Source: an uncultured Bacteroidales bacterium (GTDB lineage Bacteria; Bacteroidota; Bacteroidia; Bacteroidales; UBA932). From it: a DNA stretch of 64,000 nt. The notes beneath the pieces are model-generated. The model was not told the DNA's origin. It made no database searches and was given only the letters and a program-made list of their open reading frames with translations. The position numbers were made by a program, and so were the translations under genes. This document shows, piece by piece, positions 1 through 64,000 of the stretch. How positions within the stretch are numbered: the stretch's first letter is position 1; each line of letters starts with the position of its first letter. Location: the NCBI GenBank assembly GCA_900316675.1, contig ONDR01000011.1, positions 1 through 64,000 on the forward strand. The letters run 5' to 3'.

Positions 1-51
1 AGAAAAAAGTATTAACTTCGCAGCAGATAATCTGTCTTAACACCCAAAAAG

Positions 52-96
52 TGAACGGGTATCACCGGAACACTGAACGGGTATCCACCGGAATAC
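52..96. repeat. Tandem repeat resembling an IS21-type terminus
   Basis: Two adjacent 22-23 bp units, each reading TGAACGGGTAT followed by CACCGGAA, lie at 52-73 and 74-96 and differ by about two bases. Repeated blocks ending in CACCGGAA are typical of the multiple terminal repeats of IS21-family elements. No istA or istB gene is visible, so this is either the tip of an element that continues left of the window or a remnant. The assignment rests on pattern only. Confidence 0.35.
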
Positions 97-306
97 ATAA
101 CTAGGAAGTCTCTTGTTGTGTAAAAGAGCAAAAACTTATCTTTTCGTCTCTTATAAACGTGGACCCACGCGTCTGCCTTGAACGGCCTTTTTCTATTCCT
201 TTTCATGGCTCAAAATTTCTATGGCAAGGTATGCAAAAAATTTCAAACCATCCTCATAATAAACGTTTAACTGTAAAAAATTTTTTCTTAGATTGATAAT
301 CAGCAA

Positions 307-352
307 GTTATGCACTTTACATGTTGCAATTACAACACGCAAAGTGCATAAC
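307..352. repeat. Palindromic element 1 (20-nt arms)
   Basis: The arms at 307-326 and 333-352 flank a 6-nt loop. The outer 12 bp (GTTATGCACTTT with AAAGTGCATAAC) are perfect. The inner part has two mismatches that become G-U pairs only if the minus strand is transcribed. A related element sits at 5613-5660, so the pair brackets the accessory island. It could be a REP/MITE-like element or a terminator for the leftward gene that ends at 462; a T-run is not obvious. The rest of 97-461 shows no supportable gene. Confidence 0.55.
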
Positions 353-461
353 AATTTAATAATTAATGGCAGCGCCGGAGCCGAAACACATTGTCGGATA
401 ATAACAATCAAGAAAAACTGTGCTAAGAATAATCTTTATTTGTGTCTTAATGAAACGATTA

Positions 462-1235
462 TTATTCAGGGATAGCCCTAATAAATGAATTTAAGCTCCG
501 AATATAGTCTGCTGTTTTTTCATTAGTTATATTTGATAGATGCTGCTTATACTTAGCTTCGTTGCTGAAATCAAACAAGTCAAAGTCAATAAAGGGGATA
601 GTATTAACAAGAGCCTGGGACTCCGTCTCGTTTAAATCAAAGTACTTCACTCCTGTTCTTCCGTCAAGATTCTTATAAGTTATCTCATACGTTGTGTAAC
701 TGTCTGTCTCTTTTACCGGATTAATGGCGGCAACCCAACCATTCCCCAGCCGGATTGTTGAGTATTGATTATTGTCAAACAATACAACACCGTCTATTGA
801 CATTGCGCCTTCTTTCCCGGGATTAGGATCTATGGAGACTCCGGCCCCAATAATTGATATTCCGTCGATAAAAACAGATACGCGTGTTGTCCCGATGGGA
901 AAAACAGCACGGACTTTCAAATTTCTGTCCAAACATACAAATATGCGTTTGTCAGAATAGCCATCGGTTTGATAATCGGATGAATAGCATATCTCAGCAA
1001 TCGCATAATGCATTCCGTTGTCCTCGCCAATAATAGTCCTTCTAAAAATAGGCGCCGAACAATCTAAAGTGTCACCGGTAATACCTACAGACACAATGGA
1101 CGCACCTACCGTAAACTTGTCTTTATTTGTAGGTATTCGTCTTAATTCCTGTGCGCCTATTGCCTGTGAAAAATGCAGAAGGACTATTATAATGATAAAG
1201 TATATTCGCATATGAAAAAACTTATTGATGTTCAT
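462..1235 (-). CDS. Secreted protein of unknown function downstream of an Rhs tip
   Basis: This 257-residue protein has a hydrophobic segment near the N-terminus (IIIIVLL, ending near AIGAQE) that looks like a signal peptide with signal peptidase I cleavage, so it is probably exported. No lipobox Cys is present. An alternative start at 1211 would place the signal peptide right at the N-terminus and looks equally good. I do not recognise the family. It is the last gene of a leftward array, 35 bp after the Rhs-tip fragment 1271-1693. By position it could be that module's cognate immunity protein, but at 257 residues it is large for one. Function is inferred from context only. Confidence 0.7.
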   Translation of the reverse strand: MNINKFFHMRIYFIIIIVLLHFSQAIGAQELRRIPTNKDKFTVGASIVSVGITGDTLDCSAPIFRRTIIGEDNGMHYAIAEICYSSDYQTDGYSDKRIFVCLDRNLKVRAVFPIGTTRVSVFIDGISIIGAGVSIDPNPGKEGAMSIDGVVLFDNNQYSTIRLGNGWVAAINPVKETDSYTTYEITYKNLDGRTGVKYFDLNETESQALVNTIPFIDFDLFDFSNEAKYKQHLSNITNEKTADYIRSLNSFIRAIPE

Positions 1236-1270
1236 GTTGTTTTACTAATTCTTGAGCCTAATTGGGTTTA

Positions 1271-1693
1271 CTATATGACCAAGGGTTTTTCAGCAATCAT
1301 CTGTCCAAACGAATTAGAATAACGGTCTCTTAATGATTGTAGCGAACTATCATAATCATCTGATTCTTTGGCTTGTTGATTCTGCTCTTTCGTAATCATA
1401 TAGATGGTGTCATCGTCATCATCGATGTGCCTGTAAAACGATCCAGATTCAATGTCAAAATACCATGATTCCCCTCCCTGATCCACCAGATTCACCGGAT
1501 TTCCGGCGCAATAAGAGTACGGGCTAATGCTGTAGTATTTCTCCGCTAGCGGGTCCAGTGACAGGAACATCCCAGTGTTGGCCTGGAAGCGGGCCTGGGA
1601 GTCGTACAGGTTTATTCCAAACTTTTTCTGTAGCTCCTTTCCTCCGTAAAGATAGTCATTATTGTTATATTCAGTACAATATCGTTTAATAGT
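1271..1693 (-). pseudogene. Orphan Rhs tip A (truncated Rhs core plus short C-terminus)
   Basis: The open frame runs from a stop at 1694-1696 to the stop at 1271. It encodes the end of an Rhs repeat-associated core, with motifs YLYGGKELQKKFGINLYDSQ, GMFLSLDPLAEK, YSYCAGNPVNLVD, and then about 70 residues of a variable, Asp-rich C-terminus. The only ATG (1570) lies inside the core, and all upstream YD-repeats are missing, so it is not an independent full-length protein. It matches Rhs tip B (2177-3142) over 184 bp with four differences. The variable end after NLVD is short and may be only a pre-toxin segment. It could still act as a donor cassette by recombination with an intact rhs gene elsewhere. 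Confidence 0.8.
1480..1663. repeat. 184-bp Rhs core repeat, copy A
   Basis: By eye this is identical to 2797-2980 except for four bases. It encodes the Rhs core from NDYLYGG to GNPVNLVD. Identity stops at the core/variable boundary on one side and just upstream of NNDYLYGG on the other. Confidence 0.9.
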
Positions 1694-1701
1694 TCACTAA
1701 T

Positions 1702-1730
1702 AAAAACAGCCCGGGGCAAAAGCTCTGGGC
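1702..1730 (-). terminator. Possible terminator after the lipoprotein gene
   Basis: The arms GCCCGGGGC (1709-1717) and GCTCTGGGC (1722-1730) form a hairpin. In the leftward transcript it is followed by TGTTTTTATT. On that strand two of nine pairs are A-C mismatches, so the stem is imperfect. Confidence 0.35.
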
Positions 1731-1740
1731 AGACATATTA

Positions 1741-2193
1741 TTAGTCATCTTCGAGGTCATATGGATCAAGATAATAGTCAATGGCATCACCTTTCTCCAC
1801 GTGTAGATTCTTGTTTTTATAAGATTTATTACCTCGAAAGCCCACTAAAATTTCAGAATGGTTATCCCATGTTTCTTCATGAACAATCTCATGGTTATAT
1901 ACTACAATTATTCGATTCTTATGATATAAGACATCTGTTCCATTGTAATCCATTCCAATAATATCACCTATGCTTTCAACCAAACTGAATCCTGGTTTTC
2001 TTTTTGCAAAACTAAACTCTCCAAAAACATAAAAACTATCTATGGGGGTCTCAAGAACTTCCTCTAGATTAATAGATGTGGTATCCTTGAAATCAAGATT
2101 ATCTAAATATGAGTATATTTTCCCTTTTTTACATGAAGAAAGGCTAAATACAAATAAAAGAATAAGAATAATAACTCTAATTTTCTTTGCCAT
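1741..2193 (-). CDS. Small lipoprotein, candidate immunity protein for Rhs tip B
   Basis: This 150-residue protein begins with a classical lipoprotein signal: a KK start, a hydrophobic stretch (VIILILLFVFSLSSC) and a lipobox Cys near residue 21. Its start overlaps the end of the Rhs-tip toxin gene by 17 bp, an arrangement common for toxin-immunity pairs that need coupled expression. The mature part is acidic at its C-terminus (YLDPYDLEDD). I do not recognise a family. A membrane-anchored immunity protein would suit a toxin that acts in the periplasm or on the envelope. The immunity role is inference from position and size. Confidence 0.7.
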   Translation of the reverse strand: MAKKIRVIILILLFVFSLSSCKKGKIYSYLDNLDFKDTTSINLEEVLETPIDSFYVFGEFSFAKRKPGFSLVESIGDIIGMDYNGTDVLYHKNRIIVVYNHEIVHEETWDNHSEILVGFRGNKSYKNKNLHVEKGDAIDYYLDPYDLEDD

Positions 2194-3046
2194 ACTTATT
2201 TAGTTTTTGTAATTCCATCAATGCCTTTTCCCATTGCTCATCAGTGAGCTTTTTTTGAACGACTTTATATCCGTCCTTTGTGGTTTCAACTTCCCATAAA
2301 CCGTTATTCTTGGAATACTCCAAAACCATGTAAACAAGATCTTTGGTTGAAATATAATCATTCTCTCCTATTTCTTGACCGATTGAATTGTTTTTCAAAT
2401 CCGCGACGGTATCAGCATCATCTCTTTTCGTATAGATTTGTCCTACTGATAAATTATAATCCGTTCTGTTTTCATGTGCAATTCCAATCTGCTGGGCCTG
2501 GTCTTTTCCAAACTCATTAGTAATAAGACCTTGCCAAATTGTATGTCTTAATGCGTTTCTAGTATCACCGCTTTCATCATTTTTGCACCCCATAGCTCTT
2601 GTAAGATTAATTGCAAAATCTGCAGCCGTGGTCGAGATAAATAGGGAACCTTCTTTATACCACCCTACTCTAGCTACAATTGATGGATGAAAAATTGAAT
2701 AAGTAATTGTCTTGATTATAGCACTTCGTTCGGCATAGTGATGACATAAATATGGTTGAATTGGTAATAACCAACCACCAGGGAATTTTCCATCCGGATC
2801 CACCAGATTCACCGGATTTCCGGCGCAATAAGAGTACGGGCTTATGCCGTAGAATTTCTCCGCTAGCGGGTCCAGTGACAGGAACATCCCAGTGTTGGCC
2901 TGGAAGCGGGCCTGGGAGTCGTACAGGTTTATTCCAAACTTCTTCTGTAGCTCCTTTCCTCCGTAAAGATAGTCATTATTTGTTAGATAAGGGTCATTGT
3001 TGTTAAAAAGTTCACCATACGGAAGGAATTCGTTGTGTTTTATCAC
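2177..3046 (-). CDS. Orphan Rhs tip B with C-terminal toxin-like domain (DUF6973-like)
   Basis: The first visible start is GTG at 3046, but the same frame is open up to 3142, immediately after the stop of the next upstream gene. It encodes the Rhs core motif DHLGSVR before the GTG. The core continues through LYGGKELQKKFG, LDPLAEKFYG and YCAGNPVNLVDPDG; about 190 residues of a distinct domain follow. That domain has the signature NALRHTIW ... AHE, which resembles the DUF6973 family found at the ends of secreted and polymorphic toxins. No YD-repeat shell or secretion domain is present, so this is a displaced C-terminal module, expressed weakly if at all or used as a recombination cassette. The family call rests on motif recall. 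Confidence 0.72.
   Translation of the reverse strand: MIKHNEFLPYGELFNNNDPYLTNNDYLYGGKELQKKFGINLYDSQARFQANTGMFLSLDPLAEKFYGISPYSYCAGNPVNLVDPDGKFPGGWLLPIQPYLCHHYAERSAIIKTITYSIFHPSIVARVGWYKEGSLFISTTAADFAINLTRAMGCKNDESGDTRNALRHTIWQGLITNEFGKDQAQQIGIAHENRTDYNLSVGQIYTKRDDADTVADLKNNSIGQEIGENDYISTKDLVYMVLEYSKNNGLWEVETTKDGYKVVQKKLTDEQWEKALMELQKLNKYGKEN
2797..2980. repeat. 184-bp Rhs core repeat, copy B
   Basis: Nearly identical partner of 1480-1663 (four substitutions seen). Both copies are in the same orientation about 1.3 kb apart. Recombination between them would delete toxin B and its partner lipoprotein and join tip A's variable end to tip B's core. Confidence 0.9.
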
Positions 3047-3142
3047 GGTTCCATCCGCCCCAACAACTACCCTAACGCTGCCAAGGTGATCTGTGATATA
3101 AGCAACAGAAGTGTAGCCTGGCTCATATAGAAATAATAGATG

Positions 3143-3637
3143 TTAATCTTCACGGCTTTCGCGATAGAAAGAGGGCTCCTTACGGATGTAGGTATATGAT
3201 CCGTGAGGCATATCTGTCCGCTCTTTGAACACCGCGCTGCCGTCCGGATTTGCTTCAGAGGTTTTTGAATAATAGCCGATATCCATTGTCATACTATCTT
3301 CTTTGTCAATCTGCGCACGCTCATATTTAGCCCATGTAACTAAATTATAAGTAAAATAGTATGGCTCCTCAAAGACTACCACTCCGTCTACCAAATGATA
3401 TCTGAGGGCTGCCGGGTCGCCATTCTTATATACATATTCAGGCATCCCGTCGGAATTCTTTAAATCCCAATCAACAAAGACCCCCTGCCTAGTAGCTGTC
3501 TTGGTTGATGGATTAAAAAAGAAAACTTCTTTTTTATCCAAACAGAACCAGCAATAACTTGTCCAATCTGTTTCTTTCTCATTCTTAGTGCAAGAAACCA
3601 TTATGAACATTAAAAGTAAGCAAGGTAATGTTTTCAT
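3143..3637 (-). CDS. Small lipoprotein, candidate orphan immunity protein
   Basis: This 164-residue protein starts with a clear lipoprotein signal (MKTLPCLLLMFIMVSC, lipobox Cys near residue 16). The mature protein is rich in aromatic residues (DWTSYCWFC, PYYFTYNLV). It is not a family I recognise. It is the first gene of the leftward array. Its TAA stop is directly followed, in the same frame, by the truncated Rhs core of tip B. This looks like a module whose own toxin tip has been lost or replaced by recombination. An unrelated lipoprotein is equally possible from sequence alone. Confidence 0.65.
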   Translation of the reverse strand: MKTLPCLLLMFIMVSCTKNEKETDWTSYCWFCLDKKEVFFFNPSTKTATRQGVFVDWDLKNSDGMPEYVYKNGDPAALRYHLVDGVVVFEEPYYFTYNLVTWAKYERAQIDKEDSMTMDIGYYSKTSEANPDGSAVFKERTDMPHGSYTYIRKEPSFYRESRED

Positions 3638-3749
3638 TATTTTGTTTTTTACTTGATTATTATTGATATCTTTGTGGCGATTTGTGCCATAACACTTTAC
3701 AAATATAATTATTAATAATGGACAACTAACAAGATTTCGTCGATTATCA

Positions 3750-3883
3750 TTTTACACTTCGGCGTAATTCATTGTTTCCTAACTGTCTGATTATTAGCTA
3801 TTTAGCCACAATGTAATTTGTTTGTAAAACAGGCCGGTTTTACACTTTTTGTAAGCGGTTGATTTTCAACATTTTACACTTCG
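3750..3883. promoter_or_regulatory. Divergent spacer with three TTTTACACTT motifs
   Basis: The 286-bp gap 3638-3923 separates the leftward Rhs array from the rightward TPR regulator. It contains TTTTACACTT at 3750-3759, 3838-3847 and 3872-3881, and the first and third extend to TTTTACACTTCG. All are in direct orientation. They could be an operator for the adjacent HTH regulator. TAATTTTG at 3907-3914 matches the TAnnTTTG promoter box, which would give an almost leaderless transcript for the gene starting at 3924. Confidence 0.35.
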
Positions 3884-3923
3884 CGGGGGGGGCGATTTGT
3901 AAAGATTAATTTTGACAATTAAG

Positions 3924-5570
3924 ATGAAAAACGGTTTTTTGATCACTCTCTTTGGGGCTTTGGTATTATCTTGTACCACCAGACAGGTTTGGGACACCAT
4001 TCAAACAGCGGATGAAATACACAGGGAGTACCCGGACAGCGCTCTGGCCCTTTTGGATGCCATATCTCCGGATCAGCTAAAATCTGATAAAGCACGAGCC
4101 GACTATTCTTTGACAAAGGGCATTGTTTTAAACAAGCTGAGAATGCTGAAAGACAGCGACAGTGTTTTGACTCCTGCTATAGATTATTTCAAGCTCCATG
4201 GAACGGATGAGCAGCGTATGAAACTACTATATTGTCTCGCCAGTTCTAAACACCATACAGAAAAACCGGAAGAATATGTTGTCCTTCTTACAAGAACTAA
4301 GTATTATGCTCAAGAACTGAACAATAATAAATATATTGCGATGAGTTCTCATCTTTTGGGCCATTATTTCATGAAAGAAGAACTCTATAACGAGGCGAAA
4401 AAACAGTATACTGATGCTTTGTGTTATTATGAAAAAGACCATAACCACAGATATGATGTATCCTTGAACATCCTCCTTGCCTCCATAGCCATTAAACAAC
4501 ATAAATTCGAGGTTGCACAGCAGCAATTGGAAAAAGCAACATTAGCTTCAGACGAATCAACAAGCATAGGAATGCTTGCTCAAATCAATATTTACTATGC
4601 TTTTTTATTTGCGAATAGAACACCTGCAGATTTTAAAAAATGCCTCGATTATATGATTAAGGCACAGTCATACGGTAATTTTTTCACATCGCAGGACTAC
4701 GCTTTTTATGCTCACATTTATGATAAACTTGGCCAAAAAGACAGTGCTGCATATTACTTAGAAAAAGCACATATAAAAGCCCGGACACTAAGAGATTCTA
4801 TTTCAATACTAAGTTTCTTTGACAATACTTATGCCGACGAAGGAAGATTTGAAAAGGCTTATCCTTACCTTAAGACAATCTATGATTATAAGGACTCGCT
4901 AAATAGAACCCTTAAAGAACAGTCATTAGCTCTTGTCCATCGGGATTATTTCCAACATCTTTCAGAAGAAAAAGAAAACGACATTAGACAAAAGGAGCTT
5001 CAAAAAAGGACCTACATGATTATCTCCTTTATACTAATACTTCTGTTTGTTTTTGCCGTAGTATATCGTAAAAAGGAATCTGAAAGGAATTTACAAAGAT
5101 TAACGACACTGGCAGAAGATTTAAAAAAGAGAATTGATAGCACAACCGAAGAAAACGAACAACTAAAAGAAAAACTTAGAGATTCGTATCAGGGCCAGTT
5201 CCGCCGTCTTGGAGAATTAGTAGAAACTGTTCACCTAGCAAAGAGCGACAGCGAGAAAGGCTCACTTGGTAGAAAGGTGCATGAAATTACCCGCGAGATT
5301 TCTAGTCCAAGCGCTCAAAAAGAGTTAGAGGCTAAGCTTAATTCAGAAATCGATAACATCATGAAGCACCTACGACAGGATTTCCCCCGTCTTAAAGAAA
5401 AGGACTTCCTGTTCTTTGCCTATATGATTATCGGTTTCGACGTCACACAGATTTCGATAGTTCTAAATATGAGTATCGGTTCCGTCTATACAAAGCGATT
5501 CCGGTTGAGAGAAAAGATATCCGGAGCCGACTCTCCGCATAAGGAACAATACTGTCGATGGCTGTTGTAA
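3924..5570 (+). CDS. Membrane-tethered TPR sensor with cytoplasmic HTH domain
   Basis: With ATG at 3924 the product is 548 residues. It has a lipoprotein-type signal (ITLFGALVLSC) and a long helical TPR region with the Bacteroidota motif PDSALALLD. One transmembrane helix follows near residues 365-385 (MIISFILILLFVFAVVY), then a coiled coil. The C-terminal LuxR-like helix-turn-helix reads DFPRLKEKDFLFFAYM ... ISIVLNMSIGSVYTKRFRLR. The topology implies a periplasmic sensor directly wired to a DNA-binding domain. A shorter paralogue is at 42531-43238. A start at TTG 3912 is possible but puts extra residues before the signal peptide. Its target is unknown; the neighbouring Rhs array and the repeated motif upstream are candidates. 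Confidence 0.8.
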   Translation: MKNGFLITLFGALVLSCTTRQVWDTIQTADEIHREYPDSALALLDAISPDQLKSDKARADYSLTKGIVLNKLRMLKDSDSVLTPAIDYFKLHGTDEQRMKLLYCLASSKHHTEKPEEYVVLLTRTKYYAQELNNNKYIAMSSHLLGHYFMKEELYNEAKKQYTDALCYYEKDHNHRYDVSLNILLASIAIKQHKFEVAQQQLEKATLASDESTSIGMLAQINIYYAFLFANRTPADFKKCLDYMIKAQSYGNFFTSQDYAFYAHIYDKLGQKDSAAYYLEKAHIKARTLRDSISILSFFDNTYADEGRFEKAYPYLKTIYDYKDSLNRTLKEQSLALVHRDYFQHLSEEKENDIRQKELQKRTYMIISFILILLFVFAVVYRKKESERNLQRLTTLAEDLKKRIDSTTEENEQLKEKLRDSYQGQFRRLGELVETVHLAKSDSEKGSLGRKVHEITREISSPSAQKELEAKLNSEIDNIMKHLRQDFPRLKEKDFLFFAYMIIGFDVTQISIVLNMSIGSVYTKRFRLREKISGADSPHKEQYCRWLL

Positions 5571-5612
5571 TGCCATTTGACCCGCCAGAAGCCGCTGCTG
5601 ATTATCAGGCAC

Positions 5613-5660
5613 TTACGCAATGTGCTTGTTGTCAATTTGCAACAAGCAAAGCATGTAACT
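5613..5660. repeat. Palindromic element 2
   Basis: TGCTTGTTG (5623-5631) pairs with CAACAAGCA (5640-5648) around an 8-nt loop; the outer arms are only partly complementary. The right half (CAACAAGCAAAG ... TAAC) aligns with the right half of the element at 307-352 in the same orientation. It may belong to a dispersed REP-like family. Confidence 0.5.
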
Positions 5661-5758
5661 AATTGATACTCAATTGCCGTTTCTGGAAGACGAGGCCTAA
5701 TCCGGAGGACGGCGCCACGCTTCCGGAGGACGAAGTCCGACCCAGGGGGAGGGCGACA

Positions 5759-5858
5759 GCCCGGCCGGGGGATACGGCCCCCGGTAAATGGATAGAAACT
5801 CCAGCCGGCAATCGGCTGGAGGGCTTTGCCCGGCCGGGGGATACGGCCCCCGGTAAAT
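5759..5858. repeat. Perfect 31-bp direct repeat with internal hairpins
   Basis: A 31-bp unit beginning GCCCGGCCGGGGG and ending CCCCCGGTAAAT occurs exactly twice, at 5759-5789 and 5828-5858, with a period of 69 bp. Each unit contains the self-complementary arms CCGGGGG and CCCCCGG. Between them CTCCAGCCG (5799-5807) and CGGCTGGAG (5813-5821) form a further 9-bp hairpin. TCCGGAGGACG also occurs twice just upstream (5701-5740). The 325-bp gap 5571-5895 shows no convincing gene. Confidence 0.85.
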
Positions 5859-5882
5859 TGACAAATAGGCTGTCGCCAGCCT

Positions 5883-5916
5883 AAGGCACCTGTGGCTAAA
5901 CCGCCACAGGTGCCTT
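5883..5916. terminator. 14-bp perfect hairpin overlapping the thyA 3' end
   Basis: AAGGCACCTGTGGC (5883-5896) and its exact reverse complement (5903-5916) are separated by 6 nt. The right arm encodes the last codons of thyA. In the rightward direction it is followed by TTTATT; in the leftward direction there is no clear T-run, so its use as the thyA terminator is uncertain. Confidence 0.5.
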
Positions 5917-6690
5917 TATTGCGGGCCAGGGGTCGTAGCCTTCGAGGGTAAAGTCTTCGTATTTGAAGTCGAAGATTGACTTTACGTCCGGATTAAGGCG
6001 CATAACGGGCAGGGCGCGGGGTGTGCGGGAGAGCTGCTCGCGAACCTGATCCATGTGGTTCAAGTACAGGTGGGTATCACCGGTAGTATGCACGAAGTCG
6101 CCCGGCTGCAAGCCGCAAACCTGGGCAATCATCATGGTCAGAAGCGCATAGGACGCAATATTGAACGGAACACCCAGGAAGGTGTCTGCGCTGCGCTGGT
6201 AAAGCTGGCAACTGAGCTTGCCGTCGGCCACATAGAACTGGAAGAGGCAGTGGCAGGGAGGCAGCGCCATCTGATCAACCTCTGAAGGATTCCAGGCGGT
6301 AACCAGCATACGGCGTGAATCCGGATTCTTATTGATTGTCTCAATAACCTGCGAAAGCTGGTCCACAGCCTTGCCGGAAGCAGAATTCCAACTTCGCCAC
6401 TGGTGGCCGTAAACCGGACCGAGCTCACCGTCAGGGCCGGCCCACTCGTCCCAAATGGTAACGCCATGATCCTGGAGATACTTAACGTTGGTATCCCCGG
6501 CAATGAACCACAAAAGCTCGTAAATAATTGACTTCAGGTGCACCTTCTTGGTGGTAAGAAGAGGGAAGCCCTCCGCCAGGTTAAAGCGCATCTGATGGCC
6601 GAAAATACTTTTGGTACCGACGCCGGTGCGGTCATGCTTGATGGCACCTTTATCCATTATCTCCTGCAGCAGGTCCAGATATTGTTTCAT
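5896..6690 (-). CDS. thyA: Thymidylate synthase
   Basis: Cytoplasmic enzyme that methylates dUMP to dTMP using methylene-tetrahydrofolate. The 264-residue length is exactly usual for ThyA. The phosphate-binding loop RTGVGT is at 21-26, the catalytic Cys at 146 in PPCHC, the paired arginines DSRRM at 125-128, and the substrate loop [13 protein letters not shown] at 166-178. It lies 3 bp downstream of galM in the same direction, so the two may be cotranscribed. The last codons lie in a strong palindrome. Folate-pathway partner folK is in the window but far away. Confidence 0.97.
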
Positions 6691-6693
6691 AGC

Positions 6694-7710
6694 TTACTTT
6701 CTTACAGAGAATTCAAATACAATAGCCTCGTTGAAAACCTCGCCGGGACGAAGCACGGTAGAAGGATAGTCCGGCTGATTGGGACTGTCCGGGAAATGCT
6801 GGCACTCAATTGCAACAGCATCATAGTCATGATAGGTGATGCCATCCTTGCCGGCAGGGCAGCCATCAAGCCAGTTGCCGGTGTAAATCTGCACGCCGGG
6901 CTGGGTGGTGAAAACAGTCAGCTCGCGGCCCGTAGAAGGGCAGAAAAGCTGTGCGGCACGCTCCAGTTGGCCGGGGTTGTAGTCGTCCAGAACAAAGCAG
7001 TTATCGTAGCCCTTGCCGTAATTCAGGGCAGGGAAGTCTGCCTTGATGTCCCGGCCGATGGGTTTGGGATTCACAAAATCCATTGGGGTGCCGGCCACAG
7101 GCTCGGAGTCGCCAAGCGGAATAAGGGTATCGTCCGTAGGCAGGTATTCCGATGCTGCCAGGCAGAGTTCGTGCCCAAGCACGTTCTCTTTGAAACCGGA
7201 CAGGTTGAAGTAGGCATGATTGGTAAGGTTCAGCACCGTAGGGGCGTCTGTAACGGCCGTAAAGGTGAGTTTAAGGGCATGATCGTCACCCCACTCGTAG
7301 CGGGCGGTTACCTTAAGATTGCCGGGATAGCCGGCCTCTCCGTCCTCTGAAAAATACATGAACTCAACGGCATTGTCGCCAAGCTGACGGCTCTCCCAAA
7401 CCTTGTTCTGGAAGCCGTCGGGGCCGCCATGAAGGTGGTTGGGACCATTGTTGATGGGAAGGGTATAGGTCTTTCCGTCAAGGGTGAAGTGGCCTTTGGC
7501 GATACGGTTGCCATAGCGGCCGGGGCATTTGCCGGCACAAGGGCCGTCGCCAAAATATGACTCGGCATCAGGATAGCCCAGAACAACATCGGCAAGTACG
7601 CCGTCACGGTCCGGAACTACAATGGAAACGATGCCGGCGCCAAGGGAAGAAAGCTCTACGTAAGCGCCGTCGGATGCGGTAAGCTTATACTTTTTAATCT
7701 CTGGTTTCAT
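6694..7710 (-). CDS. galM: Aldose 1-epimerase (mutarotase)
   Basis: Interconverts alpha and beta anomers of galactose and glucose, the first step of the Leloir pathway. The 338-residue protein shows the family motifs GRYGNRIA near 64-71, NHLHGG at 91-96, and TNHAYFNLSG with the catalytic His at about 165. The C-terminal IECQHFPDSPNQP carries the catalytic Glu. No signal peptide is seen, so it is cytoplasmic. galK lies at 14194-15351 on the same strand but is not adjacent. It sits 12 bp downstream of the thioredoxin-fold lipoprotein gene. Confidence 0.95.
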   Translation of the reverse strand: MKPEIKKYKLTASDGAYVELSSLGAGIVSIVVPDRDGVLADVVLGYPDAESYFGDGPCAGKCPGRYGNRIAKGHFTLDGKTYTLPINNGPNHLHGGPDGFQNKVWESRQLGDNAVEFMYFSEDGEAGYPGNLKVTARYEWGDDHALKLTFTAVTDAPTVLNLTNHAYFNLSGFKENVLGHELCLAASEYLPTDDTLIPLGDSEPVAGTPMDFVNPKPIGRDIKADFPALNYGKGYDNCFVLDDYNPGQLERAAQLFCPSTGRELTVFTTQPGVQIYTGNWLDGCPAGKDGITYHDYDAVAIECQHFPDSPNQPDYPSTVLRPGEVFNEAIVFEFSVRK

Positions 7711-7722
7711 GATGCGATGTGT

Positions 7723-8694
7723 TTACTGGAAAAATATGTCGTATAGTTTCATTTCTACTTCTTCGTAGGTAGCATCCTTCAGGATGACCTTCTTTTCTGC
7801 GTCCAGAAGATAGAGGGACGGGATGGCCCGCAGCGAGTATAAATTATTGGAAAACAGCTGATTAATGTGATCCCTGCCGCAAATCCATTCCGGCGGATAA
7901 TTGCGAACATACTCTTCCCAGGCCTCTATGTCTTCGTCCGGATAGATATTTACCACCTTCAGGGCGCCCGTTGCCAATTTTTCTTTAAGGGGGACATTTT
8001 TCTGAAGGTTTTCCTGATATGAGGCGCACAAAGGGCAACCCGGATTGCTGAAGATAAGCAGCACGTACGGAGCCTTTACGTCGTATAGTCGCATAATGCG
8101 GCCTTCAGGGGTCATGAAAGGGAAGTCCCCGGCCGGGGTTCCGGGACGGTTCAGGGAGCAGAGCTTCTTGTAAAAACCGTACCTGGAACGCAGGTCTTCG
8201 TCGGGCAAAGGTCCGTCAAGAAGACGGTCCAGATAAGTCAGATAGATTTCCTCGTCGCGGGTAGGAGAATTAGGATCGTAGAAAAACTCGTCCGCAAAAT
8301 CCATCAACCTTTGCAGCACGGCGATGCTGTCTTCACGCGCCTTTGAAAGCACAGAAGCAAGGCTCTTTGTCCTGGCAGCAGGGCCGGAAGCCTTTAGTAT
8401 GCTTGCCCACAGGGCGAACTTTTCCTTAACGGCCATTGACGGCAGGCCCTTCACAAAGGACGAATCGGTAACGCCGGAAAGCTTGGCAAACCTGTCCCAG
8501 AAATGCTCCGCCATGTAGTCTACCCTCTCCTGCGGGTCTGAAATCATACCGGGAACCTCTATCATGGGGAAGGTTTTCACAGCTTCGCCGGAGGCGGCAG
8601 AGCTGTTCGATGAGCCGGCATGACGGCCGCCGCATGCTAACAGCAGGAAGCATGCGACCGCAGCAAGCGGAATATATCTGAACGCCCTATTCAT
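7723..8694 (-). CDS. Thioredoxin-fold lipoprotein (DUF5106-type)
   Basis: I choose ATG at 8694, which gives 323 residues beginning with a lipoprotein signal (lipobox LLLAC, Cys21). An earlier in-frame start at 8736 would bury this signal. The N-terminal half is helical and unassigned. The C-terminal half is a thioredoxin-like domain with FSNPGCPLC (Cys220 and Cys223, an intact CxxC) and a cis-Pro loop AIPSLYLLD. It is probably a periplasmic thiol-disulfide reductase or redox partner. The start overlaps the end of the Na/Pi symporter gene by 8 bp, suggesting translational coupling. Substrate unknown. Confidence 0.85.
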   Translation of the reverse strand: MNRAFRYIPLAAVACFLLLACGGRHAGSSNSSAASGEAVKTFPMIEVPGMISDPQERVDYMAEHFWDRFAKLSGVTDSSFVKGLPSMAVKEKFALWASILKASGPAARTKSLASVLSKAREDSIAVLQRLMDFADEFFYDPNSPTRDEEIYLTYLDRLLDGPLPDEDLRSRYGFYKKLCSLNRPGTPAGDFPFMTPEGRIMRLYDVKAPYVLLIFSNPGCPLCASYQENLQKNVPLKEKLATGALKVVNIYPDEDIEAWEEYVRNYPPEWICGRDHINQLFSNNLYSLRAIPSLYLLDAEKKVILKDATYEEVEMKLYDIFFQ

Positions 8695-10399
8695 TTTCTG
8701 ACAACTGAGCCTCTGAAATATTGATAATAAAGTCACCCATCGTCTCCAGTTCTACGACGACATCGATGTAGAAAACACCTGTCTGGTAGTCGTAGTTCGG
8801 ATTTTGTTCTATGTTTACCAGATGCTCTTCGCGCAGGATATTCCTGCACTCGTTTACATTGTACTCTGCATCCTTGGCATTTTCAATGTCGTGAAGTTCC
8901 GTGTAAGGCTTTTTAAGGTTCTCCATCATTGCCTTGTAGGCTTCTTCTAGGCAGTCTAGCATGCGGTTCAACTTGCCGACAAGGACATCGTCAAAGGTCT
9001 TGCCGTGTACCCGGCAGCGTTGAAGGATGCGAGAGATGGATTCGCCGCTGTCCCCAAGGGACTCCATCTCTCCGATGATGCGGTACATGCCCCTGATGCG
9101 GGAAGACGAGCGGCGGGAAATCTCTCCGCGGGAAACCTCGTTAAGATAAGAGGCTATCTCCAGTTCAAGTTTGTCCGTAATTTCCTCGTAGCGGACCAGT
9201 TTCTTGCATTCTGATTCAAACTCCTCTTGATTCTTTGTGTTTATTGCCGCACGCAGATGCTGGAAGCCCTTATAGCAAATGCTGGAGAAGTTGATGATTT
9301 CCTGCTTTGCGGCAGCCAGTGAAAGCTCTGCGGTAGAAAGCGGTCCGCCCTGTATGTATTTGAGGGTTGCGGTGTCGTCTCCTCTCTCTCTTGAGGGAAA
9401 GATTGCGCAGCACATCTTCTCTATTGTGGGAATGAACCAAACCAGAACGAGGATGTTCACCACGTTGAAGAGGGTGTGCATGGTACAAACGCTGTAAAGA
9501 AGGGAGGTGGTGGCGTTAGGATCGTTTGTAAGGTCTGCGGTATTCGGGTCCGGAAGGCCCAGAAGGCCTACTATATAACCCACCAGCTTAAGGAAGAGGG
9601 GGAAGACGCAAAGCACCCATACCACGCCGAAGATATTTATGATGGTATGCGAGATAGCCGTTCTCCTTGCATTTATATTGCCCACCGACGCTGCAATATT
9701 GGCAGCGATAGTTGTTCCGATATTCTCTCCAAGAATCATGGCAGCCGCCAGTTTGAAGGGCATTATTCCGGTTGTTACCAGAATCATTATGATGGCCATC
9801 GTGGCCGCCGAACTCTGAAAGCAGACGGTCAGTATGATGCTGATGAGAAGGAATATGGCGATGCTTCCCACCCCAAGGTCTGTCCACGACTTAAGGAAGG
9901 ACAGGTTTTCCGGGGAGATAAGATTGCCGGCTGTAGCCCTGAGCGATGCAAAGCCGATGAAAAAAAGGGCGAAGCCGATGATTATTTCTCCCAGATCCTT
10001 ACGCTGCTGGCTCTTTTTGCTCTGACGCAATATAAAGCCAAACAGGATAAGGGGATAGGCGAAGTCCGCCATGTTGAAGGAAAAGCCAAAAACCGCCATG
10101 ATCCAGGAAGTTATGGTTGTTCCTATATTGGCGCCCATTATGACGCCGATCGCCTGTCCAAGCACCAGCAAGCCCGCATTTACAAAGCTTACAACCATGA
10201 TGGTGGTTGCCGTAGAAGACTGGATTACCGCCGTTACGCCTATACCTGTAACAATCTGTTTTGCAGGATTGGATGTCATGGACGCCAGGAAGGCCCGAAG
10301 GCCGTCGCCGGCAACTTTCTGGAGACCGCCGCTAAGTAGACTCAGACCAAAGAGGAAGAGGGTTACGGAGCCCAGAAGAGTCAGGATTTGTAATATCAT
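8687..10399 (-). CDS. Na+/phosphate cotransporter family protein with PhoU-like tail
   Basis: Inner-membrane symporter for phosphate, 570 residues. The duplicated Na/Pi motifs are present: QSSTATT at 60-66 with NIGTT at 91-95, and QSSAAT at 195-200 with NIGTT near 226-230. About ten hydrophobic segments occupy residues 1-330. From about 350 on the protein is a charged helical domain resembling PhoU, as in other Bacteroidota members. It is divergently transcribed from the gene at 10496, and a TAnnTTTG match for it lies at 10431-10438. Confidence 0.93.
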   Translation of the reverse strand: MILQILTLLGSVTLFLFGLSLLSGGLQKVAGDGLRAFLASMTSNPAKQIVTGIGVTAVIQSSTATTIMVVSFVNAGLLVLGQAIGVIMGANIGTTITSWIMAVFGFSFNMADFAYPLILFGFILRQSKKSQQRKDLGEIIIGFALFFIGFASLRATAGNLISPENLSFLKSWTDLGVGSIAIFLLISIILTVCFQSSAATMAIIMILVTTGIMPFKLAAAMILGENIGTTIAANIAASVGNINARRTAISHTIINIFGVVWVLCVFPLFLKLVGYIVGLLGLPDPNTADLTNDPNATTSLLYSVCTMHTLFNVVNILVLVWFIPTIEKMCCAIFPSRERGDDTATLKYIQGGPLSTAELSLAAAKQEIINFSSICYKGFQHLRAAINTKNQEEFESECKKLVRYEEITDKLELEIASYLNEVSRGEISRRSSSRIRGMYRIIGEMESLGDSGESISRILQRCRVHGKTFDDVLVGKLNRMLDCLEEAYKAMMENLKKPYTELHDIENAKDAEYNVNECRNILREEHLVNIEQNPNYDYQTGVFYIDVVVELETMGDFIINISEAQLSENE

Positions 10400-10430
10400 T
10401 GCGATTAAAGGTTTCGGTTTTTTCCAGTTA

Positions 10431-10438
10431 CAAATATA
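10431..10438 (-). promoter_or_regulatory. Promoter -7 box for the Na/Pi symporter gene
   Basis: TATATTTG on the minus strand matches TAnnTTTG, 32 bp before the start codon. No convincing -33 TTTG was found. Confidence 0.5.
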
Positions 10439-10462
10439 TTACAATTTTTCCGTTTTTATTTT

Positions 10463-10470
10463 TATTTTTG
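10463..10470 (+). promoter_or_regulatory. Promoter -7 box for the HExxH/barrel gene
   Basis: TATTTTTG matches TAnnTTTG, 25 bp before the ATG at 10496. It is divergent from the box at 10431-10438. Confidence 0.5.
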
Positions 10471-10495
10471 TGATGGAGAAATGGAAATTTTAAGT

Positions 10496-13400
10496 ATGAA
10501 AAAAGCGATACTTTCCGTGATTGCCGCCTTTGTAGCACTAACCGCCGCACAGGCCCAATTCTACATTGCCGGCGACGACCCCGGCAGCCTTAAATGGAAT
10601 TACATTCGCACTCCCAACTATAAAATCATATACCCCGTAGGAACCGATTCCCTTGCACGCGCATACGCCCGTGCACTTGAGACAAACCGCACGCGGGTGG
10701 CCCTGAGCGCAGGCTATCTTCCCGGCGAGACCTATTGGCGCACCACCCCGGTTGTATTGCATACGCATACGGCTCACGCCAACGGCTCTGTGGGCTGGGC
10801 GCCCATGAGGATGGATCTATACACCCTTCCGGAGGCCTACAACCCGGAAACCCTGCCCTGGGTACAGGAATTATGTATTCACGAAAACCGCCATGTCGCC
10901 CAGATGCAATTTGCCGCTGACGGCATTCTAAGGCCGTTTACCTATATTTTTGGAGAAGCCGCAACGGGCCTATTCTCCGGAATGTTTCCAAACTACTGGA
11001 TGCTGGAAGGCGATGCCGTCGCCGCGGAAACCGGCCTCAGCAAGTTCGGCCGCGGCCGTAGCGCAGACTTCATGGCCTACTATGCCACCGCCTTCGACAA
11101 AGAAGACTTCCGCAATTGGGAAAAGTGGCGCTGGGGCTCCTGGAGGCGATATGCACCCAACCATTACGCCCTTGGCTACATGACCGTTGCCGGAGCCCGC
11201 TATCTTTACGGAGATCCGCTTTTCACAAAAGACTACCTAAAACTATCGTCCCACAAACCCTTCAAAATGAAGAAGGTGCGTGCGTGGTTCGAAGAGCACA
11301 GTGGCAAGAAAATGGACGCCGCCTTCAAGGATATAATGGACTCCTTTAAAGAGACCTGGAACAAAGAAGCTCAGCTGCGCGGCCCATTTATGCCTCTTTC
11401 CCTTACGCAGGACGCGCCCCAATGGTACACATCGTACAAGAATCTGGCAACCGGAGCGGACGGAAGCATCTATGCTGTAAAGAATTCGTTCGTAAAGGCA
11501 TCAGAACTGATAAGGATAGATTCGGACAAGACAGAGACAAAGGTCAAAAACTTCTCTTCACAAACCAGCCCGCTGGCCTTTGACGGCGGCAGGCTGTGGT
11601 TCACAGAGACCATCGAAGACAAACGCTGGACGCTGGCAGGTGAGTCTAACCTGAGGGTTCTGGATGACGGCGGCTTCCACACCCTGACCCACGGCCACAG
11701 GTACTATAACCCCGCTCTGGGCCCGGACGGCCTTATCTCCGTTACGGAATATCCCTTCAATGGCGGCAGCGCCATAGTGCTACTGGACAGGAACGGCAAA
11801 CAAATTAACCGCATTCCCGCCCCGGACGGCGTTCAGATAGTAGAAAGCGCATGGCTTGGGGATCAGCTGTTCATAAGCAATATTAATGAGGACGGCTTCG
11901 GCATACTGTGCCTTGGCAGTGACGGGGCGATGGAGCCGGTGCTGGCAAACGGCCCGGAGAAAATCAACCACCTGAAAAATTGGAAGGGCGCGTTGTACTT
12001 TATCAGCGACAGGAACGGAGTAGAGGAAGTATATCGTCTTTCAAAAGACCGGAAAAGCCTTGAAAGGCTTACAAATACCAAGTATGGCGTGACGGATTAT
12101 GCCTTCTCTGATGACGATGCACTGTGGTTTGTAGCCCGTCGGTACGAGGGCAACCTGCTTTGCCGTACAGAAAACCCGCAAAATATAGTTTCTCCGCTGG
12201 TACAGTATCATTCCTATGCTGTTGCCGACACTCTTTCCGCCCAGGAAAAGAGGCTCGCGGCAGAGGCCGGAATAGACCTTGACGCCCAGTGGAACGGGGA
12301 GATTTCAGAACCTAAGAAATACAATAAACTTCTCAACGCAATAAGGATTCATTCATGGGTGCCGTTAAGCATTTCTTATGACAATGTTTCCTCTATTTCT
12401 GTTGACGAAACGTACGAACGCCTATATCTGGGAGCTACTGTCCTGTTCCAAAACACCCTTGGAACGCTGTCCGGACTGACATCCTTCGGGCATAAGTTTG
12501 TGACCGGTGGTAAGGACAGGAACATCTTCCACCTAAACCTTACATACACCGGCCTGTATCCGGTTATCGAGGCTACAGTCGACATTGGCGAGCGCGACGC
12601 CGTTCAGTACCAGAGGCGTCGCTACGAAGCCACGGATGTTGCCGTTGAGCGCCTTCAGGCCTCATATATCGACCAGCCATACATAGAGGCTGACGTCAAG
12701 GCTTATGTTCCCCTGAATTTCTCTTCCGGCGGCTGGTTAAAGGGCTTGATTCCGCAGATAAGGTATGTTGCAACCAATGACAGATACAATAAAGGTGCGG
12801 CAATCTTCGAGCTTCAGAAAGACCACGGAGACTTTATTAACCCCGACAGCTTTATTGGTTACCGTAAAGACAAAAACGTGCTGATGCACTCTTTATACGC
12901 TTCTTTGCGAGGCTATATCATGATGCCTACGGCTCATTCCCAGGTATATCCTTCCCTGGGTATAGGTGCAGAGGTTGGCTGGCACGGCAGGGTTTCGCTT
13001 ACAAGCCTTTATTCCCCCTCCGTCTATGCCTACATGTACGGATACCTGCCGGGCTTTGCCCCGCAGCAGGGCCTGCGCCTGACCGCCCTGGGCCAGTATC
13101 AGTTCAGCGCCCTGAGGTTCGAAAACACTGTTAAAACGCAGCCCCGTGGCTTCGAGGACGGGGTCAGCATGTATTCCGACAAGCAGTTGCGCCTGACGGC
13201 GGATTACGCCATTCCTTTCTCTTTGGGGGACATCAGCGCCTTCAGCCCTCTGTTCTATATAAAGAACTTCATACTTACTCCGCACGTGGACTATACCATA
13301 CTGGGCTCAGGCAAGGTTCGCAAATCCAGCGAGAACTTGTACAGCATAGGAGCAGACTTCACCGTAAAGGTTGCCAATCTGCTTTGGTTTCCCTTTGACA

Positions 13401-13513
13401 GCGAGGTAGGTATATCTTACAACTATAACGGCGGAAGCATGTTCGACACCCTTTCAAAGACGTCGAACTGCCAAAGGAATCAGGTCTGGTTTGTATTCAA
13501 GACCAGTCTTTAA
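10496..13513 (+). CDS. HExxH metallopeptidase-like protein with propeller and outer-membrane barrel
   Basis: With ATG at 10496 the product is 1005 residues with a signal peptide ending TAAQAQ. Residues 129-133 are HENRH, a HExxH zinc motif, and WMLEGDAV (Glu171) fits the downstream third ligand of gluzincins of the peptidase-MA type. The middle (roughly 310-590) shows repeated short blades typical of a TolB/WD40-like propeller. The C-terminal third alternates hydrophobic and polar residues with many aromatics and ends VWFVFKTSL, as in outer-membrane barrels. It is probably an outer-membrane protein with a periplasmic peptidase-like domain. Catalytic activity is unproven. Its stop overlaps that of the convergent CpXC gene. 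Confidence 0.75.
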   Translation: MKKAILSVIAAFVALTAAQAQFYIAGDDPGSLKWNYIRTPNYKIIYPVGTDSLARAYARALETNRTRVALSAGYLPGETYWRTTPVVLHTHTAHANGSVGWAPMRMDLYTLPEAYNPETLPWVQELCIHENRHVAQMQFAADGILRPFTYIFGEAATGLFSGMFPNYWMLEGDAVAAETGLSKFGRGRSADFMAYYATAFDKEDFRNWEKWRWGSWRRYAPNHYALGYMTVAGARYLYGDPLFTKDYLKLSSHKPFKMKKVRAWFEEHSGKKMDAAFKDIMDSFKETWNKEAQLRGPFMPLSLTQDAPQWYTSYKNLATGADGSIYAVKNSFVKASELIRIDSDKTETKVKNFSSQTSPLAFDGGRLWFTETIEDKRWTLAGESNLRVLDDGGFHTLTHGHRYYNPALGPDGLISVTEYPFNGGSAIVLLDRNGKQINRIPAPDGVQIVESAWLGDQLFISNINEDGFGILCLGSDGAMEPVLANGPEKINHLKNWKGALYFISDRNGVEEVYRLSKDRKSLERLTNTKYGVTDYAFSDDDALWFVARRYEGNLLCRTENPQNIVSPLVQYHSYAVADTLSAQEKRLAAEAGIDLDAQWNGEISEPKKYNKLLNAIRIHSWVPLSISYDNVSSISVDETYERLYLGATVLFQNTLGTLSGLTSFGHKFVTGGKDRNIFHLNLTYTGLYPVIEATVDIGERDAVQYQRRRYEATDVAVERLQASYIDQPYIEADVKAYVPLNFSSGGWLKGLIPQIRYVATNDRYNKGAAIFELQKDHGDFINPDSFIGYRKDKNVLMHSLYASLRGYIMMPTAHSQVYPSLGIGAEVGWHGRVSLTSLYSPSVYAYMYGYLPGFAPQQGLRLTALGQYQFSALRFENTVKTQPRGFEDGVSMYSDKQLRLTADYAIPFSLGDISAFSPLFYIKNFILTPHVDYTILGSGKVRKSSENLYSIGADFTVKVANLLWFPFDSEVGISYNYNGGSMFDTLSKTSNCQRNQVWFVFKTSL

Positions 13514-14193
13514 CGGAAGTGGGCGCTAACCCAGTCCGCATCGATCTGCGGGAAGGGGCCGTCGGGAACCATGTCCGGATTGCGGCCAAGGATGGCGCGG
13601 CAGTCTTCGTAAACACTGAAGCCGGCCTTCACTGAATGCATGGCGCCGTCAAGAGAAAAGACGAATTCAAGCTCGTTATCCGCACCTTCAAGGGAGCGGA
13701 AGCGAAGCTGGGCATCGGCCAGGGCGTCTGCCTTGGCGGGATCTTTTTCTTCCTGCGACATCTCCATTTTGGTGATGTACTTGCACATTTCGATGGCTGC
13801 ATCTTCAAGGCCGAAGTCAAAGATGCGTATCTTCTCTATTAGCGAGCCAGGATCTGCGACACGCCTTAGAGTATAGTCTTTAAGGTTCTCTTTGAGCGAT
13901 GTCCAAAGGGCCGTCATCGCACCTTCAAGCTTCTCTTTTTCTTCCTGGGCGATGCTGCCCTCCGGGATAAGCCAGAGCATCAGGTTCTGGTCCGGGTCGT
14001 GATAAAGCAGACGGAAGCTTACAAGGTTTACGTTGCCGCAGTGCGGACAATTGGCAAAAAACAGCGAACCGTCCGTAATCTTTTCCTTAAGGGCGGGATT
14101 CTCTGCAACATTGACAGCTTCTGCGGGAGCGGTTATTTCAAACGGCTTGCCGCAAATGCGGCAAACCGTTGATTGTGAAGTATTTGTAGGCAT
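13510..14193 (-). CDS. CpXC-domain zinc-ribbon protein
   Basis: A 227-residue cytoplasmic protein with two cysteine pairs, CRIC at 11-14 and CPHC at 49-52, matching the CpXC domain, a probable zinc-binding fold of unknown function. The rest is mixed alpha/beta without motifs I recognise. The gene is directly downstream of galK (stop-to-start distance essentially zero), so it may be cotranscribed. It is convergent with the barrel gene, with a 4-bp overlap of stop codons. There is no known functional link to galactose metabolism. Confidence 0.8.
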   Translation of the reverse strand: MPTNTSQSTVCRICGKPFEITAPAEAVNVAENPALKEKITDGSLFFANCPHCGNVNLVSFRLLYHDPDQNLMLWLIPEGSIAQEEKEKLEGAMTALWTSLKENLKDYTLRRVADPGSLIEKIRIFDFGLEDAAIEMCKYITKMEMSQEEKDPAKADALADAQLRFRSLEGADNELEFVFSLDGAMHSVKAGFSVYEDCRAILGRNPDMVPDGPFPQIDADWVSAHFR

Positions 14194-15351
14194 CTATTTG
14201 ATTTCTCTTGCGCCGTCACTGATAATAACGTCGTAAACCTTGGGCTCGTGGCCGAACTTGTTCTTGAACTCTTTGACCGCTGTTGAAACAAAGTCATTGT
14301 ACAGTTCTGACCTTACAAGGTTGATGGTGCAGCCGCCGAAGCCGCCGCCCATAACCCTAGATCCGGTCACATCCATCTTACGGGCAAGCTTGTTAAGGAA
14401 ATCCAGCTCTTCACAGCTAACCTCGTACAGACGGCTCAGACCGAAGTGGGTCTGGTACATCATCTCTCCTACGGTCTCGTAGTCTCCGCGCTCAAGAGCG
14501 TCGCAGACGTCAAGGACTCTCTGAACCTCGCCTATAACATATTCGGCCCTCATGAAGTCTTCACGGGATATCTTGTCACGGACCTCGTCCAGCCAGATTC
14601 TCTTGGCGTCGCTCAGGGTCTCAAGGTCAGGATGTATCTTGCGGATTTCATCACGGGCCTTTTCGCAGGATTCACGGCGTTTGTTGTAAGCAGAAGAGGC
14701 AAGCTCGTGCTTAACGCAGGAATCAATCAGGACAAGCCTGTAACCCTTAGGTTCGAAGGGGAAGTACTCGAAGGAAAGGTCCTTGCAGTTAAGACGCACA
14801 AGGCTGTTCTTTTTACCGAAGATGGAAACGAACTGATCCATGAGGCCGCACATAACGCCACAGTAATTGTGTTCTGTGCTCTGGCCGATGAGTGCAAGTT
14901 CCATCTTGTCAAGACCGTTATTGTTGAGCTGGTTAATTGCATAAGCAAAGCAGGACTCAAGGGCTGCGGAAGAGCTTAGTCCGGCACCAAGCGGAACATC
15001 GCCGGCAAAGACAGCGTCAAAGCCTGCCACCTTTCCGCCTCTTTTAATTGTCTCGCGGCAAACGCCAAAGATGTAACGCGCCCAGGACAGCTCCGGAGCA
15101 TCGTATTCTTCTACGCCGAATTCTGCACTCTGATTGAAATCAATAGAGAAAACCCTAACCTTATCGGTTCCGTTCAGTTTAATCTGAGCCGCTATACCAC
15201 AGTCTATAGCTCCCGGGAAAACATAGCCCCCGTTATAGTCTGTATGTTCGCCAATCAGGTTGATTCTGCCAGCAGAGAAAAACAGCTGACCGCCTTCCCC
15301 AAACAGTTCTTTGAACTTGGGATGGATAATTGCTTTCAAATCAGAAGTCAT
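14194..15351 (-). CDS. galK: Galactokinase
   Basis: Phosphorylates galactose at C1 using ATP, the entry step of the Leloir pathway; cytoplasmic GHMP kinase. The 385-residue length is typical. The galactokinase signature GRINLIGEHTDYNGG is at 28-42, the GHMP ATP-binding motif GAGLSSSAA near 125-135, and the C-terminal GGGFGGCTINLV loop is present. It is followed immediately by the CpXC gene. No galT or transporter is adjacent. galM is about 7 kb away on the same strand. Confidence 0.96.
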   Translation of the reverse strand: MTSDLKAIIHPKFKELFGEGGQLFFSAGRINLIGEHTDYNGGYVFPGAIDCGIAAQIKLNGTDKVRVFSIDFNQSAEFGVEEYDAPELSWARYIFGVCRETIKRGGKVAGFDAVFAGDVPLGAGLSSSAALESCFAYAINQLNNNGLDKMELALIGQSTEHNYCGVMCGLMDQFVSIFGKKNSLVRLNCKDLSFEYFPFEPKGYRLVLIDSCVKHELASSAYNKRRESCEKARDEIRKIHPDLETLSDAKRIWLDEVRDKISREDFMRAEYVIGEVQRVLDVCDALERGDYETVGEMMYQTHFGLSRLYEVSCEELDFLNKLARKMDVTGSRVMGGGFGGCTINLVRSELYNDFVSTAVKEFKNKFGHEPKVYDVIISDGAREIK

Positions 15352-15411
15352 AAGTGATGGTGTTTTTAATATTTTGTAAATGTAGCAATTAAATTTCGTT
15401 TTTTCAAACTG

Positions 15412-16338
15412 CTATTCTTTACCCATCAGCAAAAGTACCGGCAGGTGATCTGACACTCCGCCTGCGTATCTTGGTCCTACATACGTCCTTAGGGGCTTTT
15501 CTCCCGCATGAGTATTATCCCTTGTCATAAGGAAAGGTATTTTTAAAATTTTCATCCGTGCCGATGCTTCCCTGTTTATGTAGATGTGGTCTATCAGTTC
15601 CCATCGGCCTTCGTAGCGGATTGTGCCCAGGCCCTGGCGGGCTAGGGGAGCCGCAAGGCTGACAAGGCCCGTGCGGGCGCAGAAGTCGGCATAAACCTGC
15701 GCGTCCGCTACGTCGTTAAAGTCTCCGCAGGCCACAACCGTCCTGTGCGCGGACGGCTTTGGCAGCGCGTCGGCAAGTGCGTCCAAGGCCGCCTGCCTCC
15801 GCCAGTCGCTATCCCCTCCGCCAAACTTTGACGGATGGTGGTTTACCGCCACGGTAAAGCTGTCAGGCGGATCGTGAACGGACACAAAGTCCGCCACAAG
15901 TATATCCCTGGTTCTAAGGGTGTCCCCGCCGTGCGCGGCAGTCACCGGCACCGGCCGCGCCTGCAGCAGTTTAAGGCGGCTTTTCCTGTACATCAAGGCC
16001 ACATCTATTCCGCGCCTGTCCGGGGAATCAAAGTGAACTATCTGATAGTCAAGTTTTTCCAATATAGTGTACTTTAAAAGGCATTTAAGCACAAAGCGGT
16101 TCTCCACTTCTGCAAAGCCAATGACGTCCGGCAGCCCGCCGCAGTTGCCGGCACACCAGAGTATGCCCTTGGCTATGTCAGAACACTTCTTTTTAAAACG
16201 CTTGTAGGTCCAGTGACGCTCCCCCTTTGGCGTCCAGACAGCATCGTACCCGGTACTGTCCGCAAAGCAGTCAAAGAAGTTCTCCAGATTCCAGAACATT
16301 GTGGTTTGTAAAATGACAAAAAGGACCGTATTTATCAT
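15412..16338 (-). CDS. Endonuclease/exonuclease/phosphatase-family protein
   Basis: The protein belongs to the DNase I-like EEP superfamily. The motifs WNLENFFD (metal-binding Asn/Glu), DVIGFAEVEN, CGDFND and the terminal GGVSDHLPVLL are all in order. Start choice is uncertain: a GTG at 16359, ATG at 16338 (used here, 308 residues) or ATG at 16299, which begins exactly at MFWNLENFF. Related Bacteroidota proteins are usually exported; the segment NTVLFVILQ could be a weak signal. Substrate (nucleic acid, phosphoinositide or sphingolipid) cannot be told from sequence. Confidence 0.85.
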   Translation of the reverse strand: MINTVLFVILQTTMFWNLENFFDCFADSTGYDAVWTPKGERHWTYKRFKKKCSDIAKGILWCAGNCGGLPDVIGFAEVENRFVLKCLLKYTILEKLDYQIVHFDSPDRRGIDVALMYRKSRLKLLQARPVPVTAAHGGDTLRTRDILVADFVSVHDPPDSFTVAVNHHPSKFGGGDSDWRRQAALDALADALPKPSAHRTVVACGDFNDVADAQVYADFCARTGLVSLAAPLARQGLGTIRYEGRWELIDHIYINREASARMKILKIPFLMTRDNTHAGEKPLRTYVGPRYAGGVSDHLPVLLLMGKE

Positions 16339-16411
16339 GGCGCAGAAGGATTTATCCACCCGTGAATATCAACATTTCCAACAATAAATAGGTTAAGATT
16401 TGTATAATTCT

Positions 16412-16419
16412 TATTTTTG
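16412..16419 (+). promoter_or_regulatory. Promoter -7 box for ychF
   Basis: TATTTTTG matches TAnnTTTG, 49 bp before the ychF ATG. Confidence 0.45.
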
Positions 16420-16468
16420 CAGTGCAATTGTCAGAATCGTAACGTAAAATTTATAAAACTGTACTTTT

Positions 16469-17572
16469 ATGTCTTTGAAATGCGGGATCGTGGGGCTTCC
16501 GAACGTAGGAAAATCCACCCTCTTCAACTGTATAAGCTCAGGAAAAGCCCAGAGCGCAAACTTCCCCTTCTGTACCATTGAGCCCAACCTTGGTTCAACC
16601 AATGTTCCGGACAAAAGGCTGGAGGTTCTTACGGACATCTGCAAGCCGCAAAGGACTATTCCCGCCACCGTTGATATCGTGGACATCGCCGGCCTTGTAA
16701 AAGGCGCCAGCAAGGGAGAAGGCCTTGGTAACCAGTTCCTGGCCAACATCCGCGAGACCGACGCCATCCTGCACGTGCTTCGCTGCTTTGACGACGGCAA
16801 CATCGTTCATGTCGATGGCAGCGTAGATCCTGTCAGGGATAAGGAAGTCGTTGACGTAGAGCTTCAGATCAAGGACCTTGAGACCGTTGAGGCCCGCCTT
16901 GCAAAGGTGCAGAAGCAGGCTAAGATTGGTGCGGACAAAGAGGCTAAAAAGCTTATGGACCTGCTGGAAAGGTATCGTGCCGCCCTGCTTGAGGGAAAGA
17001 GCTGCCGCAGCGTAGAGCTTAATAACGACGAAGAAGCCGCCATGGCAAAAGACCTCTACCTGCTTACCAACAAGCCGGTAATGTACGTTTGCAACGTGGA
17101 CGAGGCTTCCGCAGCAAAGGGCAATAAGTACGTAGATGCCGTACGTGAGGCTGTTAAGGACGAGCATGCAGAGATCCTTGTAATTGCCGCAAAAACAGAA
17201 TCAGACATAGCAGAAATAGAGGATTACGAAGACCGTCAGATGTTTCTGGACGAGCTTGGCCTTGAAGAGTCCGGCGTAACCCGCCTGATTCAGGGTGCTT
17301 ACCGCCTGCTTGGCCTTCAGACCTTCTTTACGGCCGGCGCAGACGAATGCCGCGCCTGGACCATCCGCAAGGGCGACAAGGCCCCTCGCGCCGCAGGAAC
17401 CATCCATACGGACTTCGAAAGAGGCTTTATCCGCGCAGAGGTTATCAAATACGATGACTTCGTGGCCCTGAAGTCTGAGGCTGCCTGCCGCGCCGCCGGC
17501 AAGCTTTCTACGGAAGGTAAGGAATACGTCGTTCAGGACGGCGACATAATGCACTTCCTCTTTAACGTATAG
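16469..17572 (+). CDS. ychF: Ribosome-binding ATPase YchF (Obg-family)
   Basis: A 367-residue cytoplasmic P-loop ATPase of the TRAFAC class that binds ribosomes. The Walker A GLPNVGKS is at 9-16, the switch [19 protein letters not shown] near 72-88, and a C-terminal TGS-like domain ends in the conserved [11 protein letters not shown]. It uses NVDE in place of the canonical NKxD of GTPases, consistent with the family's ATP preference. The length is typical. It is monocistronic: its own promoter box lies upstream and a shared terminator at 17576-17605 follows. Confidence 0.97.
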
Positions 17573-17575
17573 ACA

Positions 17576-17605
17576 CAAAAAAGAGCCCTGCGAGGGGCTC
17601 TTTTC
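17576..17605. terminator. Bidirectional terminator between ychF and the serine hydrolase gene
   Basis: AAAAAGAGCCCT and GGGGCTCTTTT form a GC-rich hairpin with A-runs on the left and T-runs on the right, serving both converging genes. Confidence 0.8.
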
Positions 17606-17609
17606 ATTT

Positions 17610-18761
17610 TTATATCCATCCGAATCTCCGGAAGATTTCATCTACGCTTTCTACCGTCTTGTCCCTGTCCCAATGGGGCTGGTTGGCAAAGATAAGGTAG
17701 AACAGGTCCTTGTCCGGAAAACGGCCTTCAAACGTGTAGAAACCGCCATTATCTCCGGTATGATAGATCTTGCGGGGCTTGGAAGGCTTGTTTTCTATGA
17801 ACCAGCCGTAACCGTACTCTGTATACGGGATATCGGTCTTGATTTTGCCCGTATGGGCGGCCTCCCTCATCGCAGAAGACACCAGAACGTCTCCATAAAG
17901 GGATTTGTCCCAATTGATGAATTCAAGAGCCGTGGTATAAATACCGCCGTCGGCCTTGGTTCCAAAGAAATTGGTCTCTCCGTAGTCGGCCTCTTTCCAG
18001 CTGCCGTCGGCATCGCGCATATAACCATGCGCCATGTTAGGAATCTGGCGGTCAGGCTCGAAATAAACGGTTCCCGGCATGCCTGCAGGAAGGAAAATAT
18101 GATCCCTCATCCAGGTGTCAAAATTCTCCCCTGTAACCTGCTCTACAATCATGTAAACAAGCTGGAAGGTAGGGTTCTGATATTCGTATGCCGTACCGGG
18201 CTCGAAGGCCAGGGAATCCAGATTCTCCAGATATCGGCAAGACTCTTCCTCTTCGCAGAAAAGCTTGTAATCGGCTACATTATCATAAATGGAAGGGTAC
18301 TGGGCACGATATTTCTCCCACTGGTACTGGCTGCGCGGGCGGCTGTCCGGCAGGCCGGATGTATGGGAAATAAGGTTCTTAAGGGCGATACGGCTGTAGA
18401 AGGGCGCCTTGAAGTGAGGGAAATACTTGCTGACAGGGTCGTCAAGAGAAATCTTTCCTTCTTCTTCAAGAATGAAAAGGGCCATTGACGAGAACTGCTT
18501 TGAAATAGAGCAGATATTGAACATTGTGGTGTCCGTAATAGGCGCACCGGTCTCTATGTCCGCTATTCCAAAACCCTTGTCATAGACAATCTTTCCGTCC
18601 CTTACAACCACAACCTGGGCGCCCGGTTCACCGGCCGGGAAAAGGCCGCCGAACAGGGTATCCAGCGAACTTTCGACAGAATCCTTGTTCCCAAAACAAG
18701 AAGCAGCAACCAAGATGGTCGCTGCCACTGTTGATAATATCGTATAAAATCTACGCATCAA
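17610..18761 (-). CDS. Beta-lactamase-family serine hydrolase (lipoprotein)
   Basis: A 383-residue class C beta-lactamase/esterase-like serine hydrolase. The lipobox VAASC (Cys22) predicts a membrane-anchored periplasmic enzyme. The catalytic SxxK is S85-I-S-K88, the YxN element is Y194-Q-N196, and HTGDNGG near the C-terminus occupies the place of the KTG motif. It is more likely a D-aminopeptidase, esterase or peptidoglycan-directed enzyme than a resistance beta-lactamase. It is the last gene of the leftward envelope block, directly after the PpiD-like gene with no gap. Confidence 0.9.
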   Translation of the reverse strand: MMRRFYTILSTVAATILVAASCFGNKDSVESSLDTLFGGLFPAGEPGAQVVVVRDGKIVYDKGFGIADIETGAPITDTTMFNICSISKQFSSMALFILEEEGKISLDDPVSKYFPHFKAPFYSRIALKNLISHTSGLPDSRPRSQYQWEKYRAQYPSIYDNVADYKLFCEEEESCRYLENLDSLAFEPGTAYEYQNPTFQLVYMIVEQVTGENFDTWMRDHIFLPAGMPGTVYFEPDRQIPNMAHGYMRDADGSWKEADYGETNFFGTKADGGIYTTALEFINWDKSLYGDVLVSSAMREAAHTGKIKTDIPYTEYGYGWFIENKPSKPRKIYHTGDNGGFYTFEGRFPDKDLFYLIFANQPHWDRDKTVESVDEIFRRFGWI

Positions 18762-20570
18762 TTAAAAGAAACGGGCCCTGTGATCCTCAACCCCTGCTTC
18801 CTGCATCATTGTAGGAAGGATGCCCTGGGTAGTATACATTGCATACTGGGTAGCAGCGGTCTTGGCATCATCCTCTGTATAGAATGAACCAGTGTCACGG
18901 CCGGTAACCTTGAAGATGTAGGTACCGATGGTGCCTGCAATAGGCTTGGATACCTGACCTACCTCTGCAGCGCATACAGCACCGAGGAAGGCGTTGTCAA
19001 GGCTCTGGTTGCTTGTAGAAGAGAAGGTGATACCGTTGCGGGTGCTAACAGATACATTAAGCTTCTCTGCAATCTCTTCCATAGTTGTAAGGCCGGCAAT
19101 CTTCTCTGCAACTTCCTGAGTCTTCTTCTGTGAAAGCTGCTGATAGTAAAGCTGCTGGCGAATAGCCTCTGAAACCTCGTTAAGGCTAGCTGTTCCTTCC
19201 TCGTGAACACCGGTAACGGCAGCAATTACATGATACTTGTTGTCGATGGTCATGATATTGGAAACGGCACCAGCCTTGTTCTCGAAGGCCCAGCGGGTAA
19301 CCTCTTTTGCGTTGTTGATAGAACCAAGGTTCTCTACACCCTCGGTAAGACGGGGGTATGAGTGAGAATAAACGCCAAGGGTATCAAGAGCTTTCCTGTA
19401 CTCTGCAAGACCGCCGTGAGCAGCAGCTGCAAAGTTGGTTGCCTGAAGATAGTATGCATTGGCAGTCTCGTTGCCGGGCTGTGCAGTCATCTGGAAGATG
19501 GCAGCCTGCTTGAGGGTGCCCTTGTCAGCATCTTCTTTCTGGCCCATAACCTTTACAAAGAAGAACTTGGCACCGTCCTGGATAACGTCGGAAATAGCGC
19601 CTACGTTGTTCTTGTCAACAAAGTCTGCAACGGCAGAATTGATGCCCCTAAGCTCTGTGTTGGTGTACCAGTGATCCTCTTCGTAAGCAAGCTCTGAACG
19701 GTTGCGGGCAAGGAAGGTCTTAACGTTATCTGCCTCTGCAAAACCACCGTAAATACCTGCTACGAAATCTTTTACAGACTCGATATCCTTCTCTGAAGGC
19801 TTGGTCTCGAATACGACATACTCTATGTCGCGGCTGCCAACCTGCTGGAAGAATTTCTTATGGTTGTCGTAGTACTCCTTGATCTGGGCGTCGGTAACAA
19901 CGATGGTGGAATCCTGCTCATATCCGTAAGGGAGCATGATGAATTCTACGTCGTTGGTAACGTTGTTTTCCTCTATGTTCTTGCTAACCTCGAAGGGAGC
20001 GGCAACACTTGCGCTTGCGAACAGTGAGTTGTATTTGTTAACATACTGCTGCAGGTAGATGTTCTCAAGAAGGTTCTCCCAGTAAAGACGAAGCTCCGGG
20101 TTATTCTTAGAAGCCTGGCCAATCTCTACGACTTTGTCAAGAGAGAAGTTTCCATCCTCGTCAAAGAAGAGGGGATTCCTGGAAATCATAGGGGAGATCA
20201 TGCTGCCGGTAGTAAGGGCAACTTTCTCGTCTACACCAAGGTTAATACCTGCTTTCTCTGCATTGGGGATGAAGAGGTTCTTGTAGATAACCTGCATCCA
20301 TGCAGCCTCGCGGAGCTGCTCCTGCTGCTGTGCATTGAGCGTACCCATACCGGAGAGTCTGCTGATTTCTGTCAACTTATCTACGTCTGACTTAAAATCA
20401 TCGTATGAAATTGATTTGCCTGCGACCTTACCAACGTCATATTTTGACGACATGCTCTGGAAAGCCCTTTCCAGGTCATCAGGGCTGATAATGAATGAAA
20501 GAAGGCCCAGGGCGATGATAATGGTCGCTCCGAGACCGAACTTTACGCGAATTTTTTCAAGAACCGCCAT
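18762..20570 (-). CDS. PpiD-like periplasmic folding factor (SurA-N/rotamase)
   Basis: A 602-residue protein with an N-terminal membrane anchor (GATIIIALGLLSFII, about 14-28) after the conserved AVLEKIRVKFG start. A SurA/PpiD-type helical domain follows (VAGKSISYDDFKSDVD), then parvulin-like regions. It would sit in the inner membrane facing the periplasm and assist outer-membrane protein folding. Bacteroidota homologues are usually around 700 residues, so this one is short and its central rotamase domain looks degenerate by eye. It lies downstream of lptC in the envelope gene order normal for the phylum. Confidence 0.85.
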   Translation of the reverse strand: MAVLEKIRVKFGLGATIIIALGLLSFIISPDDLERAFQSMSSKYDVGKVAGKSISYDDFKSDVDKLTEISRLSGMGTLNAQQQEQLREAAWMQVIYKNLFIPNAEKAGINLGVDEKVALTTGSMISPMISRNPLFFDEDGNFSLDKVVEIGQASKNNPELRLYWENLLENIYLQQYVNKYNSLFASASVAAPFEVSKNIEENNVTNDVEFIMLPYGYEQDSTIVVTDAQIKEYYDNHKKFFQQVGSRDIEYVVFETKPSEKDIESVKDFVAGIYGGFAEADNVKTFLARNRSELAYEEDHWYTNTELRGINSAVADFVDKNNVGAISDVIQDGAKFFFVKVMGQKEDADKGTLKQAAIFQMTAQPGNETANAYYLQATNFAAAAHGGLAEYRKALDTLGVYSHSYPRLTEGVENLGSINNAKEVTRWAFENKAGAVSNIMTIDNKYHVIAAVTGVHEEGTASLNEVSEAIRQQLYYQQLSQKKTQEVAEKIAGLTTMEEIAEKLNVSVSTRNGITFSSTSNQSLDNAFLGAVCAAEVGQVSKPIAGTIGTYIFKVTGRDTGSFYTEDDAKTAATQYAMYTTQGILPTMMQEAGVEDHRARFF

Positions 20571-20647
20571 TGTTTATACTGTTTTAAATTTTTTACACAT
20601 TTGGGGTGCGAAGATAGCTATTTTTTGTCAAATTTTGCATAACTCGC

Positions 20648-21250
20648 TCATTTTTTGAGCAAAGGACCTATAAAATTGACTGAATCTATAGCTACTTTGG
20701 TGGTATCCTGCACAACCATGAAGTAATTATTGAACGGGTTGAGTATGATTGAATTCCGGGCTTTGTCGTCCGACTTCAAACCATAACCCTGAATAAAACC
20801 GTCGGGAGAAAACAACCTTACGTAGCAGTCGTTGAAGATTTCTCCCTTGGCGCGGTCCCAATACAGGGTATCCGTTTCGATGGTTTCCTGCTTGATAATA
20901 TTGTGGATGCGGACATTGCCGAAGGCCATCCACAACTCTTCGCTTTTGTTTTTACGGTTTTCGTGCCGGGCATTATCGGCCTCCAGGGTAGCCTCAAGAA
21001 GGCCGTCCTCTGTGTAAGTGTAGACTTCTATACCCTTAGGAAAGAGTTCCAGCTCCATGGTGTCGCGATGGTATCTTTCCATTACCCCTGCCTTTATGCG
21101 CATCTGCAGCTTTCCGTCCTTGGACTGGATCACATACATGCTGTCAACGATCTGGAAGGGAGTTTCGTCCATTGCAAGCTTTTCTGCAACGGACAATTTT
21201 GACTTGCACGAAAATACGACGAAAGCAACCGCCGCAGCGGTTGCAATCAT
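20648..21250 (-). CDS. lptC: LPS export periplasmic protein LptC
   Basis: With the start at 21250 the product is 200 residues, beginning with a lipoprotein-like signal (AAAVAFVVFSC). An in-frame start at 21328 would overlap the preceding gene and hide this signal. The beta-rich body (LWMAFGNVRIHN, ETDTLYWDRAKGEIFND) is typical of the LptC/OstA fold that carries LPS from the inner membrane to LptA. The gene follows the coaX-OMP-TPR genes, a conserved Bacteroidales order. A membrane-anchoring Cys instead of a helix is common in this phylum. Confidence 0.88.
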   Translation of the reverse strand: MIATAAAVAFVVFSCKSKLSVAEKLAMDETPFQIVDSMYVIQSKDGKLQMRIKAGVMERYHRDTMELELFPKGIEVYTYTEDGLLEATLEADNARHENRKNKSEELWMAFGNVRIHNIIKQETIETDTLYWDRAKGEIFNDCYVRLFSPDGFIQGYGLKSDDKARNSIILNPFNNYFMVVQDTTKVAIDSVNFIGPLLKK

Positions 21251-21282
21251 CTTGACTGTATGTTTTTTACAGGACAACTGTC

Positions 21283-22611
21283 TTACTTCTGGGTTCTTAC
21301 GGTTGTGGTTGCACGCATTCCGCCGCAAGAAACAGTGTAGGACTGGCCGTCAGTAATATCGTACATGAAGGCTTCTGCAGTCTGAGGGAAGTAAACCCTG
21401 TACTGGGCAATAAGCTTGTTGCAGTCGTCTGCAAGTGAAGGATCAGCCTCGCGGGCCTTCTGCAGATAATCAACAGCTACCCAGTAAGGAGCACGACGTG
21501 AAATCTCGTCGCCACCGCAAGTGGTTGTGCCCCAAACGGTTCCAATGATATAGTATGCCTTACCTGCAAGACTCTTATCAAGGTCGAGGGTCTTGAGAGC
21601 AGCCTCATAAGCCTTTGCTTTGTGACCGTTCTTGATGCAGAAGGAAGCGTACTGCAGGTTGTAGTCAGCTGCAGTTGCGGGATCTGCGTCTGCAGAAAGA
21701 CGAACTGCCTCCTCAAGATAAGACTCTGCAGCGGCGATGTTATCCTGTGCTGCGTTAAGCCTGTAAAGGAAGTATGCGCTCTGTGCAGAAGGCTCGTTCT
21801 TGTGCATAGAAGTGGTTGCACGAAGGAAGAGCTCGTTGTTTACGCAATCCTCTGTGTTGGACATCATCTTAACGATGGTGGTAGCAAGCTCTACGTTGTC
21901 AGGATCTGCATCGAAGCGGGGAGTGAAGAGTGCGATAAGGTTCTCGCAGCTTGCAACCTTGCTGTTGATGAAGAGGCCTTCAATGTCTGCCTTAACCTTG
22001 TCGATATCCTCCTGTGACTGGCCCTGTGCAGGCTGAACTGACTTGATGATAGCCAGGTTCCTCTGGTATGTAGAAATAACCTTCTCCGGATCCAGCTTGC
22101 CGTCCTGATAAAGGGCGATGGCAGCATCAAGATCGTTGATAAGGATGCTGGGCTTTACATTCTCGTTAAGAGTGCTTACAACAACCTCAAGGCCGTCGAA
22201 TACCTTCTGGTTGTCACCCTTGTAGAAGTTAGCGATATCGATACCCTTATTATTTACTGCAGTCAACTGATACTTAGGGAAGTTGTTGATACGAAGGTCG
22301 TGAAGGGTCATAAGGGTGTCGATGAGGGCAGCCTTATACTCCTTGTTAGCAGCATTCTTGGCGATGAGCCTACGCATGAGCTGCTGGCCGTCGATAAGCA
22401 TGGTCTGCTTGTAACCGGGAGTGCCGGGTACGCAGTATTTGTATGCTTTCCTCCAGTTGGGAAGGGCAGAATCAAAATTCTTCTGCTTGAAATACTCGTG
22501 GTAGTAAGAGCCGTAGATTCTGCAAGAATCAGCATCTTCCTGTGCCACTGCCTTGCTACCGCTTGCGAAAGCGATTGCTACTGCGAAAAATCCGAAGATA
22601 AATTTTTTCAT
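21283..22611 (-). CDS. Periplasmic TPR-repeat protein
   Basis: I start at MKKFIFGFF (22611), which gives 442 residues and a signal peptide ending SKAVAQ; nine more codons are open upstream. The mature protein is helical with TPR-like repeats (NFDSALPNWRKAYKYC, AESYLEEAVRL, AYEAALKTLDLD) and several conserved cysteines (TCGGDEIS, CNKLIAQY). It lies between an outer-membrane protein gene and lptC, as in other Bacteroidales, which suggests a role in envelope assembly. A specific function is not established. Confidence 0.85.
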   Translation of the reverse strand: MKKFIFGFFAVAIAFASGSKAVAQEDADSCRIYGSYYHEYFKQKNFDSALPNWRKAYKYCVPGTPGYKQTMLIDGQQLMRRLIAKNAANKEYKAALIDTLMTLHDLRINNFPKYQLTAVNNKGIDIANFYKGDNQKVFDGLEVVVSTLNENVKPSILINDLDAAIALYQDGKLDPEKVISTYQRNLAIIKSVQPAQGQSQEDIDKVKADIEGLFINSKVASCENLIALFTPRFDADPDNVELATTIVKMMSNTEDCVNNELFLRATTSMHKNEPSAQSAYFLYRLNAAQDNIAAAESYLEEAVRLSADADPATAADYNLQYASFCIKNGHKAKAYEAALKTLDLDKSLAGKAYYIIGTVWGTTTCGGDEISRRAPYWVAVDYLQKAREADPSLADDCNKLIAQYRVYFPQTAEAFMYDITDGQSYTVSCGGMRATTTVRTQK

Positions 22612-22642
22612 AGTTGTATGTAATTTATTATTATTCAATTAA

Positions 22643-23968
22643 TTAGTCATACCTTGGCTTCTGGAACCATATGTCGTGGATATTGAATCCAACATTAAAC
22701 ATAATATATCTTTCCTTAACCATAGATGCTTTTGCTCCGCCACGCTGTCCTATATCTACGCCAAGCGTAAGACCATTGTACCAGCGGAAAATCGGAAGTG
22801 TTACTCCAAGGGTAAGACCATAAGAGTTTATGGTGTTTCCGTTTAGCTTGAAGTAAGAGGTGTTGTAATACAAACCGGCCCTGTAGGCGCAACGGCGCAG
22901 ATAGTACCTGATGTCGTTCTTATTGGGAATGTATTCAGCACCCATCCTTATTGAATGTGTCTTTGCCGTAGTAAAGACTGATGTAGAGCTTGTACTTGTG
23001 AAACCGGCAACTGTTTCAAAACCGGTTCCTGTCCAGTCTGCGAAGGTATAGTCAACCTCTACTCTCCACTTATCACCTTTCCTGAGGGCGATACCAATAC
23101 CTGTTTCTCCTGCAAGCTTGACTCCCCTGTTATGTTTTCCAAGGGTATCAAGGGAATTGCGAAGGGTATCGGTTACAGAAGAAAATGTGTTGAACTTATA
23201 ATCTGTAACATTACCCTTAAGCGATGTTTTAAGCCTGTGGGTAGCACCTGCGGTAAGGGTGATTCCGTTAGAGAACCTAGTCTCGTACTGAATACCGAAT
23301 TTTCCTGTAAGCGCGTGAAGCTCAATATCCTGACCGGTATAAAGGTTACCGGCGGTAATGGTTTCGAAGGTATATGTATAGTCCTTGTCGATCTTACCGA
23401 AATAGTACAGGGCCTGTGCTCCTACAGAGAAGTGTCTTCCCAGCATAACGCCTGCTCCGGCAAAAAGCTGATACAAGCCACCGTCACCTTTGGCAGCCCT
23501 GGTTATGAAACCGGTCTCTGAAAGGCTCTGGGTGTTGTTTACCCTTGCTGTGAAATCATAAGCAACGTCGCTGAACGGAACGATACCCATAATAAAAGCG
23601 GACTTCTTATAAATAGGAACCGTGAATGCAGCACCACTTATATTAAAGGAGTTGTTTGCTGATTTTCTTCCGTTCTGGGTAAATATCTTGTTCTGTACTG
23701 AAAGGTTTATATCAGCCATGAAAGCCAGCGTGTCACGTGCTGTGACGGCCGCAGGATTCAAATAATTGATATACTGGTTGTTACGCATGGCGATTCCAAC
23801 ACCTCCCATGCTCTTGTTATATGCAGACCCCGGGGTATACAAATCTCCTATTCCAAAAATGGAATAAGGTGAATAGGAGTTGTGTGCACCTTCTGTCTGG
23901 GCGCTCAGATTCACTCCGAACAGCGCAGCGACAACGGCCGGCAATATGTATTTATAAACTTTTGACAT
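22643..23968 (-). CDS. Outer-membrane beta-barrel protein (PorV/FadL-like)
   Basis: The start MSKVYKYIL at 23968 gives 441 residues with a signal peptide ending NLSAQ. The YSPYSIFGIGDLYTPG ... MGGVGIAMRNNQYINYLNPAAV block is typical of Bacteroidota outer-membrane proteins related to the FadL/PorV group. The remainder alternates as a barrel (GITLTAGATHRLKTSLKG). It overlaps the 3' end of coaX by 17 bp, so it is translationally coupled to it. It probably lies in the outer membrane; transport function unknown. Confidence 0.85.
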   Translation of the reverse strand: MSKVYKYILPAVVAALFGVNLSAQTEGAHNSYSPYSIFGIGDLYTPGSAYNKSMGGVGIAMRNNQYINYLNPAAVTARDTLAFMADINLSVQNKIFTQNGRKSANNSFNISGAAFTVPIYKKSAFIMGIVPFSDVAYDFTARVNNTQSLSETGFITRAAKGDGGLYQLFAGAGVMLGRHFSVGAQALYYFGKIDKDYTYTFETITAGNLYTGQDIELHALTGKFGIQYETRFSNGITLTAGATHRLKTSLKGNVTDYKFNTFSSVTDTLRNSLDTLGKHNRGVKLAGETGIGIALRKGDKWRVEVDYTFADWTGTGFETVAGFTSTSSTSVFTTAKTHSIRMGAEYIPNKNDIRYYLRRCAYRAGLYYNTSYFKLNGNTINSYGLTLGVTLPIFRWYNGLTLGVDIGQRGGAKASMVKERYIMFNVGFNIHDIWFQKPRYD

Positions 23969-24674
23969 ATTCGTCAGCAATTAAAGCAAGGCCCATTAAG
24001 ACCAAATTACAAACTACAAATATCGAGTTTTTCATCCTTTTTGCAAAATAAATTGCGTCGCCACCGGTAAAAACGACGATATTATCAGGATGAAGCCCGA
24101 CATATCCCTCTATTTCAAACTTTATGCCCGAAACGACTCCGGCTACCATGCTACCCTGTAAACTATGGCCCAGAACGTCAGTATTATCAGGTGTATCGAC
24201 AAGCGGAAGAGCCCTTGAATAACGGTTCAAAGCTTTGAATCGCGTCCTGCAGCCAAGGGAAATGTTTCCACCAAGATAATGGCCTTCCTTGTCGGTAATA
24301 TCGACAGTCAGAGTTGTTCCAAAATCTACAACTGTACAGCCTCTGTCCGGGAAAAGATACCTTGCAGCAAGGATTGATGCGGCCCTGTCGTAGGTAATGT
24401 GTTCCGGCAGGCCTTTTTGCTGGAGCAGCTGGGTATGTGCCTTGTCAAGTATGAGCAGATAGCGGCATTGGCGGCGGAGTATTTTCTCGTCGTGGGAAGA
24501 AATTCCGTAAACGGAAGATACCACCATTACCTCCGGCTTTTCCTTTTCTATAAGAGAAAGGATAAAGTCCAGAACCTTTTCACCCTGATAGCGGAAAGTC
24601 TTACCAAGGGTCATACCTTCCGATCTGGAAGCTTTGACCGCGGTGTTTCCTATGTCTATTATGAGATTGAACAT
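23952..24674 (-). CDS. coaX: Type III pantothenate kinase
   Basis: Catalyses the first step of coenzyme A synthesis: pantothenate to 4'-phosphopantothenate. The 240-residue ASKHA-fold protein shows DIGNTAVKAS at 7-16, TYDRAAS, VVDFGTTLTVD and VFTGGDA. The lower part GGNISLGCRTRFKAL corresponds to the usual GGxIxPG motif with Leu in place of Pro. It is the first gene of the leftward envelope operon, with its own promoter box at 24704-24711. The size is slightly short but normal for Bacteroidales. Confidence 0.93.
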   Translation of the reverse strand: MFNLIIDIGNTAVKASRSEGMTLGKTFRYQGEKVLDFILSLIEKEKPEVMVVSSVYGISSHDEKILRRQCRYLLILDKAHTQLLQQKGLPEHITYDRAASILAARYLFPDRGCTVVDFGTTLTVDITDKEGHYLGGNISLGCRTRFKALNRYSRALPLVDTPDNTDVLGHSLQGSMVAGVVSGIKFEIEGYVGLHPDNIVVFTGGDAIYFAKRMKNSIFVVCNLVLMGLALIADEYVKSL

Positions 24675-24703
24675 AAAATACTGCTCATATAACGCACAAT
24701 CTG

Positions 24704-24711
24704 CAAATATA
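24704..24711 (-). promoter_or_regulatory. Promoter -7 box for the coaX operon
   Basis: TATATTTG on the minus strand matches TAnnTTTG, 30 bp before the coaX start. Confidence 0.55.
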
Positions 24712-24720
24712 GCAATTTTA

Positions 24721-27700
24721 TCACAACTTGCTCAATTCCAGCAGCAGAGAATAAGCTTTTTCCAGAGAGTTGACGTTTCTGGATATCAATCTTAGCTTCT
24801 GATCCGTATTCTTAAGCTCGTATTTTTTATCGTTGATGCTTATAGATTCAAGTATCTTGGAGAAAGTCTTGTCCCTGTAGTAAGGAGACATCGGATTGGC
24901 AATGAAGAAATCTATCATTATGCCGTTCTTGATAATGATTTTCTCAAAGCCCAACTTTTCTCCAAGATGCCTTATCTTGACAACGTAAATAAGACTCTTG
25001 ACTTCCTGAGGCAGCGGACCGAACCTGTCTTCCAACCTTTTTGCAAGGGCATCCAGCTGCTCGTCGGATGTTGTAGAATCCAGGTCTTTGTAGATTCTTA
25101 TCTTTTCTGCAGTCACATCTATATAATCATCAGGAATCATAGCCTGCTGATCGGTATCGATGGTACAGTCTTTTACATAATTATCCCTTGTCAGACGTGC
25201 TGTAAGGCCGGTTTCTACACCAAGCTCTTCCATTGCCTCTGATAAAATCTTCTGATATGTTTCATAACCCATGTCAGAAATAAAACCACTCTGCTCTGCT
25301 CCAAGAAGATTGCCGGCTCCTCGGATATCAAGATCCTGCATGGCTATATTGAAACCACTTCCAAGGTCAGAGAATTCCTCTATTGCCTTAAGGCGTCGAC
25401 GGGCCTCGTCGGTAAGGGTGGTAAGCGGCGGAACAATAAGGTAGCAGAAAGCCCTTCGGTTAGACCTGCCCACACGGCCTCTCAACTGATGCAGGTCACT
25501 AAGACCAAAGTTCTGTGCCTGGTTGATTATTATTGTATTGGCGTTGGGTATATCCAGTCCGTTCTCTACGATGGTGGTGCAAAGAAGCATATCGTAGTCT
25601 CCCTGCATAAAGTCCAACATCTTATTTTCCAATTCTTTAGCCTCCATCTGCCCATGGGCGATGCAAATCTTCATATCAGGCACAAGGCGCTGGAGGATTT
25701 CTGCAATGGCGGGAAGTTCTTCTACCTTATTATGTAAGAAGAATATCTGGCCACCTCGGTTCAGCTCATAATTCAGGATGCCGGTAATCTCTTCCTTATC
25801 GAAGAGTATAATTTCTGTCTGGGTAGGTATCCTGTTCGGCGGAGGAGTGCTAATAATAGAAAGGTCTCTTGCCCCGAGCAAAGAGAATTGAAGGGTTCGG
25901 GGAATAGGGGTTGCCGTCAAAGTAAGTGTATCTACCGACATCTTCATCTGACGGAGCCTTTCCTTTGCACTTACTCCGAACTTTTGTTCCTCGTCTATTA
26001 TAAGAAGGCCTAAATCCTTGAATTCGAATTCTTTAGACAGTATTTTATGGGTACCAACAAGTATGTCTATCCTGCCTTCTTTAAGGTCTTTTTTTATGGC
26101 CGATATTTGTTTTGCGGTACGAAGGCGGCTTACATATTCTACCCTGCACGGGAAGTTTTTAAGCCTTTGTTCGAAGGTTTTGAAGTGCTGTAAGGCAAGT
26201 ATGGTTGTAGGTACAAGCAAAGCAACCTGCTTATTGTCTGCAACTGCCTTGAATGCAGCCCTGACGGCAATTTCAGTCTTTCCGAAACCAACATCGCCGC
26301 AAACAAGACGGTCCATGGGGCTATTGTCTTCCATATCCTCCTTCACAGCCTTTGTAGCGGACTGCTGGTCAGGTGTATCTTCATACATAAAGGACGATTC
26401 CAACTCTTCCTGAAGGTAGGTATCGGCAGAAAAGGCAAAGCCTTTGGATGCCTTTCTTTTTGCATAAAGCTGGATGAGTTCCTTTGCTATATCCTTAACC
26501 TTCGATTTTGCGGAATTCTTAAGGTTCTGCCAGGTCTTGGAGCCGAGCTTATTAATTCTTGGAGGCTCTGATTCCTTTGATTTATAGCGGCTTATCTTAT
26601 GAAGTGAATGAACTGATACAAATACAACATCGCCGTCTTTGTACATCAGCTTTACAACCTCGTTCATACGGCCTTTATCGTCTCGCATGCGCACCAGGCC
26701 GCCAAATACACCTACTCCGTGATCGATATGAACTATATAGTCTCCAATATTGAAGGAACTCAATTCATTAAGGGTAAGCTGCTCACTCTTATCTACCGTC
26801 CTTCTTAATACTACCCTATGGAAGCGGTCGAATATCTCATGATCCGAATAACAACATATCTTGTCGCTGTTATCTATAAATCCGTTGTGGATATTCTTAC
26901 CTTTAATAAATTCAGGTATTATACCGCCGGCTGCCGTCAGAATATTATTTATTCTTTCTATCTGGGCTTCTTTTTCTCCGAAGATACATACCCTGTAACC
27001 CTGCTCAGTCTTTGTTTTTATATCTGCGGTAAGCAGCTCGAAGTTTTTATTAAATACAGGCTGGGGGCTGATATTAAACTTTACAGGCTCTTCTTCTACA
27101 CCTCCTAAAGGAACTTCCAGAAAGACTCTTTTAAAGTTTTCTGTCATCCGGAAGAATTCCTTTCCTTTATACATATCGGAAGAATCCATCCAAATGATGG
27201 AATCGGCAGGAAGTATACTTAATATACTGGTGTCGGAGGTTTCTCCTTCTTCTCCGGTAAGGTCAGGATAAATTTCGGCAACATCAACCTCACTTGTTGA
27301 AAGTTGGGTATTGCAATCGAAAATGTTTATTTTCTCTATTTCGTTACCGAATAACGATATTCTGAACGGATTATTGTAAGAGTATGAAAATATATCAATT
27401 ACAGAACCTCTGAATGCATATTGTCCCGGTGCTGATACAAAATCTGCTTTTTCGAAACCTGAATTTGAGAGTGTTGTTTTAAGATCCTCGTAATCAATAT
27501 CTTCTCCCTTCTTCAGTTTTATTATTGACTCTTTAATCTTATTTCCGGACGGGATGAGTTCTTCAAGAGCCTCGGGATAAGTAACTAGTACAAGGAGGTC
27601 ACTTTCATTTGAAACAAGTTTTCCTATTGATGATGTTCTTTGAACGGACAGTGAAGACTTGTAGTTACTCTTTTCTATATTCTTTCCTGAGTCGGGAAGA

Positions 27701-27915
27701 AAGAATACTTTATCTCCTTCTATTAAGTTGTAAAGATCAGCCGAACAATATTCTGCAGTTTCTTTTGTAGGAAGGATAATAAGATGAATTCCTTCCTTTG
27801 CTATATCAGAAAGCACAAACCACCTGGCAGACAGAAATAATCCACTGCAATAAGTATTGTAAGAAGTTGATATTCTTTTATTTAAGAGTTCTGTTTCTTT
27901 ACTGCAAATCTTCAT
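24721..27915 (-). CDS. mfd: Transcription-repair coupling factor
   Basis: A DNA translocase that removes stalled RNA polymerase and recruits UvrA. ATG at 27915 (MKICSKE) gives 1064 residues; an upstream in-frame start at 27942 is less likely. The order is an N-terminal UvrB-like module (APGQYAFRGSVIDIFSY), an RNA-polymerase-interacting domain (GDYIVHIDHGVGVFGG), helicase motifs GDVGFGKTEIA and DEEQKFGV, LTATPIPRTLQ and QLRGRVGRS, and a C-terminal TRCF domain. The gene is visibly more A+T-rich than genes at 6-22 kb. It lies left of the candidate origin and points away from it. Confidence 0.97.
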   Translation of the reverse strand: MKICSKETELLNKRISTSYNTYCSGLFLSARWFVLSDIAKEGIHLIILPTKETAEYCSADLYNLIEGDKVFFLPDSGKNIEKSNYKSSLSVQRTSSIGKLVSNESDLLVLVTYPEALEELIPSGNKIKESIIKLKKGEDIDYEDLKTTLSNSGFEKADFVSAPGQYAFRGSVIDIFSYSYNNPFRISLFGNEIEKINIFDCNTQLSTSEVDVAEIYPDLTGEEGETSDTSILSILPADSIIWMDSSDMYKGKEFFRMTENFKRVFLEVPLGGVEEEPVKFNISPQPVFNKNFELLTADIKTKTEQGYRVCIFGEKEAQIERINNILTAAGGIIPEFIKGKNIHNGFIDNSDKICCYSDHEIFDRFHRVVLRRTVDKSEQLTLNELSSFNIGDYIVHIDHGVGVFGGLVRMRDDKGRMNEVVKLMYKDGDVVFVSVHSLHKISRYKSKESEPPRINKLGSKTWQNLKNSAKSKVKDIAKELIQLYAKRKASKGFAFSADTYLQEELESSFMYEDTPDQQSATKAVKEDMEDNSPMDRLVCGDVGFGKTEIAVRAAFKAVADNKQVALLVPTTILALQHFKTFEQRLKNFPCRVEYVSRLRTAKQISAIKKDLKEGRIDILVGTHKILSKEFEFKDLGLLIIDEEQKFGVSAKERLRQMKMSVDTLTLTATPIPRTLQFSLLGARDLSIISTPPPNRIPTQTEIILFDKEEITGILNYELNRGGQIFFLHNKVEELPAIAEILQRLVPDMKICIAHGQMEAKELENKMLDFMQGDYDMLLCTTIVENGLDIPNANTIIINQAQNFGLSDLHQLRGRVGRSNRRAFCYLIVPPLTTLTDEARRRLKAIEEFSDLGSGFNIAMQDLDIRGAGNLLGAEQSGFISDMGYETYQKILSEAMEELGVETGLTARLTRDNYVKDCTIDTDQQAMIPDDYIDVTAEKIRIYKDLDSTTSDEQLDALAKRLEDRFGPLPQEVKSLIYVVKIRHLGEKLGFEKIIIKNGIMIDFFIANPMSPYYRDKTFSKILESISINDKKYELKNTDQKLRLISRNVNSLEKAYSLLLELSKL

Positions 27916-27943
27916 AAACAGGGTAATATGAATTATCGGCAAT

Positions 27944-28119
27944 TGTTGATAAGTCTGTTAATAACCGTGTTGAAAACTATTTTACAAGCTGTTTATATTT
28001 TTTCCCGTTTTTGGACGATTATATTCTCAACTTCATTTCAATAATTTTTCAGCAATTTTATTAACAACGAATTTTTACCTAAATAATTGAGAATCAAAGG
28101 CCGTTTTTGGTTATCAACA
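27944..28119. other. Candidate replication origin (oriC) in the mfd-ruvB gap
   Basis: The gap 27916-28193 is strongly A+T-rich and has no gene. It contains nonamers close to the DnaA box TTATCCACA: TTATCAACA at 28111-28119 and, on the minus strand, at 27944-27952; TTATTAACA at 28058-28066 and, on the minus strand, at 27956-27964; TTTTCAACA on the minus strand at 27969-27977. ATTCTCAA (28023-28030) and TTGAGAAT (28087-28094) form an inverted repeat around a very A+T-rich core. Gene direction diverges here and parS-like sites lie 9-11 kb to the right. dnaA is not adjacent. Confidence 0.55.
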
Positions 28120-28162
28120 AATTCACAACAATATTACCATCTTCTCATATCCAATTATTTTA

Positions 28163-28170
28163 TATCTTTG
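28163..28170 (+). promoter_or_regulatory. Promoter -7 box for ruvB
   Basis: TATCTTTG matches TAnnTTTG, 23 bp before the ruvB ATG at 28194. This supports the short ruvB reading. Confidence 0.55.
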
Positions 28171-28193
28171 TATATATAAATTTTTCAAACTCG

Positions 28194-29246
28194 ATGGAAG
28201 AAGAATTGAACCCTTACGCATCGGCCGCCGACAAAGATAAGTATTTAGAGGGAATTATAAGACCACAAGAGCTGGAAGAATTTACAGGTCAGCCTAAAAT
28301 AGTGGCTAACTTGAAGATATTCATCCAGGCAGCTAAACTAAGAGGCGAGTCACTAGACCATGTTTTACTCCATGGCCCTCCCGGCCTTGGTAAAACCACA
28401 CTTGCTCATATTATAGCAAATGAGCTTGGGGTAAATATGAAGATTACTTCAGGTCCTGTTCTGGATAAGCCCGGTGATCTTGCCGGTTTGCTTACATCCC
28501 TTGAAACGGGAGATGTTCTGTTTATAGATGAAATCCACCGTCTTTCGCCGGAGGTAGAGGAATACCTCTATTCTGCAATGGAAGACTATGTGATAGATAT
28601 CATGATTGATAAGGGTCCCGGGGCAAGATCGGTACGAATATCACTTAATCCTTTCACTCTGGTTGGTGCAACAACAAGAAGCGGTTTGCTTACTGCTCCG
28701 TTAAGGGCAAGGTTCGGCATTACATGTGCACTGGAATATTATGGTTCAAAGGAGTTGATAAGAATTATAAAGCGCAGTGCATCTATATTAAAGGTAGAGA
28801 TAGAAGAAGAAGCTGCCACAGAAATTGCACTTCGCAGCCGTGGTACTCCAAGAATAGCAAATGCCCTGCTTAGAAGGGTGCGTGATTTTGCCCAGGTTCA
28901 GGGTAACGGACGTATAGATTTAGAAATTGCAAAAGTTGCCCTTGATGCCCTGAATAGGGATAAGATGGGTCTTGACCTTATAGATAATAAGATACTCCAT
29001 ACTATTATTACTAAGTTCAACGGAGGTCCTGTAGGAATTAATACAATTGCAACTGCAGTAGGAGAAGATCCCGGAACTATAGAAGAAGTGTACGAACCCT
29101 TCTTGATAATGCAGGGATTTATTCAGAGAACTCCTCGTGGACGTATAGCTACTGATTTATCTTACAAGCATTTAGGCCTTGAAAGTTATAAATCAGGAAA
29201 GGGATCGTCAGACGGTCTTGAAATCATAGAAAACAGTTTATTTTAA
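28194..29246 (+). CDS. ruvB: Holliday junction branch migration ATPase RuvB
   Basis: Hexameric AAA+ motor that drives branch migration with RuvA. ATG at 28194 gives 350 residues, the usual size; the frame is open to 28107, but the promoter box at 28163 lies in that extension. Motifs: [12 protein letters not shown], Walker [10 protein letters not shown], Walker B DEIHRL, sensor [18 protein letters not shown], and the C-terminal winged helix ([14 protein letters not shown]). ruvA is separate, at 37741-38331. An Ntn-hydrolase gene starts 4 bp after it. Confidence 0.97.
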
Positions 29247-29250
29247 AAAT

Positions 29251-30339
29251 ATGAAAAAGATAATTCTTTCCATTTTGGTCTTTCTGATGTCAGTGCCTGT
29301 ATTTGCCTGCACATCTGTAATTGTATCCGGAAAAAAGTCTCCGTCCGGCAGACCTGTTATGTATAAACACAGGGATACAGGCCATCTTGATAATTTTATA
29401 GGAAGGTACCAGGGAGAAAAATATACCTTCATAGGTCTTGTCAATGCAGGTGCAAGTGCAGAAGTATGGAGCGGAACAAATTCTGCCGGTTTCTGTATTA
29501 TAAATACTGCAACCTATGATCTTAAGGACGATAATGTTCCGGACGAGCAGATGGATCAGGAAGGTGTATTGATGTACAAAGCCCTTGGTGTATGTAAGGA
29601 TTTGGCGGACTTTGAGAATTTATTGAATACTCTTCCCAGACCTATGGGTGTTGAGGCAAACTTCGGAGTAATAGACGCTTACGGTGGTGCTGCTTATTAT
29701 GAAGTAAACAATCACAGTTGGGTTAAGTTTGATGTTAATGATGAAAAAGTAGCCCCTCTTGGATACTTAGTTGTAACCAACTTTACCCAGACCGGACGTC
29801 CTGAAGATAGAAAAGGTGTAGATAGGTACGAAAAGGGATATGAAATAATGTCTACGCTTAAGGAAGATGATACCAGGGGCTTATTCTGTGATCATAGATT
29901 CCTTGTAAATAAGTTTTCCAGAAATGGCAAACCGATTCTTAGGAACATTACTTCTTCTACCATTGCATTTGAAGGTGTAAAGGCCGGCGATGATCCTATT
30001 AAGACAGTAATGTGGACGGTTTGCGGATATCCTACAACTACCATTTATGTTCCTCTTATGGTTCTGGACGATAACTTTATTCCTGCTTACCTTGACGATG
30101 GTGCTAAGGATGGCCATTCACAAATGTGCGACAGGGGTTTGATGTTCAAGGAAAAGAAGATTAATGCTTCTAAAACCTGCCGTCAGGTAGAAAAATTTAT
30201 CGACAGAAAATTCACCACCCTTTATAGGAAATGGCTGTGTTCAGAAATCACTTTTGATACTTTCAAGAGAGAATACAGAAAGCTTCTGTATGATATTTAT
30301 TTGAAGTATGAGAAGGATTTTGATGAAATTTTATTGTAA
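29251..30339 (+). CDS. Ntn-hydrolase (C45/C69-like) with N-terminal signal peptide
   Basis: A 362-residue protein. A 19-residue signal (ILSILVFLMSVPVFA) precedes Cys20, and CTSVIVSGKKSPSG followed by MYKHRDTG resembles the mature N-terminus of Ntn-fold cysteine hydrolases (acyltransferase C45, choloylglycine or C69 relatives). Signal peptidase cleavage after Ala19 would itself expose the catalytic Cys. EVWSGTNSAGFCIINT and GVEANFGVIDAYGGAAYYEV are consistent with the family. It is probably periplasmic and acts on amide bonds; the substrate is unknown. It lies 4 bp downstream of ruvB. Confidence 0.8.
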   Translation: MKKIILSILVFLMSVPVFACTSVIVSGKKSPSGRPVMYKHRDTGHLDNFIGRYQGEKYTFIGLVNAGASAEVWSGTNSAGFCIINTATYDLKDDNVPDEQMDQEGVLMYKALGVCKDLADFENLLNTLPRPMGVEANFGVIDAYGGAAYYEVNNHSWVKFDVNDEKVAPLGYLVVTNFTQTGRPEDRKGVDRYEKGYEIMSTLKEDDTRGLFCDHRFLVNKFSRNGKPILRNITSSTIAFEGVKAGDDPIKTVMWTVCGYPTTTIYVPLMVLDDNFIPAYLDDGAKDGHSQMCDRGLMFKEKKINASKTCRQVEKFIDRKFTTLYRKWLCSEITFDTFKREYRKLLYDIYLKYEKDFDEILL

Positions 30340-30376
30340 AAATCGTTTTAAAATTGCTGTTTTGCGTAAAAATTCG

Positions 30377-30384
30377 TAAAATTG
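30377..30384 (+). promoter_or_regulatory. Promoter -7 box for frdAB
   Basis: TAAAATTG matches TAnnTTTG at seven of eight positions. A TTG 20 bp upstream could be the -33 element. It is 47 bp before the frdA ATG. Confidence 0.4.
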
Positions 30385-30431
30385 CAGACATTTTAAACTC
30401 CAGATACTGAAAAACTTATAAAAACTATACA

Positions 30432-32378
30432 ATGGCCGATAAATTAATCTCCAAAATTCCTGAAGGACCTCTGTCCGAAAAATGGACAAAACGCAAGTCA
30501 GAAATCAGGCTCGTAAGTCCTAATAACAAAAGGAAACTAGAAATTATTGTAGTTGGTACCGGTCTTGGTGGAGCTTCTGCAGCTGCTTCCCTTGGTGAAC
30601 TTGGCTATAATGTCAAGATTTTCTGTATCAGCGACACCCCCAGGCGTGCACATTCAATCGCAGCCCAGGGTGGTATTAACGCTGCAAAGAACTATCAGAA
30701 CGACAATGACTCCGTTTATCGTCTGTTCTACGATACCATTAAGGGCGGTGACTACCGTGCACGCGAGGCAAACGTTTACCGTCTTGCAGAGGTAAGCGCA
30801 TCCATTATTGACCAGTGCGTTGCCCAGGGTATTCCTTTTGCCCGTGAATACGGCGGATACCTTGCTAACCGTTCATTCGGTGGTGTACAGGTAAGCCGTA
30901 CTTTCTATGCCCGCGGACAAACCGGTCAGCAGCTCCTTCTTGGTGCTTATGCATCACTTAACAAAGAGATTGCAGCAGGTACCGTTAAGAGCTATCCTCG
31001 TCACGAGATGCTTGACCTTGTAGTTATCAATGGAGAGGCTAAGGGTATCATCGCACGTAACCTTGTTACCGGAGAACTTGAAAGATTCGGTGCACATGCA
31101 GTTGTTATTGCTACCGGTGGTTATGGAAATACCTATTTCCTTTCTACAAATGCAATGAACTCCAATGGTTCTGCAGCATGGCAGTGCTACAAGAAGGGCG
31201 CTTTCTTTGCTAACCCTTGCTTCGCACAGATCCATCCTACATGTATTCCTGTTCACGGAGACCAGCAGTGCAAGCTTACCCTTATGTCAGAGTCCCTGCG
31301 TAATGACGGCCGTATCTGGGTTCCTAAGAAGATGGAGGATGTACTCAAGCTTCGCAAGCACGAAATCAAGGCTTCCCAGATTCCTGAAGAGGATAGGGAT
31401 TACTACCTTGAGCGCCGTTATCCTGCATTCGGTAACCTTGTTCCCCGTGACGTTGCTTCACGTGCTGCAAAGGAAAGATGCGATGCCGGCTTTGGTGTAA
31501 ACGAGACTGGTCTTGCAGTATTCCTTGACTTTGCAGATGCCATCAAGCGTCTTGGCCACCAGAGGGTAGCAGAGCGTTATGGCAACCTGTTCGACATGTA
31601 TGAAAAGATCACCGCTTCTTCTCCTTGGGAAGAGCCTATGATGATATATCCTGCTATCCACTATACAATGGGTGGTATTTGGGTAGACTATGATCTTCAG
31701 ACCACTATCCCTGGTCTTTATGCTATCGGAGAAGCAAACTTCTCTGACCATGGCGGAAACCGTCTTGGTGCATCAGCCCTTATGCAGGGTCTTGCAGACG
31801 GTTACTTTGTTATTCCTGTTACCATCGGTGACTATCTCTCACACAAGTTTGCAGAGCCTAAGACAGATACCTCCGTTGCAGAGTTCGACGCTGCACAGAA
31901 GGCTGTTCAGGAGCGCATCGACAAACTCTTTGCTATTAAGGGTAAAAAGACTGTCGATTCACTTCACAAGAAGCTTGGTCTTATCATGTGGGAGTATGTT
32001 GGTATGGCCCGCAGCGAGGAAGGTCTTAAGACCGCAATTGAAAAGATTCAGGAACTTAAGAAAGAGTTCTGGAGCGACGTATGCGTTCCCGGAACCCAGT
32101 ACGAGTTCAACCAGGAGCTTGAGAAAGCCCTCAGACTGGCAGACTTTATTGAAATTGGTGAGCTTATGGCCCGCGACGCTCTTAACAGAAAAGAGTCTTG
32201 CGGCGGTCACTTCCGTATCGAGAGCCAGACAGAAGAGGGTGAGGCTAAGCGTGATGACAAGAACTTTATGTATGTTGCCGCTTGGGAATACAAGGGCGAC
32301 GGCGTAGAGCCTGAACTTCACAAAGAGCCTCTCAAGTATGAATTTATTGAGGTTAAAACCAGAAACTACAAAGACTAG
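30432..32378 (+). CDS. frdA: Fumarate reductase/succinate dehydrogenase flavoprotein subunit
   Basis: The catalytic subunit that interconverts fumarate and succinate; it faces the cytoplasm on the inner membrane. The 648-residue protein has the FAD dinucleotide fold [11 protein letters not shown] at 41-51 and the covalent-FAD His74 in HSIAAQGG. Substrate-site motifs HPTCIP and [10 protein letters not shown] are present. It is the Bacteroidota type used in anaerobic fumarate respiration. frdB follows after 5 bp. The cytochrome b subunit gene frdC, usually directly upstream, is not here: the preceding 92 bp hold only a promoter. Confidence 0.96.
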
Positions 32379-32383
32379 AAGCT

Positions 32384-33163
32384 ATGGATTTCAATTTAAA
32401 GATATGGCGCCAGAAGAACGCCAAAGCCAAAGGACACTTCGAGACTTATCATATCTCCGGTATTGAAGAAGACGCTTCTTTCCTTGAGATGCTTGATATC
32501 CTCAATGAGCAGCTTATCCGCGAGGGCTGCGACCCCGTTGCAGTTGACAAGGGTTGCAAGAGCAGCGGTCCTGTTTCATTCGACCACGACTGCCGTGAAG
32601 GTATTTGCGGTGCATGCTCACTTTACATTGACGGCCGTGCCCATGGCCCGGATGATCATGTAACTACCTGCCAGCTTTTCATGCGTCATTTTAAGAATGG
32701 CGCTACCATTACAGTTGAGCCCTGGAGAAGTTCAGGTTTCCCTGTAATCAAGGACCTTGTTGTAGACAGAACAGCCTTCGATAAGATTCTTCAGGCCGGC
32801 GGTTTCATCTCTGTTCGTACCGGTTCTGCACAGGATGCCAACAATATCCTTATTCCTCACGACAAGGCAGAAAAGAGTATGGATGCTGCTGCTTGCGTTG
32901 GTTGCGGTGCTTGCGTTGCTACCTGCAAGAACGGCTCTGCCATGTTGTTCGTAGGTGCCAGGGTAAGTTCACTTGCACTGCTTCCTCAGGGTCGCCCGGA
33001 GGCTGAAAGACGCGCTCGCGCAATGGTTGCAAAGATGGACGAACTTGGCTTTGGTAACTGTACAAACACCCGCGCTTGCGAGATGGAGTGCCCTAAGGGT
33101 ATTTCTGTAGAGCATATTGCCAGACTTAACAGGGAATTCCTTTCTGCTAAGTTTAAACAGTAG
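32384..33163 (+). CDS. frdB: Fumarate reductase/succinate dehydrogenase iron-sulfur subunit
   Basis: Electron-transfer subunit, 259 residues. The [2Fe-2S] cysteines are at 70, 75, 78 and 96. The 4Fe-4S ligands CVGCGAC...C are at 171, 174, 177 and 181, and further cysteines at 226, 232 and 236 serve the remaining clusters. It passes electrons between FrdA and a membrane quinone subunit (FrdC) that is not encoded nearby. It ends at a strong bidirectional terminator. Confidence 0.96.
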
Positions 33164-33185
33164 AATTAATCTTTTGATTATAAAT

Positions 33186-33220
33186 AAATTAAGGAGGGCT
33201 TTAAAAGTCCTCCTTAATTT
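33186..33220. terminator. Bidirectional terminator between frdB and hflX
   Basis: A perfect 12-bp stem, AAATTAAGGAGG (33186-33197) with CCTCCTTAATTT (33209-33220), has an 11-nt loop and sits between converging genes. Confidence 0.85.
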
Positions 33221-33243
33221 ATATTAATTTAACCATAGTTAAA

Positions 33244-34437
33244 CTACCATAGGAAATTATCGAACGGATACCTTCCGGCATGCACTTCTGCCACCATTTT
33301 ATAGATATCGTTCCTTAATTTTTGGATGCCGATTTTCTCTTTGGCAGAGATGAAAATGCAAGGAGTTTTTTCTCCGGCGATCCAGCTGTTCTTAAGCTCT
33401 TCAAGAGTCATGTTGTACTTCTCTTTTGGAGTCAGGCTGAATTCGTCGTACTCTTCGTACTTGTAGGCATCAATCTTATTAAATATGACAAAGACGGGCT
33501 TGTTGTCCGCTTTGATATCCTTAAGAGTTTTCTCTACCGTCTGCATTTGCTCTTCAAAATCCGGAGCGGAAATGTCAACAACATGAACCAGGATGTCGGC
33601 TTCACGGACCTCGTCAAGCGTACTTTTGAAGGCCTCTATAAGCTGGGTAGGAAGCTTCCTTATAAAGCCTACTGTGTCGCTTAAGAGGAAAGGTACATTA
33701 TCTACAACAACCTTTCTTACGGTAGTGTCAAGCGTAGCAAAAAGCTTGTTCTCTGCAAAGACGTTGGATTTGGACAGCAGGTTCATAATTGTGCTCTTTC
33801 CAACGTTTGTATAACCTACTAAGGCCAGCCTTACCAGGCTTCCGCGGTTTCCACGTTGGGTGGCCATTTGCCTGTCAACCTTTTTAAGGTCTTCCTTAAG
33901 CTTGTTGATACGTTCTTTGACTATTCGGCGGTCAACCTCTATCTGGGTTTCACCCATACCTCCACGGGTTCCTACACCACCTCTCTGACGCTCAAGGTGG
34001 GTCCACATTCCGGCCAGGCGGGGCAGCATATAGTTGTACTTTGCCAGCTCTACCTGCATCTTTGCGTAAGAGGTTTTTGCCCTCTGGGCAAAGATTTCAA
34101 GTATCAGGCTTGTCCTGTCAATTACTGAAGAACACTTGATAGTCTTTTCTATGTTACGCTGCTGGATACCGGTAAGCTCGTCATCAAAAATGACGTAATT
34201 TATGCCGTTTTCTGCGCAATAATCGGCTACTTCCTGCAGCTTTCCGCTCCTTATATATGTAGAACTTTCAGGACGCGACAATTTCTGGACGAATTTCTTG
34301 TCTCCTTCGATTCCTGCCGTCGTTGCCAGGAACTGCAGTTCGTCCAGATATTCGTTCACCTTGCGCTCGCTTTCACCATCTCTGATGATTCCTACGAACA
34401 CCGCGGTCTCTACTGTTTTATCTTCTGTCTCTACCAA
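33244..34437 (-). CDS. hflX: GTPase HflX
   Basis: Ribosome-associated GTPase involved in recovering stalled or heat-stressed ribosomes. The 397-residue protein has the HflX N-terminal domain (FDDELTGIQQRNIE), the glycine-rich linker RGGVGTRGGMGETQIEVDRR, then G1 GYTNVGKST, G3 DTVGF and G4 NKID. The start appears to be TTG at 34437, because no in-frame ATG lies nearby upstream; the N-terminal residues align with HflX only loosely. tonB lies upstream, separated by a terminator. Confidence 0.95.
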   Translation of the reverse strand: MVETEDKTVETAVFVGIIRDGESERKVNEYLDELQFLATTAGIEGDKKFVQKLSRPESSTYIRSGKLQEVADYCAENGINYVIFDDELTGIQQRNIEKTIKCSSVIDRTSLILEIFAQRAKTSYAKMQVELAKYNYMLPRLAGMWTHLERQRGGVGTRGGMGETQIEVDRRIVKERINKLKEDLKKVDRQMATQRGNRGSLVRLALVGYTNVGKSTIMNLLSKSNVFAENKLFATLDTTVRKVVVDNVPFLLSDTVGFIRKLPTQLIEAFKSTLDEVREADILVHVVDISAPDFEEQMQTVEKTLKDIKADNKPVFVIFNKIDAYKYEEYDEFSLTPKEKYNMTLEELKNSWIAGEKTPCIFISAKEKIGIQKLRNDIYKMVAEVHAGRYPFDNFLW

Positions 34438-34462
34438 TTTAAATGCTTGTTTTTAGTTAAAT

Positions 34463-34499
34463 AAGGGCGGTGACCACGTATGGCCATCGCCCTTTTTTT
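34463..34499. terminator. Terminator downstream of tonB
   Basis: AAGGGCGGTG (34463-34472) pairs with CATCGCCCTT (34485-34494), with one mismatch or wobble. In the leftward tonB transcript it is followed by ATTTAAC; on the other strand a T-run follows. Confidence 0.65.
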
Positions 34500-34514
34500 G
34501 AATCAATAAATTCC

Positions 34515-35204
34515 TTATCTGAGCTGGAAGATCACAGGGAAGGTATAAGTAACCTTTACTGCGCGGTCTCTCTGCCTTCCGGGTTTCCACTTCGGGGACT
34601 TGGATACAACTCTTACAGCCTCTTTGTCAAGAGAAGAGTCAACACCACGAAGAACCGTTACGTTGGAAACTGAGCCGTCAGGGTTAACGGTGAAGCGAAG
34701 GATAACCCTACCCTGTACACCATTCTCCTTTGCGATCTCCGGATAATCGAGGTTCTTGTTCACCCACTTGCTGAACTCGTTAGCATCGCCACCATTGAAT
34801 GAAGGCTTCTGCTCTACGACGTGGAAGTCAAATACCTCGTCCTCGATTACCTCTTCCTGTACCTCTTCTTTGTAGTCCATGATCTCAACACCAGTGTTGG
34901 CGTCGTCCTCAAGGGTCTGGAACATGTCCTCTACCTTGATGTCATCTTCTACAATTTCAATCTCGTCAGAGAGAACAGGAATCTTGGGTGCAGCCTCGGG
35001 CGGCGGAGGGGTTGATTCCGTAATAGGAACCATATCCTCAATCTCCACAGCGGATGCATCTGCCTCGAGTGCGGAGACGTTAACATCCTTGGATGAACGC
35101 TCAAATGCACCCCAAACAAGAAGCAGGGCTACAACGAGACCAATCTCAGTAAAAAGCAATTTCTTGTTTTCAAGACTTGCTTTTATTGACTTTTTGATTT
35201 CCAT
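34515..35204 (-). CDS. TonB-family energy transducer
   Basis: A 229-residue inner-membrane protein that couples proton motive force to outer-membrane TonB-dependent transporters. One N-terminal membrane helix (LLFTEIGLVVALLLVWGAF, about 15-33) is followed by an acidic, Pro-containing linker (STPPPPEAAP, many Glu/Asp) and the TonB C-terminal domain (GRVILRFTVNPDGSVSNV ... SPKWKPGRQRDRAVKV). ExbB/ExbD genes are not nearby. Bacteroidota genomes usually have several such transducers, so its specific partner cannot be named. Confidence 0.92.
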   Translation of the reverse strand: MEIKKSIKASLENKKLLFTEIGLVVALLLVWGAFERSSKDVNVSALEADASAVEIEDMVPITESTPPPPEAAPKIPVLSDEIEIVEDDIKVEDMFQTLEDDANTGVEIMDYKEEVQEEVIEDEVFDFHVVEQKPSFNGGDANEFSKWVNKNLDYPEIAKENGVQGRVILRFTVNPDGSVSNVTVLRGVDSSLDKEAVRVVSKSPKWKPGRQRDRAVKVTYTFPVIFQLR

Positions 35205-35285
35205 AATTAATAATTTATTAATTCGGTTTGCGCTGCTAAATTACGTACATTTATTATTAATTCCAATTATTTGCGTCTTTTATTG

Positions 35286-35293
35286 TATTTTTG
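35286..35293 (+). promoter_or_regulatory. Promoter -7 box for ybeY-mnmG
   Basis: TATTTTTG matches TAnnTTTG, 20 bp before the ybeY ATG at 35314, and supports that start over the long open frame upstream. Confidence 0.5.
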
Positions 35294-35313
35294 CAGTCTT
35301 AAACCAATATTAT

Positions 35314-35748
35314 ATGGTCAATTACTTTTTTGAAGATACAAAATTCGTGCTCAAAGGCCGCCGGGAGAATAATGCCTGGTTAAAAGCTGTTGCTTCTTCT
35401 GAAATTAAGAAGTTGGGCGCCATAAATATTATCTTTTGTTCTGACAATTACATTTTGGACATTAACCAGAAGTATCTTGGTCATGACTATTTCACAGACA
35501 TCATAACCTTTGATTATTGTGAGGGCAATGTCCTCTCCGGCGATTTATTCATAAGCATTGATACTGTCCGTGACAATGCTTCTTTTTATGGTGCCGATTC
35601 TTTTGAGAACGAACTCCAGAGAGTAATGGTCCACGGCCTTCTTCATTTGATAGGTTATGATGACCATACCCCTGAGCAGCAGGCAGTTATGAGAGAGAAA
35701 GAGAATTATTATCTTGATTTTAGGGCTAAAATGTTCCCTGTTAAGTAG
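35314..35748 (+). CDS. ybeY: Endoribonuclease YbeY (rRNA maturation factor)
   Basis: A 144-residue zinc metalloprotein required for 16S rRNA 3'-end maturation and ribosome quality control. The zinc signature HGLLHLIGYDDH is at 107-118. It differs from the usual HGxLHLxGYDH by one residue before the third His. The open frame extends upstream to 34879, but that part is antisense to tonB; ATG at 35314 has a promoter box in front. mnmG starts 3 bp after it. Confidence 0.94.
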   Translation: MVNYFFEDTKFVLKGRRENNAWLKAVASSEIKKLGAINIIFCSDNYILDINQKYLGHDYFTDIITFDYCEGNVLSGDLFISIDTVRDNASFYGADSFENELQRVMVHGLLHLIGYDDHTPEQQAVMREKENYYLDFRAKMFPVK

Positions 35749-35751
35749 TAT

Positions 35752-37740
35752 ATGGAACTGAACTACGATATAATTGTTATTGGTGGTGGCCATGCCGGCT
35801 GTGAAGCAGCTATGGCCGCGTCCGGCATGGGCTCGTCCGTCCTTCTTATTTCGATGGATCTGGACGGATTTGCCAGGATGTCCTGCAACCCTTCGATTGG
35901 TGGAATTGCAAAAGGACAGATCATCCGTGAGGTCGATGCTCTTGGCGGATGGACGGGAATCGTGACCGATGCTGCGACTCTTCAGTTCCGCATGCTTAAC
36001 CGGTCAAAGGGACCGGCAATGTGGAGTCCCCGTGCCCAGTGTGATAAAAGAGCCTTCAGCGCGTTATGGCGTAAAACGCTCGAAAGTAATTGTAAATTAA
36101 GTATTTACGCGGATTTAGCGACGGAATTCCTCTTTGAGAATTCAAAAATCTGCGGCGTTAAGACTCTTACCGGAGCAATTTTTCACTGTCAGGCAGTAGT
36201 TTTCACTGCCGGAACCTTCCTTTCCGGCAAACTCTTCATCGGCCGGACAAATTTTGAAGGTGGCCGAATTGGAGAAAAATCTTCTTATGGTCTGACGGAT
36301 CAGCTTGTCCAAATGGGAATACCTTCTTTCAGAATGAAGACTGGTACTCCCCCGCGAATTGATATCCGTTCCGTTGACCTTTCAAAATCCATCGTCCAGA
36401 AAGGAGATGCTAAACCGGAGAAGTTCTCTTACCTTCCTTACCTTTCCCCTATTCAGGCTGACACGCCTCAGATGGATTGCTATATCTTCCATACCAACGA
36501 GCGCGTACATGATATCCTGAAATCTGGTTTTAAGGACTCCCCTTTGTTTACCGGACTTATTCACGGACGTGGCCCCAGGTACTGTCCAAGTATAGAAGAT
36601 AAGCTTCATACCTTTGCAGATAAGGATTCTCATCAGCTGTTTTTAGAGCCTGAAGGACGCTGTACTCACGAGTATTATCTGCAGGGATTTTCTTCTTCAT
36701 TGCCGCTGGATATTCAGTATTCTGCGCTTAAGGAAATTGACGGATTCTCTAATGTGCGTATTCTTAAGCCCGCTTATGCAGTAGAATATGATTACTTTGA
36801 TCCTTTGTATCTGAAGGCTTCTTTGGAGTCTAAGGTGGTAGAGAATCTCTTTATTGCCGGCCAGCTTAATGGTACTACCGGATATGAAGAAGCGGCCGCC
36901 CAGGGCCTTATGGCTGGTATTAACGCCCATCTTAAGGTTAGTGATAAGGACCCGTTTGTGCTTGGTAGGGACAGTGCTTATATAGGTGTTCTTATCGATG
37001 ACCTTATTACAAAAGGTGTAGATGAGCCTTATAGAATGTTTACTTCCAGGGCTGAATATAGGATACTCTTGCGCCAGGATAATGCAGATTACAGGCTTAC
37101 TTCCCTATCTCATGAAATTGGTCTTTGCTCTGACGAGAGATTCCGTTACACAGAGAAGAAGTATTCTGACGTTGCTGCTGTTACTGAGGCTATACCTACC
37201 GTTAAGCTTAAGCCAGACGCTATTAATCCTTATTTAGAGCGCGTAGAATCCCCTATTCTTTCTGAGACTAAGAATCTTCAGGATATCATTTCAAGGCCGA
37301 ATACAAATCTTAACGAAATTCTGGATTTTGTTCCACGTGGAACAAAATCTGAAAAAATTAAGGAAATTCCCGGTTTGGAAAATGAGATTAATCCCGGAAT
37401 GATTGAATTTCCCCGTCAAACCAAGATATTTTCAAATGTGGATTCTGCCAATTTTAAAGAGATCGAGGCAGACTATAAGCGACAGGTTTTTGATAGCGTA
37501 GAGATAAATCTAAAGTATAAGGGTTATATAGACAGGGAAAACCTGGTTGCAGAAAAGCTTCGCAGGCTGGAGTATATTAAGATTCCAGAGGGCTACGATT
37601 TCAGTAATATAAGCGGTCTTTCCATAGAATGCCGTCAAAAGCTGCAAAAATATCGCCCGGCCACAATTGGCCAGGCGTCCAGGATTTCAGGGGTCTCCCC
37701 TTCTGATATTTCTGTTTTGCTTATCTACTTCAAGAGATAA
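35752..37740 (+). CDS. mnmG: tRNA uridine-5-carboxymethylaminomethyl modification enzyme MnmG
   Basis: FAD enzyme that, with MnmE, modifies U34 of tRNAs. The 662-residue protein is slightly longer than the usual 620-635. FAD motif [10 protein letters not shown] is at 11-20; later signatures [21 protein letters not shown] and [12 protein letters not shown] are all present. The C-terminal part ends [22 protein letters not shown]. Codons for FVPRGT near residue 526 form a perfect parS-like palindrome. It is cotranscribed with ybeY and convergent with ruvA without a gap. gidA/mnmG is a common origin-proximal gene. Confidence 0.97.
37324..37349. other. parS-like centromere site inside mnmG
   Basis: A perfect 26-bp palindrome is centred on CACGTG; its inner 16-mer TGTTCCACGTGGAACA (37329-37344) equals the consensus ParB-binding site of many bacteria. 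It lies within codons of mnmG without breaking the frame. Confidence 0.85.
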
Positions 37741-38331
37741 TTACAGGCGTTTTAAAGCTTCTTTGATAAGAGCCTCCACTTTGATGTCGGGGCTCTTTTT
37801 TATTATTTCCGGCAGCACTTTATTGATGTTTGCCTTTGCAAAACCAAGCATTACCAGAGCCGTTGCGGCTTCATCTACAACAGCAGGATTTGCGCTTCCG
37901 ATTACTGCTGCAGGTGATTCTACACCACCGCCCTTGATGATCTTATCCTTAAGCTCCAGAACAAGACGTTGTGCGCTTTTAAGTCCGATTCCCTTGACGC
38001 TCTTAATCCTGTTAAGATCTTCTGCAATTATAGCATTGCGAATCTCTTCGTCCGTAAGCGAAGACAGCATCATTCTGGCAGAAGCAACGCCTATTCCGGA
38101 TACGCTTATAAGTAGTTTAAACAGCTCTCTTTCGTCTTTGGTAGCAAAGCCGTAAAATGAGTGCTCGTCCTCTCTAATATATTGATATACAAATACTTGG
38201 GCTTGTGGTTTGCCTTGCAGGTACTCATATGTCTGAAGGGAGATGAGCATTTCATATCCGATGCCTGCGCACTCTATAACTGTGCGTGCGGGCTGAAGCT
38301 CAACAACTGATCCTTTAATGTAGTCGTACAT
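37741..38331 (-). CDS. ruvA: Holliday junction DNA helicase subunit RuvA
   Basis: Binds the four-way junction and loads RuvB. The 196-residue length is usual. The N-terminal OB fold starts MYDYIKGSVVE; the helix-hairpin-helix motifs VSGIGVASARMML and VKGIGLKSAQRLVLELKDK contact DNA, and a small C-terminal RuvB-binding domain follows. It is convergent with and adjacent to mnmG, and shares a divergent promoter region with sufS. Confidence 0.96.
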   Translation of the reverse strand: MYDYIKGSVVELQPARTVIECAGIGYEMLISLQTYEYLQGKPQAQVFVYQYIREDEHSFYGFATKDERELFKLLISVSGIGVASARMMLSSLTDEEIRNAIIAEDLNRIKSVKGIGLKSAQRLVLELKDKIIKGGGVESPAAVIGSANPAVVDEAATALVMLGFAKANINKVLPEIIKKSPDIKVEALIKEALKRL

Positions 38332-38353
38332 ACGTAATATGTTCTAAGTTCTA

Positions 38354-38361
38354 CAAATGTA
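38354..38361 (-). promoter_or_regulatory. Promoter -7 box for ruvA
   Basis: TACATTTG on the minus strand matches TAnnTTTG, 23 bp before the ruvA start. Confidence 0.5.
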
Positions 38362-38373
38362 CGGAATTTTTAG

Positions 38374-38381
38374 TAATTTTG
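38374..38381 (+). promoter_or_regulatory. Promoter -7 box for the sufS operon
   Basis: TAATTTTG matches TAnnTTTG, 24 bp before the sufS ATG. Confidence 0.55.
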
Positions 38382-38404
38382 CAGGTTCTAAGAATAGATA
38401 ATAG

Positions 38405-39634
38405 ATGAACGTTCAAGATATTAGACAGCACTTTCCGGTATTATCCGAGGTTCTTCCCGGCAGGGGAGCCTTGGTATACCTAGATAACGCCGCCACAAGC
38501 CAAAGGCCTAAAGAGGTGTTAGATAAGTACTTATGGCTGTCAAACAAGGTTAATGCAAACATACACAGGGCTGTTCATTATCTTGCTGCAGAAGCTACTG
38601 CGCAGTATGAAGGCGCCCGTGAATCCGTCAGGGAATTCATCAACGCCGGTTCTACAAAAGAAATAATCTTTACCTCCGGTACTACGGCATCAATCAATAC
38701 CGTTGCTTATTCTTTTGGAGAAGCCTTTATCGGCAGGGGAGACAAGATAATTGTTTCGCAGGCAGAGCATCATTCCAACATTGTGCCCTGGCAGATGCTG
38801 GCACAGCGTAAAGGTGCTGAAATTCAGGTACTTCCGGTAGATGATAATGGCCATTTAAGGGTAGATCTCCTGCCCGGAATGCTTGATTCCAGGACAAAAC
38901 TCGTTGCCGTTACTCATATTTCCAACGTGCTTGGACTCGTTAATCCGGTTAAGGAAATCATAGAACTTGCACATGAAAAGGGCGTTCCCGTCCTTGTTGA
39001 CGGAGCGCAGGGTATTGTTCACGAAGTTGTTGATGTCCAGGCACTTGACTGCGATTTTTACGTTTTCTCCGGACACAAGATGTACGCTGCGCCGTTTACC
39101 GGCGTTCTGTACGGCAAGCAGCCTCTGCTGGAGAAGATGCCTCCGTTCTTTGGAGGAGGGGAGATGATAGCATCGGTCAGCTTTGAAAACGGCACCACCT
39201 ATGCTCCGCTGCCCGGAAAATTCGAGGCCGGCACGCAGAACCTTGCCGGCACGCCGACACTTACGGATGCGATAAATGTATGTAAACAATTCAGGGATAA
39301 AGAGATAGTGGCTAATCAGCAGAAAATTACAGACTATGTTCTGGACCAGCTGATGAGCGACGACAGGATAAGTCTTTACGGTGTTCCACGTGGAAACATT
39401 GCCAAGATTCCTCTGTTCAGTTTCTCTGTAAAGGGCGCTCACCACGAAGACCTGGCACTTATCCTGGATAAAATGGGTATTGCCGTTAGGTCCGGCCAGA
39501 TGTGCGCAGAACCCATTATGGACCGCTTTGGCGTAACCGGAATGCTTCGTGCGTCATTTGCGCCTTACAACACTATGGAAGAGGCAGAATACTTTATCAA
39601 AAGCCTTGACAGAGCCATTAAAATGCTTGTTTAA
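38405..39634 (+). CDS. sufS: Cysteine desulfurase SufS
   Basis: PLP enzyme that takes sulfur from cysteine for Fe-S cluster assembly. The 409-residue group II desulfurase has DNAATSQRP at 27-35, AEHHSNIVPW, the PLP lysine K225 in FSGHKMYAAP, and the catalytic Cys367 in RSGQMCAEP. It is followed by sufE (4 bp) and sufT, so it heads a sulfur-mobilisation operon. The scaffold genes sufBCD, often adjacent in Bacteroidota, are not here. A parS-like site is embedded in codons 326-331. Confidence 0.96.
   Translation: MNVQDIRQHFPVLSEVLPGRGALVYLDNAATSQRPKEVLDKYLWLSNKVNANIHRAVHYLAAEATAQYEGARESVREFINAGSTKEIIFTSGTTASINTVAYSFGEAFIGRGDKIIVSQAEHHSNIVPWQMLAQRKGAEIQVLPVDDNGHLRVDLLPGMLDSRTKLVAVTHISNVLGLVNPVKEIIELAHEKGVPVLVDGAQGIVHEVVDVQALDCDFYVFSGHKMYAAPFTGVLYGKQPLLEKMPPFFGGGEMIASVSFENGTTYAPLPGKFEAGTQNLAGTPTLTDAINVCKQFRDKEIVANQQKITDYVLDQLMSDDRISLYGVPRGNIAKIPLFSFSVKGAHHEDLALILDKMGIAVRSGQMCAEPIMDRFGVTGMLRASFAPYNTMEEAEYFIKSLDRAIKMLV
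39382..39395. other. Second parS-like site, inside sufS
   Basis: TGTTCCACGTGGAA matches 14 consecutive positions of the 16-bp consensus; the last two bases are swapped (AC for CA). The palindromic core TTCCACGTGGAA is at 39384-39395. Confidence 0.75.
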
Positions 39635-39638
39635 GACA

Positions 39639-40061
39639 ATGGAACCGACCAAAACAATACAGGAGACAGAAGCCGACATCATAGAGAATTTCTCTATGTT
39701 TGACCAGTGGCTGGACAAATACGAGTATCTGATAGATCTTGGAAAGAATCTGGAAGCTTACCCGGAAGACCGTAAATCAGAAGAATACCTAATCAAGGGC
39801 TGCCAGTCCAGGGTTTGGCTTGCTACCGATTTCAAGGACGGCCGCCTGTGGTTCAAAGCAGACAGCGATGCCATTATAACCAAAGGCATAATTTCCTTGC
39901 TTATAAGTGTTTATAATGGCCGCACCCCGGCAGAGATTCTGGGCTCTGACTTCTCTTTTGTAGAGAAAATAGGCCTTAGGGAGAATCTTTCGCCCACCAG
40001 GGCAAACGGCCTTGTGTCCATGATAGAAACAATCCGCCGCAGGGCGGCAGAAAACGCTTGA
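39639..40061 (+). CDS. sufE: Sulfur acceptor protein SufE
   Basis: Accepts persulfide sulfur from SufS and passes it to the SufBCD scaffold. ATG at 39639 gives 140 residues; the open frame begins earlier inside sufS, but that part is out-of-frame sufS sequence. The persulfide-carrying Cys55 is in IKGCQSRVW, the family hallmark, and SPTRANGLVSMIETIRRRA closes the protein. The 4-bp spacing to sufS indicates one operon. Confidence 0.94.
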   Translation: MEPTKTIQETEADIIENFSMFDQWLDKYEYLIDLGKNLEAYPEDRKSEEYLIKGCQSRVWLATDFKDGRLWFKADSDAIITKGIISLLISVYNGRTPAEILGSDFSFVEKIGLRENLSPTRANGLVSMIETIRRRAAENA

Positions 40062-40063
40062 AA

Positions 40064-40423
40064 ATGAGCACAAAAGATACAGAAAAAGAAGTACTTACGG
40101 CAGAAGACCTCAAAGAACTGGCACCTCTTTACAGCGATGTCGTTCTTGCCCTTAAGCAGGTCTATGACCCGGAAATACCCGTAAACATTTATGACCTGGG
40201 CCTTATTTACGAGCTCCAGATCAATAAAAAGCGCGAGGTCTATATAGAAATGACCTTCACCGCCCCCAACTGCCCCATGGCAGACGAAGTTCTGGCAGAG
40301 GTTAAGACCAGCGTAGAGGACGTGCCCGGCGTGACGGGCTGTACGATAGAACTTGTATTTGAGCCCGCCTGGGACCAGAGCATGCTTTCAGACGAAGCCC
40401 GCGTAGATCTGGGACTTGACTAA
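40064..40423 (+). CDS. sufT: SufT-like Fe-S assembly protein (MIP18/DUF59 family)
   Basis: A 119-residue cytoplasmic protein of the MIP18/PaaD-like family, involved in Fe-S cluster maturation. Conserved features are VYDPEIPVNIYDLGLIYEL and a Cys in TAPNCPMADEV. A TTG at 40058 overlapping the sufE stop is an alternative start. It is the third gene of the sufS-sufE-sufT operon; folK follows after 12 bp and may be cotranscribed. Confidence 0.9.
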   Translation: MSTKDTEKEVLTAEDLKELAPLYSDVVLALKQVYDPEIPVNIYDLGLIYELQINKKREVYIEMTFTAPNCPMADEVLAEVKTSVEDVPGVTGCTIELVFEPAWDQSMLSDEARVDLGLD

Positions 40424-40435
40424 AACGGCAGGGTA

Positions 40436-40912
40436 ATGAAGGAATTGTATTTGTCTTTAGGCTCGAATCTGGGAGACCGTGAAGCAAACATTCGCATGGC
40501 GATTGACGAGCTTGAAGCCTTCCTGCGCAATAAGGCAATCTTTTCCGGACTTATGGAATACCCTTCCTGGGGCTTTCAGGGCTGCGATTTTTTAAATTGT
40601 GTGGTACGGTTCGATATCCCTGATTGCGGGGCCGACACTACCCTTTTCCTGACTGCCCTGCTAAGGCAGATCAAGAAAATAGAAGCGGTACAGGGCCGGG
40701 AAGAAAAATTTGAAACCAGGCCCGACGGCAGCAGAATCTACCATAACAGGCAAATTGACATCGACATTCTGTTTTACGGAACAGAAAAGCTTGATACAGA
40801 ATTGCTTAAGGTTCCGCATCCGCTGGCCGGAGTACGAAACTTCGTACTTGAACCGCTTGCCAAAGTTGCATCGGAAACGTTTAAAAAAGACTTTCCATTC
40901 TATTTTCAATAG
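40436..40912 (+). CDS. folK: Hydroxymethyldihydropterin pyrophosphokinase
   Basis: Transfers pyrophosphate from ATP to 6-hydroxymethyl-dihydropterin in folate synthesis. The 158-residue length is typical. SLGSNLGDRE is at 6-15, and NRQIDIDILFYG carries the metal-binding aspartates; the HPL motif (VPHPLAGVRNFVLEPL) completes the family pattern. It lies at the end of the suf operon on the same strand and is followed by a new promoter for glyS. Confidence 0.94.
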   Translation: MKELYLSLGSNLGDREANIRMAIDELEAFLRNKAIFSGLMEYPSWGFQGCDFLNCVVRFDIPDCGADTTLFLTALLRQIKKIEAVQGREEKFETRPDGSRIYHNRQIDIDILFYGTEKLDTELLKVPHPLAGVRNFVLEPLAKVASETFKKDFPFYFQ

Positions 40913-40919
40913 AAATGAT

Positions 40920-40927
40920 TAATTTTG
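40920..40927 (+). promoter_or_regulatory. Promoter -7 box for glyS
   Basis: TAATTTTG matches TAnnTTTG, 54 bp before the glyS ATG. Confidence 0.55.
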
Positions 40928-40980
40928 CAGCCGCAAACGCAAACCAATTGAATAAAAGATAGTTAAAGAAACAAAAAGAT

Positions 40981-42519
40981 ATGACACAGGACGAACTTTT
41001 CAAGATTCTGGTAGCTCACTGCAAGGAATACGGATTTATCTTCCCTTCCAGCGAGATTTATGACGGACTGGCCGCTGTTTACGATTATGGCCAGATGGGA
41101 GCAGAACTCAAAAACAACATCAAGAGATACTGGTGGGAGGCAATGACCCGCCTTAACGAAAACGTTGTCGGCATTGATTCCTGCGTCTTCATGCACCCCA
41201 AGACATGGGTAGCATCAGGTCACGTAGCAGCCTTCAACGACCCTCTCATCGACAATAAAGACTCAAAGAAACGCTATCGCGCAGACAATCTTATAGAGGA
41301 TTATCTTGGCAAGATAGAAGAAAAGATAAACAAAGAGGTTGCAAAGGGTAAGAAGAAGTTCGGAGACTCTTTTGACGAGGCTCAGTTCCGTGCAACCAAC
41401 CCCAATGTGCTTCGCGAGCAGGCAAAGTACGACGAGGTTCACTCCCGTTACCTTGCCGCAGAGCAGGCCAACGACCTTAAGGCATACCGCGACATCATCG
41501 TTGACTGCGGTATTGTCTGCCCTATTTCCGGTACCTGCAACTGGACCGACGTAAGGCAGTTCAACCTTATGTTCAGCACCCAGGGCTCTACCACCGGCAA
41601 TGCAGACGACGTTCTTTATCTGCGTCCGGAGACCGCCCAGGGCATCTTTGTAGAGTATCTGAACGTACAGAAAACCGGCCGTATGAAGATTCCTTTCGGT
41701 ATCGCACAGATTGGAAAGGCCTTCAGAAACGAGATCGTAGCACGCCAGTTCATCTTCAGGATGAAGGAGTTCGAGCAGATGGAAATGGAGTTCTTCTGCC
41801 GTCCCGGAACAGAGATGGAGTGGTTCAAGAAGTGGAAAGAGAACCGTATGAAGTGGCATGTAAACCTTGGCATGGGCGCAGAGAACTATCGCTTCCACGA
41901 CCACGAGAAACTTGCTCACTATGCAAATGCAGCAACCGATATCGAGTTCAACTTCCCCTTCGGTTTCAAAGAGCTTGAGGGTATCCACAGCCGTACTGAC
42001 TTCGACCTTGGCAACCACCAGAAGATTTCCGGCAAGAAGATTCAGTACTTCGACCCCGAGACCGGCGAAAGCTATGTTCCTTACTGCGTAGAGACTTCAA
42101 TTGGCGTAGATCGTATGTTCCTGGCCATCCTGAGCCACTCATACAAGGTAGAAGATCTTCCCGGCGGAGACAGCCGCGTAGTTCTTAGCATTCCCGCTCC
42201 CCTGGCACCGGTTAAGGTTGCCATCCTTCCTCTTGTTAAGAAGGACGGCCTGCCGGAGAAGGCCCAGGAGGTTGTTAACGAGATCAAGTACGACTTTGCA
42301 TATCAGTACGACGAGAAAGACTCCATTGGCAAGCGTTACCGCCGTCAGGATGCAATTGGCACCCCGTTCTGCGTAACAATCGACAACGAGACCATGAACG
42401 ACAATTGCGTTACTGTTCGTGACCGCGACACCATGGAGCAGACCCGCATTCCTATTGCAGAGCTTCGTGATATGATTGATCGCAAGGTTAATATGCGCAA
42501 CCTGCTTAAGAATCTGTAA
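40981..42519 (+). CDS. glyS: Glycine-tRNA ligase (dimeric type)
   Basis: Class II synthetase charging tRNA-Gly, 512 residues, the eukaryote/archaea-like alpha2 type used by Bacteroidota. Motif 2 is FRNEIVARQFIFRMKEFEQMEMEFF and motif 3 lies in VETSIGVDRMFLAIL. The C-terminal anticodon-binding domain begins at about 400 (PLAPVKVAILPLVKK). It has its own promoter and is followed after 11 bp by a membrane HTH regulator gene that may be cotranscribed. Confidence 0.97.
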   Translation: MTQDELFKILVAHCKEYGFIFPSSEIYDGLAAVYDYGQMGAELKNNIKRYWWEAMTRLNENVVGIDSCVFMHPKTWVASGHVAAFNDPLIDNKDSKKRYRADNLIEDYLGKIEEKINKEVAKGKKKFGDSFDEAQFRATNPNVLREQAKYDEVHSRYLAAEQANDLKAYRDIIVDCGIVCPISGTCNWTDVRQFNLMFSTQGSTTGNADDVLYLRPETAQGIFVEYLNVQKTGRMKIPFGIAQIGKAFRNEIVARQFIFRMKEFEQMEMEFFCRPGTEMEWFKKWKENRMKWHVNLGMGAENYRFHDHEKLAHYANAATDIEFNFPFGFKELEGIHSRTDFDLGNHQKISGKKIQYFDPETGESYVPYCVETSIGVDRMFLAILSHSYKVEDLPGGDSRVVLSIPAPLAPVKVAILPLVKKDGLPEKAQEVVNEIKYDFAYQYDEKDSIGKRYRRQDAIGTPFCVTIDNETMNDNCVTVRDRDTMEQTRIPIAELRDMIDRKVNMRNLLKNL

Positions 42520-42530
42520 ATCAAATTTTT

Positions 42531-43238
42531 ATGCTTCGGCTTCTAATGGATTTCATTCTTCCGCTGCAGGCCTCAGTTCAGGCCGCGGCGGAAGGGGAGC
42601 CGTTGTACAGGGACTTCCGGGAGTTGGAATTGCGTCTGGAAGCCGCCAATGAGCGGATGCTCTACATCCGAATCATTTTTATTATCGCGCTTGTCCTGAT
42701 TGTCCTGTTCTTTCAGTACTTAAGGCTAAGGGACCGTCGCCGCCGCGATGCAGAAAAGCTGGAAAATGAGCGCATCATGGCCATTGCGGAGGACCTGCGG
42801 GCCCGTTTGGAAGATGCAGAATCGGCTGCATCGGCACAGAAGAAGTCTATGCTGGACAAGATGGGCCTGAATGTGCTGGAGCGCCTTTGTGAGCAGTATT
42901 ATATTTACGAGGGGACAGAGAATCTTCAGCCAAAACTGCTAAAAGAGGCTAAATCTGTCATTGAGGATTTGCGGGCCGATTCAAGCCAGTTGGAGAAGAC
43001 CCTTGATGCTCAGAAAAACGGCATTGTAGCCAGGTTTAAGGCACAATTTCCAAAAATTAAAGAAGAAGACGTGCGGCTTTTCTGCTTCCTTGCCGCCGGC
43101 TTCAATTCCACCACCATTTCTACTTTGATGGAAAAGGACAAGCAGAATGTCTATAACAAAATCTGGCGCCTCAAGACCCGCATCTCCGAGTCCGACGCGC
43201 CCGACAAAGACCAATTCCTTCAGGTTATTACTAAGTAA
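42531..43238 (+). CDS. Membrane-anchored HTH regulator, short paralogue of 3924-5570
   Basis: A 235-residue protein. A short periplasmic or signal-like N-terminus precedes one transmembrane helix near 46-62 (IIFIIALVLIVLFFQYL) and a long coiled coil. The C-terminal LuxR-like HTH reads FPKIKEEDVRLFCFLAAGFNSTTISTLMEKDKQNVYNKIWRLKTRI. This C-terminal part aligns with the end of the TPR regulator at 3924-5570, but the TPR sensor is absent. It sits 11 bp after glyS. It may act as a membrane-tethered DNA-binding protein; ligand and targets are unknown. Confidence 0.8.
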   Translation: MLRLLMDFILPLQASVQAAAEGEPLYRDFRELELRLEAANERMLYIRIIFIIALVLIVLFFQYLRLRDRRRRDAEKLENERIMAIAEDLRARLEDAESAASAQKKSMLDKMGLNVLERLCEQYYIYEGTENLQPKLLKEAKSVIEDLRADSSQLEKTLDAQKNGIVARFKAQFPKIKEEDVRLFCFLAAGFNSTTISTLMEKDKQNVYNKIWRLKTRISESDAPDKDQFLQVITK

Positions 43239-43244
43239 AATACT

Positions 43245-44039
43245 TTACGCAAAGTCGTTGGTGAGGGCGATGAAGTCTTCTACTGAGAGGCGTTCGGGGC
43301 GAAGCTCAAAGACGGGCCTGGCCGTGAAAGAGGCAAGATCCTCTGCGCTCCAGCCTTCTTTTTCTGCCTTCTTCAGGATGAGCGGCTTAAGCGAATTGCG
43401 AAGGGTCTTGCGGCGCTGGCCGAAGGCTGTCTTAACGACTGTCTTGAAAGCGGCCTCGTCGCAGCCAAGGCTCGTGCGGCTGCCGCGCCTAAGGCGAATT
43501 ACTGCAGACTGAACCTTAGGCGGGGGAGCAAAGCAACCGGAACCCACGGTAAACAGATACTCAATGTCGTACCAGGCCTGCAGAAGAACGGACAGAATAC
43601 CGTAAGTCTTGCTGCCGGGGCCCTCTGCGATGCGCTCTGCAACCTCTTTCTGCACCATGCAGACAACCTGCGGAATGCGTTCGCGGTAATCCAGGACCTT
43701 GAAGAAAATCTGCGAAGAAATATTATAAGGGAAGTTACCGATAACATTGAAGTTTCCCTTGAAAAATACATCTGGATTAACCTTAAGGAAGTCTCCAAGA
43801 AGGACTCTTCCGTTAGCCTCCGGGAAGTGCGTGAGCAGGTAGTCAACGCTCTCTGCGTCAACCTCTACAGCCTTGACGTTCAGGTCTTTACGCTGCCACA
43901 GATACTGGGTAAGTACGCCCATGCCCGGGCCAACCTCCAGGACGTCTCCGGGGCTGTCCAGTGCATCTACGATTGCGCGGGCTATACTCTGGTCTGTAAG
44001 GAAATGCTGACCAAGCGCTTTTTTTGCTCTAACTTCCAT
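43245..44039 (-). CDS. rsmA: 16S rRNA dimethyladenosine transferase
   Basis: Methylates two adjacent adenosines in the 3' stem-loop of 16S rRNA (KsgA). The 264-residue protein starts with KKALGQHFLTD, followed by SAM motif I EVGPGMGVLTQYL and the catalytic NFPYNIS motif; PPPKVQSAVIRL follows. The promoter box is at 44060-44067, divergent from aspS. It is convergent with the HTH gene, with 6 bp between stops. Confidence 0.96.
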   Translation of the reverse strand: MEVRAKKALGQHFLTDQSIARAIVDALDSPGDVLEVGPGMGVLTQYLWQRKDLNVKAVEVDAESVDYLLTHFPEANGRVLLGDFLKVNPDVFFKGNFNVIGNFPYNISSQIFFKVLDYRERIPQVVCMVQKEVAERIAEGPGSKTYGILSVLLQAWYDIEYLFTVGSGCFAPPPKVQSAVIRLRRGSRTSLGCDEAAFKTVVKTAFGQRRKTLRNSLKPLILKKAEKEGWSAEDLASFTARPVFELRPERLSVEDFIALTNDFA

Positions 44040-44059
44040 AAGTTCAGATTATTCTGCTG

Positions 44060-44067
44060 CAAATATA
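44060..44067 (-). promoter_or_regulatory. Promoter -7 box for rsmA
   Basis: TATATTTG on the minus strand matches TAnnTTTG, 21 bp before the rsmA start. Confidence 0.55.
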
Positions 44068-44087
44068 CGTTTTTCATAGCAATTTAT

Positions 44088-44095
44088 TAACTTTG
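44088..44095 (+). promoter_or_regulatory. Promoter -7 box for aspS
   Basis: TAACTTTG matches TAnnTTTG, 33 bp before the aspS ATG at 44129. Confidence 0.55.
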
Positions 44096-44128
44096 CAGGA
44101 TAGAATAAGAGAAATAATAAAACTCAAT

Positions 44129-45898
44129 ATGTACAGAACACACACTTGCGGTCAGCTCCGCATAGAAAATGTCGGCCAGACCGTCACCCTGGCCGGTTGG
44201 GTTCAGAAATCCCGCAAACTTGGCGGAATGACATTCATTGACCTAAGGGACCGTTACGGCATCACCCAGCTTGTAGTAGAGGCAGATGCTCCTGCTGCCC
44301 TGGTAGAGGCCGCAAACAGCCTTGGACGTGAATTCGTAATCCAGGCTAAAGGCGAGGTTCTTGAGCGCCAGAGCAAGAACGCCAAGATGGCCACCGGTGA
44401 CATAGAGATTAAGGTTTCAGAAATTAACATCCTTAACAAGTCCGTAACTCCCCCGTTCACCATTGAAGACGTGAGCGACGGTGGCGACGACCTTAGAATG
44501 AAATACCGTTACCTTGACCTGCGCCGCGGCCCGCTGAAGGATGCCCTCATGCTTCGTCACCGCATGGCGCACGAGATTCGTAACTACCTGGACGATAAGG
44601 GTTTCATGGAAATCGAAACACCTTACCTTATCAAATCCACCCCTGAAGGCGCCCGCGACTTTGTGGTTCCTTCACGCATGAATCCCGGCCAGTTCTACGC
44701 CCTGCCGCAGAGCCCCCAGACCTTCAAACAGCTGCTTATGGTAGCCGGTTATGACCGCTACTTCCAGATTGTTCGCTGCTTCAGGGACGAGGACCTTCGT
44801 GCAGACCGCCAGCCGGAATTTACCCAGATAGACTGCGAGATGTCGTTCGTAGAGCAGGAAGACGTACTGAACACCTTCGAGGGCATGATGCGCAACCTGT
44901 TCAAGAACGTTCTGGGTGTAGAGATTCCCAATCCTCTGCCCCGCATGAGCTGGTACGATGCCATGGACAACTACGGCAGCGACAAGCCGGACGTTCGTTT
45001 TGGAATGACTATCCACGAGATTACAGAGCAGGCCAAGGGCAAGGGCTTCAGCGTTCTTGACGGGGCCGGTTACATTGGCGCAATTGCCGTTCCCGGTGCG
45101 TCAGAGTACACCCGCAAGCAGCTGGACGAGCTTACAGAATGGGTAAAACGCCCTCAGGTAGGCGCCAAAGGCCTTATCTATATAAAGGTTAATACAGACG
45201 GCACATTCAAGTCTTCTATTGACAAGTTCTATACTCCTGAAGACCTTGCAAAACTGGCCCAGGCCGTAGAGGCAAAGGCCGGAGACCTCATTCTTGTAAT
45301 GAGCGGTGACAACAAGCGCAAGGTCCAGACCATGCTTGGCGTACTTCGTATAGAGATGGGCAACCGTCTTGGCCTGCGTGATCCCAAGGTCTTCGCTCCT
45401 CTTTGGATCGTTGACTTCCCTCTTCTTGAGTGGGATGACGAAACCCAGCGCTTCTATGCTATGCACCATCCTTTCACCGCACCTAAGCCGGAGCATGAAA
45501 AATGGTTCTACAGCAACAAGAAAGAAGACCTGGAGCGCGTTTGCGCCAATGCTTACGACTTCGTGCTCAATGGTACCGAGCTTGGTGGCGGAAGTATCCG
45601 TATCCACGATGCAGAGATGCAGAAGAGAATGTTCGAAGTGCTTGGAATCAGCCCGGAGGATGCAGAATACAAGTTCGGCTTCATTATCCACGCATTCCAG
45701 TACGGTGCACCGCCTCACGGTGGTTTGGCCTTCGGCTTCGACCGCGTATGCGCCCTCTTCGGCGGCAGCGACTCTATCCGCGACTACATTGCCTTCCCTA
45801 AGAACAATCAGGGCCGCGATGTGATGATAGATTCCCCGTCTAAGATTGACCAGGAACAGATGGATGAGCTTCAGATAGCATCCACCGTTAAAGAATAA
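44129..45898 (+). CDS. aspS: Aspartate-tRNA ligase
   Basis: Class II synthetase, 589 residues from ATG 44129 ([11 protein letters not shown]); the open frame reaches 44093, but that extension lies over the promoter box. An N-terminal OB fold binds the anticodon ([23 protein letters not shown]). Motif 2 is [18 protein letters not shown], and motif 3 is [15 protein letters not shown]. The bacterial GAD insertion domain occupies the middle, so it is the bacterial type. It ends at a clear terminator. Confidence 0.97.
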
Positions 45899-45903
45899 AA
45901 ATT

Positions 45904-45931
45904 TAGGCTCCCAATCGGGAGCCTATTTTTT
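45904..45931. terminator. Rho-independent terminator after aspS
   Basis: TAGGCTCCC (45904-45912) pairs perfectly with GGGAGCCTA (45917-45925) around AATC, followed by six T. It may also serve manC from the other side. Confidence 0.9.
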
Positions 45932-45936
45932 AGGTT

Positions 45937-47055
45937 TTATCTGAACTTTTCGAAGTCCGGAAGGCCGGTGAAGGATGTAATCTCGTTGTAAGCATTCATA
46001 TCACGCGGACAGATAAGCAGGACATCGTCGGTATCCACCACAATGAAGTTCTCCAGGCCGCGTACAGCCATCATCTTCTTGCGGTTTGATGTCAAAGCAA
46101 TATTGTCTTTGCAGTCCTTAATAAGCTTAGACTCTGAATTACAGATATTTCCTTCTGTGTCCAGGGCATCGTCGCCGGTATTGTTGGTAACGGTAGATTC
46201 GTACAGCTCTTCCCAATTGTCCAGATCCATCCATTTGAAAGTAATGGGATAGATCCATGCCCGGGAGGTGTTTTCCATTACACCATAGTCGATGGAAAGC
46301 TTAGGGCAGTCGGCATAAACCTTATGCAGGAAGGCCGATTCGGCGGGCGTGCCGATTGCCGCTTCCCAACCTTCGAACAATGAGGTTATGGACGGCATAT
46401 ATTTTACACATTCTTCCAGAATGATGGATGCCTTCCAAACAAAGATACCACTGTTCCAGAAAAACTCTCCGCTCTTGAGGAAGGCCTCTGCAATATGGAT
46501 GTCAGGCTTCTCTGTGAAGGTTTTTACTGGGGCGGGAAGACCTGCATCGCGCGCCTCTTTGCCGCCTGTTACCTGAATGTAACCATAGCTGGGCTCCGGC
46601 CTTGTAGGAATAACGCCCATCGCCAGCAGGACATCGTGCTCGGCAGCATAAATCATGGCTTTTTCCGTTGTCCCGCGGGTGTTTTCGTCCCTGCGGATGA
46701 TGTTATCTGCCGGCATCATTATCATTACGGCCTGCGGATCCCGTTTGATAACCGTGTAAGCTGAATAAACGGTACAGGGTGCGGTGTGGCGCCCTACGGG
46801 CTCAAGCAGAAGGTTATTATCCGGCAGCTCCGGAATAAGTTTTTTGACGTGGTCTTTGTATTCTTCAAGGGTGGTGACCAAAATGTTCTCTGCGGGAACC
46901 AAATCCAGACATCTTTCATATGCGAGGCGCAGCATGGTTTCGCGGCGCGGACCGATAGAAGTGAATTGCTTTGGTTTGTTGTCACGGCTCCATGGCCATA
47001 GCTTGTCACCGGAACCACCGGCCATAAGAACGCAGTAAAATTTTTTATCTAACAT
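45937..47055 (-). CDS. manC: Mannose-1-phosphate guanylyltransferase
   Basis: Makes GDP-mannose from mannose-1-phosphate and GTP for surface polysaccharides. The 372-residue nucleotidyltransferase has MAGGSGDKLWPWSRDNKPKQF-like N-terminal residues, VMIMMPADNII and ESFLHKVYADCPKLSIDYGVME-type signature elements. In the pyrophosphorylase loop the usual Arg (GxGxRLWP) is Lys18. No phosphomannose isomerase domain is fused. It is the last gene of the leftward cdaA-mutS2-yraN-manC run. Confidence 0.92.
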   Translation of the reverse strand: MLDKKFYCVLMAGGSGDKLWPWSRDNKPKQFTSIGPRRETMLRLAYERCLDLVPAENILVTTLEEYKDHVKKLIPELPDNNLLLEPVGRHTAPCTVYSAYTVIKRDPQAVMIMMPADNIIRRDENTRGTTEKAMIYAAEHDVLLAMGVIPTRPEPSYGYIQVTGGKEARDAGLPAPVKTFTEKPDIHIAEAFLKSGEFFWNSGIFVWKASIILEECVKYMPSITSLFEGWEAAIGTPAESAFLHKVYADCPKLSIDYGVMENTSRAWIYPITFKWMDLDNWEELYESTVTNNTGDDALDTEGNICNSESKLIKDCKDNIALTSNRKKMMAVRGLENFIVVDTDDVLLICPRDMNAYNEITSFTGLPDFEKFR

Positions 47056-47064
47056 ATATGTGGT

Positions 47065-47436
47065 TTACAAAAAACTATCTCCTAATGGCAGGAAGGCATT
47101 TGGGAAATAATTGATTTCCAAATGGTTGTCCCTATCTAAAACAGCAGCTATATCAAAAAACACCTCACTGCCCCCAAGTCTTGAACCTTTACGCGAAAGG
47201 TACATTTTTGCCGCCGCCGAAAGCCTTTTCATTTTAACGGCCCCAACCGCCTCTTGCGGAGCAAGAGCTTCGTCCGAAGACCGTGTCTTAACCTCTACAA
47301 AATGCAGGCCTAGCTTATCCATGCTTACAATGTCAAGTTCAAGATGTCCGCATCGCCAGTTCCTGTCAAGGATGGTATGGCCATGCTCTGTCAGGTACTC
47401 TGCCACGGCCGCTTCTCCGCGGCTGCCGCTTGTCAT
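47065..47436 (-). CDS. YraN-family (UPF0102) nuclease-fold protein
   Basis: A 123-residue protein with the restriction-endonuclease-like core GEAAVAEYL, then GHLELDIVSMD and HFVEVKTRS, matching the UPF0102 family. The acidic and VEVKTR residues resemble a nuclease active site, but the family function is unproven. Its ATG overlaps the mutS2 stop by 4 bp, suggesting coupling. Confidence 0.9.
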   Translation of the reverse strand: MTSGSRGEAAVAEYLTEHGHTILDRNWRCGHLELDIVSMDKLGLHFVEVKTRSSDEALAPQEAVGAVKMKRLSAAAKMYLSRKGSRLGGSEVFFDIAAVLDRDNHLEINYFPNAFLPLGDSFL

Positions 47437-49991
47437 TGGAAAGTAACAACGGTTACACCGCTGCCTCCCATTTGTATATGCTCATCCTTCACCTGAGCGA
47501 TGCCGGGCACTGTTTTCAGCAGTTTCTGTATCTCTTGGTGCAGCACGCCTGTCCCCTTTCCGTGGACGATGCGCACTGACGGCATATCCAGCATTATTGC
47601 ATCATCTACAAAACGCATCACCCTTTCCAGGGCGTCCTGCAGGCGTTCGCCGCGAACATCCAGCTCCGGCTTAAAGTTAAGCTTGCGCTCCATGATTGCC
47701 GGATCCTGCACCTGCATTGGCTTATTGGCTGCGGGGATGTTTTTTACCGCCGCCTTGTACTCGTTGGAAGAGATGCGTACTATCTTATCTACGGTAACTT
47801 TGCTGGAAATGTTTCCTACTGCAATCAAAACTGACTTTCCTGACACCTTGGTAATCTCTCCAACCATGCCGTTGGACTTGATTTTCACCTTCTCCCCCAC
47901 TGTCAGCGGGCCGCTACGGAGTACGGCTTCTTCTGCAGGCTGCGGCGACGTAGCTGCATCTGCCGCCGTGGCGGCGTTTTTACCGGCCCTAAGCGCGCGC
48001 TTTTTAGCCTCGCGGGCCGTGCGGTCCTCCAGCTGCTTTATTTTATTGTCGATATAGGCGTCGTGATTCTTCTTCTGGGTCTCTTTCTGCTGAGTCAGTG
48101 CGCCCAGGAAGCCCTGCAGCTGCTGGCGAGCCTCTTTTGTACGCTCTTTCTCTGCCTGAGCCTCTTTGATAGTGCGGATAGTGCTCTCTACCTGCCTGTT
48201 TGCCCCCTTCACAATGTCCTCCGCCTCTTTCCGGGCCTGTTCTATTATGTCCTTTTTCTGTTTGCGGATGTCTTCCAGCTCTTTCTGGTAGCGGCCTGTT
48301 ATACTTTCCAGCGCCTTGTCCGTGTGGCGGATTTTTTCAAGCTTTTCGTCCAGCGCACGCCGGTTGCGGACTATCTTCCGAAGGTTCCTTTCAATGCCGA
48401 CATACTCCTCCCCTGCCCGTTCCTCTGCATCCTTAACGATGCTTTCCGGCAGGCCAATTTTCCTGGCCAACTCAAAGGCGAACGAGTTGCCCGGCAGGCC
48501 GGTCTCCAGTTTGAAGAGAGGCACGATATTCTTGGCATCGAACTGCATCGCACCATTTATTACACCCACGCCCTCGCGCGAGGCGTACAACTTCAGGTTG
48601 GTGTAATGCGTGGTAAGTACGCCATAGACTCCCCTGCGGTCAAGCTCGCTCAGAATGGCCTCTGCAATTGCGCCGCCGGCGGCAGGTTCTGTACCGCTGC
48701 CAAGTTCGTCAATCAGCACCAGGGTATGCTCGTCCGCAACGGCAAGCATCTCTTTCATGGACTGAAGGAAAGAACTGTATGTGCTTAGGTCGCTTTCCAG
48801 GGACTGACCGTCGCCGATATCGACCATTATTCTGTTGAAAATGGTCATCTCTGACGTTTCTGATGTAGGAATCAGCATTCCCCACTGGAACATGTATTGC
48901 AGCAGGCCCACGGTCTTGAGGCAGACGGATTTACCGCCGGCATTGGGCCCTGATATCAATAATATATGCTTGTCCTTGTCCAGGCTGGCGGTAAGCGGAA
49001 CAATTTGCTTGCCCTCTTTTTTAAGATTCTTCTCCAACAGCGGGTGGCGGGCCTTACGAAGGTGCATCTCCCCTTCTTCCGATATCACCGGCATGCCGGC
49101 AATGTATTCCAGGGCAATCTGAGCCTTGGCCATGATAAAGTCCAACTCCCCTACGCAAATGGCGCCTTTTATAAGGTCCGGAACATAAGGCCGCAGGAAG
49201 TCGCTGAACTGCGACAGGATGCGGAATATCTCTCTGGACTCTGCAAACCGCAGTTCGCTAATCTCGTTCTCCAGGGCAACTACCTCCGCCGGTTCTATGT
49301 AGGTTGTTTTTCCCGATGCGGATTCGTCAAACACAAAGCCCTGAAGCCTCTTTTTTTCTGACGTGTTGACGGGGATCAGCATTTTGCCGTCCCTTATGGT
49401 AATGGAAGCATCGGCATCTACAATGCCTTCTGACTGTGCTTTTTTAAGGATGGCGTTGGCTCTTTTGGACAGCGAGCCCTCTTTGTCCCGCAGTTGTCCG
49501 CGAATTTGCAAAAGCTCGTCCGACGCAGTGTCTTTAACATTGCCGAACTTGTCTATGATGCGGTCGATCCGGCGCGATACTTCAGGGAATACCTTCACCT
49601 TTGCGACAAACCTCTTCAGGTTGGGATAGACCCCGTCCTTAACGCCGTCAAAGAATGCAGCCACTTTGCGCAGCGTTTCTGACAGGGTGCGCAGCTTGCC
49701 AAGAGAGAACAGGTCTATATTGGCTCCATCGTTTTCAAGAACCTTAAGAAAGTCAATGCAATCTATATATCCGCTTGTGGGAAAGCCCTCTTCGAACATC
49801 AGAATAAGGCGCATTTCGTCCGTAAGGAGCAGGCGTCCCCTGATCTCCTTTACCGATGCGGATAACTCCTCTGTGGCGGCCCTGGACGCTGCATATTCGG
49901 TGCTGCATTTGTCCGACACCGCCTGGCGGACCCGGTCAAATCCCAGCTTCGCCTCTAATTTAAAATCTATGTTAGACTCTGTTCCGTTCAT
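47433..49991 (-). CDS. mutS2: MutS2-family endonuclease/ribosome-splitting ATPase
   Basis: An 852-residue protein of the MutS2 family, implicated in blocking recombination or rescuing collided ribosomes. Walker A GPNAGGKSV with DELGSGTEP marks the MutS-type ATPase. A long coiled coil with KOW-like insertion follows, and the C-terminal Smr nuclease domain has LDVRGERLQDAL and HGKGTGVLHQ. Length is slightly above typical. It overlaps cdaA upstream and yraN downstream by 4 bp each, so the three genes form one operon. Confidence 0.95.
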   Translation of the reverse strand: MNGTESNIDFKLEAKLGFDRVRQAVSDKCSTEYAASRAATEELSASVKEIRGRLLLTDEMRLILMFEEGFPTSGYIDCIDFLKVLENDGANIDLFSLGKLRTLSETLRKVAAFFDGVKDGVYPNLKRFVAKVKVFPEVSRRIDRIIDKFGNVKDTASDELLQIRGQLRDKEGSLSKRANAILKKAQSEGIVDADASITIRDGKMLIPVNTSEKKRLQGFVFDESASGKTTYIEPAEVVALENEISELRFAESREIFRILSQFSDFLRPYVPDLIKGAICVGELDFIMAKAQIALEYIAGMPVISEEGEMHLRKARHPLLEKNLKKEGKQIVPLTASLDKDKHILLISGPNAGGKSVCLKTVGLLQYMFQWGMLIPTSETSEMTIFNRIMVDIGDGQSLESDLSTYSSFLQSMKEMLAVADEHTLVLIDELGSGTEPAAGGAIAEAILSELDRRGVYGVLTTHYTNLKLYASREGVGVINGAMQFDAKNIVPLFKLETGLPGNSFAFELARKIGLPESIVKDAEERAGEEYVGIERNLRKIVRNRRALDEKLEKIRHTDKALESITGRYQKELEDIRKQKKDIIEQARKEAEDIVKGANRQVESTIRTIKEAQAEKERTKEARQQLQGFLGALTQQKETQKKNHDAYIDNKIKQLEDRTAREAKKRALRAGKNAATAADAATSPQPAEEAVLRSGPLTVGEKVKIKSNGMVGEITKVSGKSVLIAVGNISSKVTVDKIVRISSNEYKAAVKNIPAANKPMQVQDPAIMERKLNFKPELDVRGERLQDALERVMRFVDDAIMLDMPSVRIVHGKGTGVLHQEIQKLLKTVPGIAQVKDEHIQMGGSGVTVVTFQ

Positions 49992-50797
49992 TTATTTTCG
50001 CTCTGACCGGACTCTGCGCCAAGCAGCAGTTTAAGTTCGTTCATGTTACCGATGGTGGTAATGTTGCCACCTTTGACGTACGATACCCTTCCGGTTTCTT
50101 CTGACACTACAATTACTTCTGCATCCGACTCTTCCGTTATGCCGATGGCGGCCTTGTGCCTCATGCCGTAGTAGGCAGGCAAATCAGACCGGGACGTGAT
50201 GGGCAAGGTGCATCTGGCCGCATTGATGCGGTTGTCCTGAATTATCATCGCTCCGTCGTGAAGAGGGGAGTTCTTAAAGAAGATATTCATTATCAGGCGC
50301 CTGTTGATGGTGGCGTCAATCTTGTCTCCAGTGGATATGATATAGTCCAGATTGTCATTGTGCCTTAGGACTATAAGCGCGCCGGTTTTTTGTTCCGACA
50401 TCCTTCTGCAGGCCTCTGTAATCTCGTTTACCACGGTGTTGTCCATGGACGCCTGGCGGCCGCCAAACATTTTTTGCAGCACTTGCCTACCGGTGGAACT
50501 GATTTTTGTCTCCGATCCCACCCTGTACAGGAAGTGGCGGATTTCCGGTTGGAAGATAACAATCAGGGCCAGTACGCCAACGTCGATAAAAGCGCCCAAC
50601 AGGGCTTTCATCAGCTTCATGTTAAGGGCGTCGGCCACTACCAGAAGCACGTAAATGATGATTATCGCCACAAAGATGTTTATGGCGGTGGAGTTGCGTA
50701 CCCACCTGAAGATCGCAAAGATAATCAGGGATACAATCAGTATGTCTATGACGTCCGTGAGCGACAGGCTCAGAAACCCGAAAATTGCAGCCGGCAT
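49988..50797 (-). CDS. cdaA: Diadenylate cyclase CdaA
   Basis: Membrane-bound enzyme making cyclic di-AMP from two ATP. The 269-residue protein has about three N-terminal membrane helices (residues 15-82), then the DAC domain with DGA at 181-183 and the RHR motif present as RHK (213-215). The ybbR-type regulator gene often next to cdaA is not here; mutS2 overlaps its 3' end by 4 bp. The Lys for Arg at the last RHR position may be a lineage variation. Confidence 0.93.
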   Translation of the reverse strand: MPAAIFGFLSLSLTDVIDILIVSLIIFAIFRWVRNSTAINIFVAIIIIYVLLVVADALNMKLMKALLGAFIDVGVLALIVIFQPEIRHFLYRVGSETKISSTGRQVLQKMFGGRQASMDNTVVNEITEACRRMSEQKTGALIVLRHNDNLDYIISTGDKIDATINRRLIMNIFFKNSPLHDGAMIIQDNRINAARCTLPITSRSDLPAYYGMRHKAAIGITEESDAEVIVVSEETGRVSYVKGGNITTIGNMNELKLLLGAESGQSENK

Positions 50798-50940
50798 ATG
50801 TTTCTAATCAAATAGCTTACAAAAATAAGAATTGAAACGTTCTTTTACAAGAGGTTAACTGTAATTGTGTGGCAGGGTGAATAAAAAAGGTAAAAACCGG
50901 GGGAATGTTGAAAAAATTGTTGAAAAAGTTGCAGAAAGTA

Positions 50941-50990
50941 TTGAAAATCAGAGAATAATGACTACCTTTGCAGTCCGCAAAAAATATGCG
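50941..50990 (+). promoter_or_regulatory. Promoter and leader hairpin of the rplC operon
   Basis: TACCTTTG (50963-50970) is a full TAnnTTTG match, and TTG at 50941-50943 stands exactly 19 bp before it, the usual Bacteroidota spacing. The leader then carries a small hairpin TCCGCA/TGCGGA (50972-50990). The gap 50798-51032 contains no rpsJ gene. Confidence 0.75.
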
Positions 50991-51032
50991 GAATAGATTA
51001 AATTATTGATTAACAATTAATTAACCAAACCA

Positions 51033-51656
51033 ATGCCTGGATTAATTGGAAAGAAAATCGGAATGACTTCCGTTTTCGGTGCTGATGGAAAAAATATTCC
51101 ATGCACCGTAATTGAGGCTGGTCCGTGCGTTGTTACGCAGGTTCGTACAGTAGAAAAAGATGGTTATGCCGCTGTACAGCTTGCCTATGACGAAATCTCA
51201 GAAAAGCACGCCAGCGCCCCGCTGAAAGGGCATTTTGCAAAGGCAGGAACCACACCTAAGCGTAAGCTTGTAGAATTCTCTGCAGACTTCAAAGGTGAAC
51301 TTAAGCTCGGTGACACCGTATCACTTACTGACGTCTTCACTGACGTTCCGTTCGTAGACGTTGTCGGAGTATCCAAAGGTAAAGGTTTTCAGGGCGTTGT
51401 TAAGCGCCACGGATTCGCAGGTGTAGGCGGCGTGACCCACGGTCAGCACAACCGTCTTCGTCACCCCGGATCAATGGGTGCATCCTCTTGGCCTTCACGC
51501 GTATTCCCCGGAATGCGTATGGCAGGTCACATGGGTTGCGACAGGGTTAAGGTTACCAACCTTGCTGTCCTCAAGCTCATCCCTGAGAACAATCTCATCG
51601 TAGTAAAAGGCTCTGTTCCCGGAGCTAAGGGTTCTTATCTGATTTTGGAGGCATAA
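51033..51656 (+). CDS. rplC: 50S ribosomal protein L3
   Basis: A 207-residue 50S protein near the peptidyl-transferase centre. It starts [12 protein letters not shown], and the glycine-rich loop [31 protein letters not shown] is present. Usually the second gene of the S10 operon after rpsJ; here it is first, with its own promoter. rplD follows after 4 bp. Confidence 0.97.
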
Positions 51657-51660
51657 GACT

Positions 51661-52290
51661 ATGGAAGTAAAAGTTTTGAAAATTGACGGAACCGAGTCTG
51701 GGAAGACCGTGGTTCTCGACGATAAGGTATTCGGCATTACCCCTAACGATCATGCCATCTACCTTGACGTAGTTCAGTACCTCGCAAATCAGCGTCAGGG
51801 CACTGCCAAGACAAAGGACAGAAGTGAAGTTGCATACAGCACCAAGAAGCTTGGTCGTCAGAAGGGCGGCGGTGGCGCTCGTCACGGTTCCCTCAAGGCC
51901 GGTATCTTCGTAGGTGGTGGTAACATCCACGGTCCGAAGCCCCGCGACTACAGGTATAAACTCAACAAGAAGCTCAAACAGCTTGCAAGATTCTCAGCCC
52001 TCTCTTACAAGGCTCAGGACAACGCCATCAAGGTGGTAGAGCCTTTCGTAATGGATGCTCCCAAGACTAAGGAGTTCATGGGCATTCTCAATGCAATCAA
52101 AGCAGGCGACCGCAAGGTTCTCTTCGTTCTTCCTGAGAACTCTGCAAACATTTATCTTTCATCACGTAACCTCCCGGACGTTAAGGTTATCACTGTTGAC
52201 GAGATCAACACTTACAACGTAATGAATGCATATTCAGTTGTATTTGTAGACGGCGTACAGGATGTCCTCAACTCCAGAGCTAACTGCTAA
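51661..52290 (+). CDS. rplD: 50S ribosomal protein L4
   Basis: A 209-residue 50S protein lining the exit tunnel. The conserved loop KLGRQKGGGGARHGS contacts rRNA, and VDEINTYNVMNAYSVVF closes the globular domain. In some bacteria L4 autoregulates the operon; the leader here carries only a short hairpin. Confidence 0.97.
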   Translation: MEVKVLKIDGTESGKTVVLDDKVFGITPNDHAIYLDVVQYLANQRQGTAKTKDRSEVAYSTKKLGRQKGGGGARHGSLKAGIFVGGGNIHGPKPRDYRYKLNKKLKQLARFSALSYKAQDNAIKVVEPFVMDAPKTKEFMGILNAIKAGDRKVLFVLPENSANIYLSSRNLPDVKVITVDEINTYNVMNAYSVVFVDGVQDVLNSRANC

Positions 52291-52302
52291 ATTTATTGAG
52301 AG

Positions 52303-52593
52303 ATGGGAATTTTAATTAAGCCAATCGTAACAGAAAAAATGACGGCTCAGGGCGAAAAGTTGAACCGTTATGGTTTCATAGTAGACCGTTCTGCTAACAA
52401 AGTACAGATTAAGGCCGAGGTAGAGCAGATGTACAACGTAACCGTTGCTTCTGTCAATACTGTTAACTACAATGGTAAGAAGAAAGCCCGCTTCACCAAG
52501 GCCGGTCTTCTCCGCGGACGTGCCAACCACTTCAAGAAGGCATACGTTACCCTCGCAGGCGAAGATAAGATTGATTTCTATGCAAACATTTAG
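52303..52593 (+). CDS. rplW: 50S ribosomal protein L23
   Basis: A 96-residue protein at the tunnel exit that docks chaperones and the secretion machinery. It shows KPIVTEKMTAQ, the family start, and YNGKKKARF. It lies in the usual place between rplD and rplB. Confidence 0.96.
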   Translation: MGILIKPIVTEKMTAQGEKLNRYGFIVDRSANKVQIKAEVEQMYNVTVASVNTVNYNGKKKARFTKAGLLRGRANHFKKAYVTLAGEDKIDFYANI

Positions 52594-52605
52594 GAGGGAT
52601 AGGCA

Positions 52606-53430
52606 ATGGCAGTAAAGAAATACAAACCGGTTACCCCCGGACAGAGAAACAAGGTTATCAGCGCATTCGATGATATCACTTGCAAGACTCCTCAGAAATC
52701 ATTGCTGGAGCCCCTCAAGAGAACAGGCGGACGTAACAACACCGGTCAGATGACCATGCGTTACATCGGTGGCGGTCACAAGAAAATGTACCGTATCATC
52801 GACTTCCGTCGTAATAAAGACAACTGCACAGCGACCGTATTGACAATCGAATACGATCCTAACCGTAGCGCCCGCATCGCCCTTGTACAGTATGAGGATG
52901 GCGAGAAGAGATATATCATCGCCCCTAACGGTCTCAAGGTAGGTCAGGTTATCGCTTCCGGTTCAGGTGTTGCTCCTGATATGGGCAACTCGCTTCCTCT
53001 CGCAGAGATTCCGGTAGGTACTCTCGTACACAACATCGAGCTCCGTCCCGGTCAGGGTGCCGCTATGGCACGTAGCGCCGGTACTTTCGCACAGCTCGCA
53101 GCACGTGAAGGCAACTACGCAGTACTTCGTCTCCCTTCCGGTGAGACCCGTATGGTACTTGTAACCTGCCGTGCTACCGTTGGTACCGTTTCCAACCCTG
53201 AACACAATCTGGAGTCCTATGGTAAGGCCGGCCGCAGCCGTTGGCTTGGCCGTCGTCCCCACAACAGAGGTGTTGTTATGAACCCTCATGATCACCCTAT
53301 GGGTGGTGGTGAAGGCCGCGCCTCCGGTGGTCACCCTCGTTCTCGCAAGGGTCTGCCTGCAAAGGGATACAAGACACGTAATCCTAAGGCTACTTCAAAC
53401 AAGTTCATCATTGAAAGAAGAAAGAAATAA
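52606..53430 (+). CDS. rplB: 50S ribosomal protein L2
   Basis: A 274-residue core 50S protein. The C-terminal [20 protein letters not shown] loop, needed for peptidyl-transferase activity, is intact, as is [19 protein letters not shown] near the N-terminus. Standard length and position. Confidence 0.97.
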
Positions 53431-53452
53431 TCGGAATTAAACTTTAGGAATT

Positions 53453-53725
53453 ATGAGTCGTTCATTAAGAAAAGGTCCGTATATCCAGGAAGCCCTGGAA
53501 AAGAGAGTTCTTGCTATGAATGATGGTAGCAAGAAGAAAGAAGTTGTCAAGACTTGGTCACGCGCAAGTATGATCTCTCCTGACTTCGTCGGCCACACCA
53601 TCGCTGTTCATAACGGAAATAAGTTCATTCCGGTTTATGTTACAGAAAACATGGTTGGTCACAAGCTTGGCGAGTTTGCACCTACCAGAAATTTCAGAGG
53701 CCATTCGGGCAACAATAAGAAGTAA
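53453..53725 (+). CDS. rpsS: 30S ribosomal protein S19
   Basis: A 90-residue protein of the 30S head. It starts [11 protein letters not shown], with [22 protein letters not shown] and [14 protein letters not shown]. It follows rplB by 22 bp. Confidence 0.97.
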
Positions 53726-53745
53726 AATTTTAATGATTTGAAATT

Positions 53746-54165
53746 ATGGGAGCTCGTAAAAGAATAATGGCCGAAAAGCTGAAAGAGGCTAAGAGGCAGA
53801 CAGCTATAGCAAAACTCAATGACGTCCCTACCTCTCCCCGTAAAATGCGTCTGGTAGCAGACACAGTAAGAGGCGTGGAAGTCAACCGTGCACTTGATCT
53901 TCTCAAGTTCTCCAAGAAGGCACCTTCAATCCCTCTTGAGAAGCTTCTCCGCAGCGCAATCGCTAACTGGGAGGCTAAGAACCCTGAGCAGTCCAAGGAA
54001 CTCGATAATGGTAATGTATATGTAAAGACCATCATGGTCGGTGAAGGCCGCACTCTTAAGAGAATCCGCCCCTGCCCTCAGGGCCGTGCCGGACGTATCC
54101 GCAAGCGCAGCAATCACGTTACCATCGTTCTTGATGTTAAGAAAACCGCAACAGTGGAGGCATAA
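53746..54165 (+). CDS. rplV: 50S ribosomal protein L22
   Basis: A 139-residue exit-tunnel protein with [14 protein letters not shown] and the terminal [13 protein letters not shown]. The first 20 residues ([17 protein letters not shown]) are a basic extension; an internal Met at 53767 is an alternative start. rpsC starts 2 bp after it. Confidence 0.95.
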
Positions 54166-54167
54166 AT

Positions 54168-54935
54168 ATGGGACAGAAAACAAATCCTATCAGCAACAGA
54201 ATCGGTATCACCCGTGGTTGGGACTCTAACTGGTGTGGTGGTAACTATGCGGAGAAAATAGCAGAAGACTACAAGATCCGCAAATATCTTGAGAGCCGTC
54301 TTGCAAAGGCAAGCCTCTCTAAGATTGTCATTGAAAGGACTCTTAAGCTCATCACCGTCACCATTCAGGCTGCAAGGCCCGGTGTTATCATCGGTAAGGG
54401 TGGCGCAGAGGTTGACAAGCTTAAGGAAGAGCTCAAGAAGGTAACCGGTAAGGAGGTTCAGATCAACATCTACGAGGTTCGTCGCCCTGAGGTTGACGCT
54501 CGCATCGTTGCTGACTCCATCGCTCGTCAGATCGAGGGCCGTGTATCTTACAGAAGGGCCATCAAGATGGCAATCGCATCTGCAATCCGCGTTGGTGCAG
54601 AGGGTATCAAGATCCAGATCAGCGGCCGCGTTGGTGGTGCTGAAATGGCTCGCAGCGAAATGTTCAAAGAGGGTCGTACTCCTCTTCACACTTTCCGCGC
54701 CGATATCGACTATGCACTTGCAGAGGCTCATACCAAGGTTGGCGTTCTTGGCGTCAAGGTATGGATCTGCAACGGCGAGGTTTACGGAAAGAAGGATCTT
54801 TCTCCTAACGCCGGCGTAGCAGCCAATGCAGCTCAGGCACAGGGTCAGGGTCGTCCCGGCCGTGGTGGCAACGAGCGTGGCGGACGCGGCGGTGCACGCC
54901 GTCCTCGCAGGAATAGCGAAGCCAGAGGTGAATAA
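54168..54935 (+). CDS. rpsC: 30S ribosomal protein S3
   Basis: A 255-residue protein at the mRNA entrance. It starts [13 protein letters not shown], and the KH domain [15 protein letters not shown] and the C-terminal domain [20 protein letters not shown]-type region are present. The last ~40 residues form a Gly/Arg-rich tail ([20 protein letters not shown]), longer than in many S3 proteins. In this window it is the last gene of the operon: a terminator follows within 40 bp, and rplP, rpmC and rpsQ are absent. Confidence 0.96.
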
Positions 54936-54970
54936 TCTTTGAATTTTAAAGAAATATTCACTATATTTAC

Positions 54971-55006
54971 GGCCGGTGCAGCAATAAAACGCTGTGCCGG
55001 CCTTTT
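54971..55006 (+). terminator. Strong terminator after rpsC
   Basis: GGCCGGTGCAGC (54971-54982) pairs along all 12 bp (two G-U) with GCTGTGCCGGCC (54991-55002), followed by TTTT. The hairpin lies directly before the tlpA-like start at 55010. TATATTTA at 54962-54969 could be a weak promoter for that gene. Confidence 0.85.
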
Positions 55007-55009
55007 GCC

Positions 55010-56080
55010 ATGAAAAGTACATATCTCTTTGTCCTAGCGGTAATTGCCGCTCTGACGGCTTCCTGCGGCCCTAGGTATTCGGTCGTTACGGGAGATTTTG
55101 GGGATAAATCAGCACCGGACAGTGTTAGCATTTTTATTCCCAACCTTGGTCAAACAGAACGTGTACCCGTAGAAAACGGTGTCTTCGTAGCCAAGATTCC
55201 ATATTCCCTTATCAATTCTGCATTTGTAGAAGACGTTTACGTTATTCCTGACGGAAAGGATCTGACAATTGATTTTTCCGGCTCGGAGCCAATTTTGAAT
55301 CCGGGCGAGTCGGAAATCAATATCAGAGCTGTAGAGTTCCTGAAGGCGTCGGACAAGCTTCTGAAAGAGAGGGCTGAATTTATGTCCCAGTATATGCAGT
55401 CCATCAATGCCAAAGAGGTTGTTTCCGCAGATTTTGTCACAAAATATGTCAAGATAGAGGAAGACATCCGTTCCCTTTGCAACGAGACTATGTCCAAAAA
55501 CTGGGATAATGACCTTAGCCTGCAGGCATTGAGCACTATAAGCCGGTATATTTCCGACGAAGAAATTGAGGCTAAGATCGACTCCCTGTCCATTGAGCTT
55601 CAGTCAAGCCCGTCTGTCCTTAAGATAAAGGGCGACATTGAAATCAGGAACAGGACTGCAGAGGGCCGTATGTTCACAGATTTCACCGCAATGGACGAGG
55701 ACGGAAAGGTCACTTCCAAGTTCTCCGATTATATTGGAAATGGAAATTATGTACTTGTAGATTTCTGGGCTTCGTGGTACGAGCCTTGCTTGGAGAATCT
55801 TGAGCGGGTTGACAAAATATACAAAGAATATAAGGACAAGAATTTTGTAGTCTTGGGTATCCCCGTATGGGACAGGGTATCAGAAGCGTCAAAGGTGGTG
55901 GCGGCCAAAAAACTTAAATGGAATATGATATATCAGTCAGACGTAGATATTGCTGAATTGTATTGTATCCCTCACGTTCCTACGCTGATTCTTTTTGGCC
56001 CGGATGGTACCATCCTTCACAGAGACTTGTCCTTGAAGAAGTTACGCGAGGCTCTGGAAGAGTATTTCCGCGCCGAATAA
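55010..56080 (+). CDS. TlpA-like lipoprotein with degenerate thioredoxin active site
   Basis: A 356-residue lipoprotein (lipobox LTASC, Cys19). The N-terminal domain, roughly 25-210, resembles the DUF4369 type of Bacteroidota redox lipoproteins. The C-terminal thioredoxin fold (YVLVDFWASW ... IPHVPTLILFGPDG) has a cis-Pro loop, but the CxxC reads Y257-E-P-C260, so the attacking cysteine is lost. It is unlikely to be a normal disulfide reductase. It occupies the slot where rplP normally follows rpsC. It could act as a binding protein; role unknown. Confidence 0.85.
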   Translation: MKSTYLFVLAVIAALTASCGPRYSVVTGDFGDKSAPDSVSIFIPNLGQTERVPVENGVFVAKIPYSLINSAFVEDVYVIPDGKDLTIDFSGSEPILNPGESEINIRAVEFLKASDKLLKERAEFMSQYMQSINAKEVVSADFVTKYVKIEEDIRSLCNETMSKNWDNDLSLQALSTISRYISDEEIEAKIDSLSIELQSSPSVLKIKGDIEIRNRTAEGRMFTDFTAMDEDGKVTSKFSDYIGNGNYVLVDFWASWYEPCLENLERVDKIYKEYKDKNFVVLGIPVWDRVSEASKVVAAKKLKWNMIYQSDVDIAELYCIPHVPTLILFGPDGTILHRDLSLKKLREALEEYFRAE

Positions 56081-56083
56081 AGA

Positions 56084-57877
56084 GTGGATATAAGAGAGAA
56101 AATAGCAACATTTCCACATTCCCCCGGAGTTTATAGATACTATGACTCTGAGGGGAAAATATTATATGTGGGTAAGGCTAAGGATCTTCACAAGCGCGTA
56201 GCGCAGTATTTTGTGCCCGCAGAGCGCCTTAACACCAAGACCAGGATACTGGTGTCCAAGATAGCTGATGCACAGTATTCGGTGGTTGATTCAGAGGCTG
56301 ATGCCTTGCTTTTGGAGAATAATCTTATCAAGCAGTACAAGCCCAAGTATAACATCCTTCTCAAGGACTCAAAGACTTATCCCTGGATATGCGTGACGGC
56401 AGAAGAGTATCCGCGCGTTTTCCTGACCCGTACGCTTAAGAAGGACGGCAGCCGGTACTTCGGGCCATACAGCAGCGTAATGCACGCCAGAGCCCTTCTG
56501 GAGCTCTTCAGCGAGCTTTATCCGCTGCGTTCCTGCCGCCTGAAGATTACAGGCGAAGCTATTCTGCGAAAAAAGTTCCGTCCCTGCCTTGAATTCCACA
56601 TCGGCCGCTGTAAAGGTTGCTGTGTAGGCGGGGTATCCCTGCAGGAATATAATGGCTGGATTGATGAAATAAGCAGCCTCCTGAAGGGCGGAGCACGTGA
56701 TCTGATAAAACACTACCGCTCCCTTATGGGAGAGGCCGCAGAGCGCCTGGATTTCGAGCAGGCGGCGGTTTACAAGGAAAAGATGGAACGCCTTGAAGGG
56801 CATTACGCCAAATCAGTGGTTTCATCGGCCTCCGGCACCGATGCCGATGTCTTTTCTTTGCTTACTGATGCCGGCGATGCCTACGGCAACTTCCTCCGCG
56901 TTCGCGGCGGCGCCATTGTGCAGTCCATCAACCTTGGCTTCAAGATGAATATAGAGGAAGAGAAGGAGGCCATTCTGAGCGAGTTTATTGCGGAGGTCCA
57001 AAGCAAGTTCGGCACCTTGGCAAAAGAGGTTATCGTACCTTTCATGCCGGATGTAGAGATGGACGGCACAGAGTTTAGAATCCCCGCAAAAGGGGACAAG
57101 CTGGCGCTGTTGGAGCTGAGTGCCCGCAATGCCCGGGAATACCGTGCCAACAACCTTAGGCAGAAAGAGAAGGCGGACCCCGGGGAGTATCGCACCAAAA
57201 TAATGGAAGACCTAAGGAAGGCGCTTGGAATGAAGGTTCTGCCGCAGCACATGGAGTGCTTCGACAATTCCAATATCCAGGGCACGAATCCCGTGGCTTC
57301 GTGCGTGGTGTTCCGTGACGGTGTGCCCAGTAAAAAAGATTACAGACGCTTTAAGATAAAGACAGTAATTGGCGCAAACGACTATGCTTCCATGAAGGAG
57401 GTGGTCAACCGCCGCTATGCAAGGATGCTGGAAGAGGCCCCGGAAGACCTGCCGCAGCTTGTGGTAATAGATGGCGGCAAAGGCCAGCTGGACTTTGCTT
57501 ACCAGGCCCTGCAGGAACTGGGCCTTACTGATAAGCTTACCGTAATAGGTCTTGCAAAGCGTCTGGAAGAGGTTATAAGGGTAGGGGACCCTTATCCGCT
57601 GTTCATTGACAGGGATTCGCTTGCGCTCAAAGTTCTGCAGCAGATTCGCGATGAAGCTCACCGCTTTGGTATTACATTCCATCGCAACCTGCGCAGCAAG
57701 GCACAGATAGATTCCGCCCTGCGTTCGATAAAGGGCGTAGGGGAGCGTCTTGAACAGCGTCTGCTCATGCATTATGGCTCAGTTGCCAGAATTGCTGCAA
57801 CATCTCAGGAAGATTTGGCATCTTTCCTTGGCAATGCCCCGCTTGCTAAACGTATACTAGAATCCTTACAATTATGA
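56084..57877 (+). CDS. uvrC: Excinuclease ABC subunit C
   Basis: Makes both incisions in nucleotide excision repair with UvrA and UvrB. The 597-residue protein starts at GTG 56084. The GIY-YIG domain is GVYRYYDSEGKILYVGKAKDL. A Cys-rich region is FRPCLEFHIGRCKGCC, the UVR motif is DFEQAAVYKEKMERL, and the RNase H-like domain has ECFDNSNIQG and VVIDGGKGQL; C-terminal HhH motifs end the protein. It overlaps pnuC by 4 bp. Confidence 0.96.
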   Translation: MDIREKIATFPHSPGVYRYYDSEGKILYVGKAKDLHKRVAQYFVPAERLNTKTRILVSKIADAQYSVVDSEADALLLENNLIKQYKPKYNILLKDSKTYPWICVTAEEYPRVFLTRTLKKDGSRYFGPYSSVMHARALLELFSELYPLRSCRLKITGEAILRKKFRPCLEFHIGRCKGCCVGGVSLQEYNGWIDEISSLLKGGARDLIKHYRSLMGEAAERLDFEQAAVYKEKMERLEGHYAKSVVSSASGTDADVFSLLTDAGDAYGNFLRVRGGAIVQSINLGFKMNIEEEKEAILSEFIAEVQSKFGTLAKEVIVPFMPDVEMDGTEFRIPAKGDKLALLELSARNAREYRANNLRQKEKADPGEYRTKIMEDLRKALGMKVLPQHMECFDNSNIQGTNPVASCVVFRDGVPSKKDYRRFKIKTVIGANDYASMKEVVNRRYARMLEEAPEDLPQLVVIDGGKGQLDFAYQALQELGLTDKLTVIGLAKRLEEVIRVGDPYPLFIDRDSLALKVLQQIRDEAHRFGITFHRNLRSKAQIDSALRSIKGVGERLEQRLLMHYGSVARIAATSQEDLASFLGNAPLAKRILESLQL

Positions 57878-58635
57878 ACGAAAAGAAATTCAATAAGATT
57901 TTTGGAACCACGCTGATGGTTCTTATGATAGCCGTTATCGTCTGCATTACCATTATAAAAGCAGGCCGCGAAGATGCCAAGCTGCCGCTTTTGCTCATTG
58001 CGTCCTTCGGTACGCTGATGGGCTTTACGTCGGCAATACTGTCTGCCAACGGCTATATTTGGACCTTCCTGTTTGGAATTCTGGACGTTGCCGCCTGCTC
58101 TGTCGTTACGGCGGATAACGGTGCCTGGGGCGATTTTGGCCTGCATGTATTCTACCTGCTGCCGATGCAGTTCGTGGGTATATGGCAGTGGAGAAGAAGG
58201 GGCGCTAAGGGCGCCAAGAAAGAGGTTCAGGCGCGCAGGCTTACATGGAAGCAGCGCGGCTATATCGCCGCAGGCTCGCTGGCCGTACTTGCAGTTGCGT
58301 ATGTTATCCTGCTAAAGATTCAGGCTGCTACCATCGCTCCGGGGATGGAGGTTAATAAGGCTAAGGTTTTCTTTGATGCGGCCGTTCTTACCTTCAACAT
58401 TGTAGGCCAGATACTGATGTCCCTGGCTTATATGGAGCAATGGGTGCTCTGGAATGTCGTCAACGTGTCCAACATCGGCCTGTGGGGCATAATTATGGTT
58501 ACAGAGCCGCAGGGCGACTACACCATCGTAATGTCCGTCAAGTACTGCTTCTACCTGGTTAACTCTATCAACGGCCTTCGCATCTGGCTCAAGCTTAGCC
58601 AAGCCCCCGCACCCCATAGCACCGGATGCTGCTAA
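57874..58635 (+). CDS. pnuC: Nicotinamide riboside transporter PnuC
   Basis: A 253-residue integral membrane protein with about seven hydrophobic helices that imports nicotinamide riboside for NAD synthesis. PMQFVGIWQW and YMEQWVLWNVVNVSNIGLW match the conserved WxxW...N repeats of the family. It ends KLSQAPAPHSTGCC. It overlaps uvrC by 4 bp; functional linkage is not obvious. A terminator follows at 58688. Confidence 0.88.
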   Translation: MNEKKFNKIFGTTLMVLMIAVIVCITIIKAGREDAKLPLLLIASFGTLMGFTSAILSANGYIWTFLFGILDVAACSVVTADNGAWGDFGLHVFYLLPMQFVGIWQWRRRGAKGAKKEVQARRLTWKQRGYIAAGSLAVLAVAYVILLKIQAATIAPGMEVNKAKVFFDAAVLTFNIVGQILMSLAYMEQWVLWNVVNVSNIGLWGIIMVTEPQGDYTIVMSVKYCFYLVNSINGLRIWLKLSQAPAPHSTGCC

Positions 58636-58687
58636 AAATGGATAGATTCCGGCGTAAACAGGTCAAAAAGACCGTATAAAACATTTA

Positions 58688-58723
58688 AAATCCGAGGAAA
58701 TTTTTTTTTCTCGGATTTTTTTA
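58688..58723. terminator. Terminator between pnuC and acpP
   Basis: AAATCCGAG (58688-58696) pairs perfectly with CTCGGATTT (58710-58718), then TTTTA. TTACTTTG at 58724-58731, seven of eight matches to TAnnTTTG, is the likely acpP promoter. Confidence 0.75.
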
Positions 58724-58808
58724 TTTACTTTGCAGCGATAATCCGGAATAATATTCCGTATGGATTTGAAAATGTGTATTATTAACATAAACTAAACTTA
58801 TTTTTATT

Positions 58809-59057
58809 ATGGCAAAGGAAGATGTTGTAAAACAGGTAAAAGCCATCATCGTTGACAAACTCGGTGTTGAGGAGTCAGAGGTTACCGAAAGCGCAAACTT
58901 CACCAATGATCTTGGTGCAGATTCTCTTGACACTGTAGAGCTTCTTATGGAGTTCGAGCGCGTGTTTGATATCAAGATCCCCGATGAGGACGCTTCCGGT
59001 ATCAGCACTGTTGCAGATGCCATCAACTATGTAGAGGCAAAAGTAGCTGAGAAATAA
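58809..59057 (+). CDS. acpP: Acyl carrier protein
   Basis: A small acidic carrier for fatty acid synthesis, 82 residues. The phosphopantetheine attachment Ser39 is in [11 protein letters not shown]. The length is usual. The gene stands alone between two terminators; fabF or fabG, which usually flank acpP, are not next to it. The upstream leader contains CGGAATAATATTCCG (about 58743-58757), a small palindrome. Confidence 0.96.
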
Positions 59058-59085
59058 TAAGATTTCAATTAGCTATAAATAATGA

Positions 59086-59111
59086 AGGCGACCTTTCAAG
59101 GCCGCCTTTAT
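59086..59111. terminator. Terminator after acpP
   Basis: AAGGCGACC pairs with GGCCGCCTT (one mismatch) around TTTCAA, followed by TATTG. It sits between acpP and the converging DUF4270 gene. Confidence 0.7.
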
Positions 59112-59130
59112 TGTTGTTGCATGTTTTGCG

Positions 59131-60726
59131 TTAGTCTTCTACAGGGATGGCGTAGATTACATGAAGCTTAGGCTTGCGCTCTGCGGCCGGACCGTTAATC
59201 CTGCCCTGATAGTAGCGAACAGCATCCATAACGCTCTGGGTCTCTGTAGTAGTATTGGAACTGTTCATCATAGAGGCCATCATCATGTAATTGTAATAGT
59301 TGCTGTAATAGCTGTTGTAGCCATAGCCGCTACCATAACCGCTGCCGTACATAGAGCTGTAGTAGCTCTGGTATGCCAGCTGCCGATAGTAATCTGACAG
59401 CTCGCTTGAAGTGGTAGTGGCGCTGGTTATTTCTTCATCTGCCATTGCCAGGAACCAGATATCGTAGTTCTCTATCTTTGATTCGTCCTTAAGGCGAAGC
59501 ATCTGCTGAAGATGATAGGTGATAGAAGGAGAATACTTAAGAAGGGAACGGTTGATGGTTCCGGGATCCTCTGTTGAAATGCTGTTATCCGTGATTCCTA
59601 CGAAGGTCTGGGTTCCATTCTCTCCCACAACCCTGGTGGTAGGGCTAAGCGTGGTAGGGAAGTAACGCATCTCTTTATAATCATCCGGGAATTCGAACGG
59701 CAGGTCCAGATATGCCTGGCTGATAACCGTAGTGGCGATATTTCCGCCGTTCTTGACGATCTCTGCTGTCAGCTTGTCCTTAATGGACTGAGCCTTTACA
59801 ACGGGTTTCAGGCCGCGGCCGCCCTCAAAGTAAGCGAAATCCGTAACCGGACCGGCCATCTCTTTGGTGGAATGGTCTGCCAGGTTGTATGCCAGCTGAG
59901 GGTAGGTAGAAATATTGGTTGCGGTTGCGCTTGACAGGTCGTATTTTTCCACAGGGCCAAGATAGAAGACAAAGCTTGTATCCTTTACTTCTCCGTCATA
60001 CTCTGCAGAGAAATTAAGGCTTGCATAAGCACCGTTGATGGTGCCGGAAGAATAGTCAAGCGGCAGCTTGAACATATTGATACGGCCGCCTACGCCAATA
60101 GGATCGTCGGTAGAAATCACGATACCGGGAAGGCGCTTCAGATATGTGTCAAGGTCGTCCAACTCTTCACGGGAAATGGACATGTACTGTTTTGCATATT
60201 CCTCGTTGAAGTCGAAGGACAAGGAGTCGCTGCCGTTGAAGACAGGAATACCCTTGGTTATGCGTTTTGTCTTGTCGTAAATCAGGTCCGGGGCGCCCTT
60301 GGTAAGGTCCATGACCTCTGTCAGGGCGTAAACATTTACATTCTGAAGGATGTTTGCCTGATCAGGGTTCTGGCAGGATACGGTATCATAAGGGGCGGCC
60401 AGATGCATGTATTTGAATGTCTGGGTGCCGGCTTTTCCGAAGTCCAGTGTGTCCATTGCCGGAACAAGATAGAAGGCCGTAGTGCGGCGGGTGAGCCCAA
60501 AGACATCGTCGTCGCGGATAGCGCCGAAGGCAATTCTGTACAGGCTGTAGCCGGAGAGGCTGTCCGCCATCTCCATGCTCATGTCGTCAATATCTATAAC
60601 GGCTGTATGGAATGAGTAGTTCTGGTTGTCCGGAATGAAATCCTCTGCCAGTCTCTCATCTACATTTATACAAGAGGCAGCAAGAACAATCGCTGCTGCA
60701 AAGCTGCCAAGTAGTTTAAGCTTCAT
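59131..60726 (-). CDS. DUF4270 lipoprotein
   Basis: The start MKLKLLGSF at 60726 gives 531 residues with lipobox LAASC (Cys19); the open frame up to 60903 overlaps the glycogen synthase gene and is not used. The protein matches the DUF4270 family of Bacteroidota surface lipoproteins (FHTAVIDIDDMSMEMADSLS, YFPTTLSP). A low-complexity Tyr/Gly/Ser stretch (YGSGYGSGYGYNSYYSNYY) followed by Met-rich MMMASMM lies near residues 465-500. It is directly downstream of the short glycogen synthase gene, a conserved Bacteroidota pairing. Function unknown. Confidence 0.88.
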   Translation of the reverse strand: MKLKLLGSFAAAIVLAASCINVDERLAEDFIPDNQNYSFHTAVIDIDDMSMEMADSLSGYSLYRIAFGAIRDDDVFGLTRRTTAFYLVPAMDTLDFGKAGTQTFKYMHLAAPYDTVSCQNPDQANILQNVNVYALTEVMDLTKGAPDLIYDKTKRITKGIPVFNGSDSLSFDFNEEYAKQYMSISREELDDLDTYLKRLPGIVISTDDPIGVGGRINMFKLPLDYSSGTINGAYASLNFSAEYDGEVKDTSFVFYLGPVEKYDLSSATATNISTYPQLAYNLADHSTKEMAGPVTDFAYFEGGRGLKPVVKAQSIKDKLTAEIVKNGGNIATTVISQAYLDLPFEFPDDYKEMRYFPTTLSPTTRVVGENGTQTFVGITDNSISTEDPGTINRSLLKYSPSITYHLQQMLRLKDESKIENYDIWFLAMADEEITSATTTSSELSDYYRQLAYQSYYSSMYGSGYGSGYGYNSYYSNYYNYMMMASMMNSSNTTTETQSVMDAVRYYQGRINGPAAERKPKLHVIYAIPVED

Positions 60727-60727
60727 C

Positions 60728-61546
60728 TTACAATTGGTCGTAGAAACTGTTATAATCATCAACATAAGCCCCGCTCTCAAGCTTGGATGCGTCAAAGTCA
60801 AGCATAGGAAGGCCCTTTTCTTTGCAGTAATCCAGAATTTCCGGGGCGATGGAACCCGACCCAAGGATAACTCCGTCTGCATACTGAACGGCTGTTTTCG
60901 CAAGTTCTATGCCATTGGAGGTTTTAAGAAGAGGGAGATCCTTTTCTGTGAGGTTCCCGAACTCCGCCTCTTTTGCAAAGTTTGCGGGGAAGCTGTCTTC
61001 TGAAATCTCGTCGTACAAAGAAAGCACTATCTTGCTGCCAGAGAAAATGGGGTCGTCCACATAAGCCTTTTTAAGGTATGCGGGAAGCAGGTGGGATATC
61101 CACCCGTGGCAATGAATGATGTCAGGTGCCCAGCGAAGCTTCTTGACGGTTTCAAGTACGCTTCTGGCAAAGAATATAGCCCTTTCTGCGTTGTCATCGA
61201 AAAAAGTTCCGGACTCGTCGTATGAGAGCTGTTTGCGTTTGAAGAAATCTTCGTTGTCTATGAAATAAACCTGCATGCGTGCAGCCGAAATGCTTGCCAC
61301 CTTAATGACGATAGGGCGGTCTACATCACCTACGATGATGTTCATTCCGGACAGGCGGATGACCTCATGGAGCTGGTTTTTGCGCTCGTTGATGCAGCCC
61401 CACCTTGGCATGAAGGAGCGGATCTCTTTTTTCCGTTCCTGAACGCCTTGTGGCAGGTACCGTCCAATCAACGCCATCCGGGACTCAGGCAGATAGGGGA
61501 AGATCTCTGAGTTCACGAAAAGGACTTTTTTTGCAGAATCAGCCAT
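60728..61546 (-). CDS. Glycogen/starch synthase-like protein, N-terminal domain only
   Basis: A 272-residue protein corresponding to the N-terminal GT5 domain of glycogen synthase: KKVLFVNSEIFPYLPES, FMPRWGCINERKNQLHEV and PDIIHCHGWISHLLPAY. The C-terminal GT-B half that binds ADP-glucose is missing; DUF4270 starts 2 bp later. Short proteins of this kind are common in Bacteroidota beside DUF4270. Catalytic activity is doubtful without the second domain. The promoter box is at 61566-61573. Confidence 0.85.
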   Translation of the reverse strand: MADSAKKVLFVNSEIFPYLPESRMALIGRYLPQGVQERKKEIRSFMPRWGCINERKNQLHEVIRLSGMNIIVGDVDRPIVIKVASISAARMQVYFIDNEDFFKRKQLSYDESGTFFDDNAERAIFFARSVLETVKKLRWAPDIIHCHGWISHLLPAYLKKAYVDDPIFSGSKIVLSLYDEISEDSFPANFAKEAEFGNLTEKDLPLLKTSNGIELAKTAVQYADGVILGSGSIAPEILDYCKEKGLPMLDFDASKLESGAYVDDYNSFYDQL

Positions 61547-61565
61547 AGTAATTAATTTATCAGAG

Positions 61566-61573
61566 CAAAGATA
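61566..61573 (-). promoter_or_regulatory. Promoter -7 box for the glycogen synthase-like gene
   Basis: TATCTTTG on the minus strand matches TAnnTTTG, 20 bp before the start. Confidence 0.55.
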
Positions 61574-61595
61574 CGGATTATTTTTGAAAATTTGC

Positions 61596-61603
61596 TACCT
61601 TTG
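61596..61603 (+). promoter_or_regulatory. Promoter -7 box for ftsX
   Basis: TACCTTTG matches TAnnTTTG, 19 bp before ATG 61622, and supports that start. Confidence 0.55.
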
Positions 61604-61621
61604 GACGATAATTGGTACGAG

Positions 61622-62500
61622 ATGGCCCGTAAAGAAAACAAAATAATGAGGCGCCGCCTTGCCAGCGCATACCTTTCTTCGCTTGTCAGCATCAGCCTTG
61701 TGCTGCTGTTGGTAGGCGTGGCCGCCCTGCTTTTGATTAACTCTAAAAATGTGTCGGACTACTTCAAGAAGAATATGAAACTGTCCGTCATGTTTAAGAC
61801 AGAAGTAACTGAGCAGCAGGCACTTGAATATCAGCCAAAAGTAGATGGGATGCAGTTCACGGCAACGTCGGAATTCATTTCAAAAGAAAGGGGAGAGCGG
61901 GAGATGAAGGCCATGTTGGGAGAGGATTTCCTTTCTGTTTTTGAAACCTCGCCGGTGCCGATATCCCTGGACATTACCCTTAAACCGGAATATGTCTCCA
62001 ATGACAGCCTGTCCGTAGTGACAGGGGCGATAGAAGCATCGCCGCTGGTAGAAGAGGTCGTTTATCAAAAATCGCTCATCGATGCGTTGAACACCAATCT
62101 TGGCCGCATATCGGCAGTGCTGCTGATTGCAATCATACTGCTGCTGTTCGTGTCGTCGGTGCTGATTAGCAATACCATCCGCCTGAATGTGTACGACAAG
62201 CGCTTTACCGTCCATACCATGAAGTTGGTGGGTGCGACAAAGGGCTTCATCCGCAAGCCGTTCCTGATCAAGTCCGCCTTCCTTGGACTGTTCGCCTCGC
62301 TAATTGCAATCCTGATGCTTGTGGGCCTGCTGTTTCTGCTCAAAAACGAGCTTCCGCAGCTGTTCGAACTCTTTACTCCCGGCATGCTGCTGGTTGTGAT
62401 TGGCATAGTCATTGCGGCCGGTCTTGTGATTTGCGTGGCAAGCACCTACTTCCTGGTCGGCAAGCTTGTGTCGCTGGACAAATCTGAACTTTACTATTAG
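61622..62500 (+). CDS. ftsX: Cell division protein FtsX
   Basis: Inner-membrane partner of FtsE that activates peptidoglycan hydrolases at the septum. ATG at 61622 gives 292 residues; an upstream in-frame start at 61592 overlaps the promoter box. Four membrane helices: one after the start (LVLLLVGVAALLLI), three at the C-terminus, with the FtsX hallmark FTVHTMKLVGATKGFIRKPFL. ftsE is not adjacent. It heads a rightward envelope operon with DUF3098, uppP and lpxH. Confidence 0.94.
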   Translation: MARKENKIMRRRLASAYLSSLVSISLVLLLVGVAALLLINSKNVSDYFKKNMKLSVMFKTEVTEQQALEYQPKVDGMQFTATSEFISKERGEREMKAMLGEDFLSVFETSPVPISLDITLKPEYVSNDSLSVVTGAIEASPLVEEVVYQKSLIDALNTNLGRISAVLLIAIILLLFVSSVLISNTIRLNVYDKRFTVHTMKLVGATKGFIRKPFLIKSAFLGLFASLIAILMLVGLLFLLKNELPQLFELFTPGMLLVVIGIVIAAGLVICVASTYFLVGKLVSLDKSELYY

Positions 62501-62503
62501 AAT

Positions 62504-62737
62504 ATGGATAATAAATTCGCTATAACCCCCAAGGGCCTCAAACTTCTGGTTGTGGGGCTGCTTGTAATGATTGCCGGTTACTTCCTCATGGCCGGTGGCG
62601 GCAGCTCAGATCCTGCCGTTTTTAACGAGGATATGTTCGACTTCCGCCGTCTGGTGGCCGCTCCGCTGGTCATCCTTTGCGGAATCGCCATAGAAATCAT
62701 TGCAATAATGGGTTCATTCAAGAAGAAGGAGAAGTAG
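62504..62737 (+). CDS. DUF3098 small membrane protein
   Basis: A 77-residue protein with two membrane helices (LLVVGLLVMIAGYFLMAGGG and APLVILCGIAIEIIAIMGSF) and a Lys-rich end. It matches the DUF3098 family, found in Bacteroidota between ftsX and uppP. It lies 3 bp after ftsX and 1 bp before uppP. Function unknown; context suggests envelope or division. Confidence 0.88.
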   Translation: MDNKFAITPKGLKLLVVGLLVMIAGYFLMAGGGSSDPAVFNEDMFDFRRLVAAPLVILCGIAIEIIAIMGSFKKKEK

Positions 62738-62738
62738 C

Positions 62739-63557
62739 ATGGAGTGGTGGCAGTCAATTATTTTGGGCCTGGTGCAGGGTCTGACAGAGTTCCTGCCCGT
62801 CAGCAGCAGCGGCCATCTTATGATCTTCAAAGAGATTGTAGGAGCAGACGCAGAGGGCTTCCTGGACTTTACGGTTACCGTGCATTTTGCAACGGTGCTA
62901 AGTACTTTGATTGTGTTCTGGGCAGCTATCCGCAAGCTTTTGCTGGGCCTTCTCAAGTTCAAGTATAACGAAGAAACGGACTACCTTGTAAAGCTGCTGG
63001 TTTCTATGATTCCGGTGGCTATAGTGGGTTTTGTCTTCAAGGATAAAGTTGAGGCTTTGTTCGGAGAGAACCTTACCAATGTTGCCTACGGCCTTATTTT
63101 TACCGCCGTGCTCCTTTGGTTCAGCGACGTTGCCTTTAAAGTAATAAAGGCCCGTGCGGGCGAGCGTGCGCGTAACGGCATCACCTGGTGGCAGGCCCTG
63201 CTTGTGGGCATCGGACAGGCGGTGGCTGTTGCTCCCGGCGTCTCCCGCAGCGGAACCACCATCGCAACAGGTCTTATTTCCGGCGTACGCCGTGACGTTA
63301 TGGCCCAGTTCTCCTTCCTTATGGTTCTTATTCCGATAGTAGGGGAGCAGTGCCTTGACCTTCTGAAAGTTGCTACCGGCAAGGCTTCATTCGGCGGCGG
63401 AGTCGGCCCCCTGTGCCTTGTGCTGGGCTTTATCTTCGCCTTCCTGGCAGGTCTGTTTGCATGCAAGGCCATGGTTGCCCTTGTGCGTAAGGCCCGTCTG
63501 GGCTGGTTCTCAATCTACTGCCTTGCAGTGGCTGTTCTAATTTTGGTGCTGACTTAG
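62739..63557 (+). CDS. uppP: Undecaprenyl-diphosphatase
   Basis: Integral membrane phosphatase that recycles undecaprenyl pyrophosphate for peptidoglycan and O-antigen synthesis (BacA). The 272-residue protein shows the two signatures QGLTEFLPVSSSGHL near 12-27 and PGVSRSGTTIATGL near 165-178. About eight membrane helices are seen. It overlaps neither neighbour; lpxH follows after 4 bp. Confidence 0.96.
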   Translation: MEWWQSIILGLVQGLTEFLPVSSSGHLMIFKEIVGADAEGFLDFTVTVHFATVLSTLIVFWAAIRKLLLGLLKFKYNEETDYLVKLLVSMIPVAIVGFVFKDKVEALFGENLTNVAYGLIFTAVLLWFSDVAFKVIKARAGERARNGITWWQALLVGIGQAVAVAPGVSRSGTTIATGLISGVRRDVMAQFSFLMVLIPIVGEQCLDLLKVATGKASFGGGVGPLCLVLGFIFAFLAGLFACKAMVALVRKARLGWFSIYCLAVAVLILVLT

Positions 63558-63561
63558 TTTT

Positions 63562-64000
63562 ATGGCAGAGCGCGACCTCACGTTTTTTGCATCCGACGTT
63601 CACCTTGGGCTGAACGTTGCGGATCCTGCTGCGCGCGAGGCCCGTTTTGTGGCCTTTCTAAGGTCCATTCCTGCCACCCGCACCAAGGCCCTGTATCTTT
63701 TGGGGGACATTTGGGACTTTTGGTACGAGTACAAGCACGTTGTGCCCAAAGGCTATGTTAAGGTCTTTGCGGCCATCACTGATCTTATAGAGTCGGGGGT
63801 CGATGTTTACTTTTTCCCCGGCAACCATGATATCTGGGTTTATCATTATTTCGAGAGTTTGGGGATGAAGGTCGTTCGCGACCGTTGGCTTGTTACAGAG
63901 ATTGACGGTAAGCGTTTTGTCTTGTCGCACGGCGACGGCCTGGGACGCGGAATGTATGGCTACAAGTTCATGAGGGCCATATTCCATGGCCGATTCTTCC
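63562..64000 (+). CDS. UDP-2,3-diacylglucosamine diphosphatase LpxH-like (partial)
   Basis: The frame is open from ATG 63562 to the window end, so the C-terminus is missing (146 codons visible). The calcineurin-like phosphoesterase motifs are FFASDVHLG near 8-16, LLGDIWDFWYE, FFPGNHD and LSHGDG. The WDFW after GD is typical of the UDP-2,3-diacylglucosamine diphosphatase (LpxH-type) group in lipid A synthesis. It is the fourth gene of the ftsX operon. Confidence 0.88.
   Translation, partial: MAERDLTFFASDVHLGLNVADPAAREARFVAFLRSIPATRTKALYLLGDIWDFWYEYKHVVPKGYVKVFAAITDLIESGVDVYFFPGNHDIWVYHYFESLGMKVVRDRWLVTEIDGKRFVLSHGDGLGRGMYGYKFMRAIFHGRFF

Follow-up and report, generated by a model that had tools for sequence, protein, structure and literature searches.

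The mfd-ruvB intergenic region as a probable chromosomal replication origin of Candidatus Cryptobacteroides, with a possibly base-swapped DnaA-trio

The window, by which we mean the whole 64,000-nt stretch of DNA that was analyzed, corresponds to contig C17 in a draft genome of 2.05 Mb that comprises 28 contigs and is 97.1% complete. Its RuvB protein has named relatives in Bacteroidales MAGs, several of which are assigned to Candidatus Cryptobacteroides. In this window, mfd and ruvB are transcribed away from each other on either side of an A+T-rich gap (Table 1), in agreement with a preliminary description in which the genes to the left run left and those to the right run right. The same description proposed a chromosomal origin at this gap and listed five nonamers close to the DnaA box, all of which we found where they had been placed. 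Three of the five form an array with a 12-bp period, and a spacing of 11-12 bp within box arrays was seen again in relatives. At 28111-28146 the gap has the layout of a Basal Unwinding System (BUS), that is two boxes, 4 nt and a run of triplets, followed by an A+T tract that extends up to ruvB. The interval originally delimited (27944-28119) captured the boxes correctly, although it ended where this unwinding module (28111-28190) begins.

Table 1. Positions of the genes and sequence elements at the mfd-ruvB gap, in window coordinates.
Feature	Position	Strand	Remarks
Candidate oriC, entire mfd-ruvB intergenic region	27943..28193	.	251 bp, 74.5% A+T
mfd (transcription-repair coupling factor), left flank	24721..27942	-	TIGR00580
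ruvB (Holliday junction helicase), right flank	28194..29246	+	ATG at 28194; NF000868
DnaA box TTATCAACA	27944..27952	-	1st of leftward 12-bp-period array
DnaA box TTATTAACA	27956..27964	-	2nd of leftward array
DnaA box TTTTCAACA	27968..27976	-	3rd of leftward array
Inverted repeat, 8 bp	28023..28094	.	ATTCTCAA at 28023-28030, TTGAGAAT at 28087-28094
DnaA box TTATTAACA	28058..28066	+	At about -136 relative to ruvB; also in many relatives
TTGAGAATCAA	28087..28097	.	Part of the partly conserved TTGANNATCAA element
Main DnaA box TTATCAACA	28111..28119	+	First box of the BUS-like module (box 1); at -83 relative to ruvB
Second, weaker tandem box AATTCACA	28120..28127	+	WWTCAACA in relatives
4-nt spacer ACAA	28128..28131	+	Length as in Priestia and Staphylococcus
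DnaA-trio-like triplets	28132..28146	+	TAT TAC CAT CTT CTC
A+T-rich tract	28147..28190	+	Presumed duplex unwinding region
TATCTTTG, putative ruvB promoter element	28163..28170	+	Within the A+T tract

Other elements of the gap were less constant. The 8-bp inverted repeat noted in the preliminary description is present in the window but is not conserved as such in relatives, where only a short TTGANNATCAA-like element at its right arm is partly kept, approximately 14-24 bp ahead of the main DnaA box. This element is not an IHF-type site. An IHF site between the boxes was considered and rejected as a general feature, since WATCAANNNNTTR occurs in 4 of the 73 loci (expected number, 0.7). Upstream of ruvB, TATCTTTG matches TAnnTTTG, which we take to be the Bacteroidota-type -7 promoter consensus.

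To assess the box cluster we used the clade motif TTWTYAACA, which was derived from the site itself. The window contains 12 copies where 2.85 are expected, a count that no shuffle reached. Five of these fall in the 251-bp gap, compared to a mean of 0.11 and a maximum of 3 in 5000 dinucleotide shuffles (0/5000 reached five). Across the whole 2.05 Mb, read in stretches, we counted 104 copies, and the gap is the only site in the genome with at least three per 300 bp. Likewise, on a 674-kb contig of a relative, the mfd-ruvB cluster is the only place with this density. An equal density of such nonamers in other A+T-rich gaps would have spoken against the origin; among 236 windows of 250 bp with at least 68% A+T, those with three or more boxes all overlap the gap. 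When we searched with the E. coli consensus TTATCCACA, the gap did not stand out at up to one mismatch and was only joint second at two mismatches. The cluster is thus evident with the box of the clade itself, and an origin here would be missed if the E. coli box were used for searching.

We then asked how far this arrangement is shared. The genus set comprised 80 named Candidatus Cryptobacteroides loci, 78 of which carry both mfd and ruvB, and in all 78 the two genes are adjacent and divergent with 2-6 boxes between them. The other genomes of the genus that we read also keep this architecture, a divergent mfd-ruvB gap with a box cluster. The main box lies within -96 to -66 of ruvB in 73/78 loci, and box positions are fixed across the 78 loci despite otherwise diverged intergenic sequence. 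Two mfd-ruvB gaps from the same genus (L126 and L127) have insertions of ∼100-250 bp on the mfd side that carry G+C-rich inverted-repeat sequence and leave the box module intact. Outside the genus, in the loci read from other families of the order, mfd does not adjoin ruvB and no such box cluster was found upstream of ruvB, which indicates that the mfd-ruvB address is genus-specific. A plasmid similarity search with the intergenic region gave weak chance matches only.

The preliminary description had foreseen that the origin need not lie beside dnaA, and dnaA indeed sits on another contig, with no box found in the 5 kb scanned at its locus. An oriC far from dnaA has been reported for this phylum (PMC4755523). 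That much was already known for Bacteroidota; what the present sequences would add is the Cryptobacteroides address and, if confirmed, the swapped trio described below. An operon of the S10 type for ribosomal proteins (rplC, rplD and the genes after them; 51033-58635) starts 23 kb to the right of the gap and is directed away from it; we counted its start there in favor of oriC. The operon is preceded by a diadenylate cyclase gene (49988-50797, minus strand). Upstream of rplC, at 50906-50926, we also noted a tandem pair, TTTTCAACA-ATT-TTTTCAACA, and similar pairs occur in several other genomes of the genus. We rejected it as a second conserved site, the pair being absent at that place in the relative G016. 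In another genome of the phylum (G608), fifteen scattered copies of TTATCAACATWTCCACA are each followed by partly shared sequence and apparently represent a dispersed repeat containing tandem boxes.

GC skew changes sign at the gap within the window. Genome-wide the skew is weak, and the left-right contrast at the gap reaches only the 83rd percentile of the genome. Skew is higher on the right of the gap in 39 of 52 relatives. On a 577-kb contig of the relative G013, all sampled stretches to the left were negative and all those to the right were positive. In G016, the cumulative minimum lies ∼22 kb from the gap, and comparing the 20 kb on either side (±20 kb) gives a contrast of opposite sign. 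Skew in Cryptobacteroides is weak and in part displaced, and provides at most partial support for oriC. As a test of the method, we turned to Prevotella sp. oral taxon 299, whose chromosome skew is clear, reading ∼650 kb in all, with the 1.0-1.25 Mb region chosen by sampling. The cumulative skew minimum fell at 1,147,217 and a TTWTYAACA cluster at 1,146,850-1,147,062, ∼155 bp away, the only such cluster in the ∼650 kb read.

To characterize the unwinding module, we aligned 74 loci without gaps, anchored on the box at -83 from ruvB. Box 1, TTATCAACA, occupies columns 0-8 and the weaker box, WWTCAACA, columns 9-16, followed by four spacer bases. In the triplet stretch, A is conserved at the centers, +22, +25, +28, +31 and +34, at frequencies of 0.81-0.89, and the remaining columns are mostly 0.2-0.6 A (+35 reaches 0.72), so that no other column among the 15 is as rich in A as any of the five centers. 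When the 15 bases of each sequence were shuffled, none of 5000 shuffles reached this phase bias, and shuffles also failed to match it once the set had been thinned at 70% identity to 54 sequences. The window's own triplets are partly decayed, with a central A in three of five. Further towards ruvB, the columns are mostly 80-100% A+T, falling near the ruvB end, and this tract holds the TAnnTTTG promoter element.

A BUS is defined by tandem co-oriented boxes and a run of triplets within ∼16 bp, with a spacer of 10-13 bp from the better box (PMC8287927). The module conforms to this geometry, its first triplet starting 12 bp after box 1. On the strand with its 3′ end at the box, where a BUS would carry triplets of the form 3′-NAN-5′ (consensus GAT), the module lacks them. 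Because the conserved A lies on the other strand, we regard the module as a BUS variant and not as a standard member. In known systems, the strand captured by DnaA, with its 3′ end at the box, reads 3′-GAT-5′ (PMC8235120, PMC6669920). Correspondingly, the triplet center on the box strand is T in our Bacillota controls, and the conserved base at this center is A across the 74 Cryptobacteroides loci. With A at the center of the box strand, the captured strand would therefore carry T, often as 3′-GTA-5′ or 3′-GTT-5′.

The DnaA residues that read the trio also differ. In B. subtilis DnaA, Asn187 and Glu183 read the central adenine, and Arg202 and Glu228 read the guanine (PMC10721633). When residues were assigned by alignment to structure 8btg, the DnaA of this genome retained none of the four (N187 to I, E183 to S, R202 to M and E228 to A). 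In the Parabacteroides and Phocaeicola proteins, residue 187 is V, 183 is H, 202 is L or I, and 228 is T. Separately, domain IV of the DnaA of this genome (G000 C4:48774-50147) reads GGRDHATV, not GGRDHTTV, and the A is found in Parabacteroides and Phocaeicola as well; this substitution might go with the change of box from TTATCCACA to TTATCAACA.

A search for tandem boxes across the phylum, which made no assumption on the following sequence, returned canonical CTA runs (in lineage f142), mixed runs (in other f142 members) and A-centered runs (in f154, f153 and, ambiguously, f128). Several of these hits lie ∼1 kb from dnaA, which supports them as origins. N187 accompanies canonical CTA runs in f142, f149, f135 and Bacillota, and I or V accompanies the swapped form in Cryptobacteroides and f153. 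Lineage f128, which has N187 with an ambiguous run, breaks this pattern, and the covariation of residue 187 with trio type is at this stage only suggestive. Two further lines were set aside. A box-box-triplet pattern allowing 1-2 mismatches gave mostly noise across the order, and the controls produced hits in similar numbers. The Prevotella triplets (CAT TAT AGT AAT CAT CAT), considered as proof of a swapped trio, look A-centered when counted from box 1 and can equally be taken as canonical when counted from box 2.

What we observed, in 74 related loci, is the swapped center; its recognition by DnaA is our interpretation. We consider it an evenly balanced proposition that Cryptobacteroides origins use a base-swapped DnaA-trio, with T on the captured strand, read by a DnaA in which a hydrophobic residue replaces the adenine-reading Asn187, and that initiator and origin specificity changed together within the phylum. 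Such a joint change within a single phylum is proposed because other Bacteroidota show canonical, mixed and swapped forms. Instead of reading a swapped trio, DnaA may capture the opposite strand. Our literature search found no paper pairing the DnaA-trio with Bacteroides, and whether DnaA homologues read trios without a central adenine has been left as an open point (PMC8287927, PMC10721633). A swapped trio, if true, would answer that question and would provide a naturally occurring initiator and origin with which changes in this specificity could be studied.

Taken together, the unique box cluster, its conservation throughout the genus, the geometry of the unwinding module and the match at the Prevotella skew minimum support the original proposal, and we conclude that the mfd-ruvB gap is very probably the chromosomal replication origin of this Candidatus Cryptobacteroides genome. 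The boxes could alternatively be operator sites through which DnaA regulates mfd and ruvB, both DNA-repair genes, with no origin involved. Transcriptional regulation by DnaA occurs in other settings, and divergent promoters share this gap, with the ruvB promoter element inside it. Regulation of this kind nevertheless predicts neither a period-3 run that follows a tandem box and 4-nt spacer in the Bacillota register nor the sole cluster of the genome. Two opposed box arrays next to a tract of 80-100% A+T also suit an origin better, and we judge operators to be very unlikely.

Still less likely, in our estimate, is a locus that titrates or reactivates DnaA while the true origin lies elsewhere. 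Loci of the datA and DARS type in E. coli do hold DnaA-box clusters outside oriC, and the ∼22 kb displacement of the skew in G016 would fit such a role. Against this, neither the genome studied here nor contig C1 of G016 has a second cluster that could serve as the origin, the stretch scanned at dnaA has no box, and the unwinding module is conserved at the gap itself. The least probable explanation, which we hold to be extremely improbable, is that A+T-rich intergenic DNA matched a loose, post hoc motif by chance. The motif did come from the site, and a scan with the E. coli consensus leaves the gap inconspicuous, but no shuffle placed five boxes there, and the Prevotella match at a skew minimum is independent. 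The fixed box positions in 78 loci with otherwise diverged intergenic sequence already contradict chance.

From the arrangement of these elements we infer how DnaA binding, filament loading, melting and initiation would proceed at the proposed origin. DnaA would bind the leftward box array near mfd and the rightward set near ruvB, and the tandem boxes at 28111-28127 would seed a DnaA filament that crosses the 4-nt spacer onto one strand of the triplets. The filament would then open the A+T-rich tract upstream of ruvB, leading to helicase loading. An origin address for this large uncultured gut genus could be used for growth-rate estimates from read depth and for replicating vectors.

Compared to known systems, the candidate resembles E. 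coli oriC in having two oppositely oriented box arrays at a chromosomal site away from dnaA, and differs from it in its boxes and flanking genes and in that no IHF-type site was found. The predicted oriC of Prevotella intermedia and those of other Bacteroidota combine multiple DnaA boxes with a skew transition far from dnaA (PMC4755523), and the candidate shares with them the multiple boxes and the distance from dnaA. The gene address differs: in Prevotella sp. oral taxon 299, hcp-like and sigma-factor-like genes (names read from ORFs) flank the cluster, and ruvB is ∼150 kb away. The closest likeness in layout is to the BUS of the Bacillota dnaA-dnaN gap (B. subtilis type; PMC6669920, PMC8287927, PMC10721633), which has the same tandem co-oriented boxes, 4-nt spacer, triplets and A+T tract. 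The Priestia gap reads TTATCCACA TTTCCACA GCCC CTA TTA CTA CTA CTA and that of S. epidermidis TTATCCACC AATCCACA GTGC CTA CTA CTA TTA CTA, beside TTATCAACA AATTCACA ACAA TAT TAC CAT CTT CTC in the window. The box-box-4 nt-triplet register of both matches that of Cryptobacteroides base for base. Unlike the Bacillota origins, that of Cryptobacteroides would not lie beside dnaA, and it has TTATCAACA as its box, A and not T at the triplet center, and a DnaA with different pocket residues.
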